From: a virus
Direction: 5' to 3' (one strand)
DNA: 36,941 nt
IMG/VR virus record: IMGVR_UViG_3300042987_003276
Coordinates: 1-36,941 of that record
The notes beneath the pieces were generated by a model. It was not told where the DNA came from and searched no databases. It saw nothing but the letters and a program-made list of their open reading frames with translations. Position numbers and translations under genes: made by a program. Below are positions 1 to 36,941 of the stretch, piece after piece; position 1 is the stretch's first letter, and each line of letters begins with the position of its first letter.

Positions 1-212
1 GCATGCAGTTCTTTGAGTGTCAAGAAGAACATCGTGCGTTCAGCCGTAGGTTGAAAACACATCACGCCAGGGCCTTCTGCTTCCCACATCTTGACGTAAT
101 ACTCACCCATATCACCAAGCATCAACTTGACTGTTGCATCGAGCATCCTGGCTTTTGTTTCGTCCATCTCTGGACCAATCACAGAAGCAATTAATTTTTC
201 ACGTCGGTTCAT
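1..212 (-). CDS. Hypothetical protein, 5' part only (runs off left edge)
   Basis: The reading frame starts with ATG at 212-210 and stays open to the window edge, giving 70 residues that begin MNRREKLIASVIGPEMDETK. The ATG overlaps the TGA of the upstream gene (209-211) as ATGA, which supports translational coupling and this start. The visible part looks like a soluble, mostly helical protein. I recognise no domain and cannot assign a function. Confidence 0.7.
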   Translation of the reverse strand, partial: MNRREKLIASVIGPEMDETKARMLDATVKLMLGDMGEYYVKMWEAEGPGVMCFQPTAERTMFFLTLKELH

Positions 213-667
213 TTTTGCAACAATCCTTGTCGGTTTAAAGATTCTAAAAGCTTTGGCGTTGGTTGGTACATGACAACTAGCTTGCCAAGTACGCCGCGTT
301 TCTTGACAAGCTTGCCAAGGTCATCTCTTACCTTATCAAATTCTCCAGATCGGATCAGATATTCCGCAACACAGCGGAGTCTCCTCTTAAGAGGCAATTC
401 AGCCTGCGGGAATTTGCCACAGATTGTATCCGGCTGCAGATCACAAAAAGCAAGACGCAACCTGTTGGCAAGTGTCATACCGGAATTAGCGTCTTCTTCT
501 TCATAATTTTTTAAGTTTTCCAGGTAACGGCGTAAGCACCCGTCATCAAAAGAACCACTGGGCGGCAAGAACATCTCCACTTGCCTGACCAAGGATTCCG
601 GAAGCAGTTCCCCGTGGTTCTCTACGGTCACTGCATCAAGATCAATACCATTAAAACGGTGCGCCAT
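209..667 (-). CDS. Hypothetical protein (152 aa)
   Basis: I start it at ATG 667 (MAHRFNGIDLDAV), inside the last codons of the upstream helix-turn-helix gene. The longer frame to 733 would overlap that gene by more than 80 nt. The C-terminal half is basic, with many Lys and Arg residues after residue 95 (PLKRRLRCVAEYL, then KLVKKRG), which could suit nucleic-acid contact, but that is inference. It is coupled to both neighbours by short overlaps, so the three leftmost minus-strand genes look like one operon. No family recognised. Confidence 0.75.
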   Translation of the reverse strand: MAHRFNGIDLDAVTVENHGELLPESLVRQVEMFLPPSGSFDDGCLRRYLENLKNYEEEDANSGMTLANRLRLAFCDLQPDTICGKFPQAELPLKRRLRCVAEYLIRSGEFDKVRDDLGKLVKKRGVLGKLVVMYQPTPKLLESLNRQGLLQK

Positions 668-1088
668 TCTCAGTAGGATCCCACGTTTTTTGGTACATTG
701 GTTTGCGATCTTGACGTTGAGGGTTAAGATCAACCGTCAAAACCTCCGGGTTTTTGGAAAAAGATTGAATCAGTTGGTTCCAAGGGATCCGTAGGACTGC
801 CTTCTTTTTTGGATCAGGGGAAACGTTGACATAATGAATGCCTTCGACCCAACCTTTTCCTGGTTGTTTTCTGCCAATGGACATCCAGTTACGGATGGTT
901 TGATCTGATACACCAAGTCGCCTACCGCATTCTTCTGTCGAGATATACTCATCGGCAAAAGCCTGGGGACTCAAGACGTCTGTCTCCCCGTTGGAATAAC
1001 GAGAGTGCCACATAGAACCAAGGATATTTCTGATTCCTTTTAGTTCATGCGCAATATCTTCCAAACTTTTACGAAGTCCGTACTGCAT
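651..1088 (-). CDS. Helix-turn-helix DNA-binding protein, MerR/excisionase-like
   Basis: This is a 145-residue protein. Residues about 49-71 (YISTEECGRRLGVSDQTIRN followed by WMS) read as a helix-turn-helix of the MerR/excisionase type, with the typical 'T-x-E-x-G-x-x-L-G-V-S-x-x-T-I-R-N-W' pattern. They are followed by a short wing that ends at residues 98-108 (AVLRIPWNQLI). The C-terminus is basic and unstructured. It is first in a minus-strand operon and is divergent from the plus-strand tail genes, which would suit a local transcriptional regulator or recombination accessory factor. Fold assignment is moderately sure; the target is unknown. Confidence 0.7.
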   Translation of the reverse strand: MQYGLRKSLEDIAHELKGIRNILGSMWHSRYSNGETDVLSPQAFADEYISTEECGRRLGVSDQTIRNWMSIGRKQPGKGWVEGIHYVNVSPDPKKKAVLRIPWNQLIQSFSKNPEVLTVDLNPQRQDRKPMYQKTWDPTENGAPF

Positions 1089-1140
1089 ACCTACACACGC
1101 TTTGTTTAGATGCTAACCTGTGAGAAAACAATTTGCGACC

Positions 1141-1458
1141 ATGGAAGAACAAATTCCCGCTAGTCAACCACCGATGCCAATGCCTCCGCAGATGGAGAAC
1201 CAAATTACGCCTGAACAATTGGCTGAATTGAAGGCTCGTGCCAGGGAACTTGCCATTCAACAAACCATTGCTCAGCAAGCTGCCCTTCAACAACAGCAAC
1301 CGCCTCAACCGCCGCAAGTTATTTACTTACGCCGTAACTTGACCGTTGCTGAAGTCCTTTTGGTATTACTGCTTTCCTGTGGAATTGTAACAGGAATTCA
1401 GTGGACCTGGAACACATTATCCAATATTTTGCCCCGTGTTGAGATTAAGGTGCGCTAA
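1141..1458 (+). CDS. Proline/glutamine-rich protein with one C-terminal membrane helix
   Basis: This is a 105-residue protein starting at ATG 1141; a GTG seven codons upstream (1120) is the alternative. Order of features: a Pro/Met-rich N-terminus (PPMPMPPQ), a helical segment (ITPEQLAELKARARELAIQQ), a Gln/Pro tract, then a hydrophobic segment around AEVLLVLLLSCGIVTGIQW that should span a membrane once, then a short basic tail. It lies directly upstream of the tail-fibre genes on the same strand. A role at the membrane or in the virion is possible. No family recognised. Confidence 0.7.
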   Translation: MEEQIPASQPPMPMPPQMENQITPEQLAELKARARELAIQQTIAQQAALQQQQPPQPPQVIYLRRNLTVAEVLLVLLLSCGIVTGIQWTWNTLSNILPRVEIKVR

Positions 1459-1503
1459 ATAAGCAGACCTATAATTGATACAAAGGATTGCGTAGTACAG
1501 TAG

Positions 1504-3360
1504 GTGGCAAACCGTAGGATTTCAGAATTTCCCGCAATTAGCGGGATCGATATTGACGAGCAGGATCTACTTACTCTAGTCCACGTTTTTGAGGTGGATC
1601 CGACACTGCGCAACAAAAAAATTACCTTTACGCAGTTTCGTTCATACCTTGATCAGTACTACGCAAATATCAGCGGTGAAACCATCAGTGGCAACATTGA
1701 TATCGCTGGTAACTTATCGGTTTCAGGCAGCAGCACATTCAATACCGTAACGGCGTCTGGTACAGGAACGTTCAGTGCCATCATTGTTCAAAATAATGCA
1801 ACAGTCAGCGGCACCATCAGTGGAGTTACCATTACAGGCACTGCCCTCCAGGGGACAACCCTTAATGCAGGTACCGTAACAACAACGACTGCAACCGGTA
1901 CGACAGCACTGTTCACCAGTGGTCGTTATCAAACTTTGTCCGGCGCAACGATCACTGGAGATAATTTATCGGCCACCAGTGGTGTTTTTACGGCGCTAAG
2001 CGGTACAACAATTACTGGAACAACGGTTGCCGCAACGACGGGCACATTCCAAACTCTTAGTACTCCCGTTCTTAACGTCAGTGGTAACCTCTCCGTTGCA
2101 AGCGGATTGACCGTCACTGGTACAGCTCAGTTTGCAAACGGCGTCCAAGCCACCGGGACGCTTTCTGGAACAACCATCACCGGAACTACAGCTCAATTTA
2201 CGACCGTTACTGGCGTATCTGGAGTCTACACAACACTGCTTTCAGGCGCCACCATTACAGGTGACACGGCACGTTTTGCGAATGTCACCGGTGTATCCGG
2301 TACTTTTACGACCAGGGTTTCTGGTGCAACCGTAACAGGAAATACGGGATCCTTTGGCAACGTCAGCGGCATCTCGGGTGTTTTTACCCAGGTGTTGTCA
2401 GGGGCTTTTATTACTGGTGATATCGGAAACTACACAACACTTACAGGTGTTTCTGGGACATTCACCAATGTTTCCGGTGCAACTATTACTGGCACCAACG
2501 TCAACGCAACAATAATTTCCGGTGTATCTGGTGTCTTTAATAGTCGTGTTTCAGGCATGACTATTACAGGTGCTTCGGGTTTATTTTCAATTGTCAATGG
2601 TATCTCTGGTACGTTCAGCAGCTACCTCAGTGGAAGTGCAGTCACCGGAGACAGCGCAAACTTCACAACAGTCACTGGCGCCACGGGTACCTTTACAACA
2701 ATTGTTTCTGGCCTAACCGTTACCGGCAACACGGGTGCTTTTACAAATCTGACCGGTATTGCAGGTATCTTCACCACAAGTGTTTCCGGTGCCACGATCA
2801 CTGGCAATACCGTCCAGGGGACATCAGGTGTTTTTGTTAATCTCAGGGGCACGACCATTACTGGAACGACGGTCAATGCTACGACTGGTGTCTTTAACAC
2901 CCTTCAAGCAACCAACTTATCGTTTACAAACACCACCGTATCCGGCGACCTAAACGTTCTTGGCTCCGGATTTTTTGCATCTGGTGTACAAATTACAGGA
3001 ACACTTAGTGGCACAACCATTACCGGAACAACAATTCAAGCAACAACTGGAACCTTTGTTTCGTTAACGGGCACAACAACAACTGGTATTACCGCTACGT
3101 TTACGACCGGTTCTTTTACTTCGCTTACCGGTACCACAACTACTGGCGTCACGGCAACGTTCACCTCCGGTGTATTTACCTCTTGCATATCAGGAGCTAC
3201 GGTCACTGGCACTACTGGAGCATTTACTTCAATTACCGGTAGCACGCTTGCAGTCACAACCCCCTCTGGCGCAACACCTGCCATTGTGTGTTCTGGTGTT
3301 ATTTCCGGTGGTGCTGCAAACGGCTTAATTATCCAAGGACCATTGGTTATTCTTCCTTAA
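1504..3360 (+). CDS. Repetitive tail fibre / virion structural protein
   Basis: This is a 618-residue protein starting with GTG at 1504. Residues 1-55 form a distinct N-terminal module (ANRRISEFPAISGIDIDEQD and following) of a kind I associate with cyanophage structural proteins, probably the part docking to the virion. From about residue 60 onward the protein consists almost wholly of degenerate repeats around the theme SGATITG-T-x-x-F-T-x-V-x-G-V-S-G-x-F, rich in Thr, Ser, Gly and Val. Such repeats are expected to fold as a trimeric beta-solenoid shaft. The last 30 residues lose the repeat and include GLIIQGPLVILP. There is no S74 chaperone domain. The next gene carries the same repeat type. 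The exact position on the tail is inferred. Confidence 0.85.
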   Translation: MANRRISEFPAISGIDIDEQDLLTLVHVFEVDPTLRNKKITFTQFRSYLDQYYANISGETISGNIDIAGNLSVSGSSTFNTVTASGTGTFSAIIVQNNATVSGTISGVTITGTALQGTTLNAGTVTTTTATGTTALFTSGRYQTLSGATITGDNLSATSGVFTALSGTTITGTTVAATTGTFQTLSTPVLNVSGNLSVASGLTVTGTAQFANGVQATGTLSGTTITGTTAQFTTVTGVSGVYTTLLSGATITGDTARFANVTGVSGTFTTRVSGATVTGNTGSFGNVSGISGVFTQVLSGAFITGDIGNYTTLTGVSGTFTNVSGATITGTNVNATIISGVSGVFNSRVSGMTITGASGLFSIVNGISGTFSSYLSGSAVTGDSANFTTVTGATGTFTTIVSGLTVTGNTGAFTNLTGIAGIFTTSVSGATITGNTVQGTSGVFVNLRGTTITGTTVNATTGVFNTLQATNLSFTNTTVSGDLNVLGSGFFASGVQITGTLSGTTITGTTIQATTGTFVSLTGTTTTGITATFTTGSFTSLTGTTTTGVTATFTSGVFTSCISGATVTGTTGAFTSITGSTLAVTTPSGATPAIVCSGVISGGAANGLIIQGPLVILP

Positions 3361-3370
3361 TTCTTTCAGT

Positions 3371-3377
3371 TAAAATA
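3371..3377 (+). promoter_or_regulatory. TAAAATA box before the second fibre gene
   Basis: TAAAATA ends 19 nt before the ATG at 3397. The same heptamer occurs at 5445-5451, 18825-18831 and 19604-19610 at 20, 25 and 20 nt before starts. It is a candidate late promoter core. Confidence 0.5.
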
Positions 3378-3396
3378 GACAAAAAGAGACAACAAA

Positions 3397-5418
3397 ATGG
3401 CGTACGGCACTATCAAGATTGATACAATCACCTTTACTGATGGTGGTATTGATAAGAGCGTTGCAGTTTCTGGTTTAGTTCAGAATCCTACTTTTACAGG
3501 AAGCGTTACCGTAACCGGAACTATCTCTGGTAATACCGTACAAGGTCAAACAATTTCAGGTGTTACAATCACTGGAACAACTGCTCAATTTACCAGTGGA
3601 ACCTTTACTTCATTAACAGGGGTTACTGTCACTGGTACCACTGCAGACTTTACTAGTGGTAATTTTACCAATATCAGTGGCGGCACTCATACCATTACAT
3701 CGGGTGTATTTGCGTTAGGTACTGCAGCAAGCCCATCAATTAGTTTTGTTTCTGACCTCAACACCGGCATTTACTCCCCCGGCGCAGACCAAGTAGCCAT
3801 CTCGACTAATGGCACTGGGCGGTTGTTTGTTGCAAGTGATGGGAAGGTCGGCATCAGCACTGCGAGTCCAGATAATTTATTACATGTGCGAGCAGGAGAT
3901 GTAACTGAAGCATGGGCAGCTAATAGTGCAGATGCTTTCAAGATTGAAGGCAGCGTTCATGGCATCAACCTCACCACAAGTACAACTGGCTTTGTTGCGT
4001 TTTCAGATGCAAACGCTCGTGCTCAAGGTCTCATCGAGTATCTGCATGCTTCCGATTCAATGCAGTTTAGAACTGCTGGTTCCGAACGCGCCCGCATTGA
4101 CAGCTCCGGCAGGTTGTTGGTTGGCACGTCTTCTAGCCTTAGCGCCGGCAACTGGTCAGACTCGCTGATTCAGGTCCGTGGCAACAGCTCGGGATCAACA
4201 TTTGAAGGAAAGCTAGCCCTATTCACAGGCAGAACCATTGCTGCCGGAATTGGAGCAGGAGAAAGCCTTGGCCGCGTTGCCTTTGGTAATGGCGAAGGCG
4301 GTGAAGCCGCGTGGATTACAGCACAAGCTGATGCTGGTTGGTCTGCATCTGACTACCCGGGCAGGCTTGTCTTCTCGACCACCGCCGATGGAGCGAGCAG
4401 CCCGACGGAGCGAGTTCGAATCACATCTGCAGGCAACGTCGGCATCGGCACCACGAGTCCTTACTCTCCCCTAACTGTCAGAGGACTAGGTAATAACATT
4501 ACGCTTGACCTTAATAGCACCACTGCAAACGATTATTCCGCAATCGTTTGGAACGGATCCACCGTTGATGTAACCGCGAACTCTACTTGTGAAATTAGGG
4601 GCTATCGGGTGGCTTCAGCCGCTGGTGAGCTTGGATTCCATACAAGAACAGCAGGTGGAATTAGCCAAGAACGCGCCCGCATCGACAGCTCCGGCAGATT
4701 GTTGGTGGGGACGTCTACGAGCGTTGGCGCATCAGGGCTTTCTACGCCACAAGTTCAGTTTTCGCAGAATGGAGCAAGCTCGGAATCAATTACAAGTTTA
4801 ACTACTTGGTGCGGAACTTCGACGGGATTTGCTTCCCAGCTTCATTTTAGGCGTTCTTATAGCGACACACTAGGCACGCATACAGTTGTTGTTGATGGTG
4901 CAAGGCTTGGCACTATTCGCTTTACAGGGTCTGATGGTACTGATTTCAAGCAAGCAGCAACAATCTTTGCTGAGGTAGACGGCACCCCCGGCACTAACGA
5001 CATGCCGGGCAGGCTTGTCTTCTCGACCACCGCCGATGGAGCGAGCAGCCCGACGGAGCGAGTTCGCATCACCAATGATGGTGTTCATGCTTACAACCAA
5101 GGCGCCCCTGCTGCCGTCAACGCCACTGCAACGCTGACTGTTGCCAACCTCAAAACCGGCATTATCACCAGCACGTCAGCCGCAGCAACCGACATGACGC
5201 TGCCTACTGGAACCGATACAGAAGCTGGATTCAGTGGCATCTACACGAACATGACGTTTGAATGGAGCGTCATCAACACAGGCCCCAGCTTGGTGCGTGT
5301 GTTGGCTGGCACTGCTCACACCATCGTGGGTTCTGGCTCGGTTGCCACCGGCACATCCGGTCGCTTCGCCTCACGGCGCACGGCTGCGAATACGTTTGTG
5401 ACCTATCGCTTGAGCTAG
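3397..5418 (+). CDS. Tail fibre with solenoid N-terminus and repeated adhesin-like domains
   Basis: This is a 673-residue protein starting with ATG at 3397. Residues 1-105 repeat the SGVTITGTT solenoid theme of the preceding gene. From about residue 110 there are blocks of the type 'GIYSPGADQVAISTNGTGRL...GKVGIST-SPDNLLHV', which recur with variations (NVGIGTTSP, ERARIDSSGRLLVGTS, PGRLVFSTTADGASSPTERV). These blocks are common in phage and algal-virus fibre proteins. The C-terminal 100 residues form a separate Thr/Ala-rich cap. Two of the internal blocks are identical over 62 bp of DNA (4357-4418 and 5005-5066), so the gene has been remodelled by duplication or recombination. It is probably the receptor-contacting fibre. 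Confidence 0.85.
   Translation: MAYGTIKIDTITFTDGGIDKSVAVSGLVQNPTFTGSVTVTGTISGNTVQGQTISGVTITGTTAQFTSGTFTSLTGVTVTGTTADFTSGNFTNISGGTHTITSGVFALGTAASPSISFVSDLNTGIYSPGADQVAISTNGTGRLFVASDGKVGISTASPDNLLHVRAGDVTEAWAANSADAFKIEGSVHGINLTTSTTGFVAFSDANARAQGLIEYLHASDSMQFRTAGSERARIDSSGRLLVGTSSSLSAGNWSDSLIQVRGNSSGSTFEGKLALFTGRTIAAGIGAGESLGRVAFGNGEGGEAAWITAQADAGWSASDYPGRLVFSTTADGASSPTERVRITSAGNVGIGTTSPYSPLTVRGLGNNITLDLNSTTANDYSAIVWNGSTVDVTANSTCEIRGYRVASAAGELGFHTRTAGGISQERARIDSSGRLLVGTSTSVGASGLSTPQVQFSQNGASSESITSLTTWCGTSTGFASQLHFRRSYSDTLGTHTVVVDGARLGTIRFTGSDGTDFKQAATIFAEVDGTPGTNDMPGRLVFSTTADGASSPTERVRITNDGVHAYNQGAPAAVNATATLTVANLKTGIITSTSAAATDMTLPTGTDTEAGFSGIYTNMTFEWSVINTGPSLVRVLAGTAHTIVGSGSVATGTSGRFASRRTAANTFVTYRLS
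4084..4131 (+). repeat. Near-identical 48-bp direct repeat in fibre gene (partner 4669-4716)
   Basis: It matches 4669-4716 with about four substitutions and encodes ERARIDSSGRLLVGTS in both copies. The spacing is 585 bp, in frame. Together with the 62-bp repeat it shows that the whole adhesin-like block was duplicated. Confidence 0.8.
4357..4418 (+). repeat. 62-bp exact direct repeat, copy 1 (inside fibre gene)
   Basis: This stretch is identical to 5005-5066 in all 62 bases. It encodes PGRLVFSTTADGASSPTERV plus R. It is more GC-rich than its surroundings, and exact identity in a fibre gene whose other repeats have diverged points to recent duplication or gene conversion. Confidence 0.9.
5005..5066 (+). 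repeat. 62-bp exact direct repeat, copy 2 (inside fibre gene)
   Basis: This is the second copy of the 62-bp repeat, identical to 4357-4418. It is in the same reading frame, so recombination between the copies would delete 648 bp (216 codons) without a frameshift. Confidence 0.9.
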
Positions 5419-5444
5419 TAGTCCTACTCACTGATCACCCCTGG

Positions 5445-5451
5445 TAAAATA
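5445..5451 (+). promoter_or_regulatory. TAAAATA box before the gene at 5472
   Basis: It ends 20 nt before ATG 5472, after the fibre gene has ended, so it would allow independent transcription of the small-protein and endolysin genes. Confidence 0.5.
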
Positions 5452-5471
5452 AAAAGAAAACATTGTTGATT

Positions 5472-5795
5472 ATGGCTAATACTGTTTGGGATATTGCCAA
5501 CCTCGAACGTCATCTTCCTGATGGTGACACCTGTCCTGATGGCGCTGTATATACCGTCCATTGGACTGCATCCCTGGAAGAAGATGGTGAAACTGCCGGT
5601 TGTTACGGCAGCGTTGGCCTTGGTGAACCCGACCCTGATAACTTCACTCCTTTCGGTGAACTCACCAAAGAAGAAGTAGTAAATTGGACTCTGGCAGCAC
5701 TTGGTGTTGATCAAGTTGTTTCGATTGAAGAAGCACTGCACAACCAGATCCAAACCAAACTGCACCCAACTTCTGAATCTGGCGTTCCTTGGTGA
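5472..5795 (+). CDS. Conserved cyanophage-type hypothetical protein (107 aa)
   Basis: I chose ATG 5472 (MANTVWDIANLERHLPDG) over the upstream TTG at 5463 because it follows a TAAAATA box by 20 nt and matches the N-terminus I remember for this family in cyanophages. I recall the family as a DUF of about 100 residues (DUF7936), unverified. It is a small acidic alpha/beta protein ending in a conserved GVPW. It sits between the fibre gene and the endolysin, so it is probably a late gene, but its function is unknown. Confidence 0.8.
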   Translation: MANTVWDIANLERHLPDGDTCPDGAVYTVHWTASLEEDGETAGCYGSVGLGEPDPDNFTPFGELTKEEVVNWTLAALGVDQVVSIEEALHNQIQTKLHPTSESGVPW

Positions 5796-5829
5796 TTTTT
5801 GTTATACTTTTTGAAGTTATTGCTTCATT

Positions 5830-6003
5830 ATGGCTTGCACTAAAGCTGAGTTGATTTCCGCTATCAATTCATTTGGAGCTGCACGTGCTACTGGTGACGG
5901 CAACCTTGTTGCTTTCGCTGGTAACCTTATCGGTCAATTGATTGAAACCCTTGAGTTTGCTCCAGAAGAAACCGGAGAACCGACCGAAGAAATTGCTGAG
6001 TGA
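5830..6003 (+). CDS. Small conserved hypothetical protein (57 aa)
   Basis: ATG 5830 to TGA 6003 encodes a protein that begins MACTKAELISAINSFGAARA and ends in a Glu-rich tail (APEETGEPTEEIAE). The sequence is predicted to form two amphipathic helices. It is preceded by a TATACTT box (5803-5809) 20 nt before the start and followed by the endolysin leader. It resembles tiny proteins I have seen beside lysis genes in cyanophages. Function unknown. Confidence 0.75.
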   Translation: MACTKAELISAINSFGAARATGDGNLVAFAGNLIGQLIETLEFAPEETGEPTEEIAE

Positions 6004-6014
6004 AAAATAGACTT

Positions 6015-6043
6015 GACCTAGAGTTGTACTAACGCCCTAGGTC
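6015..6043 (+). promoter_or_regulatory. Hairpin covering the endolysin ribosome-binding site
   Basis: GACCTAG (6015-6021) is fully complementary to CTAGGTC (6037-6043), separated by a 15-nt loop. The 3' arm contains the only Shine-Dalgarno-like bases (TAGGT) before the endolysin ATG at 6047, so in long transcripts the site would be paired. Confidence 0.6.
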
Positions 6044-6046
6044 GAT

Positions 6047-7066
6047 ATGTCTATTAAACTCGTTGATGCGGCTGAGTTTTTTAACGAAGAACCGCATCAA
6101 ATTGAAGCATGGGATTGGCTCCAGGGAACTCTTGCACCAGAGACCCTGGACACTTTTGCGTCTAAGTACAGAACTAAGCCTGCACCTAAGCCTTCTTTAG
6201 AAGCAGGCAACACTTGGGACGGTGTTTACGCTGCAGCAAAACAAGCTGGCGCTAAATTTCCGGAATGTGTTAGTGCGCAGTGGGCACTTGAATCGGGCTG
6301 GGGTAAACACACATCTGGTAAAAATAACTACTTTGGATTAAAAGGATCTGGCTCTACGGTCAGTACTCAAGAATTCATCAACGGAAAATGGATCACAATC
6401 AAAGCCGGGTTCCTTGATTTTCCTGATTTGGAAACCTGTGTTGTATACCTTGTAGATCGCTGGTACAAAGATTTTGGCCGATTCAAAGGTGTTAACCGTG
6501 CGCAGTCACGGAACGAATGTGCGCAGCTTTTAATCGAGGAAGGGTACGCAACTGATCCTGAATATGCGACTAAGTTGATCCAGATCCTTGACCGTCAACT
6601 ACAAAACAGCGGCACCAAGCAAGATCCTGCTGATCCACACAGCAATAACTTCAATCCCTGGAGCCCTTTCAACTACAAAATCACGCCTAACATCACGTAT
6701 GGAGAGTTGACTCTCAACCAGGAAAAGCGCCGTTTTACTAAACAATATCAATGTGACACAGCAAAAGAACTCTGTTTATTCCTGGAAAAGGTCCGTAAAC
6801 AATTTGGCAACAAACCTTTGATCATCACCAGTGGTTCTCGTCCAGAGCCCATCAATACACAAGTGGGTGGTGCTAAGAACAGCGAGCACACTTACGATGC
6901 TCCGTCTAAAGGTGCCGTTGATTTTTACATCGAAGGCGCAGGTATCTATGCTGTGCAAGAATGGTGTGACAGAAACTGGGCGTACTCATTAGGATATGGA
7001 GCACCAAAAGGATTTTGCCACCTTGGAATTCGACCAGGCCGCCCAAAAGTCAGATGGGATTATTGA
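6047..7066 (+). CDS. Two-domain endolysin: glucosaminidase plus M15-type peptidase
   Basis: This is a 339-residue cell-wall hydrolase. Residues about 55-185 form a FlgJ/LytF-type N-acetylglucosaminidase domain, with the catalytic Glu in ALESGWG (E82), NNYFGLKG, and the conserved WY around 139-140. Residues about 215-335 form a peptidase M15-type zinc carboxypeptidase/endopeptidase domain: ITSGSRPEPINTQVGGAKNS, the metal ligands H281 and D292, and the last ligand H325 in FCHLGIRPG. The spacing between H281 and D292 is longer than the usual S-x-H-x-x-G-x-A-x-D motif. No signal peptide is visible, so export would need a holin. It cleaves glycan and peptide bonds of host peptidoglycan. Confidence 0.88.
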   Translation: MSIKLVDAAEFFNEEPHQIEAWDWLQGTLAPETLDTFASKYRTKPAPKPSLEAGNTWDGVYAAAKQAGAKFPECVSAQWALESGWGKHTSGKNNYFGLKGSGSTVSTQEFINGKWITIKAGFLDFPDLETCVVYLVDRWYKDFGRFKGVNRAQSRNECAQLLIEEGYATDPEYATKLIQILDRQLQNSGTKQDPADPHSNNFNPWSPFNYKITPNITYGELTLNQEKRRFTKQYQCDTAKELCLFLEKVRKQFGNKPLIITSGSRPEPINTQVGGAKNSEHTYDAPSKGAVDFYIEGAGIYAVQEWCDRNWAYSLGYGAPKGFCHLGIRPGRPKVRWDY

Positions 7067-7067
7067 T

Positions 7068-7229
7068 ATGAAAAAACATAAGGAGAAGCCAACGCGCATC
7101 AATATGTGCTGGCAGATTGGCGACGAAAAGAAATGCGCGACCCTACCAAGGGAACACGCATATGAAACAAGGGATTGGGTAGAAGAACAGGGAGGCGTCG
7201 TATTTTGGACGCAGGTATTACCTGATTGA
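7068..7229 (+). CDS. Small hypothetical protein (53 aa)
   Basis: ATG 7068 follows the endolysin stop (TAT TGA TATG) by one base and the frame ends with TGA at 7229. The protein is basic at its start (MKKHKEKPTRINMCWQIGDE) and has two Cys. It is probably co-translated with the endolysin. It converges on the minus-strand gene beginning at 7230 with no gap. No family recognised. Confidence 0.65.
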   Translation: MKKHKEKPTRINMCWQIGDEKKCATLPREHAYETRDWVEEQGGVVFWTQVLPD

Positions 7230-7394
7230 TCAGCGCTGCTTAGCGCGACCAATGACAAGACCTGCAATCTCAATTAATTTGTAGAGCTTGCCGACAAGCT
7301 TGTCATCGGAAGGTGTTGGGGTCAGAGCACAAATTGCGGAAGCTGCTGCATGGATAGCAAGAGCAACTTCAAGATACTGGTTAAGGTGAGCCAT
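7230..7394 (-). CDS. Small holin-like protein (54 aa), tentative
   Basis: ATG 7394 to TGA 7230. The sequence begins MAHLNQYLEVALAIHAAASA, then has a TPTPSDD turn, then KLVGKLYKLIEIAGLVIGRA and a basic end. This gives two weakly hydrophobic amphipathic helices with a basic C-terminus. Size, helix pattern and position beside the endolysin fit a small holin or pinholin partner, but the helices are less hydrophobic than in classic holins, and it lies on the other strand. Treat the lysis role as a hypothesis. Confidence 0.5.
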   Translation of the reverse strand: MAHLNQYLEVALAIHAAASAICALTPTPSDDKLVGKLYKLIEIAGLVIGRAKQR

Positions 7395-7429
7395 GGTTAT
7401 ATTCCATTTCTTTTATTCTAGATACCCTA

Positions 7430-7558
7430 TTACCGGTCAAATAAATTGTCTTCTTGTGCTGCGAAAAAATCATCCCAATCACGTTGAGTTGCCTCAGTGA
7501 TTCTGGGATTGTTTTGCAAATCTTTAGATTCTTTTTCGTTTTGCTTTTCTTCAGACAT
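7430..7558 (-). CDS. Small acidic hypothetical protein (42 aa)
   Basis: ATG 7558 to TAA 7430. It begins MSEEKQNEKESKDLQNNPRI and ends DDFFAAQEDNLFDR. It is highly charged with no membrane segment. The start overlaps the stop of the 40-residue gene upstream (ATGTCTGA), which supports coupled translation in one operon. Function unknown. Confidence 0.6.
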   Translation of the reverse strand: MSEEKQNEKESKDLQNNPRITEATQRDWDDFFAAQEDNLFDR

Positions 7559-7673
7559 CGTAAATACGGCAGTCAGGAGCGCTTGGATTACTAACACAAT
7601 ACTGTGCCCAAGCTAGTGCAGGCGAATGTTTTGCTACAGGTTTTTTAAACAGGTTTAACAAAAATTTAATCAT
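7551..7673 (-). CDS. Small conserved hypothetical protein (40 aa)
   Basis: ATG 7673 overlaps the TGA of the structural gene upstream (ATGA) and the frame ends at TGA 7551. It has a basic start (MIKFLLNLFKKP) followed by SPALAWAQYCVSNPSAPDCR, with two Cys ten residues apart. I recall similar mini-proteins with a C-x-x-N-P-x-A-x-x-C-R pattern in cyanophages. Overlaps on both sides make it likely to be real. Confidence 0.65.
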   Translation of the reverse strand: MIKFLLNLFKKPVAKHSPALAWAQYCVSNPSAPDCRIYDV

Positions 7674-8581
7674 GGTCTGTTCGTTAAAGGAACAAAGAGT
7701 TCAGGGAATCGATCAGTGTCTTGATGTTCCCTCTCCCATGCATTCTGCCATTCTGACAAGGAATGATCATGTACTGTGTTGTAATACGCATCATCGCCTA
7801 CCTCAAGAATAATTTTATAGTTGTCGTAGTCTGCAGCAGGGATACGCTCGCCGATCAGCCAAGTAATACCTGGATTCACGGTCACCGTCACGCCTGCTGC
7901 AATCTCACAGCTTGTTTCAGAAAAAGCATTGGCGCTAATAACAGTATCAACAAGGATAGGTCCAACAATTTCGGCGGCGTCAATTTCAGTTTCTTGTAAG
8001 CAAACACTACCATCAACATCTTCCAGCTCAAAGAACGCTTCATCCGTTGGAAACTCAATGACAACACCAAGCTCGTATGCAAGGGGTTCATTGCGCGTTG
8101 ATGAAACACAGATGAGATAGCTACCTGTTTCCAGGGGGAAGTAGCGGTCATCACCACGATCAAGACGTAAACGATCAAAGGTGTTATAAAGATCCGACTG
8201 GACACTCATCACCGTATCTAAATACGGGATATAACGCGTTCCGTTGGTTGACGATTGAACAGAATCTGCATCAAATATAGGATCTCCCTGGATTGGAGTC
8301 TTATTGAGATCGTATGCGGAAACTTGAATGTACTTGGGGCGCGGCGGTCCTTTTGTCAAGATAATCCAAGCTGGCTCAGTCAAATTGACTTGGAACCAGT
8401 GGTTGTAAGTACCGCCGCCAATACCACCGTTAGAGATTTGCCTGGTATCCGCACGTCCAATTGGTTTGTATTGAGCACCAAGCGTACCCTTCAAATAGCG
8501 CAGCGTAGTCTGGCTAAACGTACCAAGTAGTAATGGATCGTTTTGGGTGCGTTGTGACTGACTAAGTGCACTCCTCGACAT
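7670..8581 (-). CDS. Probable virion structural protein (303 aa)
   Basis: I start it at ATG 8581 (MSRSALSQSQRTQNDPLLLG), which gives a 20-nt overlap with the upstream gene; the frame is open eleven codons further, to 8614. The protein has a Gly-rich stretch (ISNGGIGGGTYNHWFQVNLT) followed by an all-beta type sequence with many aromatic residues, as in phage tail or neck proteins (WFQVNLTEPAWIILTKGPPR). No enzyme motif is visible. The operon downstream holds small proteins and a holin-like gene. Structural role is inferred from sequence style. Confidence 0.65.
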   Translation of the reverse strand: MSRSALSQSQRTQNDPLLLGTFSQTTLRYLKGTLGAQYKPIGRADTRQISNGGIGGGTYNHWFQVNLTEPAWIILTKGPPRPKYIQVSAYDLNKTPIQGDPIFDADSVQSSTNGTRYIPYLDTVMSVQSDLYNTFDRLRLDRGDDRYFPLETGSYLICVSSTRNEPLAYELGVVIEFPTDEAFFELEDVDGSVCLQETEIDAAEIVGPILVDTVISANAFSETSCEIAAGVTVTVNPGITWLIGERIPAADYDNYKIILEVGDDAYYNTVHDHSLSEWQNAWEREHQDTDRFPELFVPLTNRP

Positions 8582-9278
8582 ATGGTTCGTAACACATGGC
8601 CTTATCTTCATCATAATCCGGGGTATTTTTGTTTACTAACGGATGTTGAATTGTGCTTTTGTATTGCTTTTCTATGATTTGCTCTGGTTCCTCACGCATT
8701 TGATTCCGTGCTGCATACATCAGTTTTTCAGGGTTGAACTCATAATCAAACGGATGAATGACCTCCGGTGGAAACGTGCGGTTCCAACTTGAGACCATAT
8801 GGAGAGGGTTGAGACACGCCTTGTTTTTGCACAGACGAGTCACAAACATCTTGCCGACATCTCCCCAGGTGCATTGGTAAATCACCTTGTGGGCTGAGAT
8901 GTTATCCGAAAGGCGTTTGTCGCCTATGGAACGATACGAAGGAAAGCGAATGCGAGCGTTGACCAAAGATGGGGCTTCCCAGCAGTCTTCAAAGTGACCA
9001 ACTGAGATCTGCTTCCAGATCATCAGAAGACGTGTCTTGTACGCTGCATGGACGTAATTCAAGTCAAAAGCGCAGTTGTTGCTTTGGATCTTGCGCACGC
9101 AGTCATAGCACCAATGCTGGCTGGTATCACGTATCCGATGACCATAGGCACATGGGAAACCCACGTAATAACCATGTGCTTCCAGTTGTTGGGGAGAAAG
9201 CTGTTCAATGTTGGGTACATGGCGAAAACCGGAGCGTGATTTAGCAATGTCCAACATGCGATTCAAGTTATTAGCCAT
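8562..9278 (-). CDS. Zinc-binding HNH-like endonuclease
   Basis: ATG 9278 is preceded by GAGGAA at 6 nt spacing, a good ribosome-binding site, so the longer frame to 9359 is not needed. This is a 238-residue protein. A first Cys/His cluster (CAYGHRIRDTSQHWCYDC) is followed by helical sequence and then LCKNKACLNPLHMV. The last motif is the hallmark C-x-N-x-x-C-x-N-P-x-H-L of phage HNH endonucleases, although the first His of the HNH motif is not obvious. It could be a freestanding homing nuclease or a DNA-processing enzyme. It is followed by a structural gene in the same operon. Confidence 0.7.
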   Translation of the reverse strand: MANNLNRMLDIAKSRSGFRHVPNIEQLSPQQLEAHGYYVGFPCAYGHRIRDTSQHWCYDCVRKIQSNNCAFDLNYVHAAYKTRLLMIWKQISVGHFEDCWEAPSLVNARIRFPSYRSIGDKRLSDNISAHKVIYQCTWGDVGKMFVTRLCKNKACLNPLHMVSSWNRTFPPEVIHPFDYEFNPEKLMYAARNQMREEPEQIIEKQYKSTIQHPLVNKNTPDYDEDKAMCYEPYVEECT

Positions 9279-9279
9279 G

Positions 9280-9723
9280 TTATTCCTCAATTTTGATGCC
9301 CTGTTCCCGCTCAAGTTGCCTGACGGAGACGCCGTCTTTGGCGAGATGGCTGTACACAAGTTGTCCTTCTGCGTTTCGTACGCGCCTTCGCCACTTAGGT
9401 GCAGGTTTGGGCTTGCGTTGAAACAAGGTCAACTCAAGGCGGTTGTCACGGGTGGGGTTGTCAGCACCGTGCATCACGTCAGCAGTACCAGGGTCTTCAC
9501 CTGTGCGTAGGTAGTAGACGATCCGATGCGCTGTGTAGCGGGTGCCCGCCAGGAAGACGTAGTAGTAACGACCGTCTGCCCGTTGGGTACCAGCCATCTC
9601 TCCGGGCTTGTGGTAGCGCCCTTCTGAGCGCCACACCAGACCTGACGGGTATTCATTTGAGAGGTCCACCTGCTCTTGCAACCACCAGAGCGGCAGCATT
9701 TTCTGGTAAGTACGGGCCACCAA
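9280..9723 (-). CDS. HNH endonuclease (HNH_3-like)
   Basis: This protein is about 147 residues. The core RYTAHRIVYYLRTGEDPG, then VMHGADNPTRDNRLELTLF, is the HNH_3-type arrangement (AHR-x-x-Y, then H-x-D-x-x-x-x-x-N-R). It is similar in layout to the gene at 23219-23776 but lacks the AP2 part. The start is uncertain: TTG 9723, GTG 9720 or ATG 9699, none with a good ribosome-binding site. It is the first gene downstream of the repeat-rich regulatory region. Confidence 0.75.
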   Translation of the reverse strand: MVARTYQKMLPLWWLQEQVDLSNEYPSGLVWRSEGRYHKPGEMAGTQRADGRYYYVFLAGTRYTAHRIVYYLRTGEDPGTADVMHGADNPTRDNRLELTLFQRKPKPAPKWRRRVRNAEGQLVYSHLAKDGVSVRQLEREQGIKIEE

Positions 9724-9735
9724 TACCAGGGATAG

Positions 9736-9775
9736 GGTGTTGTCACAGCATAGCAGGTGTTGTCACGCAAAGCAG
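9736..9775 (+). repeat. Tandem 20-bp repeats (iteron-like)
   Basis: GGTGTTGTCAC occurs at 9736-9746 and again exactly 20 bp later at 9756-9766. The tails are similar (AGCATAGCA and GCAAAGCAG). A degenerate third copy (GGTGTTGCAAGCA) starts at 9797. The 20-bp period is about two helical turns, so bound proteins would sit on one DNA face. Confidence 0.7.
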
Positions 9776-9914
9776 GGCGGAAAAGGGGTAAAAATAGGTG
9801 TTGCAAGCACTCTATTTTTCTTATATAAGGTTTTACGACAACTTGCAGAAAGTGTCGCATTAGCCCTGTTGCATCACGTATCCATTGTCTCATCCTTTTC
9901 TTACTTTGAGAAAC

Positions 9915-9940
9915 TACGACACTTTTGTAAAACTGTCGTA
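9915..9940. repeat. 26-bp dyad TACGACA...TGTCGTA
   Basis: The two halves pair at 11 of 13 positions: TACGACA (9915-9921) and TTTT (9923-9926) against AAAA (9929-9932) and TGTCGTA (9934-9940). A weaker version with CGACA and TGTCG ends lies at 9836-9857. Each dyad is flanked on its outer side by a TATATA box (9820-9830 and 9944-9954). Confidence 0.7.
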
Positions 9941-10084
9941 TTGCTTATATAGGGTTATAGATCCGCCTTGTCACACCAATTTTTGCGCCCATAAGGATGG
10001 TTGCATCACCAGAGTCCTACCCTCCCTTCTTTCCTTGTCGCATCCATCTTGTTTTAGACGCACTCTTGACACCTTTTCAGGCCA

Positions 10085-10120
10085 TAAAAAAGCCCCCACT
10101 GACGTGGAGGCCTGGGGCTT
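10085..10120 (-). terminator. Intrinsic terminator of the glycosyltransferase gene
   Basis: Read on the minus strand, AAGCCC pairs with GGGCTT and an inner CCAC pairs with GTGG around a GTCA loop; a run of six T follows. It lies 13 nt past the stop codon of the gene ending at 10133. Confidence 0.85.
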
Positions 10121-10132
10121 GTGACAATCTCA

Positions 10133-11422
10133 TCAATTGCGCAAACTGGCTAATTCTCGTTTGGGACTCTTGCGACGCTTTGCTTTTCGCTTCGGTTGCT
10201 CACTGATCTCATTTGAGACCGAGTGATCAACTTGATTCATGACGTCCTCGAAGATGCCGCCAAACTGAGACGCAACCGTATCCCATGAGAATTGAGGATC
10301 TGTTACCCGCTGGTAGCAGGCCTCACCCACTCGATCCCGACGTTTTGTGTCGTAGTACAAAATGTCTAGAAGTTCAGTGAGGTGCTCAGAGGACGGGCAT
10401 GGCATCTCACGTGCGTAGTTAGTATCCACATCGATGTGGTCGCAACGGATCAGCTCGCCACATCCCTCAAAGATCTCCTTGCATGACGTATGGTCAGGCA
10501 CCACTTGCGCCACACCACAGGCTGCGTGTTCAAAGTTGACAAGGCCCCAGCCCTCGCCCTTACAGGTGTTGACGCCCACATCGACAGCGTTATAGATGGT
10601 GTTCAGCATGTCCACCGATACGTTCGGCGGCCCTTCCGTCTGCGTAGTCATGATGATGCGTCCGTTCGGATCCAGCCCCACCCGTGACATTTCTCGTGCA
10701 AAGACACCCATCACATCCCAGCCCTGGTCCTTAAGCCCCATATGTAGATACAGTTGCGCTTCCGGCTTATCGACTGCAAAGCGAGCAAAGCCCTGGATCG
10801 TGATGTCAATTCGTTTGCGGAACTGGTTCCTGTTCCCGTTGAAAACAATGAATAAGTCTTCTTTAAGTCCCAGCTTGCGACGGCACTCCTTCTTATCCAG
10901 TGGATAGAACTGCCCTGGTGTTACGCCATGGGGAATGACGGCAATGGGCTTGCGGATCCCGCCGGCCACAAATTCGTGCGCACCAAATTCTGTGTACGAA
11001 ATGATGGCATCCCAATCGTTGGCGGTATCAGCGAGGCAACCAATCCACCCATACGAATCCATGGGGGCATAACCCACGAACTTGAATTTGCCCTGCTTAT
11101 GTAGGTCTTCAATCTGCCGGTATTGTTCATTGATGATCCACATGTCATTGATGGTGAACACAATGTCAGGTTGTTCACGTTCAACGATCTCGCGAATGCG
11201 TTGCTCACCGAAGGGTGCGGTTTGGAATCGATTGGATGACGGATAAATCTTGAAGTCTTTCTGTTGCTCGCACGGATCCCCCCACCAGTTATGACCAAGG
11301 ACTACAATTTCAAAATCATCCTTAAGGCGATAGATGACGTTTTCAGTGACACGAGCAAAGCCGGTCATTGCAACAATGTCACCACACCACAATACTTTTG
11401 TTTTTTTTGTCAAGGCAATCAA
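10133..11422 (-). CDS. Glycosyltransferase, GT4 family (GT-B fold)
   Basis: This is a 429-residue protein starting at TTG 11422; no ATG exists before residue 19 and the typical GT-B beginning (KVLWCGDIVAMTGFARVTEN) starts at residue 9. The C-terminal half carries the nucleotide-sugar donor site: IVFNGNRNQFRKRIDITIQG and, later, NTCKGEGWGLVNFEHAACGV, which has the E-x7-E arrangement of retaining GT4 enzymes, followed by VVPDHTSCKEIF. The C-terminus is very basic (KRKAKRRKSPKREL). It may glycosylate virion proteins, phage DNA or host envelope molecules; the acceptor cannot be read from sequence. It is transcribed alone and has its own terminator. Confidence 0.88.
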   Translation of the reverse strand: MIALTKKTKVLWCGDIVAMTGFARVTENVIYRLKDDFEIVVLGHNWWGDPCEQQKDFKIYPSSNRFQTAPFGEQRIREIVEREQPDIVFTINDMWIINEQYRQIEDLHKQGKFKFVGYAPMDSYGWIGCLADTANDWDAIISYTEFGAHEFVAGGIRKPIAVIPHGVTPGQFYPLDKKECRRKLGLKEDLFIVFNGNRNQFRKRIDITIQGFARFAVDKPEAQLYLHMGLKDQGWDVMGVFAREMSRVGLDPNGRIIMTTQTEGPPNVSVDMLNTIYNAVDVGVNTCKGEGWGLVNFEHAACGVAQVVPDHTSCKEIFEGCGELIRCDHIDVDTNYAREMPCPSSEHLTELLDILYYDTKRRDRVGEACYQRVTDPQFSWDTVASQFGGIFEDVMNQVDHSVSNEISEQPKRKAKRRKSPKRELASLRN

Positions 11423-11482
11423 GAGTAACTTGATTTACTATACCGAAAATTAAAAGAACGTAGACTAGAAAAAAACTATATT

Positions 11483-12376
11483 ATGAATCAAGCTGCGCTT
11501 GCCGGGAAGTTTCTACAGTTACAACAAAATGATTTATTCCAAGAAGCTGTAGAAGGAACGCTACTTGGCGGAACAGCAGGCCTTACCCAACTTGGTACTG
11601 ACACGCCGCCAGCTCAGGTTGCGATTCAAACCTTGGCGGGAATTGCTGGCGGTGTAGGCATTGGCTTATTAGGAAAATCTATTGGAGCACGTATAGGTAA
11701 AGCAATTAATCCTAACGCTTTAAAAAATCAAGAAGGCGTCTTAGCAACCATAGGCCGAACAACAGGACAAAAAACTTTAGCCAAAGGCGCAGCCGAACAA
11801 GCTCGCTATGCAAAAGGACAGCTTAAACAAGAGATAAAAGAGCAGACTTCCGCTCAACTTTTAAACGAAGCTTTACAAAATCCACAAGCATTTGCTGGTA
11901 AATATGGAGTTAATCCTGAAACTTTTAAAAAATATCATACGGCTGTAGGAGCGGCTAGCCAAGCACGTGCCGGGCTGGAGACATTGGAAAATCTTTCTCC
12001 AGAACAACGCAAGCAACTAGGCGCTGCTGCTCAACAAGTAATGGAACAAGGGTTTAATCAAGTTGAGCATTTAATTAATACTCAAGCTGCAGCGCATTTA
12101 GATAACAATCTTATGAAAATGGCAATGCTCAATAAGAGCAAAACCGTCCCCGGAACGGATATAAACATTGGATCTGCGTTTGAAGCTCTTCTAAAAGATG
12201 CAAAACCAATTACTGGGGAACACTTGGGACGCGCAGCGGGCCGTTTTATTGGTGATGAAGTAGGCGTTGCTCTTGGGATGGGTCTTGGCGGCGCGCTATC
12301 AGGAGCACTTGGTATCAAATCAGAAAAGGATAAAAAGATTGAAGAGCTAGAACGCCAGCTAGGTCGGAGTTACTGA
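11483..12376 (+). CDS. Alanine/glycine-rich membrane-associated protein, candidate internal virion protein
   Basis: This is a 297-residue protein starting with ATG at 11483. Residues 25-80 hold Gly/Ala-rich hydrophobic stretches (QTLAGIAGGVGIGLLGKSIG). The middle is helical and polar (residues 90-210). A second Gly/Ala-rich stretch (GVALGMGLGGALSGALGI) lies before a charged coiled-coil end (EKDKKIEELERQLGRSY). Its first residues (QAALAGKFLQ) resemble the start of the gene at 18857 (PFQLAGKFLN). The pattern suits an ejected internal or membrane-inserting virion protein. It overlaps speD tail to tail by 18 nt. Its low-GC, A-rich codon use differs from flanking genes. Confidence 0.65.
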   Translation: MNQAALAGKFLQLQQNDLFQEAVEGTLLGGTAGLTQLGTDTPPAQVAIQTLAGIAGGVGIGLLGKSIGARIGKAINPNALKNQEGVLATIGRTTGQKTLAKGAAEQARYAKGQLKQEIKEQTSAQLLNEALQNPQAFAGKYGVNPETFKKYHTAVGAASQARAGLETLENLSPEQRKQLGAAAQQVMEQGFNQVEHLINTQAAAHLDNNLMKMAMLNKSKTVPGTDINIGSAFEALLKDAKPITGEHLGRAAGRFIGDEVGVALGMGLGGALSGALGIKSEKDKKIEELERQLGRSY

Positions 12377-12709
12377 CCGTTCTAACTCTTTCTGCTCTAC
12401 AGTACCAGCTTTTAACTTTTCCGATAAAAATCTTGCGGCCTTGTGTGTCTGTGTAGTATCACCACAAGTGTAGAGATCGATTGCGCAATAACCAATTTCT
12501 GGCCACGTATGGATAGAGGCATGCGATTCCGCTAGCAAAGCAAGTAGCGTTACCCCTTGCGGCTGGAATTTTTCCCCAAAGATCCGAAGGATGGTAGCTT
12601 TTGCCATCACAAGAGAAGCCTCAAGCAATCGTTGAAGCTCCTCATAGTCATCAAGGATCTGCTTATCGCAGTCGTACAGATCCAAAATAAGGTGACGGCC
12701 GTTGCTCAC
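12359..12709 (-). CDS. speD: S-adenosylmethionine decarboxylase (polyamine synthesis)
   Basis: This is a 116-residue prokaryotic-type AdoMet decarboxylase proenzyme. The self-cleavage motif ESHASIHTWPE is intact, so cleavage between E61 and S62 would create the pyruvoyl group. The other key residues are present at the usual spacing: H67 and C82 (in LYTCGD). The enzyme makes decarboxylated AdoMet, the aminopropyl donor for spermidine. speD is known from marine cyanophages as an auxiliary metabolic gene. GTG at 12709 overlaps the TGA of the primase gene, so it is co-translated with replication genes, which suggests that polyamines are made during DNA replication. No spermidine synthase gene is seen here. 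Confidence 0.93.
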   Translation of the reverse strand: MSNGRHLILDLYDCDKQILDDYEELQRLLEASLVMAKATILRIFGEKFQPQGVTLLALLAESHASIHTWPEIGYCAIDLYTCGDTTQTHKAARFLSEKLKAGTVEQKELERSVTPT

Positions 12710-15339
12710 AGCGCTTCTACAGGTTCTTCCATTCTCTCATGGTTATCCATGGTTGGGTCAACCCCGTACATAGGGGCGTACTTTTCAGGATTAGCGGCCA
12801 CTTCTACCACCGATGGGTAGTTCTCATATTTGGATGGGTTGGACTCCCTGATTGCCACATTAAAGATCTGTAAACCCTTGGTGGTCTTCTTGGAGAAGAC
12901 GTTGATCTTAAGCTGGTGCTTACAGATGTCAAAGAAGAGCACTTCAAAGCGACCACGACCAACGGAACCAATGTTGGTACCACGGCAGAACTCAGCGTAG
13001 CTGGGATACAACCATTGATTCCAGTTGTTGTAGTAGTTGTTGGTTCCTTGTGCAGCTTTACAAATACCAAGGACTGACCGTACACCTGGATCAAAGACCA
13101 GATGCTTGTCCATCCAATCGAGCACAGGGTTGGAACGCAGGCTTTGCTCCTTCTCATACCGCTGGAAGAAATCAACATGCTTAGCGGTTTCCATCAGGTA
13201 GGAACGCATGTCTTCTTCCGACATGTCCAGGAGCCAGTTCACAAGCCCTGGCAGCAAAGGAGAAAAAATTCCCTGCGGATTCCCCTTGGCATCGAACTTA
13301 ATCAGTTCTTTTTGTTCGTGTTGTGCGCCCGTAAACGGACGATCGAATGGAATAGTGAGACGACGACGAGCAAGACCAGAGGTGTAGTCAGTGGACTGGA
13401 TGGCTTCATTAGCAGTAATGATGACCATTCCGTGGTACTGAAAAGGATCTAACGTCTCCCCCTGGTACTTACGCTCAGAACGAATCCAGTCACCACCCGT
13501 GATTGCTTTCAGTTTGGATACGGAACCACCCCAACGATCAGCATCCTGGAACAGCAGGAGCTTTTTACCCATGTAAGCCGCTGCTTCAAAGCGGTTCTTC
13601 TCCATGTTCTCAAAGTCCGTGGAGTAGGTATTGCTCTTGCCAACCAGTGCTACTGCCAAGTTTGCGTAGGTTGATTTACCTGACTTACCAGGACCCACAA
13701 TCTCAACAAACTTCTGAATCTCGTAGCAACCAAGTAGTGTTGCCCGCAGCCATGCCCTAAGTACCTGGGTGCGATTCCAAGAATTGTGTTGAGTGTGCTT
13801 CAACCATTTAATGATGTCTTCACAAGTAGCCGATGCGTCGTACTCATACGGCATTTGTTGCGTCATGTAAAAATCACGACGGAAAGCATGCAGCTCTCTG
13901 GTGGCTACTTCTAATACACCGTTGGTGAAAAGCAGGTATTCAGCACCGTCATACCACTCATCAAACGGAATCATGGACTGGAGCTGTTTGTAGATGTCCT
14001 CTAGCAGGTTTTGCGTGAAACCATTGGGCAACCAATCAGTAGTGGAAAGGTACTGCATTTTTGTCCGGATGGAGCCCATCATCTCCACCCTGGTCATACG
14101 CTCCCATAATCCTTTACGCTTGTCGTATAAAAAGAATTGATTATGAGGTTGACTGAACCGGAGATCTCCATTGAACATGGCGAAGACCTGATCCGCGATG
14201 ACGCTCGATGGCAATCTCTTCGGCTTTTCATTTTTTGAGTCTTCTTTCTTGTTGGAGTTCCATGACACCGGAGTCGTTGTCGATTGAACGCTACGTGCAG
14301 AAGGATCTACCAATTCAACAAGTGCTTCCATGTGGTCTGCAATGTCCTGTTCAAGTTGAGGAAGAATTTCAGATACAGCGGTTATTGTCTCATCATCAAC
14401 ACTCTGAACACGGTGATCCTCAGACTGAACCCACCCATACTCCTTTGCAGCATGAATTAGAGAACCAATCCCACGACCACCATTCCGGCTAAAGGAAAGC
14501 CAACGCTTATGGCATTCACCCTCTTTGTACTTATCGGATTGTTTGGACCATTCATCCCATACGTCCAACAGCGATTCATCCAACGAATGAAGCGTCTGAC
14601 CGACCATGATCCAGATGTCGTAGTCATCAGTAGCCTCTGGAGGCATGCCCCAAGTTGCTTCCGTAGCAAGCTTGATGTCTCGATCAAGACCAACAACGGA
14701 TTGGATAGCAAACGTTGGACCAATGACCCGTGATGTTTCCTGGGATGGCTTCCCTAACTTGGCGTTTTTGGTGATGATGCCATTCAGGATCCATTCCGGC
14801 AGTTCAGGCAGATCACTGGCCCACTCAAAACCAAGGTTTTCTCCTGTGTAATACCCATCCGTTTGTGGATGCACACCCATCAGCACACCTTGGTGCCGCT
14901 TCCACAAGATCTCAAGTTTTTCTTTATCTTCCTCTGCGTGCCAGACGTATTTGTTGCGGAGGAAGTGCTTGTGTTTCTCCCGATCTAGTTTGTAGAGCTT
15001 GCGTTCGCGGCCAATTTTACCGCTGAAGATGGTAAGGGTGGCAGGCAGCGCATCCTGGAGGGGGAGTCCACTGATCTGTTCGACAAGGGAGTATACGCTT
15101 GGGCCATCCACATCCACCCATACAAGGCCAAAGGGATGGTTGTAGACAGGACCACCAAGGACGCCGATTGCTTTGCAGTCACCTGTTGCTAGCTCTTCTT
15201 CAATTTCTTTGACACTAAAGGGTTTGTTCTGCCATCCTTGGATGTAGGGATCCTTGTTGCCACCCAAGGGAGTAAGTGGCCAATCCAGTGGGATGAGATC
15301 AAGACGAATTTCGCCTGGTTTAACGGATTGATTTGTCAT
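12706..15339 (-). CDS. PrimPol-SF3 helicase fusion (replicative primase/helicase)
   Basis: This is an 877-residue protein. The N-terminal part is an archaeo-eukaryotic primase/polymerase domain: the metal-binding WVDVDGP at 74-80 and QGVLMGVHPQTDGYYTG at 150-166. Residues about 235-285 match a primase C-terminal (PriCT-2) helical motif (DIWIMVGQTLHSLDESLLDV). After a linker, a D5-type superfamily 3 helicase follows: Walker A GPGKSGKST (549-557), Walker B LLLFQDAD (594-601), motif C VIITANE (639-645) and an arginine pair near 658. It should synthesise primers and unwind the fork. It overlaps the 62-residue gene upstream (ATGA) and speD downstream. The system thus uses PrimPol/SF3, not a T7- or T4-style primase-helicase. 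Confidence 0.92.
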   Translation of the reverse strand: MTNQSVKPGEIRLDLIPLDWPLTPLGGNKDPYIQGWQNKPFSVKEIEEELATGDCKAIGVLGGPVYNHPFGLVWVDVDGPSVYSLVEQISGLPLQDALPATLTIFSGKIGRERKLYKLDREKHKHFLRNKYVWHAEEDKEKLEILWKRHQGVLMGVHPQTDGYYTGENLGFEWASDLPELPEWILNGIITKNAKLGKPSQETSRVIGPTFAIQSVVGLDRDIKLATEATWGMPPEATDDYDIWIMVGQTLHSLDESLLDVWDEWSKQSDKYKEGECHKRWLSFSRNGGRGIGSLIHAAKEYGWVQSEDHRVQSVDDETITAVSEILPQLEQDIADHMEALVELVDPSARSVQSTTTPVSWNSNKKEDSKNEKPKRLPSSVIADQVFAMFNGDLRFSQPHNQFFLYDKRKGLWERMTRVEMMGSIRTKMQYLSTTDWLPNGFTQNLLEDIYKQLQSMIPFDEWYDGAEYLLFTNGVLEVATRELHAFRRDFYMTQQMPYEYDASATCEDIIKWLKHTQHNSWNRTQVLRAWLRATLLGCYEIQKFVEIVGPGKSGKSTYANLAVALVGKSNTYSTDFENMEKNRFEAAAYMGKKLLLFQDADRWGGSVSKLKAITGGDWIRSERKYQGETLDPFQYHGMVIITANEAIQSTDYTSGLARRRLTIPFDRPFTGAQHEQKELIKFDAKGNPQGIFSPLLPGLVNWLLDMSEEDMRSYLMETAKHVDFFQRYEKEQSLRSNPVLDWMDKHLVFDPGVRSVLGICKAAQGTNNYYNNWNQWLYPSYAEFCRGTNIGSVGRGRFEVLFFDICKHQLKINVFSKKTTKGLQIFNVAIRESNPSKYENYPSVVEVAANPEKYAPMYGVDPTMDNHERMEEPVEAL

Positions 15340-15524
15340 GCGTCCACCGAATTCTTGATTTCTACTTTAAAGGTTCTGTCTGGGAAAAAGTCCTCCTTCA
15401 TGATGTTGTAGGCATGGAGGTGCATAAGTGTGGGCAGTAAGAACACGTCTTCATCCACAGCAGTTTGCATGCTGTGCATAAGCGCATTCATCCACTGCCC
15501 CATGCTGATGACATGGGTTGACAT
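15336..15524 (-). CDS. Small hypothetical protein (62 aa) upstream of primase
   Basis: ATG 15524 to TGA 15336, overlapping the primase ATG as ATGA. The sequence is Met/His-rich (MGQWMNALMHSMQTAVDEDV, LPTLMHLHAYNIMKEDFFPD). The overlap and good conservation style suggest a real replication-operon protein. No family recognised. Confidence 0.65.
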   Translation of the reverse strand: MSTHVISMGQWMNALMHSMQTAVDEDVFLLPTLMHLHAYNIMKEDFFPDRTFKVEIKNSVDA

Positions 15525-15613
15525 GGAAGACCTGTTCGACGTTCCTTTAGTTTACGGCGCCCAAGCTGTTCCGCCTCCCAAAACAAAGTTAAGATTCCCA
15601 AGTCTTAGTAGAC

Positions 15614-16147
15614 TCATTCTTTTTGGCAGTCAAGTTGACCGGGCCAGCTACGATTTCCTTTCTTTATATTTTCTTCAGCTGTTAGGATTTGAAGATTTGT
15701 TTCCACGTGCAAACCACAAAGGTATTTGCTTTGTAGTGGATAAATATGATCTACATGGTGTTTTATACCCGTCTTTTTTGTTAATTCAGCAGCTTTTTTG
15801 TATAGGTATTTTATTTTTTCATGGTCAGCCCAAGAAGCTATAGCAAACGTTTTCGCCGCCTTTCTTTTCATTTTTAATGCGGCTCTTTTATGGGTATTGT
15901 TTTTAGCCCATTCTCTATTTCTTTTTCGTGCTTTATCTATATTTTTATTTCTCCAGTTATTTACAAGTTGACGATATCTGACCCTGTTGGCTTCCTTCCA
16001 TTCACGTTGAAGTTTGTTTAGTTTTTTACGGTTATTTTTTGCCCACTTTTTGTAATATAATTTTTTACATTCTAAACATCTTTTATTTGTAACAGGATAT
16101 TGATGAAGTCCTTTGCGACAAAGCTTAAAACCAGGTAGGATGTCCAT
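15614..16147 (-). CDS. HNH endonuclease, probable homing type
   Basis: This is a 177-residue protein. The N-terminus has Cys ligands (C10, C24, C27), followed by a long, very basic helical region (residues 28-105). The C-terminal HNH core is [20 protein letters not shown] with N151. The gene is strikingly richer in A and T than its neighbours, with runs of A/T in codon third positions, which marks it as a recent arrival. It separates the primase operon from the nuclease gene and has no overlap with either, as expected of a freestanding homing gene. Confidence 0.85.
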
Positions 16148-16172
16148 GTGACCAGTACAAGTGGTTGCCGTT

Positions 16173-16199
16173 GGGCAGGGTGTTGACGCACCGCTGCCC
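16173..16199. other. Strong hairpin between HNH and nuclease-side genes
   Basis: GGGCAG (16173-16178) pairs with CTGCCC (16194-16199), and an inner GGTG pairs with CACC. No T run follows on the minus strand; on the plus strand TTTAATT follows. It could be a processing or weak termination site at the boundary of the HNH insertion. Confidence 0.5.
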
Positions 16200-16213
16200 T
16201 TTAATTGTAACAG

Positions 16214-16396
16214 TTATTGGGCCTCACTAGACTCGTGCTCTTTATATGCCGAGCGTTTGTCAATGGATTCAAACTCTTTCATCATCTTGTTGTATAACGT
16301 AATAGCGTCTTCTTTTGTGACGACCGCCCGCTCACAGGCAATCGTCCATGCCAGGCGCTTCCTGCATTCCATCTTGCCGTTCGGGTTGTAAGACAC
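16214..16396 (-). CDS. Small hypothetical protein (60 aa)
   Basis: GTG 16396 to stop at 16214. It begins with SYNPNGKMECRKRLAWTIAC and continues as a charged helical protein (TKEDAITLYNKMMKEFESID). It starts 15 nt after the stop of the nuclease gene on the same strand, so it is probably the downstream member of that operon. An ATG nine codons in is an alternative start. Function unknown. Confidence 0.55.
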   Translation of the reverse strand: MSYNPNGKMECRKRLAWTIACERAVVTKEDAITLYNKMMKEFESIDKRSAYKEHESSEAQ

Positions 16397-16411
16397 AGTC
16401 TACCAAAGGAT

Positions 16412-17266
16412 TTAGATGAGATCTGGATCGTAGACATTACAGTTTTCAATTTGCGTATAGTACTCCTCTACGATTTTGTACCAATCATCCCGCAGCGAGT
16501 CTAAAAACCTGCGGGAGATTTTAAATACCTGGGTACGAATCGGAGTCGATACCAAGATTGCTGCCTGCTGAACCTTCATGCCCAGGGTCTGTTCGATGGC
16601 AATATCGTAGGCTGCCAACTGCTTGCAGGTCTTTTTAAATTTCATGTGACCGCCGAGCAGATCCCTCCACTCTTGGGAGCCCTTCTCTAAGTCTTTAGGC
16701 CACTTGCGACTGTAAGGTTTGACGCTGGTTTTTAGGTCAGCAAGCGTCAGTTTGTTGTTGGCAACAGCAATAATGTCAGGAGCGCCAGCCCAAGCACGGC
16801 CCTCGGGATCGCAACCCCAGACACGAGCCACGTCATCAGCACCAATAGTAAAATTAAATTTGTCCAGCACGGGAGATTCAGCCCAGAGAACTTCCTGAAA
16901 CTGATCAAGAATCGCTGGCATACCCGCCCAAAAGTCCGCATAATCCTCTTTGATCTCTGGATTTTTGTTCCCTTTGAGATACTGTTCCATGCCATAGTGG
17001 ATCGCTGTACCCCTTTCAGCGGCAGCTTCCTTGACACCTGGATTATTTTTGGACCACATTTCGAGCTTCCGTTTATTTGCTTCGGAAGCTGTCTCACCAA
17101 TGATAGTAGTTACAGACGGCGCAGGTCCAGTGGGTAACGGCGTTGTGTAGTGTCTTTTACCGTTAAGCGTAATTCTGGCTGCGGTCTTATTAATCGACCG
17201 CATAACTTCTGGTTGCTCTTCCTTGGCCTTAATCCAAGGATCGGATGTATCTATCTTAGCAACCAT
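16412..17266 (-). CDS. PD-(D/E)XK nuclease (Cas4/RecB-like exonuclease)
   Basis: This is a 284-residue protein. The motif order of the Cas4/RecB group is complete: the AAERGTAIH helix (82-90), an acidic residue before the core (AESPVL, E130), GAPD with D164, LADLKT giving D177 and K179, and the QLAAY motif (Q216, Y220). It should act as a 5'-3' or single-strand exonuclease in recombination or end processing, comparable in role to lambda Exo or T7 gp6. It is divergent from the hli cassette, with only 33 bp between the start codons. Confidence 0.85.
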   Translation of the reverse strand: MVAKIDTSDPWIKAKEEQPEVMRSINKTAARITLNGKRHYTTPLPTGPAPSVTTIIGETASEANKRKLEMWSKNNPGVKEAAAERGTAIHYGMEQYLKGNKNPEIKEDYADFWAGMPAILDQFQEVLWAESPVLDKFNFTIGADDVARVWGCDPEGRAWAGAPDIIAVANNKLTLADLKTSVKPYSRKWPKDLEKGSQEWRDLLGGHMKFKKTCKQLAAYDIAIEQTLGMKVQQAAILVSTPIRTQVFKISRRFLDSLRDDWYKIVEEYYTQIENCNVYDPDLI

Positions 17267-17299
17267 CGACGGTTTTGTATATTGCTGCTAGCTTAACAG

Positions 17300-17422
17300 A
17301 TGAATCAACAGATTGGTATGGAAGGATTCAACTACGCAATTGCCTCAATCCTTGGCGCAATGCTCGTTGTGATTAGCATGGATGCCTACCTCTTCTTCAC
17401 AGAAGTGTTGTCACGGCAATGA
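17300..17422 (+). CDS. Small single-span membrane protein upstream of hli (40 aa)
   Basis: ATG 17300 to TGA 17422. After a short polar start (MNQQIGMEGFNY), AIASILGAMLVVISMDAYLF forms one transmembrane helix, followed by FTEVLSRQ. Its TGA overlaps the hli ATG (ATGA). The size and single span resemble small photosystem or cytochrome b6f subunits, but I cannot match it to psbN, psbM, psbT, petM or psaM from memory, so I leave it unnamed. Tight coupling to hli suggests a joint role in the thylakoid membrane. Confidence 0.7.
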   Translation: MNQQIGMEGFNYAIASILGAMLVVISMDAYLFFTEVLSRQ

Positions 17423-17661
17423 ACAAGTTCTGGCTTGGTCTTCAAGGGTATTTCTCCTGCGTCTCCTGGATCCCTGGGGCAATCCTCAAATTTATTTGGG
17501 AGGAATCCCCCGACCTCAAGTTTTGGAAACGACACACAAACCTTGACGATCACATCTGGTATGCCGAACGTGTCAATGGGCGCATTGCCATGCTTGCCCT
17601 TACTTTTCTCTTGATCTGGTGCATCACCCATGACATCAAACTTAACGAGATTTTATTTTGA
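17419..17661 (+). CDS. hli: High-light-inducible protein (chlorophyll a/b-binding-like)
   Basis: This is an 80-residue protein. The C-terminal half holds the diagnostic helix AERVNGRIAMLALTFLL, with the chlorophyll-binding E50, N53 and R55 of the E-x-x-N-G-R-x-A-M motif. The glycine that normally follows AML is alanine here. Residues 1-45 are longer and more aromatic than in the usual 40-70 residue phage proteins and include a Trp-rich segment (IPGAILKFIWEESPDLKFW). Such proteins dissipate excess light energy and protect photosystem II; cyanophages use them to keep photosynthesis running. It is translationally coupled to the membrane protein upstream. Confidence 0.92.
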   Translation: MNKFWLGLQGYFSCVSWIPGAILKFIWEESPDLKFWKRHTNLDDHIWYAERVNGRIAMLALTFLLIWCITHDIKLNEILF

Positions 17662-17791
17662 ATTTGACGAAGATTGCCGTACTGGTTGCTTTGAGGGACT
17701 TTCTTTCCTTGATGTAGAAACCATTGAAGCCGATCAGTACGAAACTGAGTTACAATCACAAGACATTTCTTATACGCGCGTTGATTTCTGA
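17630..17791 (+). CDS. Small acidic hypothetical protein (53 aa) downstream of hli
   Basis: ATG 17630 lies inside the end of hli (32-nt overlap), and TGA 17789-17791 overlaps the next ATG as TGATG. It begins MTSNLTRFYFEFDEDCRTGC and is acidic and soluble, with Phe/Tyr-rich beta-like spacing. It has overlaps on both sides. No family recognised. Confidence 0.65.
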   Translation: MTSNLTRFYFEFDEDCRTGCFEGLSFLDVETIEADQYETELQSQDISYTRVDF

Positions 17792-18396
17792 TGGCTTCTT
17801 CTTGGGATAGTTATTTTCGGGAGGTATATCCCAAGCTGGGCGCCCGTGGCAACACCTTTAAACAGATTTTTAATTACCTAGACGAGTTTAAAGATCCGTA
17901 CATTATTGAAACTGGCACCTATCGAGAAGAAAACAATTACACAGGCGACGGTTGTTCAACGCTTTTATTCGACAACTACCTTGCTTTCAGAAATGAAGGA
18001 ACCCTGGTATCTGTTGATATTGATCCCGTTGCATGTAAATTAGCAGGCAAAAGTGTTATCTATTCAGGTTCTTGGATTGCTTGTTCTGACTCAGTTGAGT
18101 TTTTAGGAGAGCATACAAGTAATGAGAAAGTTTCTTTGCTGTATTTAGATTCATACAACATCACAGATTGGAACAATGATTGGGCACCGGCCGCCCATCA
18201 CCTCAAAGAATTATTTGCCGCAAAAAACTTAATTGTCCCTGGGACTTTGATCGTTGTTGATGACAACATCAAGACACCAACCGGCAAACGCCTGGGCAAA
18301 GGACGCTTGATTTACGAGCTGATGGATGCTCTTGGTATCGAACCTTTGTTTGACAAATACCAAATCGGTTGGATTTGGTCAGAAGAATACGAGTAA
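17791..18396 (+). CDS. Class I methyltransferase-like protein (201 aa)
   Basis: The sequence follows a Rossmann-type SAM methyltransferase of the Methyltransf_24/cephalosporin hydroxylase kind. Motif I is IIETGTYREENNYTGDGCST (residues about 39-58, unusual in having ETGTY in place of E-x-G-x-x-x-G). The acidic motif II is LVSVDIDP, followed by LLYLDSYNI and VPGTLIVVDDN. The substrate is unknown; small-molecule or sugar methylation is possible. It ends the hli cassette and is followed by a terminator. The fold call is fairly sure and the activity call is not, because the SAM loop is atypical. Confidence 0.7.
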   Translation: MASSWDSYFREVYPKLGARGNTFKQIFNYLDEFKDPYIIETGTYREENNYTGDGCSTLLFDNYLAFRNEGTLVSVDIDPVACKLAGKSVIYSGSWIACSDSVEFLGEHTSNEKVSLLYLDSYNITDWNNDWAPAAHHLKELFAAKNLIVPGTLIVVDDNIKTPTGKRLGKGRLIYELMDALGIEPLFDKYQIGWIWSEEYE

Positions 18397-18403
18397 ACCA
18401 TAT

Positions 18404-18438
18404 GCCTTGGTAGTAGTATTACACCAAGGCTTTTCTTT
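18404..18438 (+). terminator. Intrinsic terminator after the methyltransferase-like gene
   Basis: GCCTTGGT (18404-18411) pairs with ACCAAGGC (18423-18430) over 8 bp with an 11-nt loop, followed by TTTTCTTTTT. It closes the membrane protein-hli-methyltransferase transcript. Confidence 0.9.
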
Positions 18439-18518
18439 TTATCGTGCAACAATACATTAGTTGCTACGATATTGACATGATCATCGTTCCTGTACTTCGT
18501 AAACCCAAGGAATCTGAA

Positions 18519-18725
18519 ATGGCTCTTTCCACCCAAGTTAAAGAAGCAGTCGATCAAGCTTCCAATTGCTTGCGCGACGCCCTTGCCTTTGCTGCACGCA
18601 CTGAGCATCCATTGACCGTTAACACGATTTCCGATCTGTTGTGCCGTCTCGAATCCCTGGAGCAAGTGGACGAATTGATGCAGCACTTCTCCAGCAAGAA
18701 CGATGCTCAGTCCCCAAAGCGATGA
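18519..18725 (+). CDS. Small helical hypothetical protein (68 aa)
   Basis: I chose ATG 18519 because AAGGA (18507-18511) precedes it at good spacing; an upstream extension of 25 codons lacks such a site. The protein MALSTQVKEAVDQASNCLRD is predicted to be all-helical, with two long amphipathic helices (LRDALAFAARTEHPL, then ISDLLCRLESLEQVDELMQH). Its last codons overlap the next gene. Probably a small virion or assembly protein; function unknown. Confidence 0.7.
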   Translation: MALSTQVKEAVDQASNCLRDALAFAARTEHPLTVNTISDLLCRLESLEQVDELMQHFSSKNDAQSPKR

Positions 18726-18855
18726 AGAGCGTCTAGCTAAATACTTTGCTCAACTAGAGCGAGAGTTTCCGTACATCACCAAGCGTGACGTTGACGATGC
18801 TTTGTTGCGTCCATGTAAGTATCGTAAAATAATAGAAGAACGCAAGAAAAAGTGA
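18703..18855 (+). CDS. Small hypothetical protein (50 aa)
   Basis: ATG 18703 overlaps the end of the upstream gene by 23 nt; stop TGA 18855. The sequence is charged, with MLSPQSDEERLAKYFAQLER and a basic end EERKKK. A TAAAATA box (18825-18831) lies inside it, before the next start. No family recognised. Confidence 0.6.
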   Translation: MLSPQSDEERLAKYFAQLEREFPYITKRDVDDALLRPCKYRKIIEERKKK

Positions 18856-18856
18856 A

Positions 18857-19084
18857 GTGAATCCCTTTCAGTTAGCTGGTAAATTCTTAAACAATCCGTT
18901 TGGAAAAGCCGCTATTTCTCAAGGAATGGTTGCAAGCAGTAATGATCCGTTAAATAAAGGCGCTGCTACTTTCTTTGGCTTACCTTATGTTTCTATTCCT
19001 GCTTTAGGCGTTATGACTTTAAATGCAGGAGCAACAGCTCCTGGCACTTTAGAAGATGCACGTCGTATGGGGGTTTTACGCTAA
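18857..19084 (+). CDS. Small hydrophobic hypothetical protein (75 aa)
   Basis: GTG 18857 to TAA 19084. It begins with NPFQLAGKFLNNPFGKAAIS and has a central hydrophobic stretch (GLPYVSIPALGVMTLNAG). It resembles the start of the gene at 11483 over the AGKFL motif. Its stop overlaps the next ATG (TAATG). It may be a membrane-associated virion component; this is a guess from composition. Confidence 0.6.
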   Translation: MNPFQLAGKFLNNPFGKAAISQGMVASSNDPLNKGAATFFGLPYVSIPALGVMTLNAGATAPGTLEDARRMGVLR

Positions 19085-19368
19085 TGGCGCAGGATGATAG
19101 CAAGTACACAAAACCTGAGTTACGCGAGCGAATTAAAGATCGCATTATGGCAGGTGATCGTGGCGCTCGAAAAGGTCAGTGGAGTGCTAGGAAAAGTCAA
19201 CTACTTGCCCAGGAATATGAAAAGGCTGGTGGTGGATATAAAGGTGGCAAGGGAGAAAAACAAAAGTCGTTAGAGAAATGGTCATCTGAAAAATGGATGA
19301 CTAAGGATGAATACGAGAAACGTGGTAAAGCTAAAGCTGCCGCTAAAAAATACAAGGAGAACAAGTGA
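19084..19368 (+). CDS. DUF5872-like protein, N-terminal half (94 aa)
   Basis: This is a lysine-rich protein with KPELRERIKDRIMAGDRGAR, then GQWSARKSQLLAQEYEKAGG, then the SLEKWSSEKWMTK pattern. From memory this is the first half of a family (DUF5872) found in phages, giant viruses and algae, where one protein usually contains both this part and the part encoded by the next gene. Here the two are separate, with TGATG overlap. High net positive charge suggests nucleic-acid binding or packaging, which is inference. Confidence 0.75.
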   Translation: MAQDDSKYTKPELRERIKDRIMAGDRGARKGQWSARKSQLLAQEYEKAGGGYKGGKGEKQKSLEKWSSEKWMTKDEYEKRGKAKAAAKKYKENK

Positions 19369-19580
19369 TGCCAGACAAGGCTATACAAAAGGGATATACC
19401 AAGCGTTACCTACCAAAGGCTGCGTGGGCATCGCTGTCTAAAGAAGAGCGTCAAGAGACAGATCAAAAGAAAAGAGCTGGTAGCCGCGAAGGTAAACAGT
19501 TTGTACCTAACACAGATACCGCAAAAAAAGCAGGACGTGCTGCCCGTGTAGCAAAACGCTACAAGAAAAACAGCAAATAA
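19368..19580 (+). CDS. DUF5872-like protein, C-terminal half (70 aa)
   Basis: ATG 19368 overlaps the previous stop (TGATG). It contains RYLPKAAWASLSKEERQETD and KKRAGSREGKQFVPNT, the second conserved part of the DUF5872-like family as I recall it, then a basic tail (RAARVAKRYKKNSK). The two genes together look like a single ancestral protein split in two. A T-rich inverted repeat (AAAACTG and CAGTTTT, 19579-19597) follows the stop, perhaps a weak terminator. Confidence 0.75.
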   Translation: MPDKAIQKGYTKRYLPKAAWASLSKEERQETDQKKRAGSREGKQFVPNTDTAKKAGRAARVAKRYKKNSK

Positions 19581-19600
19581 AACTGTCCAACAGTTTTATT
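19579..19600 (+). terminator. Possible weak terminator after the DUF5872-like pair
   Basis: AAAACTG (19579-19585) pairs with CAGTTTT (19591-19597) with a 5-nt loop, followed by ATTT. The stem is AT-rich and the T run short, so termination would be partial. A TAAAATA box for the next gene starts 7 nt after the stem. Confidence 0.4.
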
Positions 19601-19603
19601 TGA

Positions 19604-19610
19604 TAAAATA
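19604..19610 (+). promoter_or_regulatory. TAAAATA box before the gene at 19631
   Basis: It ends 20 nt before ATG 19631 and directly follows the weak terminator at 19579-19600, which supports a new transcript for the beta-rich and polyglycine proteins. Confidence 0.5.
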
Positions 19611-19630
19611 GAGTTACCAGGAGAATAAAA

Positions 19631-19873
19631 ATGCCAAATGTTTGGGAGGGTAATGCGCTATATACGCATTACAAAGTATCAACAGTTAGCGGAAAACCTT
19701 TAGAAATTAAAGAAGGCTTTAGTATTCCTAGCTATGACCATATTTCTTTAAGCTATAGCGGCACTACTTTGACAGGTGTTGAATACAAAACAGGAGGCTC
19801 AGGTGGCACAACTATTGCAACACTAGCACTTACATATAGCGGCGGGAATTTAACAAGCGTTACCAAGAGTTAA
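19631..19873 (+). CDS. Small hypothetical beta-rich protein (80 aa)
   Basis: ATG 19631 is preceded by AGGAG (19619-19623) and a TAAAATA box (19604-19610). The sequence has alternating polar/hydrophobic strands and Thr/Gly turns (SLSYSGTTLTGVEYKTGGSG, LALTYSGGNLTSVTKS), like a small virion decoration or fibre-associated protein. It lies 4 bp before the polyglycine gene, so both are probably made together. Confidence 0.7.
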   Translation: MPNVWEGNALYTHYKVSTVSGKPLEIKEGFSIPSYDHISLSYSGTTLTGVEYKTGGSGGTTIATLALTYSGGNLTSVTKS

Positions 19874-19877
19874 TTAA

Positions 19878-20762
19878 ATGGCCTACGAGTTTAATCCCTT
19901 TACTGGGACGTTTGATAATACAGGTTCTTCTTCTTCAGCCACGCTTTCATATCAAGAATTTACAAGTAATGGGACCTGGACAAAGCCAGACAACGTAAGC
20001 TTTGTTTATGTTGAGTGCGTTGGTGGTGGTGGTGGTGGCGGCAGTGGGCGTAAAAATGCCACTACTTCAACTGCACGACCAGGAGGTGCAGGAGGTGCAG
20101 GAGGAAAATTTGTTAGTCGTTGGTTTCCAGCTTCCGAAGTTGGTGCAACTGTAACGGTTACAGTTGGTGCAGGAGGCACAGGTGGAGCTGCACGTACAAG
20201 TACTGGAGACGGTAGCCCAGGAGGCGATGGAGGTTCTTCTTCTTTTGGAACTTTACTTATTACTGCAAGTAGCACTGGTGGCGGTGGCGGTAGTACTGTA
20301 TCAATTACTGCAGGAACAGTTAGTCAATATGGTTTTAGTGCAAACGGTTTATATGGAGGTTCGGGTGGAACTGCTTCTATTAGCGGAGGAACTGCAACAA
20401 GCGCTACTAGAGCATCTTTAGGACCAGGTGGTGGCGGTGGTGGCGGTGGTGCTACAACCATTAACGCTACAACTACAGGCGCTGCGGGCGGAGAAGGATT
20501 TTCTGAACAAAAAAATAGCGCTACCGGATCAACAGCTTTAGGTGGTGGCGGTGCGGGAGGAACTGGAGGCGGTTCAGGTGTTGCAGGTTCTACAAGAGGT
20601 GATGGCGGTGGCGGTGGCGGTGGTTCTACCGGTACTGGCGGGAACGGCGGTGATGGAGCTTTTCCTGGCGGCGGAGGCGGCGGTGGAGGCGGCAGCGGAT
20701 CTGGTAATTCCGGCGCTGGTGGTAATGGCGCCAGTGGTTATGTTCGTGTTTGGGCTTGGTAA
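19878..20762 (+). CDS. Polyglycine-rich tail tip / adhesin protein
   Basis: This is a 294-residue protein. Residues 1-55 hold the 'glycine-rich domain' start typical of phage tail tips (YQEFTSNGTWTKPDNVSFVY, then VECVGGGGGGG). The rest has at least six tracts of 6-10 glycines separated by Thr/Ser/Ala segments and ends in SGYVRVWAW. Polyglycine helices packed in a sandwich are known from the gp38-type receptor-binding adhesin of phage S16, and the same design is plausible here. The simple GGN repeats in DNA make length changes by slippage likely, which would vary receptor binding. Confidence 0.8.
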   Translation: MAYEFNPFTGTFDNTGSSSSATLSYQEFTSNGTWTKPDNVSFVYVECVGGGGGGGSGRKNATTSTARPGGAGGAGGKFVSRWFPASEVGATVTVTVGAGGTGGAARTSTGDGSPGGDGGSSSFGTLLITASSTGGGGGSTVSITAGTVSQYGFSANGLYGGSGGTASISGGTATSATRASLGPGGGGGGGGATTINATTTGAAGGEGFSEQKNSATGSTALGGGGAGGTGGGSGVAGSTRGDGGGGGGGSTGTGGNGGDGAFPGGGGGGGGGSGSGNSGAGGNGASGYVRVWAW

Positions 20763-20806
20763 TTACAATTAACAGCTCCTATACTTAACAAAGATTCCTT
20801 TTTACC

Positions 20807-20956
20807 ATGGAAAAAAAGAAACCCGTGCCTCCCAAGAAAGGTGCTGTGCCTCCTAAGGGCAAAGGTGGTGCATCTGCCAAGCAGACCGAAGCACGCGACA
20901 AGTTTAAAGAAATGATTGCCAAGAAAAAAGAAGCGGCAGCCAAAAAGAAAAAGTAA
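20807..20956 (+). CDS. Very basic lysine-rich small protein (49 aa)
   Basis: ATG 20807 to TAA 20956, preceded by a TATACTT box 20 nt upstream. About 37% of residues are lysine, with PPKKGAVPPKGKGG at the start and KEAAAKKKK at the end, like a histone tail or a DNA-condensing peptide. It may neutralise packaged DNA or bind RNA; no family is recognised. Confidence 0.7.
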   Translation: MEKKKPVPPKKGAVPPKGKGGASAKQTEARDKFKEMIAKKKEAAAKKKK

Positions 20957-20970
20957 CGCTCGTGTTGTGA

Positions 20971-21095
20971 TATCCTGACACACGGAGCAATTTCGCTCTA
21001 GGGGTAATAGTCGAAACCCCTTTCACGTTATGAATGTAGTGCTCACAAGAGCAAGGAAGGAAGCTAAGATCCCGGTATAACAACCGGGATTTTTT
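20971..21095 (+). ncRNA. Structured leader RNA with terminator (attenuator or riboswitch candidate)
   Basis: Four hairpins follow one another between two genes: GGAGC/GCTCT (20984-20999), AGGGGT/ACCCCT (21000-21021), GCTC/GAGC with an ACAA loop (21041-21052) and a strong terminator (21069-21095). The downstream gene's GTG start follows the terminator T run directly. The element is therefore either a small terminated RNA or a 5' leader whose terminator controls the gene at 21096. It does not match the glutamine-riboswitch consensus as I remember it. Confidence 0.55.
21069..21095 (+). terminator. Intrinsic terminator directly before a start codon
   Basis: ATCCCGGT (21069-21076) pairs perfectly with ACCGGGAT (21083-21090) with a 6-nt loop, followed by six T (21090-21095). 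The next gene's GTG is at 21096. Confidence 0.9.
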
Positions 21096-21752
21096 GTGGC
21101 ATATCTCAACCACAACCTACCTACCTTCACTTGCTATATACGCAACGAGTTTTTATACAACCACAAGCAAGGTCAGGGCGAGGTAACGCCTTGCGACGTA
21201 CACTCTGTAGCATCCCTGGAGAAACGCGTACCTTTGTTTGAGGTGTTTCTGGAGAATGGCGTCAACTGGACCCGTCGCCCAATCCATGCGTTGTGCTGGA
21301 AACCAGATGCACCAGTCCCTGTGTTGAACGAGTGTATGTGGTGGGATTGCTTCTCTCCCTATATCGATGTGCAGGTGCGCTCACGTCTTGCCAACTTACG
21401 CGCAGAGCTAATTAACTACAAAGAAGAACGCAATCAAGGCGTTTACATGTTCACGCTGGATTGGTCTTGGGAATCCAAAGCAACTCTTAACACTAACTTC
21501 AGCGAAACGCCTGAACATAAGTGTGCGCATTTCTTTCGTATGGACAACGGAAACTTCTACGCGTACCCCAATAACAAAATCATTTGGTACGATGACGCTT
21601 GGCTACGCAACAGGATTGATAAGAACCCTGGCTACGAGATTGACCTGAATGAGTACAGTGTTGAGAACTCACGGATGATTGAGACGTCAGATCATTTCAT
21701 GTATGACACGTTTTTAAAGTACCGTGATGTAAGTTGTGTGTATAATATGTGA
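21096..21752 (+). CDS. Conserved phage hypothetical protein (218 aa)
   Basis: GTG 21096 to TGA 21752. It begins with AYLNHNLPTFTCYIRNEFLY and contains HALCWKPDAPVPVLNECMWW and WSWESKATLNTNFSETPEHK. I recall a family with this start (C-Y-I-R-x-E-[FY]-L-Y-x-H) in many tailed phages, without a function. The start codon directly follows a terminator and has no Shine-Dalgarno sequence; the next Met is about 80 residues in, after the conserved beginning, so GTG is the likely start. It is Trp/Tyr/Cys-rich with no membrane segment. Confidence 0.75.
   Translation: MAYLNHNLPTFTCYIRNEFLYNHKQGQGEVTPCDVHSVASLEKRVPLFEVFLENGVNWTRRPIHALCWKPDAPVPVLNECMWWDCFSPYIDVQVRSRLANLRAELINYKEERNQGVYMFTLDWSWESKATLNTNFSETPEHKCAHFFRMDNGNFYAYPNNKIIWYDDAWLRNRIDKNPGYEIDLNEYSVENSRMIETSDHFMYDTFLKYRDVSCVYNM
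21741..21746 (+). promoter_or_regulatory. -10 box for the large non-coding RNA
   Basis: A perfect TATAAT overlaps the last codons of the gene ending at 21752. It would place a start of transcription at about 21753, exactly where the structured region begins. No good -35 box is seen. Confidence 0.5.
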
Positions 21753-22063
21753 GTTCCCCCTCTCTTTCGATGGGGCTCAGTTGGCCGCTGATGCGCCGGG
21801 GACCGATTCGGCAAGCGCGAAGGCTGGGTGACTCGTTAGGCAGATAGCCTAGAAGGAGAGCCCAAGATTAAGTCCAGGATTTATTCTGGCCTCTCCGGGT
21901 TACCAACCTTTGCTCTCTGTCAGCAAAGGCCCCGGAGTAACAATGATAGAGGTGCAGTCACTGTCTGGATACGCCTGGTTAACTCACAGCCCGATTGTCG
22001 GTAAGCCAGTTACACTGCATCCATCTATTAACAACACCCCCTATGCTTAGCTCCGATACGTAG

Positions 22064-22091
22064 ACCATTTTGTTGACGTCAACAAAATGGT
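22064..22091. repeat. 28-bp perfect palindrome
   Basis: ACCATTTTGTTGAC is followed directly by its reverse complement, with no mismatch. A TTTT run (22091-22094) follows, so in RNA it resembles a terminator hairpin, but it sits inside a closing ACCCCCT/AGGGGGT helix and is followed by more structured RNA. Confidence 0.9.
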
Positions 22092-22122
22092 TTTCAGGAT
22101 GATGCACAAACCAGGGGGTCAC

Positions 22123-22194
22123 TCGGTCGGTAGTCTATTGGTAAGGACGGGCAGACAATGCACGAGAAAGTTGGTTCGATTCCAGCACGACCGA
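22123..22194 (+). other. tRNA-like element with abnormal anticodon arm
   Basis: A 7-bp acceptor-like stem (TCGGTCG with CGACCGA), a D-arm (GTCT/GGAC around ATTGGTAA) and a good T-arm (GTTGG-TTCGATT-CCAGC, 22170-22186) are present. The part between the D- and T-arms cannot form a 5-bp anticodon stem with a 7-nt loop. It is either a decayed tRNA or a tRNA mimic within the large RNA. Confidence 0.55.
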
Positions 22195-22282
22195 TCAGGG
22201 TGCAACAAGGAACGTTGCATTAAACAAAGAGTCCCCTAGGCCGCATCGTAGATTATCGTAGGCGGATACTCTTGCCCTGCTC

Positions 22283-22354
22283 CGAGATGTAGCGCAGCGG
22301 TAGCGCATCTGCTTTGGGAGCAGAGGGTCACAGGTTCAATCCCTGTCATCTCGA
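22283..22354 (+). tRNA. tRNA-Pro (anticodon TGG)
   Basis: A complete cloverleaf: acceptor CGAGATG/CATCTCG (7 bp), D-stem GCGC/GCGC, anticodon stem TCTGC/GCAGA with loop TTTGGGA (anticodon TGG at 22315-22317), T-stem ACAGG/CCTGT with loop TTCAATC, and discriminator A. The 3' CCA is not encoded. It would read CCN proline codons, chiefly CCA and CCG, supplementing the host. Confidence 0.95.
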
Positions 22355-22407
22355 TATAACAAACATCAATAAAAGCGTTATATTAATTACACGAATAAAT
22401 TTTATAA

Positions 22408-22662
22408 ATGCCCTGGAGCCAATCCAAGGAACGCATCAACAAGAACCGACAAAAGCTTCTGGAGTACAAGAAGACTCTGCAATGCGAGAAGTGTGGTTTG
22501 AATGATCATCGTGTCCTTGAGTTCCACCACATTGGAGACAAGGACAATAACATCTCCAGCATGGTGAACCATGGCTACGCCTGGAAACGCGTAGAAGAAG
22601 AGATTAGCAAGTGTATACTATTATGTTGCAACTGTCACCGTCTTACCCATTACGTAGAGTAG
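22408..22662 (+). CDS. Small HNH endonuclease (84 aa)
   Basis: ATG 22408, 54 bp after the tRNA. Short zinc-ribbon HNH protein: C-x-x-C in LQCEKCG, EFHHIGDKDNNISSMV, then ILLCCNCHRLTHY with the second Cys pair and the last His. This is the compact HNH architecture of freestanding homing nucleases, often found next to tRNA genes and intergenic sites. It overlaps the Dps-like gene tail to tail by 20 nt. Confidence 0.88.
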   Translation: MPWSQSKERINKNRQKLLEYKKTLQCEKCGLNDHRVLEFHHIGDKDNNISSMVNHGYAWKRVEEEISKCILLCCNCHRLTHYVE

Positions 22663-23185
22663 CTTTACAGAACCAAGCAGCTTTAAAAGCTTGGCCGCAA
22701 AGCTCTGCCATATAATTTTGCACGTCAATAGCACCTACCTTGGCCGCAATAGGCTCAAGTTTTTTAGCTTTCATGCCAAGCTCTTCAAGATTTTTGTAGT
22801 ACGTAGCAAGTTGATCAGTACCTTTATAGCTAGTAACATGCTGAATACCTGGGCCAGCATCTGCCAGCCCCCTGGCGCACATCGGCATTAAATAATCTAA
22901 AGAACGAATAAACTCACCTAACGTATCAAACTGTTCTAGATGAGCTTCATATTGTTCTTTAAGAAAAGCATGCACGCCAAGAAAGTTTGATCCCTCAAAA
23001 TTTAAATGGACCAAGTGCGCTTGTGTTTGAAGTTCCTTGAGGTAGGAGCAGAGGGAAATACATTGCTGGATAAAGGCCCCAACATCACCATTCTTTGATT
23101 TACCAGGCGCCTTGGGCTTTGCTTGCGGCTCTGGAGTCACCCCCATCTGGGGTGGTTGTTGCGTTTGAGGACCAGGAGTATACAT
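22643..23185 (-). CDS. Dps/ferritin-like protein with complete ferroxidase ligands
   Basis: This is a 180-residue protein. Residues 1-33 form a Pro/Gln/Lys-rich tail (PGPQTQQPPQMGVTPEPQ). Residues 35-175 form a four-helix bundle like Dps. The segment HLNFEGSNFLGVH parallels the Dps H-W-N-x-R-G-x-N-F-x-x-x-H signature. The four metal-ligand positions H60, H72, D87 and E91 have exactly the 12, 27 and 31 residue spacings of Dps. The C-terminal helix (AFKAAWFCKATL) also fits. Dps proteins oxidise and store iron and protect DNA from peroxide; the basic N-terminal tail could bind DNA. Replacement of the Trp after H60 by Leu is unusual. A phage origin for Dps is rare. Confidence 0.78.
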   Translation of the reverse strand: MYTPGPQTQQPPQMGVTPEPQAKPKAPGKSKNGDVGAFIQQCISLCSYLKELQTQAHLVHLNFEGSNFLGVHAFLKEQYEAHLEQFDTLGEFIRSLDYLMPMCARGLADAGPGIQHVTSYKGTDQLATYYKNLEELGMKAKKLEPIAAKVGAIDVQNYMAELCGQAFKAAWFCKATLRNG

Positions 23186-23218
23186 GGTGTTTTCTCAATA
23201 GTTCTAGTTTATCAGCGG

Positions 23219-23776
23219 CTAATGCGGAAAGTTTAAACGTGCTTTGTCTCCACGTAACTCAAATGCTTTTGCATCATACATCAAAGCAGCAGTAACTTCA
23301 TCGTCAAAATAACCAAGATGAATTGATTTACCTTGATGTCTTATTTCAACTCGCCATTTTTGTGTGGAAGTAAACCAACTAACTCCTTTGTATTTGCTTG
23401 TTGTTGGTTTACCATTTACCAACAATCTTTTTTTTGCGTTACCTAAGTTATCGCTTTGAGTACCTCCCCTTAAATCAAGCGGGTTTTCAACTCCTTGTGC
23501 GTGATCAACAATTAACTCACCGGGATCTGTACCTGTTTGAAGAAAATAAACAATACGATGTGCTTGAAATTTTTTATATGTTCCATTTATGCGGATACCA
23601 ATTTGCCAATAACCGTTGTGATTACAAGAACCTGCAACAGCACCTGCTTTGGCAGAGCCACGTAAGTTTACTTTATACCGCAATCCACTGGGGGATTCTG
23701 TACAAATGTAGAAGCGTCCTTCAATCAAAGTACGATGGGCTTTTAGGGAAAGCCTGTTTTTTAAGAGGATGGACAC
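23219..23776 (-). CDS. HNH endonuclease with AP2 DNA-binding domain
   Basis: This is a 185-residue protein. The HNH part is FQAHRIVYFLQTGTDPGELI with VDHAQGVENPLDLRGG and SDNLGNA. A complete AP2 domain follows: SKYKGVSWFTSTQKWRVEIR, then GKSIHLGYFDDEVTAALMYD, then DKARLNFP. HNH-AP2 proteins are homing endonucleases in phages and cyanobacteria; the AP2 part sets sequence specificity. It sits between the Dps-like gene and the structural gene, with its own gaps on both sides. Confidence 0.92.
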   Translation of the reverse strand: MSILLKNRLSLKAHRTLIEGRFYICTESPSGLRYKVNLRGSAKAGAVAGSCNHNGYWQIGIRINGTYKKFQAHRIVYFLQTGTDPGELIVDHAQGVENPLDLRGGTQSDNLGNAKKRLLVNGKPTTSKYKGVSWFTSTQKWRVEIRHQGKSIHLGYFDDEVTAALMYDAKAFELRGDKARLNFPH

Positions 23777-23820
23777 AAAACAAGCGGTAACGCGCCTGTA
23801 AATTATAGCGTATTAACGAC

Positions 23821-25140
23821 TCATCTTGAAATTTCTTCCCAGTCTAAAGAAGCCAGCACATCGGATCCAGCCTGGGCACTGCTGCACACAAGCGTAAGTT
23901 CTGTTGGCGTACTAGTAAAACTATTACGTTCTAGCTGGAATTTAAACAATGCTTCTTTCAAGATGTCAATCACAGTTGATCCTTGGTTGGAACCTGTGGC
24001 AAAACCGCCAGCTAGCACCCGCCCTGTTCCTTGGGTATAAGACGTGCCAGTAATGTTGTATTCAACCGAAGAATCAGAACTTACTTCAGACCATGTTCCA
24101 CCACTGGTTGCACCACCAACAATAACTTTCCAGTTGTAGTTGGAGTTATTGGTAATGCCCATTAAAGAAATAGCGGTCAAGATAACAACCGCATCAAGAC
24201 GAGTTGATTTAAGACGAATTGCAACAACCGGATAATCCGTTGAGGTATTTGTTAAATCACGCGGAGAGGCAATCGGTGTACCAATAGAGGACTGTGCACC
24301 ACGTAATTCGTAGCCACCTTCTGATAGCACTGTTGTACATACTTGTTTCAGTGTGCTGCTGCTTGCAGTCGTACCAAGGTTTGTGATTTCATAACGCACC
24401 GGCAAAGACGCCGTTGTCATATAGGTTGAAGCAATAAGATTTGCATGGTGAAATGAATGGCAATGGACTAGTTGCCCATTGATTACAAAACCAGTACGCA
24501 CGGTACCAAGCCCCAACCATTCCACATCAATCCAATGGATCTGAGCTTTGGTGATGTCAAGCGTAAAACCAGAAGGGCCATTGCCATCTAGCTGGTCTAC
24601 ATTCCACTGGGTCTGAGGAACTCGTGTTTCAGCAACAACGCCTGACACGGAGTTCCTTTCAACAAAAGAAGGAGCACTAACCCCACTAACTTCAATGTAG
24701 ATGCCATTATCCGTGCCATAGTAACCAACCCGTTGTCTCAGGTTTGCTTTACCAGAAGCCATGACAAATGTATTCATAACCTGCAGGGATTTCCCTGGTT
24801 GGTATGAGCACACTTTGGTGGTTTCTCTAAGAACTTCCGCGCCGGACGCGGTGGTTACATTTAGGTTGACAAGACCTTCTCCACTACTAAATGTGTAGGT
24901 ACCACCTGTTCCTGTGGAAGTAGCCCACAATCCATTATCGCGATAACGATGACTGGAATCAAAAAGCGTCAGCGGACTTGACGTCCGCAGCCGCCCAAAC
25001 GCATCACCTGCCGTAGTTGCCGGTTGTATATAAACAGTATTACCACTTGCAGTAGTTACCTCAAGGGGTTGACCACTGCAAGTTTGTACCTTTACAACTT
25101 CATATAAAAGAGGTTCGCCTGCTTCTCTATAGATTGGCAT
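23821..25140 (-). CDS. Conserved virion structural protein (439 aa)
   Basis: This is a beta-rich protein with a well-marked core (DAFGRLRTSSPLTLFDSSHR; SYQPGKSLQVMNTFVMASGK; NLRQRVGYYGTDNGIYIEVS; GFVINGQLVHCHSFHHANLI; TLKQVCTTVLSEGGYELRG). I recall this block from structural proteins of many large phages and algal viruses. It probably builds part of the tail, neck or capsid surface. It starts 14 nt inside the zinc-ribbon gene upstream. It is separated from the plus-strand fibre cluster by the RNA and HNH region, and lies at the end of the long minus-strand early-type block. Confidence 0.8.
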   Translation of the reverse strand: MPIYREAGEPLLYEVVKVQTCSGQPLEVTTASGNTVYIQPATTAGDAFGRLRTSSPLTLFDSSHRYRDNGLWATSTGTGGTYTFSSGEGLVNLNVTTASGAEVLRETTKVCSYQPGKSLQVMNTFVMASGKANLRQRVGYYGTDNGIYIEVSGVSAPSFVERNSVSGVVAETRVPQTQWNVDQLDGNGPSGFTLDITKAQIHWIDVEWLGLGTVRTGFVINGQLVHCHSFHHANLIASTYMTTASLPVRYEITNLGTTASSSTLKQVCTTVLSEGGYELRGAQSSIGTPIASPRDLTNTSTDYPVVAIRLKSTRLDAVVILTAISLMGITNNSNYNWKVIVGGATSGGTWSEVSSDSSVEYNITGTSYTQGTGRVLAGGFATGSNQGSTVIDILKEALFKFQLERNSFTSTPTELTLVCSSAQAGSDVLASLDWEEISR

Positions 25141-25381
25141 CGGACTTAGGCTTACGTCTCTTTATTATCGCAGCCCTCCACTCACCAGCTAGATGCCCAT
25201 AGTCCCTGGGCTCCGTGACGGGGATGTTTTCTGCACCACAGACACCACATGTACCGTTGTGATAAGTGGCATAGTGATGTGGCGGTCCAATGTAGGAACC
25301 CTTTTTGTACCAGGTGCCATAGTCTTGGCCACAGGTATCACAGACCCAAGTTGGGTAGTCGGGATCTTTAAGGCGCGACAT
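25127..25381 (-). CDS. Small zinc-ribbon protein (84 aa)
   Basis: ATG 25381 (MSRLKDPDYPTWVCDTCGQD) is taken as start because it overlaps the stop of the upstream gene by 14 nt; a longer frame would cover most of that gene. Two C-x-x-C pairs (CDTCG and CGVCG) about 30 residues apart, with PPHHYATYH between, form a clear zinc ribbon. A conserved EPRDYGHL and a basic tail follow. I associate this family with cyanophages; role unknown, possibly nucleic-acid binding. Confidence 0.75.
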   Translation of the reverse strand: MSRLKDPDYPTWVCDTCGQDYGTWYKKGSYIGPPHHYATYHNGTCGVCGAENIPVTEPRDYGHLAGEWRAAIIKRRKPKSDANL

Positions 25382-25712
25382 TGTTATGACGTAGCATGTC
25401 AACAAGTTGCTTGGCTTTGTTGTATTCTTTTTCTGCGCAATCCATGTTGTCCATGGCAGCGGCATAGAAAGCTTTGTAGAGTTCTTTGCCGGATAACTCA
25501 TTGGCAAATTCAGCAAGAGTATCGGCAAAATACTCTTTGGCTTTTTCAAATGACATAGTTGTGCAGTAGTCAGTCAATAGATTGTTGCTGGCATCCAGAG
25601 TACCAGAATCTTGGGTGACAAGTGGTGCGTTAATTTCAGGAACAACACGATGTTTGCGATACCACTCTTGCCATTTAGCAATGGCCTCGACAGGTTCGTT
25701 GGCTGTAGTCAT
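25368..25712 (-). CDS. Hypothetical helical protein (114 aa)
   Basis: ATG 25712 to stop 25368. It begins MTTANEPVEAIAKWQEWYRK and is helical and acidic throughout, with a C-terminal coiled region (DCAEKEYNKAKQLVDMLRHN). It is upstream of and overlapping the zinc-ribbon gene. A hairpin with a short T run (25720-25748) precedes its start. No family recognised. Confidence 0.7.
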   Translation of the reverse strand: MTTANEPVEAIAKWQEWYRKHRVVPEINAPLVTQDSGTLDASNNLLTDYCTTMSFEKAKEYFADTLAEFANELSGKELYKAFYAAAMDNMDCAEKEYNKAKQLVDMLRHNNVAP

Positions 25713-25716
25713 AACT

Positions 25717-25748
25717 AAAAGGGACGCACCACTATCGTGGCACGCCCT
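25717..25748 (-). terminator. Hairpin with short T run between two minus-strand genes
   Basis: On the minus strand AGGG-CG and CCAC arms pair with GTGG and CG-CCCT arms around a GATA loop, followed by TTTT. It lies between the stop at 25776 and the next ATG at 25712, so it would partly stop read-through from the upstream genes. Confidence 0.5.
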
Positions 25749-25775
25749 AACAAATGTGTCAGTTCAGTGTAAACC

Positions 25776-26054
25776 TTAAGAAATAGGTTCAAGCAAACCT
25801 TCTTCATAGAGACGGATTGCTTCGAGCATTTCAAAGTACCGTTCCCGCATGATAGGGCCTGCTTCACGGATGCAAAAGTCTTGCCATAGCCCAGTGTAAA
25901 GACCGCTGGTACGACCTGAACACTTGTACATGTGTTCCATAAAGTCGGCTTTCTTTTGCTCAGTAATTACATTCCAACTTTGCAGTTGTTCTTTGAGCCA
26001 AGGCGTATCAAATGCACCGGCTGTATTGAGCCTGGTGGCAAGGTCGTCAGTCAT
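25776..26054 (-). CDS. Hypothetical protein (92 aa)
   Basis: Start ATG 26054 (MTDDLATRLNTAGAFDTPWL) overlaps the upstream stop by 8 nt; the frame extends eleven codons further but without need. The protein is helical, with conserved-looking aromatic residues (GLYTGLWQDFCIREAGPIMR). No domain recognised. It is part of a chain of small minus-strand genes. Confidence 0.7.
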   Translation of the reverse strand: MTDDLATRLNTAGAFDTPWLKEQLQSWNVITEQKKADFMEHMYKCSGRTSGLYTGLWQDFCIREAGPIMRERYFEMLEAIRLYEEGLLEPIS

Positions 26055-26241
26055 TGAATTGGATGGCAGTACAGCTTGTGTAGACACCGGTCACGTTAGG
26101 CAACTCAAATAATAGATCATCCAGCTCGTCTTGGAGGGCCTCTGTAATTTCATCTGCGGTTTTACCGCCGAAAGAGTTGTACTCCAACTCAAGGTCAACC
26201 GCAAAAGACACGGTGAGCTTTGGTACGTAGACGGGTTCCAT
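26047..26241 (-). CDS. Small conserved hypothetical protein (64 aa)
   Basis: ATG 26241 to stop 26047. The sequence (VSFAVDLELEYNSFGGKTAD, then a Leu/Asp-rich helix and VTGVYTSCTAIQFND) has the look of a compact alpha/beta fold with a ferredoxin-like order. I recall near-identical small proteins in cyanophage early regions. Function unknown. Confidence 0.7.
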   Translation of the reverse strand: MEPVYVPKLTVSFAVDLELEYNSFGGKTADEITEALQDELDDLLFELPNVTGVYTSCTAIQFND

Positions 26242-26259
26242 TCCTTGTCGTAAGGGTGC

Positions 26260-26278
26260 AATTACTGTAGCAGTAATT
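26260..26278. other. Perfect hairpin at a gene end
   Basis: AATTACTG (26260-26267), loop TAG, CAGTAATT (26271-26278). It overlaps the stop codon of the gene ending at 26277 and has no T run, so RNA stabilisation or processing is more likely than termination. Confidence 0.5.
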
Positions 26279-26540
26279 AGCTGCCTAACAAACGCTCAAG
26301 GGAATGGGCCTGATGCTCTTGGTAATACCCAAGACGTTTTTGAATCAAGTTGTAGTAATTGATGGCAGCATCTACCATCTCTTCTGCATCCATTGATGCA
26401 GCAAGGTTTTCATTAGAAAGCATGGCTGCCGTCAAAATGACAACACCATGCTCCATTTTAGAACCAATGGTTGCTGATAAAGGAGTCCCATCTTGGGTAA
26501 ACCCAGCAATTAATTTGTTTAAAACGGGATCACCGCCCAT
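26277..26540 (-). CDS. Hypothetical protein (87 aa)
   Basis: ATG 26540 (MGGDPVLNKLIAGFTQDGTP), preceded by AGGAG at a usable distance on the minus strand. A helical C-terminal half (AEEMVDAAINYYNLIQKRLG) ends in EHQAHSLERLLGS. No domain recognised. The stop codon lies inside a short perfect hairpin. Confidence 0.7.
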   Translation of the reverse strand: MGGDPVLNKLIAGFTQDGTPLSATIGSKMEHGVVILTAAMLSNENLAASMDAEEMVDAAINYYNLIQKRLGYYQEHQAHSLERLLGS

Positions 26541-26574
26541 GGAACTCCTACTGCTTTACTTATTGTATTGCAGT

Positions 26575-26799
26575 TTATTTACCAGCTTTCTCCCGTTGCG
26601 TCCAATACCAATAGGCATTAGCTGCATTTTGGTGAAACCGTTTACCAACTAGAAGCTTGAGCTTTTTTTGCTCAAGGTCTTCATACTCACTCATGTGGTA
26701 GTCTAACACCTTGCCCTCTTCCATAAGCATTTCCATTTGCAGACCATTCATCTCCAGTTGGAGATCAAAGTCTTTAATCGCATGATCATGACAGCTCAT
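26575..26799 (-). CDS. Small coiled-coil hypothetical protein (74 aa)
   Basis: ATG 26799 (MSCHDHAIKDFDLQLEMNGL) starts just after the stop of the Gp157-like gene; longer frames would be buried in that gene. The body is one long charged helix with heptad-like Leu/Met spacing (QMEMLMEEGKVLDYHMSEYE, then DLEQKKLKLLVGK) and a Trp/Tyr-rich end. Possibly a partner of the upstream protein. Function unknown. Confidence 0.65.
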   Translation of the reverse strand: MSCHDHAIKDFDLQLEMNGLQMEMLMEEGKVLDYHMSEYEDLEQKKLKLLVGKRFHQNAANAYWYWTQREKAGK

Positions 26800-26821
26800 C
26801 TTGATACGAGCGTCTTCACCA

Positions 26822-27535
26822 TCAGTCGGCGCTGGAATCTTCTGGTAGAAACTCTCCTGGATACTCGGATGATACCAAGTCCAGTCGTGGTTCTGAGAAG
26901 ATTCGTTTGGAACGGACGGAGTATTCTTGTTGGACTTTGACTCCGCTTGGGAGTTGTTGACCTTCTTGATAGGCGCTGCGTATGGCATCAAGGTTAGGGA
27001 GGACTTTAGTGGTTGTTTTGGGTTCAATCCTTTCGTTAAGGATTTCTCCTGACATTGAACGTAACACAACTCGTTTAGTTGTGGTGACTTCTTCTGTAAC
27101 GCAATAAAGTTCTCTTTCTTTAGAGTGCCAAAACTCCGGGTCCGATGAGACCTCGACTGTAAGTTCTTTCTTTTTAACAAGGGTGAACTGGTAATTGCGA
27201 CCGGTGATTTTGTTCGTGTCCAGTGGTAGGACACGACGCAAATAATTTAGCAAACCTTTGAGCGACCGCAGTTGGGATTCGTGGTGACGCTTGGCTTGCG
27301 TAATGAGATCACCTTCTTTCTTGATGCGTTCAAGGGCATCTTCATGCGCCGCCATGGCGTAATAGATGCGATCAATTTTTTCTGACCGTAAGTCGGCGCA
27401 AGATTCAAGCTCGGCTTTAGCCAGTTCCTGGGACTCAGGAGTGAGAAGAGGCAAAGACTTTTCGAGAGCAGCATAATGCTCGTAAAGTTTGATAACAGAT
27501 AAGTCCTTGAGTTTAGCCTGGGTAATTTGTGACAT
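26822..27535 (-). CDS. Gp157-like protein (host-nuclease inhibitor family)
   Basis: This is a 237-residue protein. Residues 1-105 form a helical coiled-coil region (ELAKAELESCADLRSEKIDR, then IKKEGDLITQAKRHHESQLR, then LKGLLNYLRRVL), followed by a small beta domain with GRNYQFTLVKKKELTVEV. This is the arrangement of the siphovirus Gp157 family, some members of which are reported to protect phage DNA from host nucleases. The C-terminal 60 residues are extra and low complexity. It lies in the DNA-metabolism half of the window, compatible with a protective role. Confidence 0.7.
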   Translation of the reverse strand: MSQITQAKLKDLSVIKLYEHYAALEKSLPLLTPESQELAKAELESCADLRSEKIDRIYYAMAAHEDALERIKKEGDLITQAKRHHESQLRSLKGLLNYLRRVLPLDTNKITGRNYQFTLVKKKELTVEVSSDPEFWHSKERELYCVTEEVTTTKRVVLRSMSGEILNERIEPKTTTKVLPNLDAIRSAYQEGQQLPSGVKVQQEYSVRSKRIFSEPRLDLVSSEYPGEFLPEDSSAD

Positions 27536-27538
27536 GAC

Positions 27539-27652
27539 TTAGTTGAATTGAGATTGGAATTTGTTAAGTGCATAGGTCATCAGCGCTCCGGCTGCTGCCC
27601 ACAAGATGTCTTTTAACACCGGAAGTACGGCGGCAAACAAGGATTCAAACAT
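27539..27652 (-). CDS. 37-residue membrane protein
   Basis: ATG 27652 to TAA 27539. MFESLFAAVLPVLKDILWAA continues AGALMTYALNKFQSQFN: a single amphipathic/transmembrane helix with short polar ends. One of the three copies of the conserved 24-25 bp promoter element lies 25 nt before this start, which strongly supports the gene. Function unknown; a small holin or membrane modulator is possible. Confidence 0.7.
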   Translation of the reverse strand: MFESLFAAVLPVLKDILWAAAGALMTYALNKFQSQFN

Positions 27653-27677
27653 GACTGAGCTGAGATGGTGTGGTGGT

Positions 27678-27701
27678 CAGTTTTACGTCATGACCAGGAC
27701 G
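27678..27701 (-). promoter_or_regulatory. Conserved promoter-like element, copy 3
   Basis: Plus-strand sequence CAGTTTTACGTCATG followed by ACCAGGACG. It matches 31478-31502 and 32602-32625 in both halves. It ends 25 nt before the ATG of the 37-residue gene and would drive it and the Gp157-like gene. Confidence 0.65.
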
Positions 27702-27726
27702 GCAACTCTGCAGGGTTTGTGCGTGC

Positions 27727-28134
27727 TCAGTCTACCTTGTCATCAAGGGTAGTGGCAATACCCTCAAGGCCTGCCGTAGTGATAGTGACCAAGTTACCAA
27801 TGTAGTCAACAAGGGATTCCACCTTGGCGCTAAGCGATTGAATCTCATCCATCAGCTCTTCCCTACTGGGACTAATACCATAAAGATCAGCGGTAACTTC
27901 TTTCAATACCTCAGGGTTGTTGCTCTTTTGGTAACGACGACAATCATCGTTTGTTGTGTATACAGTTTCCTGGTACATCTCTGAGACAGTTTTGAAGTCA
28001 ATATTACCGACTCCTTCACTGCTCAAGATGTTGCAGGTATCAAGGTAAAGCTTGGCAGCAAACCGCAAGTTTTTATGGAAGAACTCGGTATACTGCTCAG
28101 AACTAAGGCCGTAGGTGTCAATCGACATGATCAT
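27727..28134 (-). CDS. Hypothetical protein (135 aa)
   Basis: Start ATG 28134 or, two codons on, ATG 28128 (MSIDTYGLSSEQYTEFFHKN); both lie within the end of the upstream gene. The protein is helical, with a central DDCRRYQKSNNPEVLKEVTA and a C-terminal coiled-coil (REELMDEIQSLSAKVESLVD). No domain recognised. The promoter element for the next genes lies just downstream. Confidence 0.7.
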   Translation of the reverse strand: MIMSIDTYGLSSEQYTEFFHKNLRFAAKLYLDTCNILSSEGVGNIDFKTVSEMYQETVYTTNDDCRRYQKSNNPEVLKEVTADLYGISPSREELMDEIQSLSAKVESLVDYIGNLVTITTAGLEGIATTLDDKVD

Positions 28135-28336
28135 CAAAAGATTCGGTGTCAGTGTAAGAGGCACAGGCTTCACGCAGTGCAGTGAGAACAAATTCTTCTT
28201 GACCTTCTGGACCTAGAGAAGTCCAGTAGTCAAGGTCAGGATCTTTTTCATCCCACTCAATGTTGATGGACATGGTGCCATCTTCTTCATCAATACATTC
28301 AAGCTTGAGCTTTTCGATCCAGTTCAGATTCAACAT
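28118..28336 (-). CDS. Small acidic hypothetical protein (72 aa)
   Basis: ATG 28336 (MLNLNWIEKLKLECIDEEDG), overlapping the stop region of the upstream gene; a TTG two codons upstream is an alternative. It is strongly acidic (MSINIEWDEKDPDLDYWTSL, SYTDTESFDDHVD), like DNA-mimic or small anti-host proteins in charge only. Function unknown. Confidence 0.65.
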   Translation of the reverse strand: MLNLNWIEKLKLECIDEEDGTMSINIEWDEKDPDLDYWTSLGPEGQEEFVLTALREACASYTDTESFDDHVD

Positions 28337-28517
28337 GACCAATTAATACGTTTTGTGCGTAGTCTTCGTGGTGCATTTTAAGGTCTGCAGCTAGCTTTAC
28401 AAGCTCCCAATGAGTGTCCTCTGGAATCTCAAGATCATAACGTTTGTCGCCCATGATTGTGTCGTTGCGTGGTCGCATAGCTAATTGACGTGCGTATTCA
28501 AGAATGTCGTCAGTCAT
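28299..28517 (-). CDS. Small hypothetical protein (72 aa)
   Basis: ATG 28517 overlaps the TGA of the SWIM-protein gene (ATGA), so the much longer frame to 28604 is not used. MTDDILEYARQLAMRPRNDT is followed by YDLEIPEDTHWELVKLAADL and a helical end. It overlaps the next gene at its 3' end. No family recognised. Confidence 0.7.
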   Translation of the reverse strand: MTDDILEYARQLAMRPRNDTIMGDKRYDLEIPEDTHWELVKLAADLKMHHEDYAQNVLIGHVESELDRKAQA

Positions 28518-29458
28518 TTCTTGATAGCAGACTTGAGTTGAGGTAAAGCAATGCCAGGGAATGGCACATAGGACGCATCCATCATATTGAAGAATAGATC
28601 CCATGCATGGTGTTGAGTGAACACTTCGTTAGGTTTGTAGTTGCGCCAATGGGTCAGCGGAGCTTGTGCCCCTTGGTTGGTATACAACAAAACAAAACGT
28701 CCATCACTGACCGAGTCTTTGGGCGGTGCATAGAACCATGCCACACACTTCTCAGGTGTTCCACTGGGACTAGCGTTACGCGCATCTGTGCGCTTGCACA
28801 GCAGCTCACGGTACTTGTTAAACCAACTCAGGTGGATGCACCATGGTTTAAATCCCTGGATCTCTTCTTGGAAAAAAGATAGGTTACTGAGCTGACGTTG
28901 AAAGGACCCACATGAGCATGTAGGTTCGCCAAACATCGAGTCTTGTTTGGTGCCATCGTCCAGTTCAGAGTCCATATCAATCGGCCGATTCGCAAGCCGC
29001 ATCCCGTCCGGCGCAACCAAATGGCCAATGTCCGTTTGGTCAGACTGAAGGATGGTTGTGATTTTGGCAACGTCTGATATGTGTATAAATTTGTCTGCCC
29101 AGTGAGCTTGTAGTTTTGCATTGGAAGTCAGGTGTCCGAGTGCGTGTGTGTAGTTCCAGCCCTTAAACAATACGTAAGCATTGTTGTGCCATACACTAGG
29201 GCCACGATAATTAGGGCCAAGGTAAGAAAAGAAATCTTTGAGACGGTTGGTGTAATTCGTGAAGGCTAGCTTAATCAGCTCCCGTGGGTAAGCCTGCTCG
29301 CTACCATCACGACGCACCACAAGACAATTGTCATCTCGCAGATAAATGCCAGCAATTTCGGTGTCATCAAAATCCTGGAACGCACGACCAATGTTAGTAC
29401 GTGTGTAGATCAGAGACTGAGCAGCGTTAAGTTCTTGTTGCTGAAGTTGCGTTGTCAT
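28514..29458 (-). CDS. SWIM-type zinc-finger protein (314 aa)
   Basis: Residues 178-210 contain EPTCSCGSFQR and later KPWCIHLSWF, i.e. C181-x-C183-x23-C207-x-H209, the exact C-x-C-x(n)-C-x-H pattern of a SWIM zinc finger. SWIM fingers bind DNA or proteins in transposases, SNF2 helicases and recombination factors. The rest is aromatic-rich (LKDFFSYLGPNYRGPSVWHN) and not recognised. With three small genes in an overlapping chain downstream, it heads an operon in the DNA-metabolism region. A role in recombination or replication control is a reasonable guess. Confidence 0.7.
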   Translation of the reverse strand: MTTQLQQQELNAAQSLIYTRTNIGRAFQDFDDTEIAGIYLRDDNCLVVRRDGSEQAYPRELIKLAFTNYTNRLKDFFSYLGPNYRGPSVWHNNAYVLFKGWNYTHALGHLTSNAKLQAHWADKFIHISDVAKITTILQSDQTDIGHLVAPDGMRLANRPIDMDSELDDGTKQDSMFGEPTCSCGSFQRQLSNLSFFQEEIQGFKPWCIHLSWFNKYRELLCKRTDARNASPSGTPEKCVAWFYAPPKDSVSDGRFVLLYTNQGAQAPLTHWRNYKPNEVFTQHHAWDLFFNMMDASYVPFPGIALPQLKSAIKK

Positions 29459-29476
29459 GAGTTGAATGGTGTGGTG

Positions 29477-29680
29477 TTAGATGCAGTGATCTTGGTCAGT
29501 TGACCAACGTCTTTTGGCTTGCCGGTCAATCTCTCGATCCCTGGCCTGCTTGCCCATCTTATACGATCCCCAGATCACAGCGGCCCAAGCAGCAGGGTTT
29601 GGTGCGCAAAACGCAATGGTACCAACGATGAGAGCCGTGGCACCACCAACCTTGAGTGCGGCTTTGTCTTCAGGTTTCAT
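29477..29680 (-). CDS. Small membrane protein (67 aa)
   Basis: ATG 29680 (MKPEDKAALKVGGATALIVG). Residues 10-45 are hydrophobic (GTIAFCAPNPAAWAAVIWGS) and may cross the membrane once or form a hairpin. The C-terminus is basic (RDREIDRQAKRRWS). It is upstream of the SWIM gene with an 18-nt gap. No family recognised. Confidence 0.65.
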   Translation of the reverse strand: MKPEDKAALKVGGATALIVGTIAFCAPNPAAWAAVIWGSYKMGKQARDREIDRQAKRRWSTDQDHCI

Positions 29681-29759
29681 TTGGTAATCCTTAACACATT
29701 CAGTGGAATCAAGTCAAGTTTAAATGAAGGCGTAGAATAAACTGAACCAATTGAATAAC

Positions 29760-29978
29760 ATGTTGAAATTTGAAATGTCGCCAGAGGATATGTTCTGGCA
29801 AGAGAAGATGATACGTAGCATTAATGATTGCAGTTCAATGAGTGAGCTAAAGGAAATGGCAACCTTGTTAACCAAGATTGCCACGCAGCGTCAGATTGCA
29901 ATCAAAGGATTAGTTGCTGATGCAATGGAGCTTATGAAAGATAATTACTCTCATAAGCTCCCAGCTATCAACGATTAA
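29760..29978 (+). CDS. Small helical protein (72 aa), only plus-strand gene in the block
   Basis: ATG 29760 (MLKFEMSPEDMFWQEKMIRS); TTG 29751 is three codons earlier. The body is helical (MSELKEMATLLTKIATQRQI, then AIKGLVADAMELMKDNY). A TAGAAT box lies about 20 nt upstream. It converges on the HNH gene at 29979 with no gap. I recall similar proteins in cyanophages; function unknown. Confidence 0.65.
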   Translation: MLKFEMSPEDMFWQEKMIRSINDCSSMSELKEMATLLTKIATQRQIAIKGLVADAMELMKDNYSHKLPAIND

Positions 29979-30434
29979 TCACAGGCTGTCGCAAAACAAA
30001 AGGTATTTACCAACTGTTGGCTGAGAGCAACCAACAATCTTGGCAATTTTGTCTTGCGATAAACCCTGTTTTCTTAACTCAATGATTTGACAAATAGTCT
30101 TTTCATTTAAAGTTAAAGGATGCCTCCCAGGCTTCCAGCGCTTTCTTTGATGCATGTCATTGATGTTGTCGGCTTGAGAACCAGGCATTAGATGTAAAGG
30201 ATTACAACATGCAGGGTTATCACATTTGTGTCGGATAACAATCTTAGGAGTTAACTCAACATCGTAATGATGCTCGTAGCTCCAACGATGAGCAAGAATT
30301 GCTTTTTGGTTACGCTTTGGATAACCATAGCCATCTCGATGCCATCGTCGACCAATGTAAGGCCAACAGGAATAAAGACCCCCGGAGGGGTCAATCATTC
30401 CAAGCAAATCAACAGACGTGTTTGCTTTAGTCAT
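29979..30434 (-). CDS. HNH endonuclease with C-terminal helix-turn-helix
   Basis: This is a 151-residue protein. The HNH part is AILAHRWSYEHHYDV, then VIRHKCDNPACCNPLHLMPG and SQADNINDMHQRKR. The C-terminus is a resolvase-type helix-turn-helix (KQGLSQDKIAKIVGCSQPTV). This is the usual plan of freestanding phage homing endonucleases. Its ATG overlaps the TGA of the upstream gene (TGATG), so it has become part of that operon, unlike the HNH gene at 15614. Confidence 0.92.
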   Translation of the reverse strand: MTKANTSVDLLGMIDPSGGLYSCWPYIGRRWHRDGYGYPKRNQKAILAHRWSYEHHYDVELTPKIVIRHKCDNPACCNPLHLMPGSQADNINDMHQRKRWKPGRHPLTLNEKTICQIIELRKQGLSQDKIAKIVGCSQPTVGKYLLFCDSL

Positions 30435-31453
30435 CAGCTCAGATCTGCATCCTCACCAGTCAGGGGATCACGAGCAGGTAATGCCTTGACATCAACTGTA
30501 TCCGTAGTCCGAGAGACAGGCAGGATCTCAACTCCTTCTTTGATTCCGTATGCACCACCGAGCTTTTGTGCATCTTGTCGTGCATGTTGATTGATGTAAT
30601 CACTGAACATCTCCTGGAACTTCCAGGTTGATTCACGATCTTCATCGGGAATGCTGAGGCGATTCAGCGAAGTAATCGCTTCATCTTGAGAGCTGTAATC
30701 AGGAATCTCAAACGATTCGATAGCACAAATCTCTACATTGTTTGCACCACGCATCTCGTTGGCAAGTACGGGAGCAAACACTGTGGTGGCATAAAACTTT
30801 TCGTTGAATGCCAAAGGTACCTCAGAGTCCAGTGCTTTGCTCAAGCACTTAGACATTTCCTTTTCATACAGTTTGACCTTGTCGCTGACGTCGGTGCCGT
30901 TAAGACCCTTGAGCGTAAGCACCATGGGAATCTTGTGAGCACGTTTGTTGTCCTGGGTCAAGACGTAGACCAGGTACTTTGTACGTACACTGTACTTACG
31001 CTTATACATCTCGCCTTTGCTGTTGGCAAGATCAGCGGCAACCTTGTCGTTATCAAACATTTCTTTGACATCTGGATCCTCAAAGGTTCCAATCGTCTGT
31101 CTCATCCCTGTGGTTTCCTCAACCATGAGGGGAGAACGCAAAAGGATTTGCAAACGAGGCTCAATGAAATTGAGTCCTTCTTCAATTGAAGTGTTGGGAG
31201 CCATACCAAAAGTTTGCTTGTAGTCCCAGATAACTGAACCCTTAGCAAATTGATCTTCAGTGGCGTTCCATCCACAAGCATCAAGGTCTGACTTCCGCAC
31301 GAACCAACCTCGGATCTTGGACTTGTTGAGAGGTTGGATGGTGACAAGATTCTGGTATCCGGATACAAACTTTTTATCTTGGAAAAGTTTGAAGGAATCC
31401 AGCCCACGTGTTGCAAGTGCAGAGGTTTTCTTAGTAGTCATTGAAGCAGTCAT
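30434..31453 (-). CDS. Conserved protein of DNA-metabolism operon (339 aa)
   Basis: The N-terminus (ALATRGLDSFKLFQDKKFVS) is followed by a region with LNFIEPRLQILLRSPLMVEE and later KYLVYVLTQDNKRAHKIPMV and LTLKGLNGTDVSDKV. This recalls a cyanobacterial/phage family of unknown function (DUF5895), but I am not sure. The order (promoter element, this gene, HNH) and nearness to the SSB-like gene suggest a ssDNA-binding or recombination role. The start at 31453 is supported by the promoter element 24 nt upstream; Met5 is an alternative. Confidence 0.65.
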   Translation of the reverse strand: MTASMTTKKTSALATRGLDSFKLFQDKKFVSGYQNLVTIQPLNKSKIRGWFVRKSDLDACGWNATEDQFAKGSVIWDYKQTFGMAPNTSIEEGLNFIEPRLQILLRSPLMVEETTGMRQTIGTFEDPDVKEMFDNDKVAADLANSKGEMYKRKYSVRTKYLVYVLTQDNKRAHKIPMVLTLKGLNGTDVSDKVKLYEKEMSKCLSKALDSEVPLAFNEKFYATTVFAPVLANEMRGANNVEICAIESFEIPDYSSQDEAITSLNRLSIPDEDRESTWKFQEMFSDYINQHARQDAQKLGGAYGIKEGVEILPVSRTTDTVDVKALPARDPLTGEDADLS

Positions 31454-31477
31454 GGTTAGTTCGTAGTCAAGGACAGG

Positions 31478-31502
31478 CAGTTTAACGTCGTACCAGAGGA
31501 CG
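31478..31502 (-). promoter_or_regulatory. Conserved promoter-like element, copy 2
   Basis: Plus-strand CAGTTTAACGTCGTACC followed by AGAGGACG. It matches the copies at 32602 and 27678 and lies 24 nt before the ATG at 31453. Confidence 0.7.
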
Positions 31503-31507
31503 GGAAG

Positions 31508-31762
31508 TTAAGCTACTTTCTCAAGATCATCTTGTTGGAGAGGTAACTGAATAGCTGGCTCCCCTTGGTACAAAGCAAGATACTGCTTTGAGATTTCGTA
31601 CATTCGCTCGATGATGTTTAGCTCAAGATGCCCAACACCACGCATGAAATTAATGAACTCATCAACAATTTCATCAGTGCCAATGCACTGGAACTCATGC
31701 AGAACTTTTCGTTTACCATCCTCATAAAGGAGAGTGAACTGATCTTCAGGTTGAGTTGACAT
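31508..31762 (-). CDS. Small hypothetical protein (84 aa)
   Basis: ATG 31762 shares its base with the stop of the SSB-like gene, so the two are coupled. It begins MSTQPEDQFTLLYEDGKRKV and is a mixed alpha/beta, acidic protein with a long helix (NIIERMYEISKQYLALYQGE). It could be a partner of the SSB-like protein. No family recognised. Confidence 0.7.
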   Translation of the reverse strand: MSTQPEDQFTLLYEDGKRKVLHEFQCIGTDEIVDEFINFMRGVGHLELNIIERMYEISKQYLALYQGEPAIQLPLQQDDLEKVA

Positions 31763-32577
31763 CAGAATGGAACTTCGTCGTTGAATTCAGGTGCGTTGCC
31801 GTATTGACCGGGGAGATCAGGCAGCCCAGTGTTGGGGCCTGCATTCCAGGGATCGCTGGACTCCTCAACGGTCTTGCCGCCCCATAGGCTAGCAACATTC
31901 TCTGTGGATGCCACAGTTGTTTGGGATGTCACTTGTTTCGGCTGAGACTCATTTGTTTTGGGAGCCAGTGTCATCTGCACAAGCTGCAACTTGGTGACGC
32001 TGCGCCGTTGATTGGACTCTTTATCGGTCCAGGCATCGGTCACAATCCTGGCACGAATCGTAAGACCAGTGCCTTTGCGCGTCATGTTCACAAGAAGTTC
32101 AGCTTGGTTGAACTTATCTTGTGCCGTGTTAATTGCGTAGAAGTTAAAGAGATCAGCTTGGTTGCGCCCAGTGTTTACCGAGAGTGTTTGATTGGCAATC
32201 ATCAAACCATCTGCGGTTGTCTTGAAAGCACGTGCATCTGTTTGATCAATGTCTTTGATGCAACGTCCCGTCAAGATGACGTCGTTGAAGACAGGGAATG
32301 CTTCAGTAACTTGAGCAACAACTCCTCCATTGAGCGAGTACGTTTTTGATTCGAGATCAAACCGTAGCTTGGAGCCGTGAATGTACACCCGATCTCCTTT
32401 GTTGAGGGATCGGAAAGCATCTCCGGTTTTCCCGTAAACATTGAGTACAAGGATAGTGGGTGCTTTGTTGCCAACTGGCGGAAGTGTTACTTCAGCGCAG
32501 TAGTTGAATGTGGTTGAACTGGTGTACACCTGACGAGGATTCTCGTTCAGGATTGCGCAAACATCAACGTAATTCAT
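31762..32577 (-). CDS. Single-stranded DNA-binding protein-like, two OB-folds
   Basis: This is a 271-residue protein. The first OB-like segment is YCAEVTLPPVGNKAPTILVL, then KGDRVYIHGSKLRFDLESKT. The second is DVILTGRCIKDIDQTDARAF, then ELLVNMTRKGTGLTIRARIV. A flexible Thr/Gln/Pro tail (residues 210-260) ends in the acidic PEFNDEVPF, the classic SSB tip that recruits partner proteins. Two OB-folds in one chain would form a four-OB dimer, as in Deinococcus SSB. It would coat ssDNA at the fork and serve the PolA and PrimPol proteins. Promoter element copy 1 lies 24 nt upstream. Confidence 0.8.
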   Translation of the reverse strand: MNYVDVCAILNENPRQVYTSSTTFNYCAEVTLPPVGNKAPTILVLNVYGKTGDAFRSLNKGDRVYIHGSKLRFDLESKTYSLNGGVVAQVTEAFPVFNDVILTGRCIKDIDQTDARAFKTTADGLMIANQTLSVNTGRNQADLFNFYAINTAQDKFNQAELLVNMTRKGTGLTIRARIVTDAWTDKESNQRRSVTKLQLVQMTLAPKTNESQPKQVTSQTTVASTENVASLWGGKTVEESSDPWNAGPNTGLPDLPGQYGNAPEFNDEVPF

Positions 32578-32601
32578 CGGATCAAAAGGGTTGTGTTAAA
32601 G

Positions 32602-32625
32602 CAGTTTAACGTCATGCTTAGGACG
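32602..32625 (-). promoter_or_regulatory. Conserved promoter-like element, copy 1
   Basis: Plus-strand CAGTTTAACGTCATG followed by CTTAGGACG. The gap to the start of the SSB-like gene (32577) is 24 nt, the same as for copy 2. Confidence 0.7.
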
Positions 32626-32630
32626 TAACT

Positions 32631-32807
32631 TTATTCTTTGGAATGAATAACTGAATCTCTAAGAATGCAATACAACCAAGCAAGCATAAAGCTTTGAAAC
32701 CAAGTGAAATTAAATGCGTATTTAAGACCGCACCAAATTACAATGCCAATAATGGCAGATGCAATTGCTTTTGCAACTACACCAGAGTTCTCTTTGTTGA
32801 GTTTCAT
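32631..32807 (-). CDS. Small membrane protein (58 aa)
   Basis: ATG 32807 follows the DNA polymerase stop (32810) directly and the frame ends with TAA 32631. MKLNKENSGVVAKAIASAII is followed by GIVIWCGLKYAFNFTWFQSF and MLAWLYCIL: two hydrophobic helices. It is coupled to the polymerase gene by position. It may help membrane attachment of replication or modify the host membrane; function unknown. Confidence 0.65.
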   Translation of the reverse strand: MKLNKENSGVVAKAIASAIIGIVIWCGLKYAFNFTWFQSFMLAWLYCILRDSVIHSKE

Positions 32808-32809
32808 AA

Positions 32810-34633
32810 CTAGTGCGTTTCAGCCCACGAGGATCCTACACGAGAGTCGCCTTCAATTTCGCATTGGAACCCAAAGAATTTCTGAGCTTGCGGGAAAGCT
32901 GCCATGGCCTGGTCACGGATGCGCTCCGTGTGCTGTGGGTTACAAACCAGTTGCACTTCGTCATGAACCATAAGGACTTGCTCCCAATCCTTGCCGTGGG
33001 TCAAGCCAAGGTTTTGTTCAATGTTGTTGTGAATGTTAATAACAACTTGCTTCATCAGGATTGCACCTGCTGATTGCAATAGAACATTCAGTCCTTTGAA
33101 AGCTGAGCGACAATATAAAATACGACGATCAAGCCCAATGAGATAACCCCTGGATCCAATGTTTTCATCAATCTTTTCCTTGAGTGATTTAAGAGCTGGT
33201 ACACCTTTCATGAATGAATTGATTGCAGTTCTTCCTAGTTGACGGAGAACTTCGTCATCTTTTTCCTTCGGGTTAATAATGGTACCAGCTTTGAGATTGC
33301 CGGCGCCATATAATACAGCGTACAGCAACCTCTTACTTATATCACGAGTCTCTACACCAAAACGTTCCTGGTTATACACATGGATGTCAATCTCAGGATT
33401 TGTTACGATACGCGCATATTCCCCCTGGTCCCAATAAGCAAGGTAACCAGCCAAACAACGTAGCTCCAATGCTTTGGCGTCAATGCCAATCATGTCCCAC
33501 CCTTGCGGTGCATGAAATAATGCACGGCATTCTTTACCGTATGGCGAATACCCCGCTGGAACTTGACCCATATTTGGGTATCGGTGAGAACAACGACCAG
33601 TGATACAACCATTAGTAACAACGTCACCGTGCATGCGACCGCTGTCATTATTAACCAACTTGAGCCAAGCATTGTTGCCATTAACAATTTGTCCAAGACG
33701 TTTCTTGACAAGCATGTATTCTGCCAAAGCTTTTGCCTCCGGATAAGGCAACTGCTCTAACACTTCATCATCAACGACTGGATTTCCTTTCGCAGTAAAT
33801 TTTTCTGGTTGCCATCCGTACTTACTCTTAAGGCGATCAGCAATTTGGTCACGAGATCCAGGATTGAATTCTTCGTATCGTATTTTTTCAAATGGAACTC
33901 CTTTGACATAACCACGTTTGGTGTTGTTTACCTTAGGGGTAAACCATGTGCTGTGTTTGATTGGAGGAAAGATTTCCTTTAGCTGTGGCTCAAGTTGTGC
34001 TTCTTTTGCTCGGAGATCATCCACAAGATCAAGAGCTGCATCCACATCAAAAGGAACGCCTGCTCTAATTTGTTTGTTAATCGCCAAAGCAAAGTCGTGT
34101 TCAAGCTTGAGCGCTGGCTCTGGATAGTTCTGTTTGGTGATATGCTCCCAGAGTTTTGTAGTAACTGCAACGTCTTGGATACAGTAGTCCAACATCTCCT
34201 GAGAATATGTGGAGAAGTCTTTGAAGCTGATCTTATGATCGGCCAACCTCCATCCCCAGGCCTTAAGTGATGCGGCACCTCGCTGGTTCGGTGGAACCTG
34301 CGGATATTGTTCAATGTCAAGGTCATAGAGTTTTTCCTTGGGCCAGATCAATCGTGTACAGATGAGTGTGTCAATGATGCGTGTTTTGCAGTCAAATGAA
34401 TGCAACTTTTGCAGAACAGGAATGTCGAAAAAAAGCAGGTTATGACCTATCAAAACATCAGCGGTTGCCAGATGAGCAATAGCATCAGCAATGCGATCAG
34501 GCCCATAGCTAAAAGTTTGTTGGCCGGTGATGTCATGGATGACAATGCAGTGGATCTTAGTAACCTTGTCATAAAGACCATCAGATTCCAAGTCAAAGAC
34601 GTAGAACTTATCACTTACGGAAGCGGGCTTCAT
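32810..34633 (-). CDS. DNA polymerase, family A (T7-like) with 3'-5' exonuclease
   Basis: I start it at ATG 34633 (607 residues), because the exonuclease motif begins at once as in T7; ATG 34669 is an alternative. Exonuclease motifs: FDLESDG (D14, E16), IGHNLLFFD (D70) and YCIQD (D154). Polymerase motifs: motif A GIDAKALELR (D385), motif B R430-x3-K434-x3-Y438-x3-YG, and motif C VHDE (556-559). All catalytic residues are intact, so both proofreading and synthesis should work. Y438 matches the T7 tyrosine that controls dideoxynucleotide use. It overlaps the 77-residue gene upstream by 23 nt and would elongate from primers made by the PrimPol-helicase. Confidence 0.95.
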   Translation of the reverse strand: MKPASVSDKFYVFDLESDGLYDKVTKIHCIVIHDITGQQTFSYGPDRIADAIAHLATADVLIGHNLLFFDIPVLQKLHSFDCKTRIIDTLICTRLIWPKEKLYDLDIEQYPQVPPNQRGAASLKAWGWRLADHKISFKDFSTYSQEMLDYCIQDVAVTTKLWEHITKQNYPEPALKLEHDFALAINKQIRAGVPFDVDAALDLVDDLRAKEAQLEPQLKEIFPPIKHSTWFTPKVNNTKRGYVKGVPFEKIRYEEFNPGSRDQIADRLKSKYGWQPEKFTAKGNPVVDDEVLEQLPYPEAKALAEYMLVKKRLGQIVNGNNAWLKLVNNDSGRMHGDVVTNGCITGRCSHRYPNMGQVPAGYSPYGKECRALFHAPQGWDMIGIDAKALELRCLAGYLAYWDQGEYARIVTNPEIDIHVYNQERFGVETRDISKRLLYAVLYGAGNLKAGTIINPKEKDDEVLRQLGRTAINSFMKGVPALKSLKEKIDENIGSRGYLIGLDRRILYCRSAFKGLNVLLQSAGAILMKQVVINIHNNIEQNLGLTHGKDWEQVLMVHDEVQLVCNPQHTERIRDQAMAAFPQAQKFFGFQCEIEGDSRVGSSWAETH

Positions 34634-34844
34634 CTTGAATTGAGAGTTCTTTACAGGCAAGGTCTTCATCGTTACTGTTGATCCACTTCAAGATTTGCTG
34701 TGCACCCGCACGATACGGAAGCGACAAGATCTTGTTTAAAGCTACATCAGAGTCTAGTGGAATCAACTCAAACTTATTGGTTTCACTATTAGCAGTGATG
34801 GCATGGGCTTTGCCCCATTGCCAACAAGCAATTACGTAAGACAT
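34611..34844 (-). CDS. Small hypothetical protein (77 aa)
   Basis: ATG 34844 (MSYVIACWQWGKAHAITANS) to stop 34611, overlapping the polymerase start. It is an alpha/beta protein with WQWGKAH near its start and LPYRAGAQQILKWINSNDED in the middle. A 46-nt imperfect inverted repeat touches its start codon. No family recognised. Coupling suggests a polymerase partner. Confidence 0.7.
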   Translation of the reverse strand: MSYVIACWQWGKAHAITANSETNKFELIPLDSDVALNKILSLPYRAGAQQILKWINSNDEDLACKELSIQDEARFRK

Positions 34845-34890
34845 GGATCAGATGAAAGACAGATAGATGATATCTGATTTCACCTGATCC
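34845..34890. repeat. Long inverted repeat ending at a start codon
   Basis: GGATCAGATGAAA (34845-34857) and CAGATA pair with TATCTG and TTTCACCTGATCC (34871-34890), about 20 bp with one mismatch and one bulge, loop about 5 nt. On the minus-strand mRNA the hairpin ends directly before the ATG of the 77-residue gene, so it could control translation or be an RNase site. Confidence 0.75.
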
Positions 34891-34906
34891 GCAAGTGCTT
34901 ACGGAA

Positions 34907-35671
34907 TTATTCCCGATTCTTCTTGCTATACCCTACAAACTTGCCTTCTTTCTTGCGTTGTGTGATAGCAGCCATGGCATCAGAACCAGCACGTTGGGAT
35001 CCATGGACCAAAAGCGCAAACGGTTTGTCACCTAAACAATGACTGTCGCTGTGATCAATGGGCAATCCACGCTCTGCTGCTTCCTCTTCTGTGTACACAA
35101 CATAAGCAACCCGCTGGTACACCTCAGGATACTTATCGATCAAGTAGTCGAGTGTGCCACCGTGCGATGCAGTGAGATAGAAATTGAATGGGATCATATC
35201 ACGCAAGTTGTACCACATGCCAAGAGACTTGGTGTATGCGTAAAACTTTTGTTGCGGCCGACCTTGGGCCACCATGATCCAAGCTCGCATGTAATTCTCA
35301 GTCCAGAAGTCACCAGACTCATGGATGCGAATCAACTCTTTAACTGGTTGCATCAAGAGCGATAGGTCGATCAGGTCACGCAATAGCACAGCCTGGTTCC
35401 CATTCATGTGAATAGTTTCACGCAACAGATCCCAGTTGTACCAACGTGCTTCCCGTACGGCAGGACGTGTCTCTGCCATGGCAGCAAAGCAACGGAAGTC
35501 CTGTGTTGCCGTCACGCCTGTGTACTGAGGCAAGTCAGTGATCTGCCCTGTGGTGCGATCAGCAAAGGTCTTGCACACACCAGCGTGAGGGCATGCGTAC
35601 CCAGCAGGCAAATTGAAGATCAAACGATTCTTGAGCTTGCCATTGCCGGTGGAAAACTTGAGGAGTTTCAT
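34907..35671 (-). CDS. GP88-like conserved phage protein (254 aa)
   Basis: The start KFSTGNGKLKNRLIFNLPAG, then YACPHAGVCKTFADR, then FRCFAAMAETRPAVREARWY is the pattern I remember for the 'gene product 88' family of actinophages and cyanophages. A second block is IRIHESGDFWTENYMRAWIM, then QKFYAYTKSLGMW. Conserved Cys (C27, C33 and one in FRCFAA) suggest a metal or Fe-S site. The activity is not known to me. It is the first gene of the minus block with a clear gap on both sides. A degenerate version of the promoter element lies at 35711-35734. Confidence 0.75.
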   Translation of the reverse strand: MKLLKFSTGNGKLKNRLIFNLPAGYACPHAGVCKTFADRTTGQITDLPQYTGVTATQDFRCFAAMAETRPAVREARWYNWDLLRETIHMNGNQAVLLRDLIDLSLLMQPVKELIRIHESGDFWTENYMRAWIMVAQGRPQQKFYAYTKSLGMWYNLRDMIPFNFYLTASHGGTLDYLIDKYPEVYQRVAYVVYTEEEAAERGLPIDHSDSHCLGDKPFALLVHGSQRAGSDAMAAITQRKKEGKFVGYSKKNRE

Positions 35672-35710
35672 GGTGTTGAGTTGAAGTGAATGATAAGAAA
35701 AACTAATGAG

Positions 35711-35734
35711 TAGTTTAGGGACATACTCAGGTCC
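35711..35734 (-). promoter_or_regulatory. Possible degenerate fourth copy of the promoter-like element
   Basis: TAGTTTAGGGACATACTC then AGGTCC agrees with copy 1 (32602) at about 17 of 24 positions. The gap to the start at 35671 is 39 nt, longer than for the other copies, so this is tentative. Confidence 0.4.
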
Positions 35735-35748
35735 ATTAAAGAAGGTGA

Positions 35749-36081
35749 CTACTCGTTGTCGGGTAGTTGTTCAAGGGCGCGGCGGATGATGTCAACGCCC
35801 TTAAAGCCTTCAAGTTCAGCAGCAGCAGCCAACGCTTGCTCCTTCAAGCTCGGCGGCTTGGGGCGTCTGGCGGCCCGCATCGGGATTGCATAACTGTCAT
35901 TGCCCACCCAGTCCTCCAGCCACTCACAGCACGCCTCCAGCTCCTGGTCGGCGCCCCATTGGGCGGCACGCGTTATCAGCCAGTCTTCACGAGCAATGCC
36001 ACTGTCACGGCAACGCGGAGCCTGCTCTCGCCACTGCTGCACCAGCTCTGGCGGTGGGGTGATGGGATGTTCTTGTGTCAT
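35749..36081 (-). CDS. Conserved cyanophage/cyanobacterial hypothetical protein (110 aa)
   Basis: ATG 36081. MTQEHPITPPPELVQQWREQ, then AAQWGADQELEACCEWLEDW, then RRPKPPSLKEQALAAAAELE. I recall this layout from many small Synechococcus and cyanophage proteins. The gene is clearly richer in G and C than its neighbours, which suggests recent exchange with a high-GC Synechococcus or Cyanobium host. Function unknown. Confidence 0.8.
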   Translation of the reverse strand: MTQEHPITPPPELVQQWREQAPRCRDSGIAREDWLITRAAQWGADQELEACCEWLEDWVGNDSYAIPMRAARRPKPPSLKEQALAAAAELEGFKGVDIIRRALEQLPDNE

Positions 36082-36104
36082 GGGTGATTAGTGGTAATGG
36101 CTAG

Positions 36105-36401
36105 TTAGTTTACTTGGGCAGAGCCCTTGAATTTCCCCCTGGATAAACGCAAAACAATTTGGTCACCAGAATCTGGGGTATCATCTGGTCCTTGATGGAC
36201 CAGGATCTCCCATATGTTTTTGTTAATTTTCATGATTGAATTGCAGTAACGAATCATCAAGAGTTCTTTGTCTTGCCCTGGTTTGTAAGACAAGACTTTT
36301 TTGTGAATGCCAAGCGGTTCGTCCTCATTGTCTTTGGTGTAGGCAGCTATCCAATACGATGCTGACTTTGTTGGTTGTTGAGTTGAACCAAAACCTTTCA
36401 T
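36105..36401 (-). CDS. Hypothetical protein (98 aa)
   Basis: ATG 36401 overlaps the TGA of the next upstream gene (ATGA). MKGFGSTQQPTKSASYWIAA is followed by a mixed alpha/beta sequence with LLMIRYCNSIMKINKNIWEI and a basic end. No family recognised. Confidence 0.7.
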   Translation of the reverse strand: MKGFGSTQQPTKSASYWIAAYTKDNEDEPLGIHKKVLSYKPGQDKELLMIRYCNSIMKINKNIWEILVHQGPDDTPDSGDQIVLRLSRGKFKGSAQVN

Positions 36402-36580
36402 TGCTTGTTTTCCAACTCCTTAATACGTTGATTCATTTTCCAAAGTAAAACCATTAACGAATCAAGATCTAGATAAGAGTCATAGCCACTCATGTACATA
36501 AACTGAGATCCAAATTCAAACATTTCATCTGGATAATCTTCGCTCCAATCATCATCCATTCGATTAACAAGAAGTGTCAT
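36398..36580 (-). CDS. Small acidic hypothetical protein (60 aa)
   Basis: ATG 36580 (MTLLVNRMDDDWSEDYPDEM) to stop 36398. The first half is very acidic and the second half is a helix ending KMNQRIKELENKQ. It is the first gene of a minus-strand pair, divergent from the plus-strand gene at 36667. No family recognised. Confidence 0.65.
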   Translation of the reverse strand: MTLLVNRMDDDWSEDYPDEMFEFGSQFMYMSGYDSYLDLDSLMVLLWKMNQRIKELENKQ

Positions 36581-36635
36581 GAGATTGTTTGGTGTTGTGT
36601 TACAAGGTGAACAACATCACATACATCAATCGTCA

Positions 36636-36642
36636 TATACTT
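36636..36642 (+). promoter_or_regulatory. TATACTT box in the divergent intergenic region
   Basis: TATACTT lies 24 nt before the ATG at 36667. The same heptamer precedes the genes at 5830 and 20807 by 20 nt each. No clear -35 box is seen. Confidence 0.45.
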
Positions 36643-36666
36643 TCCGTATCAATAGATACAGAACCC

Positions 36667-36819
36667 ATGACGTTAACGTATCGTGGTTGCAAGTACAACC
36701 AAGAGGAGCAGGCTCAAAAAGACAGAGCTTGGTGGAACTTAGCCCACCGTCCCTGGCTTTGCCTGACTTACCGTAACATCTGCTACTTTCCTTACGTCAC
36801 TGGAGGACAAATCGAATGA
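36667..36819 (+). CDS. Small DUF4278-like protein (50 aa)
   Basis: I chose ATG 36667 (MTLTYRGCKYNQEEQAQKDR) because the L-T-Y-R-G-x-x-Y start matches the DUF4278 family of cyanobacteria and cyanophages. A longer frame to 36589 would run through the promoter region. The rest is Trp/Tyr-rich (AWWNLAHRPWLCLTYRNICY). Function unknown; the family is a useful pointer to a cyanobacterial host. It is coupled to the next gene by ATGA. Confidence 0.7.
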   Translation: MTLTYRGCKYNQEEQAQKDRAWWNLAHRPWLCLTYRNICYFPYVTGGQIE

Positions 36820-36932
36820 ACAAAGCACTGATCGTCTACCTGGTGGACAAACGGAAAAAGCTGGCACGCAAGGATGTGGAGTCCAAGCATGCCACCACTG
36901 AATTAAAAAAACAAAGCGCCGCGACCTTCTGA
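36816..36932 (+). CDS. Small basic hypothetical protein (38 aa)
   Basis: ATG 36816 overlaps the previous stop (ATGA); TGA at 36930-36932. MNKALIVYLVDKRKKLARKD is followed by a Lys/Ser/Thr-rich end. It has a short hydrophobic start and is otherwise basic. Too short to classify. Confidence 0.55.
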   Translation: MNKALIVYLVDKRKKLARKDVESKHATTELKKQSAATF

Positions 36933-36941
36933 TCGCCACTG

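Follow-up and report, generated by a model that had tools for sequence, protein, structure and literature searches.

Between a gene of the ferredoxin family and a proline tRNA gene, a 36.9-kb virus record carries a block of 530 nt in which no gene can be recognised, and the question is what kind of RNA such a block encodes and what it could be for. The record is IMG/VR IMGVR_UViG_3300042987_003276, and its whole stretch of 36,941 nt is referred to below as the window. One structural protein of the window is closest to proteins of Puniceispirillum phage HMO-2011 and of 170-kb Synechococcus phages, and over the 1.5 kb compared the window does not differ from L017, a 76.8-kb IMG/VR contig. The initial annotation, made by a model from the nucleotide sequence, described the block as one large structured noncoding RNA beside a tRNA and assigned it to the ROOL or GOLLD classes, or else to a new class. 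We conclude that the block is a noncoding RNA array within a cyanophage tRNA island. Its modules, A to E with a rare insert between A and B, follow one another head to tail up to the tRNA. We further consider it probable that this is a multi-module array directed against host defence, with C, and probably B, serving as decoy antitoxins for the Abi_2 (AbiD/AbiF-type) HEPN toxins of abortive infection.

Borders of the block

The block occupies positions 21753–22282 and starts directly after the TGA stop codon (21750–21752) of its upstream neighbour, a gene of a PHROG “ferredoxin” family at 21096–21752. No open reading frame of at least 60 amino acids lies within it, in agreement with the initial annotation, which had also pointed out a TATAAT ending 7 nt before the start. 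This box is at 21741–21746, with a similar box in the same place in most of the relatives read, and is a likely −10 element of a predicted promoter. The array is closed by a tRNA-Pro(UGG) gene at 22283–22354 (70.3 bits in Rfam), the sole Rfam match in the whole window at gathering score. The promoter element, the modules and the tRNA are all on the plus strand. Downstream of the array, at 22408–22662, is a gene for an HNH endonuclease of 84 amino acids. A reading frame like it is also found 3′ of the array in several relatives, and the HNH gene could aid a homing-type movement of the island.

Another structured element lies ahead of the ferredoxin-family gene, at 20968–21095 (GATATCCTGACA...AGGAAGGAAG). 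It is conserved and is followed by a terminator-like hairpin, and in L124, L129, L133 and L142 a similar element directly abuts the start of the array.

An array of separable modules

Relatives of the block were found by an exact search for the 28-nt palindrome that it contains. This gave 23 IMG/VR stretches, ten of which are homologous to the block, one of the ten being the same phage as the window. In most relatives positions 21945–22134 are 96–98% identical to the window (94% over a longer stretch in L021); identity is about 68–75% in the stretches upstream and 82–88% where the HNH gene begins. Two parts of the window are missing from relatives. A sub-insert within module A at 21777–21824 (TCAGTTGGCC...GAAGGC) is lacking in eight of the nine relatives of the first alignment but occurs in further ones, and a rare 76-nt insert between A and B at 21869–21944 was not found in any of the nine. 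The only match to the 76-nt insert among the fetched contigs, beyond the longer contig of the same phage, is a partial one (L340:8220–8277, 79% over 58 nt). The insert folds into a strong hairpin and holds the GTTAC (21899–21903) and GTAAC (21937–21941) for which the initial annotation predicted a pairing; both are present as described, and both fall within the insert.

The modules are separable, measure about 40–125 nt each and are gained and lost singly. They recur in other orders in cyanophages, T4-like ones included, often with tRNAs directly adjacent. In a tally of 61 rows, which is incomplete in that its expressions miss variants (for example C of L021 and A of L109, L120 and L123) and which includes one false row (L102) and one unconfirmed row (L133+), units A, B, C, D, E and F stand in many orders with few or no bases between them. 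A-B-E is found in seven rows (one with a 703-nt gap), A-B-C in four, A-B-C-D-E-tPro in two (the window being one of them), A-B-C-E-F-tPro in two, A-B-tPro in two and A-B-F-E-tPro in one. Eleven rows have the order tPro-B|tAla-C|tGly-D-E or a near form, and for one of them, L131, the closest DNA is that of S-PM2, a T4-like Synechococcus phage, and of S-CREM1. Exchange also takes place inside modules: the UUAGGC-ANAUA-GCCUAG hairpin of A is found as the inner hairpin of B in L035, L037, L039, L040 and L152.

In L033, L035, L037 and L133 there are more structured stretches (for example AAGTCCTGGGTTTCCAGGCC and CACCACCCCTACTGCTCTG...) between B and C or E, and these look like modules as well.

This architecture bears on the class to which the block had been assigned. 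Like the block, ROOL and GOLLD are described as large noncoding phage RNAs near tRNAs and tRNA islands (PMC12286853), and a self-complementary arm in module C could dimerise. It is nevertheless very improbable, in our estimate, that the array is a member of these families or a scaffold like them, that is, a giant RNA that self-assembles into cages. Rfam 15 gave no match to either family, whether at gathering score in the whole window or at E-values up to 5 over 20950–22450, and where ROOL and GOLLD have a single fixed fold the block is a modular array whose parts are lost singly and reordered, changes that should disrupt a fixed fold able to form cages. The idea of one giant RNA was rejected on the same grounds. 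The suggestion of a new class is partly right: C is of the abiF kind, and the other modules have no Rfam family in the loci scanned, except that D gives a weak tRNA score. Other identities that had been raised, tmRNA, RNase P RNA and a group I intron, were rejected, none of them being matched by Rfam or ARAGORN.

The evidence for structure comes mainly from covariation. Of 100 dinucleotide shuffles of the whole block, 98 fold less well than the block itself (z −2.5). Taken singly, module C (z −4.26) and the rare insert (z −4.04) have energies clearly beyond shuffles, and those of A (−0.04), B (−0.87), D (−1.51) and E (−1.43) are not unusual. With four of six stretches within two standard deviations of shuffles, folding energy was dropped as main evidence. 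Compensatory changes in related phages, the check that the initial annotation had itself proposed, are abundant in E and B; they back E strongly, and B, C and D as well. The description of the block as large structured noncoding RNA beside a phage tRNA was right.

Module E (22197–22278), which is also found in S-CREM1 and DSL-LC03, is a three-way junction RNA. From 23 sequences RNAalifold predicts this fold, and 8 of its 23 pairs have changed on both sides. In the structure as drawn, 99.4% of cells are paired, against at most 50% when it is slid along the alignment, and the covariation score is 0.29 against 0.17 in shuffles; further pair types are no more numerous than in shuffles. Across 64 model matches (48 distinct), in an alignment fitted to the model, the share of paired cells is 98.8%, and both sides have changed in 117 cells where shuffles give 38, with 10 pairs changed against 8.2, a count that 19 of 500 shuffles reach. 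Module B (21945–22028) has a closing stem, GAUAGAG.. / ..AUCCAUCUAU, around its swappable inner hairpin. Over 19 sequences 93.3% of its cells are paired, 25 cells have changed on both sides against 7.2 in shuffles and the score is 0.32 against 0.11; by the number of pairs changed (4 against 2.9) it does not stand out. Module A (21753–21865) combines a CCCC/GGGG hairpin with a hairpin UUAGGC-AGAUA-GCCUAG, and CUCUC in the loop of the former can pair with a later GAGAG, so that a pseudoknot could form. Among its 17 aligned copies there is a change on both sides at 1 of 18 predicted pairs.

Module D (22124–22195) is tRNA-like and had no place in the initial annotation; S-CREM1 carries it alongside C and E. 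A permissive Rfam search reports it as a weak tRNA at 22124–22194 (31.1 bits, gathering 29), a faster search does not list it, and ARAGORN reads it as tRNA-Cys(aca). A hairpin with a GACAA pentaloop replaces the normal anticodon arm. There is no seven-nucleotide anticodon loop with U33, the “anticodon” that is read being preceded by G. In 19 distinct copies, collected by a search that demanded a GA(C/U)AA loop, GCA/UGC, CCC/GGG, GUG/CAC and GGC/GCC stems covary beneath that loop. Module D may serve tRNA enzymes as a punctuation mark, or it may be a decoy in the shape of a tRNA.

Modules C and B and the leaders of Abi_2 genes

Module C (22033–22123) consists of two arms, AACACCCCCUAUGC / GCACAAACCAGGGGGUCACU, and a loop that is drawn out into a further arm. 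The C unit of phage S-CREM1 is annotated as an abiF RNA and scores 52.2 bits against RF03085, for which the gathering score is 37. Other phage copies with simple loops also exceed this score (L035 52.2, L137 50.7 and L131 46.8 bits), and a copy with a short arm falls under it (L030, 23 bits). C of the window is below gathering score and is not listed as abiF at E-values up to 5 in an Rfam search of 20950–22450. It has the abiF arms and a long extra arm and is missed by the model, and is therefore called “abiF-type” here. The paired arms of abiF RNA, with conserved sequence between and around them, are present in C. Over 17 arm types from phages and hosts, 4 of 10 pair positions have changed on both sides, in a count made without shuffles, and one pair position has a T-T mismatch in 3 of the 17. 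The loop varies between copies, being short, a short arm, a palindrome, a changed palindrome or a longer insert. In the window the apex of the extra arm is a perfect palindrome of 28 nt (22064–22091, no strand assigned), which is absent or changed in other C copies. We firmly regard C as a homologue of the abiF type of RNA antitoxin. The authors of the S-CREM1 genome list its abiF RNA as probably functional in infection, and their treatment of it discusses regulation and not anti-defence (PMC9964418).

Thirteen viral stretches that have no relation to the block (L005, L007, L009, L010, L012, L015, L018, L019, L022, L023, L024, L026 and L027) contain the exact palindrome too, and two pairs of them have common flanks. 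We considered, and did not adopt, a reading of the palindrome as a mobile element or an operator. In L005, L019 and L023, and by eye in L024, it lies within a reading frame containing ...DHFVDVNKMV..., which we take to be a DinD motif. In a plasmid search the palindrome region gave a 91% match to genes annotated dinD.

Cellular counterparts of C and B were sought in 251 Cyanobium-family genomes, 11 of which contain the Abi_2 domain (PF07751), at 12 places. RF03085 gave four matches below its cutoff (31.5–33.6 bits), and the B model a single match, in genome G083 (33.8 bits, E 3.5e-4 for that genome), where the B-type RNA stands before an Abi_2 gene. All five RNA matches lie about 120–180 nt upstream of the Abi_2 domain on the same strand, and Pfam confirms Abi_2 in both open reading frames scanned. 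By eye, the leaders are RNA-like in all 11 Abi_2 genomes: six are of C type, those of G060 and G097 among them, four are a variant and one, that of G083, is of B type. The variant is an abiF-like leader, CAAGACC.GCCACGCCTCGGAGG...GCGCACCCCGGCGGGT (in short CAAGACC.GCC...GGCGGGT), found before Abi_2 in L240, L241, L249 and L250; no phage counterpart of it was found. The arms of C were compared between phages and hosts at 40 positions. The best phage–host pair, S-CREM1 and genome G060, agrees at 36 of them, and the C arms of the window have 78–85% in common with the three host forms.

For B, the phage form in L031 and the form in G083 have GATAGAG, CCCTG, TTGC...GCATCAC and ATCCA in common around a changed stem. 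In unfiltered searches of 22 Abi_2 loci the B model matched G083 only (E 1.1e-5); A gave no convincing match, and neither did E, whose best E-value (0.026) came from an A+T-rich stretch of L257 downstream of the domain start. Under strict filters, which make these weak negatives, there was no match to the A or E models in the 251 Cyanobium-family genomes and none to the B or E models in a sample of 234 genomes from the phylum. Eight plasmid Abi_2 loci gave no convincing match to the B covariance model. A B-like descriptor, drawn after inspecting the leaders that it matches and not fitting B of the window itself, matches 4 of 30 Abi_2 leaders (three from plasmids and that of G083), against 0.04 expected in shuffles and 0 of 86 control stretches. 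Outside the sample it matched none of five further plasmid leaders, one of which belongs to an Abi_2 protein within the range of the earlier hits (41% identical). As the descriptor is post hoc and failed out of sample, we do not take it to establish a B clade, and our estimates of probability allow for this failure. With the link coming from one host genome of 251, B is likely an RNA of the Abi_2 antitoxin type.

No toxin gene accompanies the phage copies. PF07751 was absent from 23 phage records, several of them fragments, and 26 Abi_2 proteins gave no tblastn match (E 1e-4) in 286 viral stretches, some of which come from the same contig. Since no Abi_2 gene was found in the phage stretches, the phage copies look like orphans. 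A position just upstream of an AbiF/Abi_2 gene, which is characteristic of abiF RNA, is thus seen in the cellular homologues and not in the phage copies. A toxin-less phage copy homologous to a host defence RNA is what characterises a defence-RNA mimic, and this is what was found for C, and for B through one host genome.

Such orphans could be leftovers of captured Abi_2 toxin–antitoxin loci that once served superinfection exclusion and whose RNA parts are now drifting. Abi_2-like genes do occur in some phages, the G083 protein being matched in 30 of 50,697 phage records, mostly streptococcal. Against drift, the arms and paired positions of the RNAs are retained under divergence, the stretch from B to C is more conserved than the upstream genes, and the 286 viral stretches hold no trace of Abi_2; we consider this origin improbable.

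Alternatively, the modules could act in cis within the tRNA island, separating, folding or protecting tRNA precursors. Module D would then mark cutting sites for RNase P and tRNase Z, and the resemblance of C and B to Abi_2 leaders would reflect ancestry only. In the tPro/tAla/tGly kind of row, B and C directly adjoin a tRNA at its 5′ end in 11 of 11 cases, D is tRNA-like, and of the 93 sites at which the 3′ arm of C was found in the 286 viral stretches, 41 have a tRNA beginning within 5 nt. The other 52 sites have no such tRNA, however, modules A, B and C of the window precede other modules and not tRNAs, and the cellular copies of C and B precede Abi_2 genes. We consider a role in cis an unlikely account of the array, if a better one than drift.

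Proposed decoy antitoxins and RNA islands

Decoy antitoxins remain the reading we favour. In Clostridioides difficile the abiF RNA is reported to neutralise AbiF, a toxin of the Abi_2 family, in cis and in trans by direct binding, with its stems being important (PMC12373285). On the phage side there are precedents in pseudo-ToxI of phage phiTE, an RNA mimic of an antitoxin (PMC3475682), and in the RNA anti-CRISPRs described below (PMC10651486). The mechanism that we infer, the simplest to fit the findings, from transcription and processing of the array to binding and neutralisation of the toxin, would run as follows. Array RNA would be made from its own promoter during infection, and the modules would be cut free at tRNA and tRNA-like ends. 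A host Abi_2 toxin would be restrained by the RNA made alongside it, and when the phage stops host transcription the supply of this antitoxin would fall and the toxin would be set free. Phage C and B could then occupy the Abi_2 toxins in place of the host antitoxin, so that the toxin stays bound and the infected cell is prevented from shutting down. Modules A, D, E and F may have this purpose too, or a related one. The joining of unlike modules into strings, and the exchange of modules and loops among near relatives, would be in keeping with an arms race. Counting against this reading are the presence of Abi_2 in only 11 of 251 Cyanobium-family genomes, the failure of the window's own C to be listed as abiF, the low score of the L030 copy, the link of B to a single host genome, and the lack of host matches to A and E.

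The array is best read as a modular form of phage mimicry of defence RNAs by RNA, and it differs from each of the systems that it resembles. Module C has the arms and pairing of abiF RNA (RF03085), its simple phage copies score above gathering and its cyanobacterial homologues precede Abi_2, but in the window it has no adjacent toxin gene, carries a long extra arm, scores below threshold and is joined to unrelated modules. As described for phiTE, pseudo-ToxI is likewise a noncoding phage RNA imitating the RNA antitoxin of a host abortive-infection system; its target, however, is ToxIN, and it consists of one repeat type expanded in escape mutants, whereas the array is made of unlike modules and is naturally widespread (PMC3475682). 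The RNA anti-CRISPRs, or Racrs, are solitary viral copies of a host immune RNA that act as inhibitors, but the account of them concerns mimics of CRISPR repeats and not of Abi_2 leaders (PMC10651486). Among the papers listed in searches of an open-access library, none was seen to report phage abiF or Abi_2 RNA decoys.

If C and B do neutralise Abi_2 toxins, part of the unexplained structured RNA packed in phage tRNA islands would have a function, and the remaining modules would be direct leads to new RNA-controlled immune systems. Stable noncoding RNAs inside a tRNA cluster are familiar from phage T4, in its stable RNAs 1 and 2. With C and B acting in this way, the phages would carry, as mix-and-match arrays, RNA countermeasures to a protein family regarded as the probable source of Cas13 (PMC12373285). 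A wider and more tentative proposal, to which we give somewhat less than even chances, is that cyanophage tRNA islands are RNA anti-immunity islands, whose interchangeable modules each mimic the RNA part of a different RNA-controlled defence. If so, C and B would serve two Abi_2 clades, D would perhaps be a tRNA-shaped decoy for tRNA-cutting toxins, and A, D, E, F and the rare insert would point to defence systems under RNA control that still await recognition, so that phage arrays could be read as a catalogue of host immune RNAs.

The same cyanophage tRNA islands also hold manA and wcaG RNAs (L003:2273–2370, L003:2743–2957, L004:4923–5020 and L137:1596–1806). These are structured RNAs too, but of other families, and have been proposed as cis-regulators (PMC2864571). 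In S-CREM1 and L137 they adjoin tRNAs, and they might be modules of the array kind and not plain cis-regulators.
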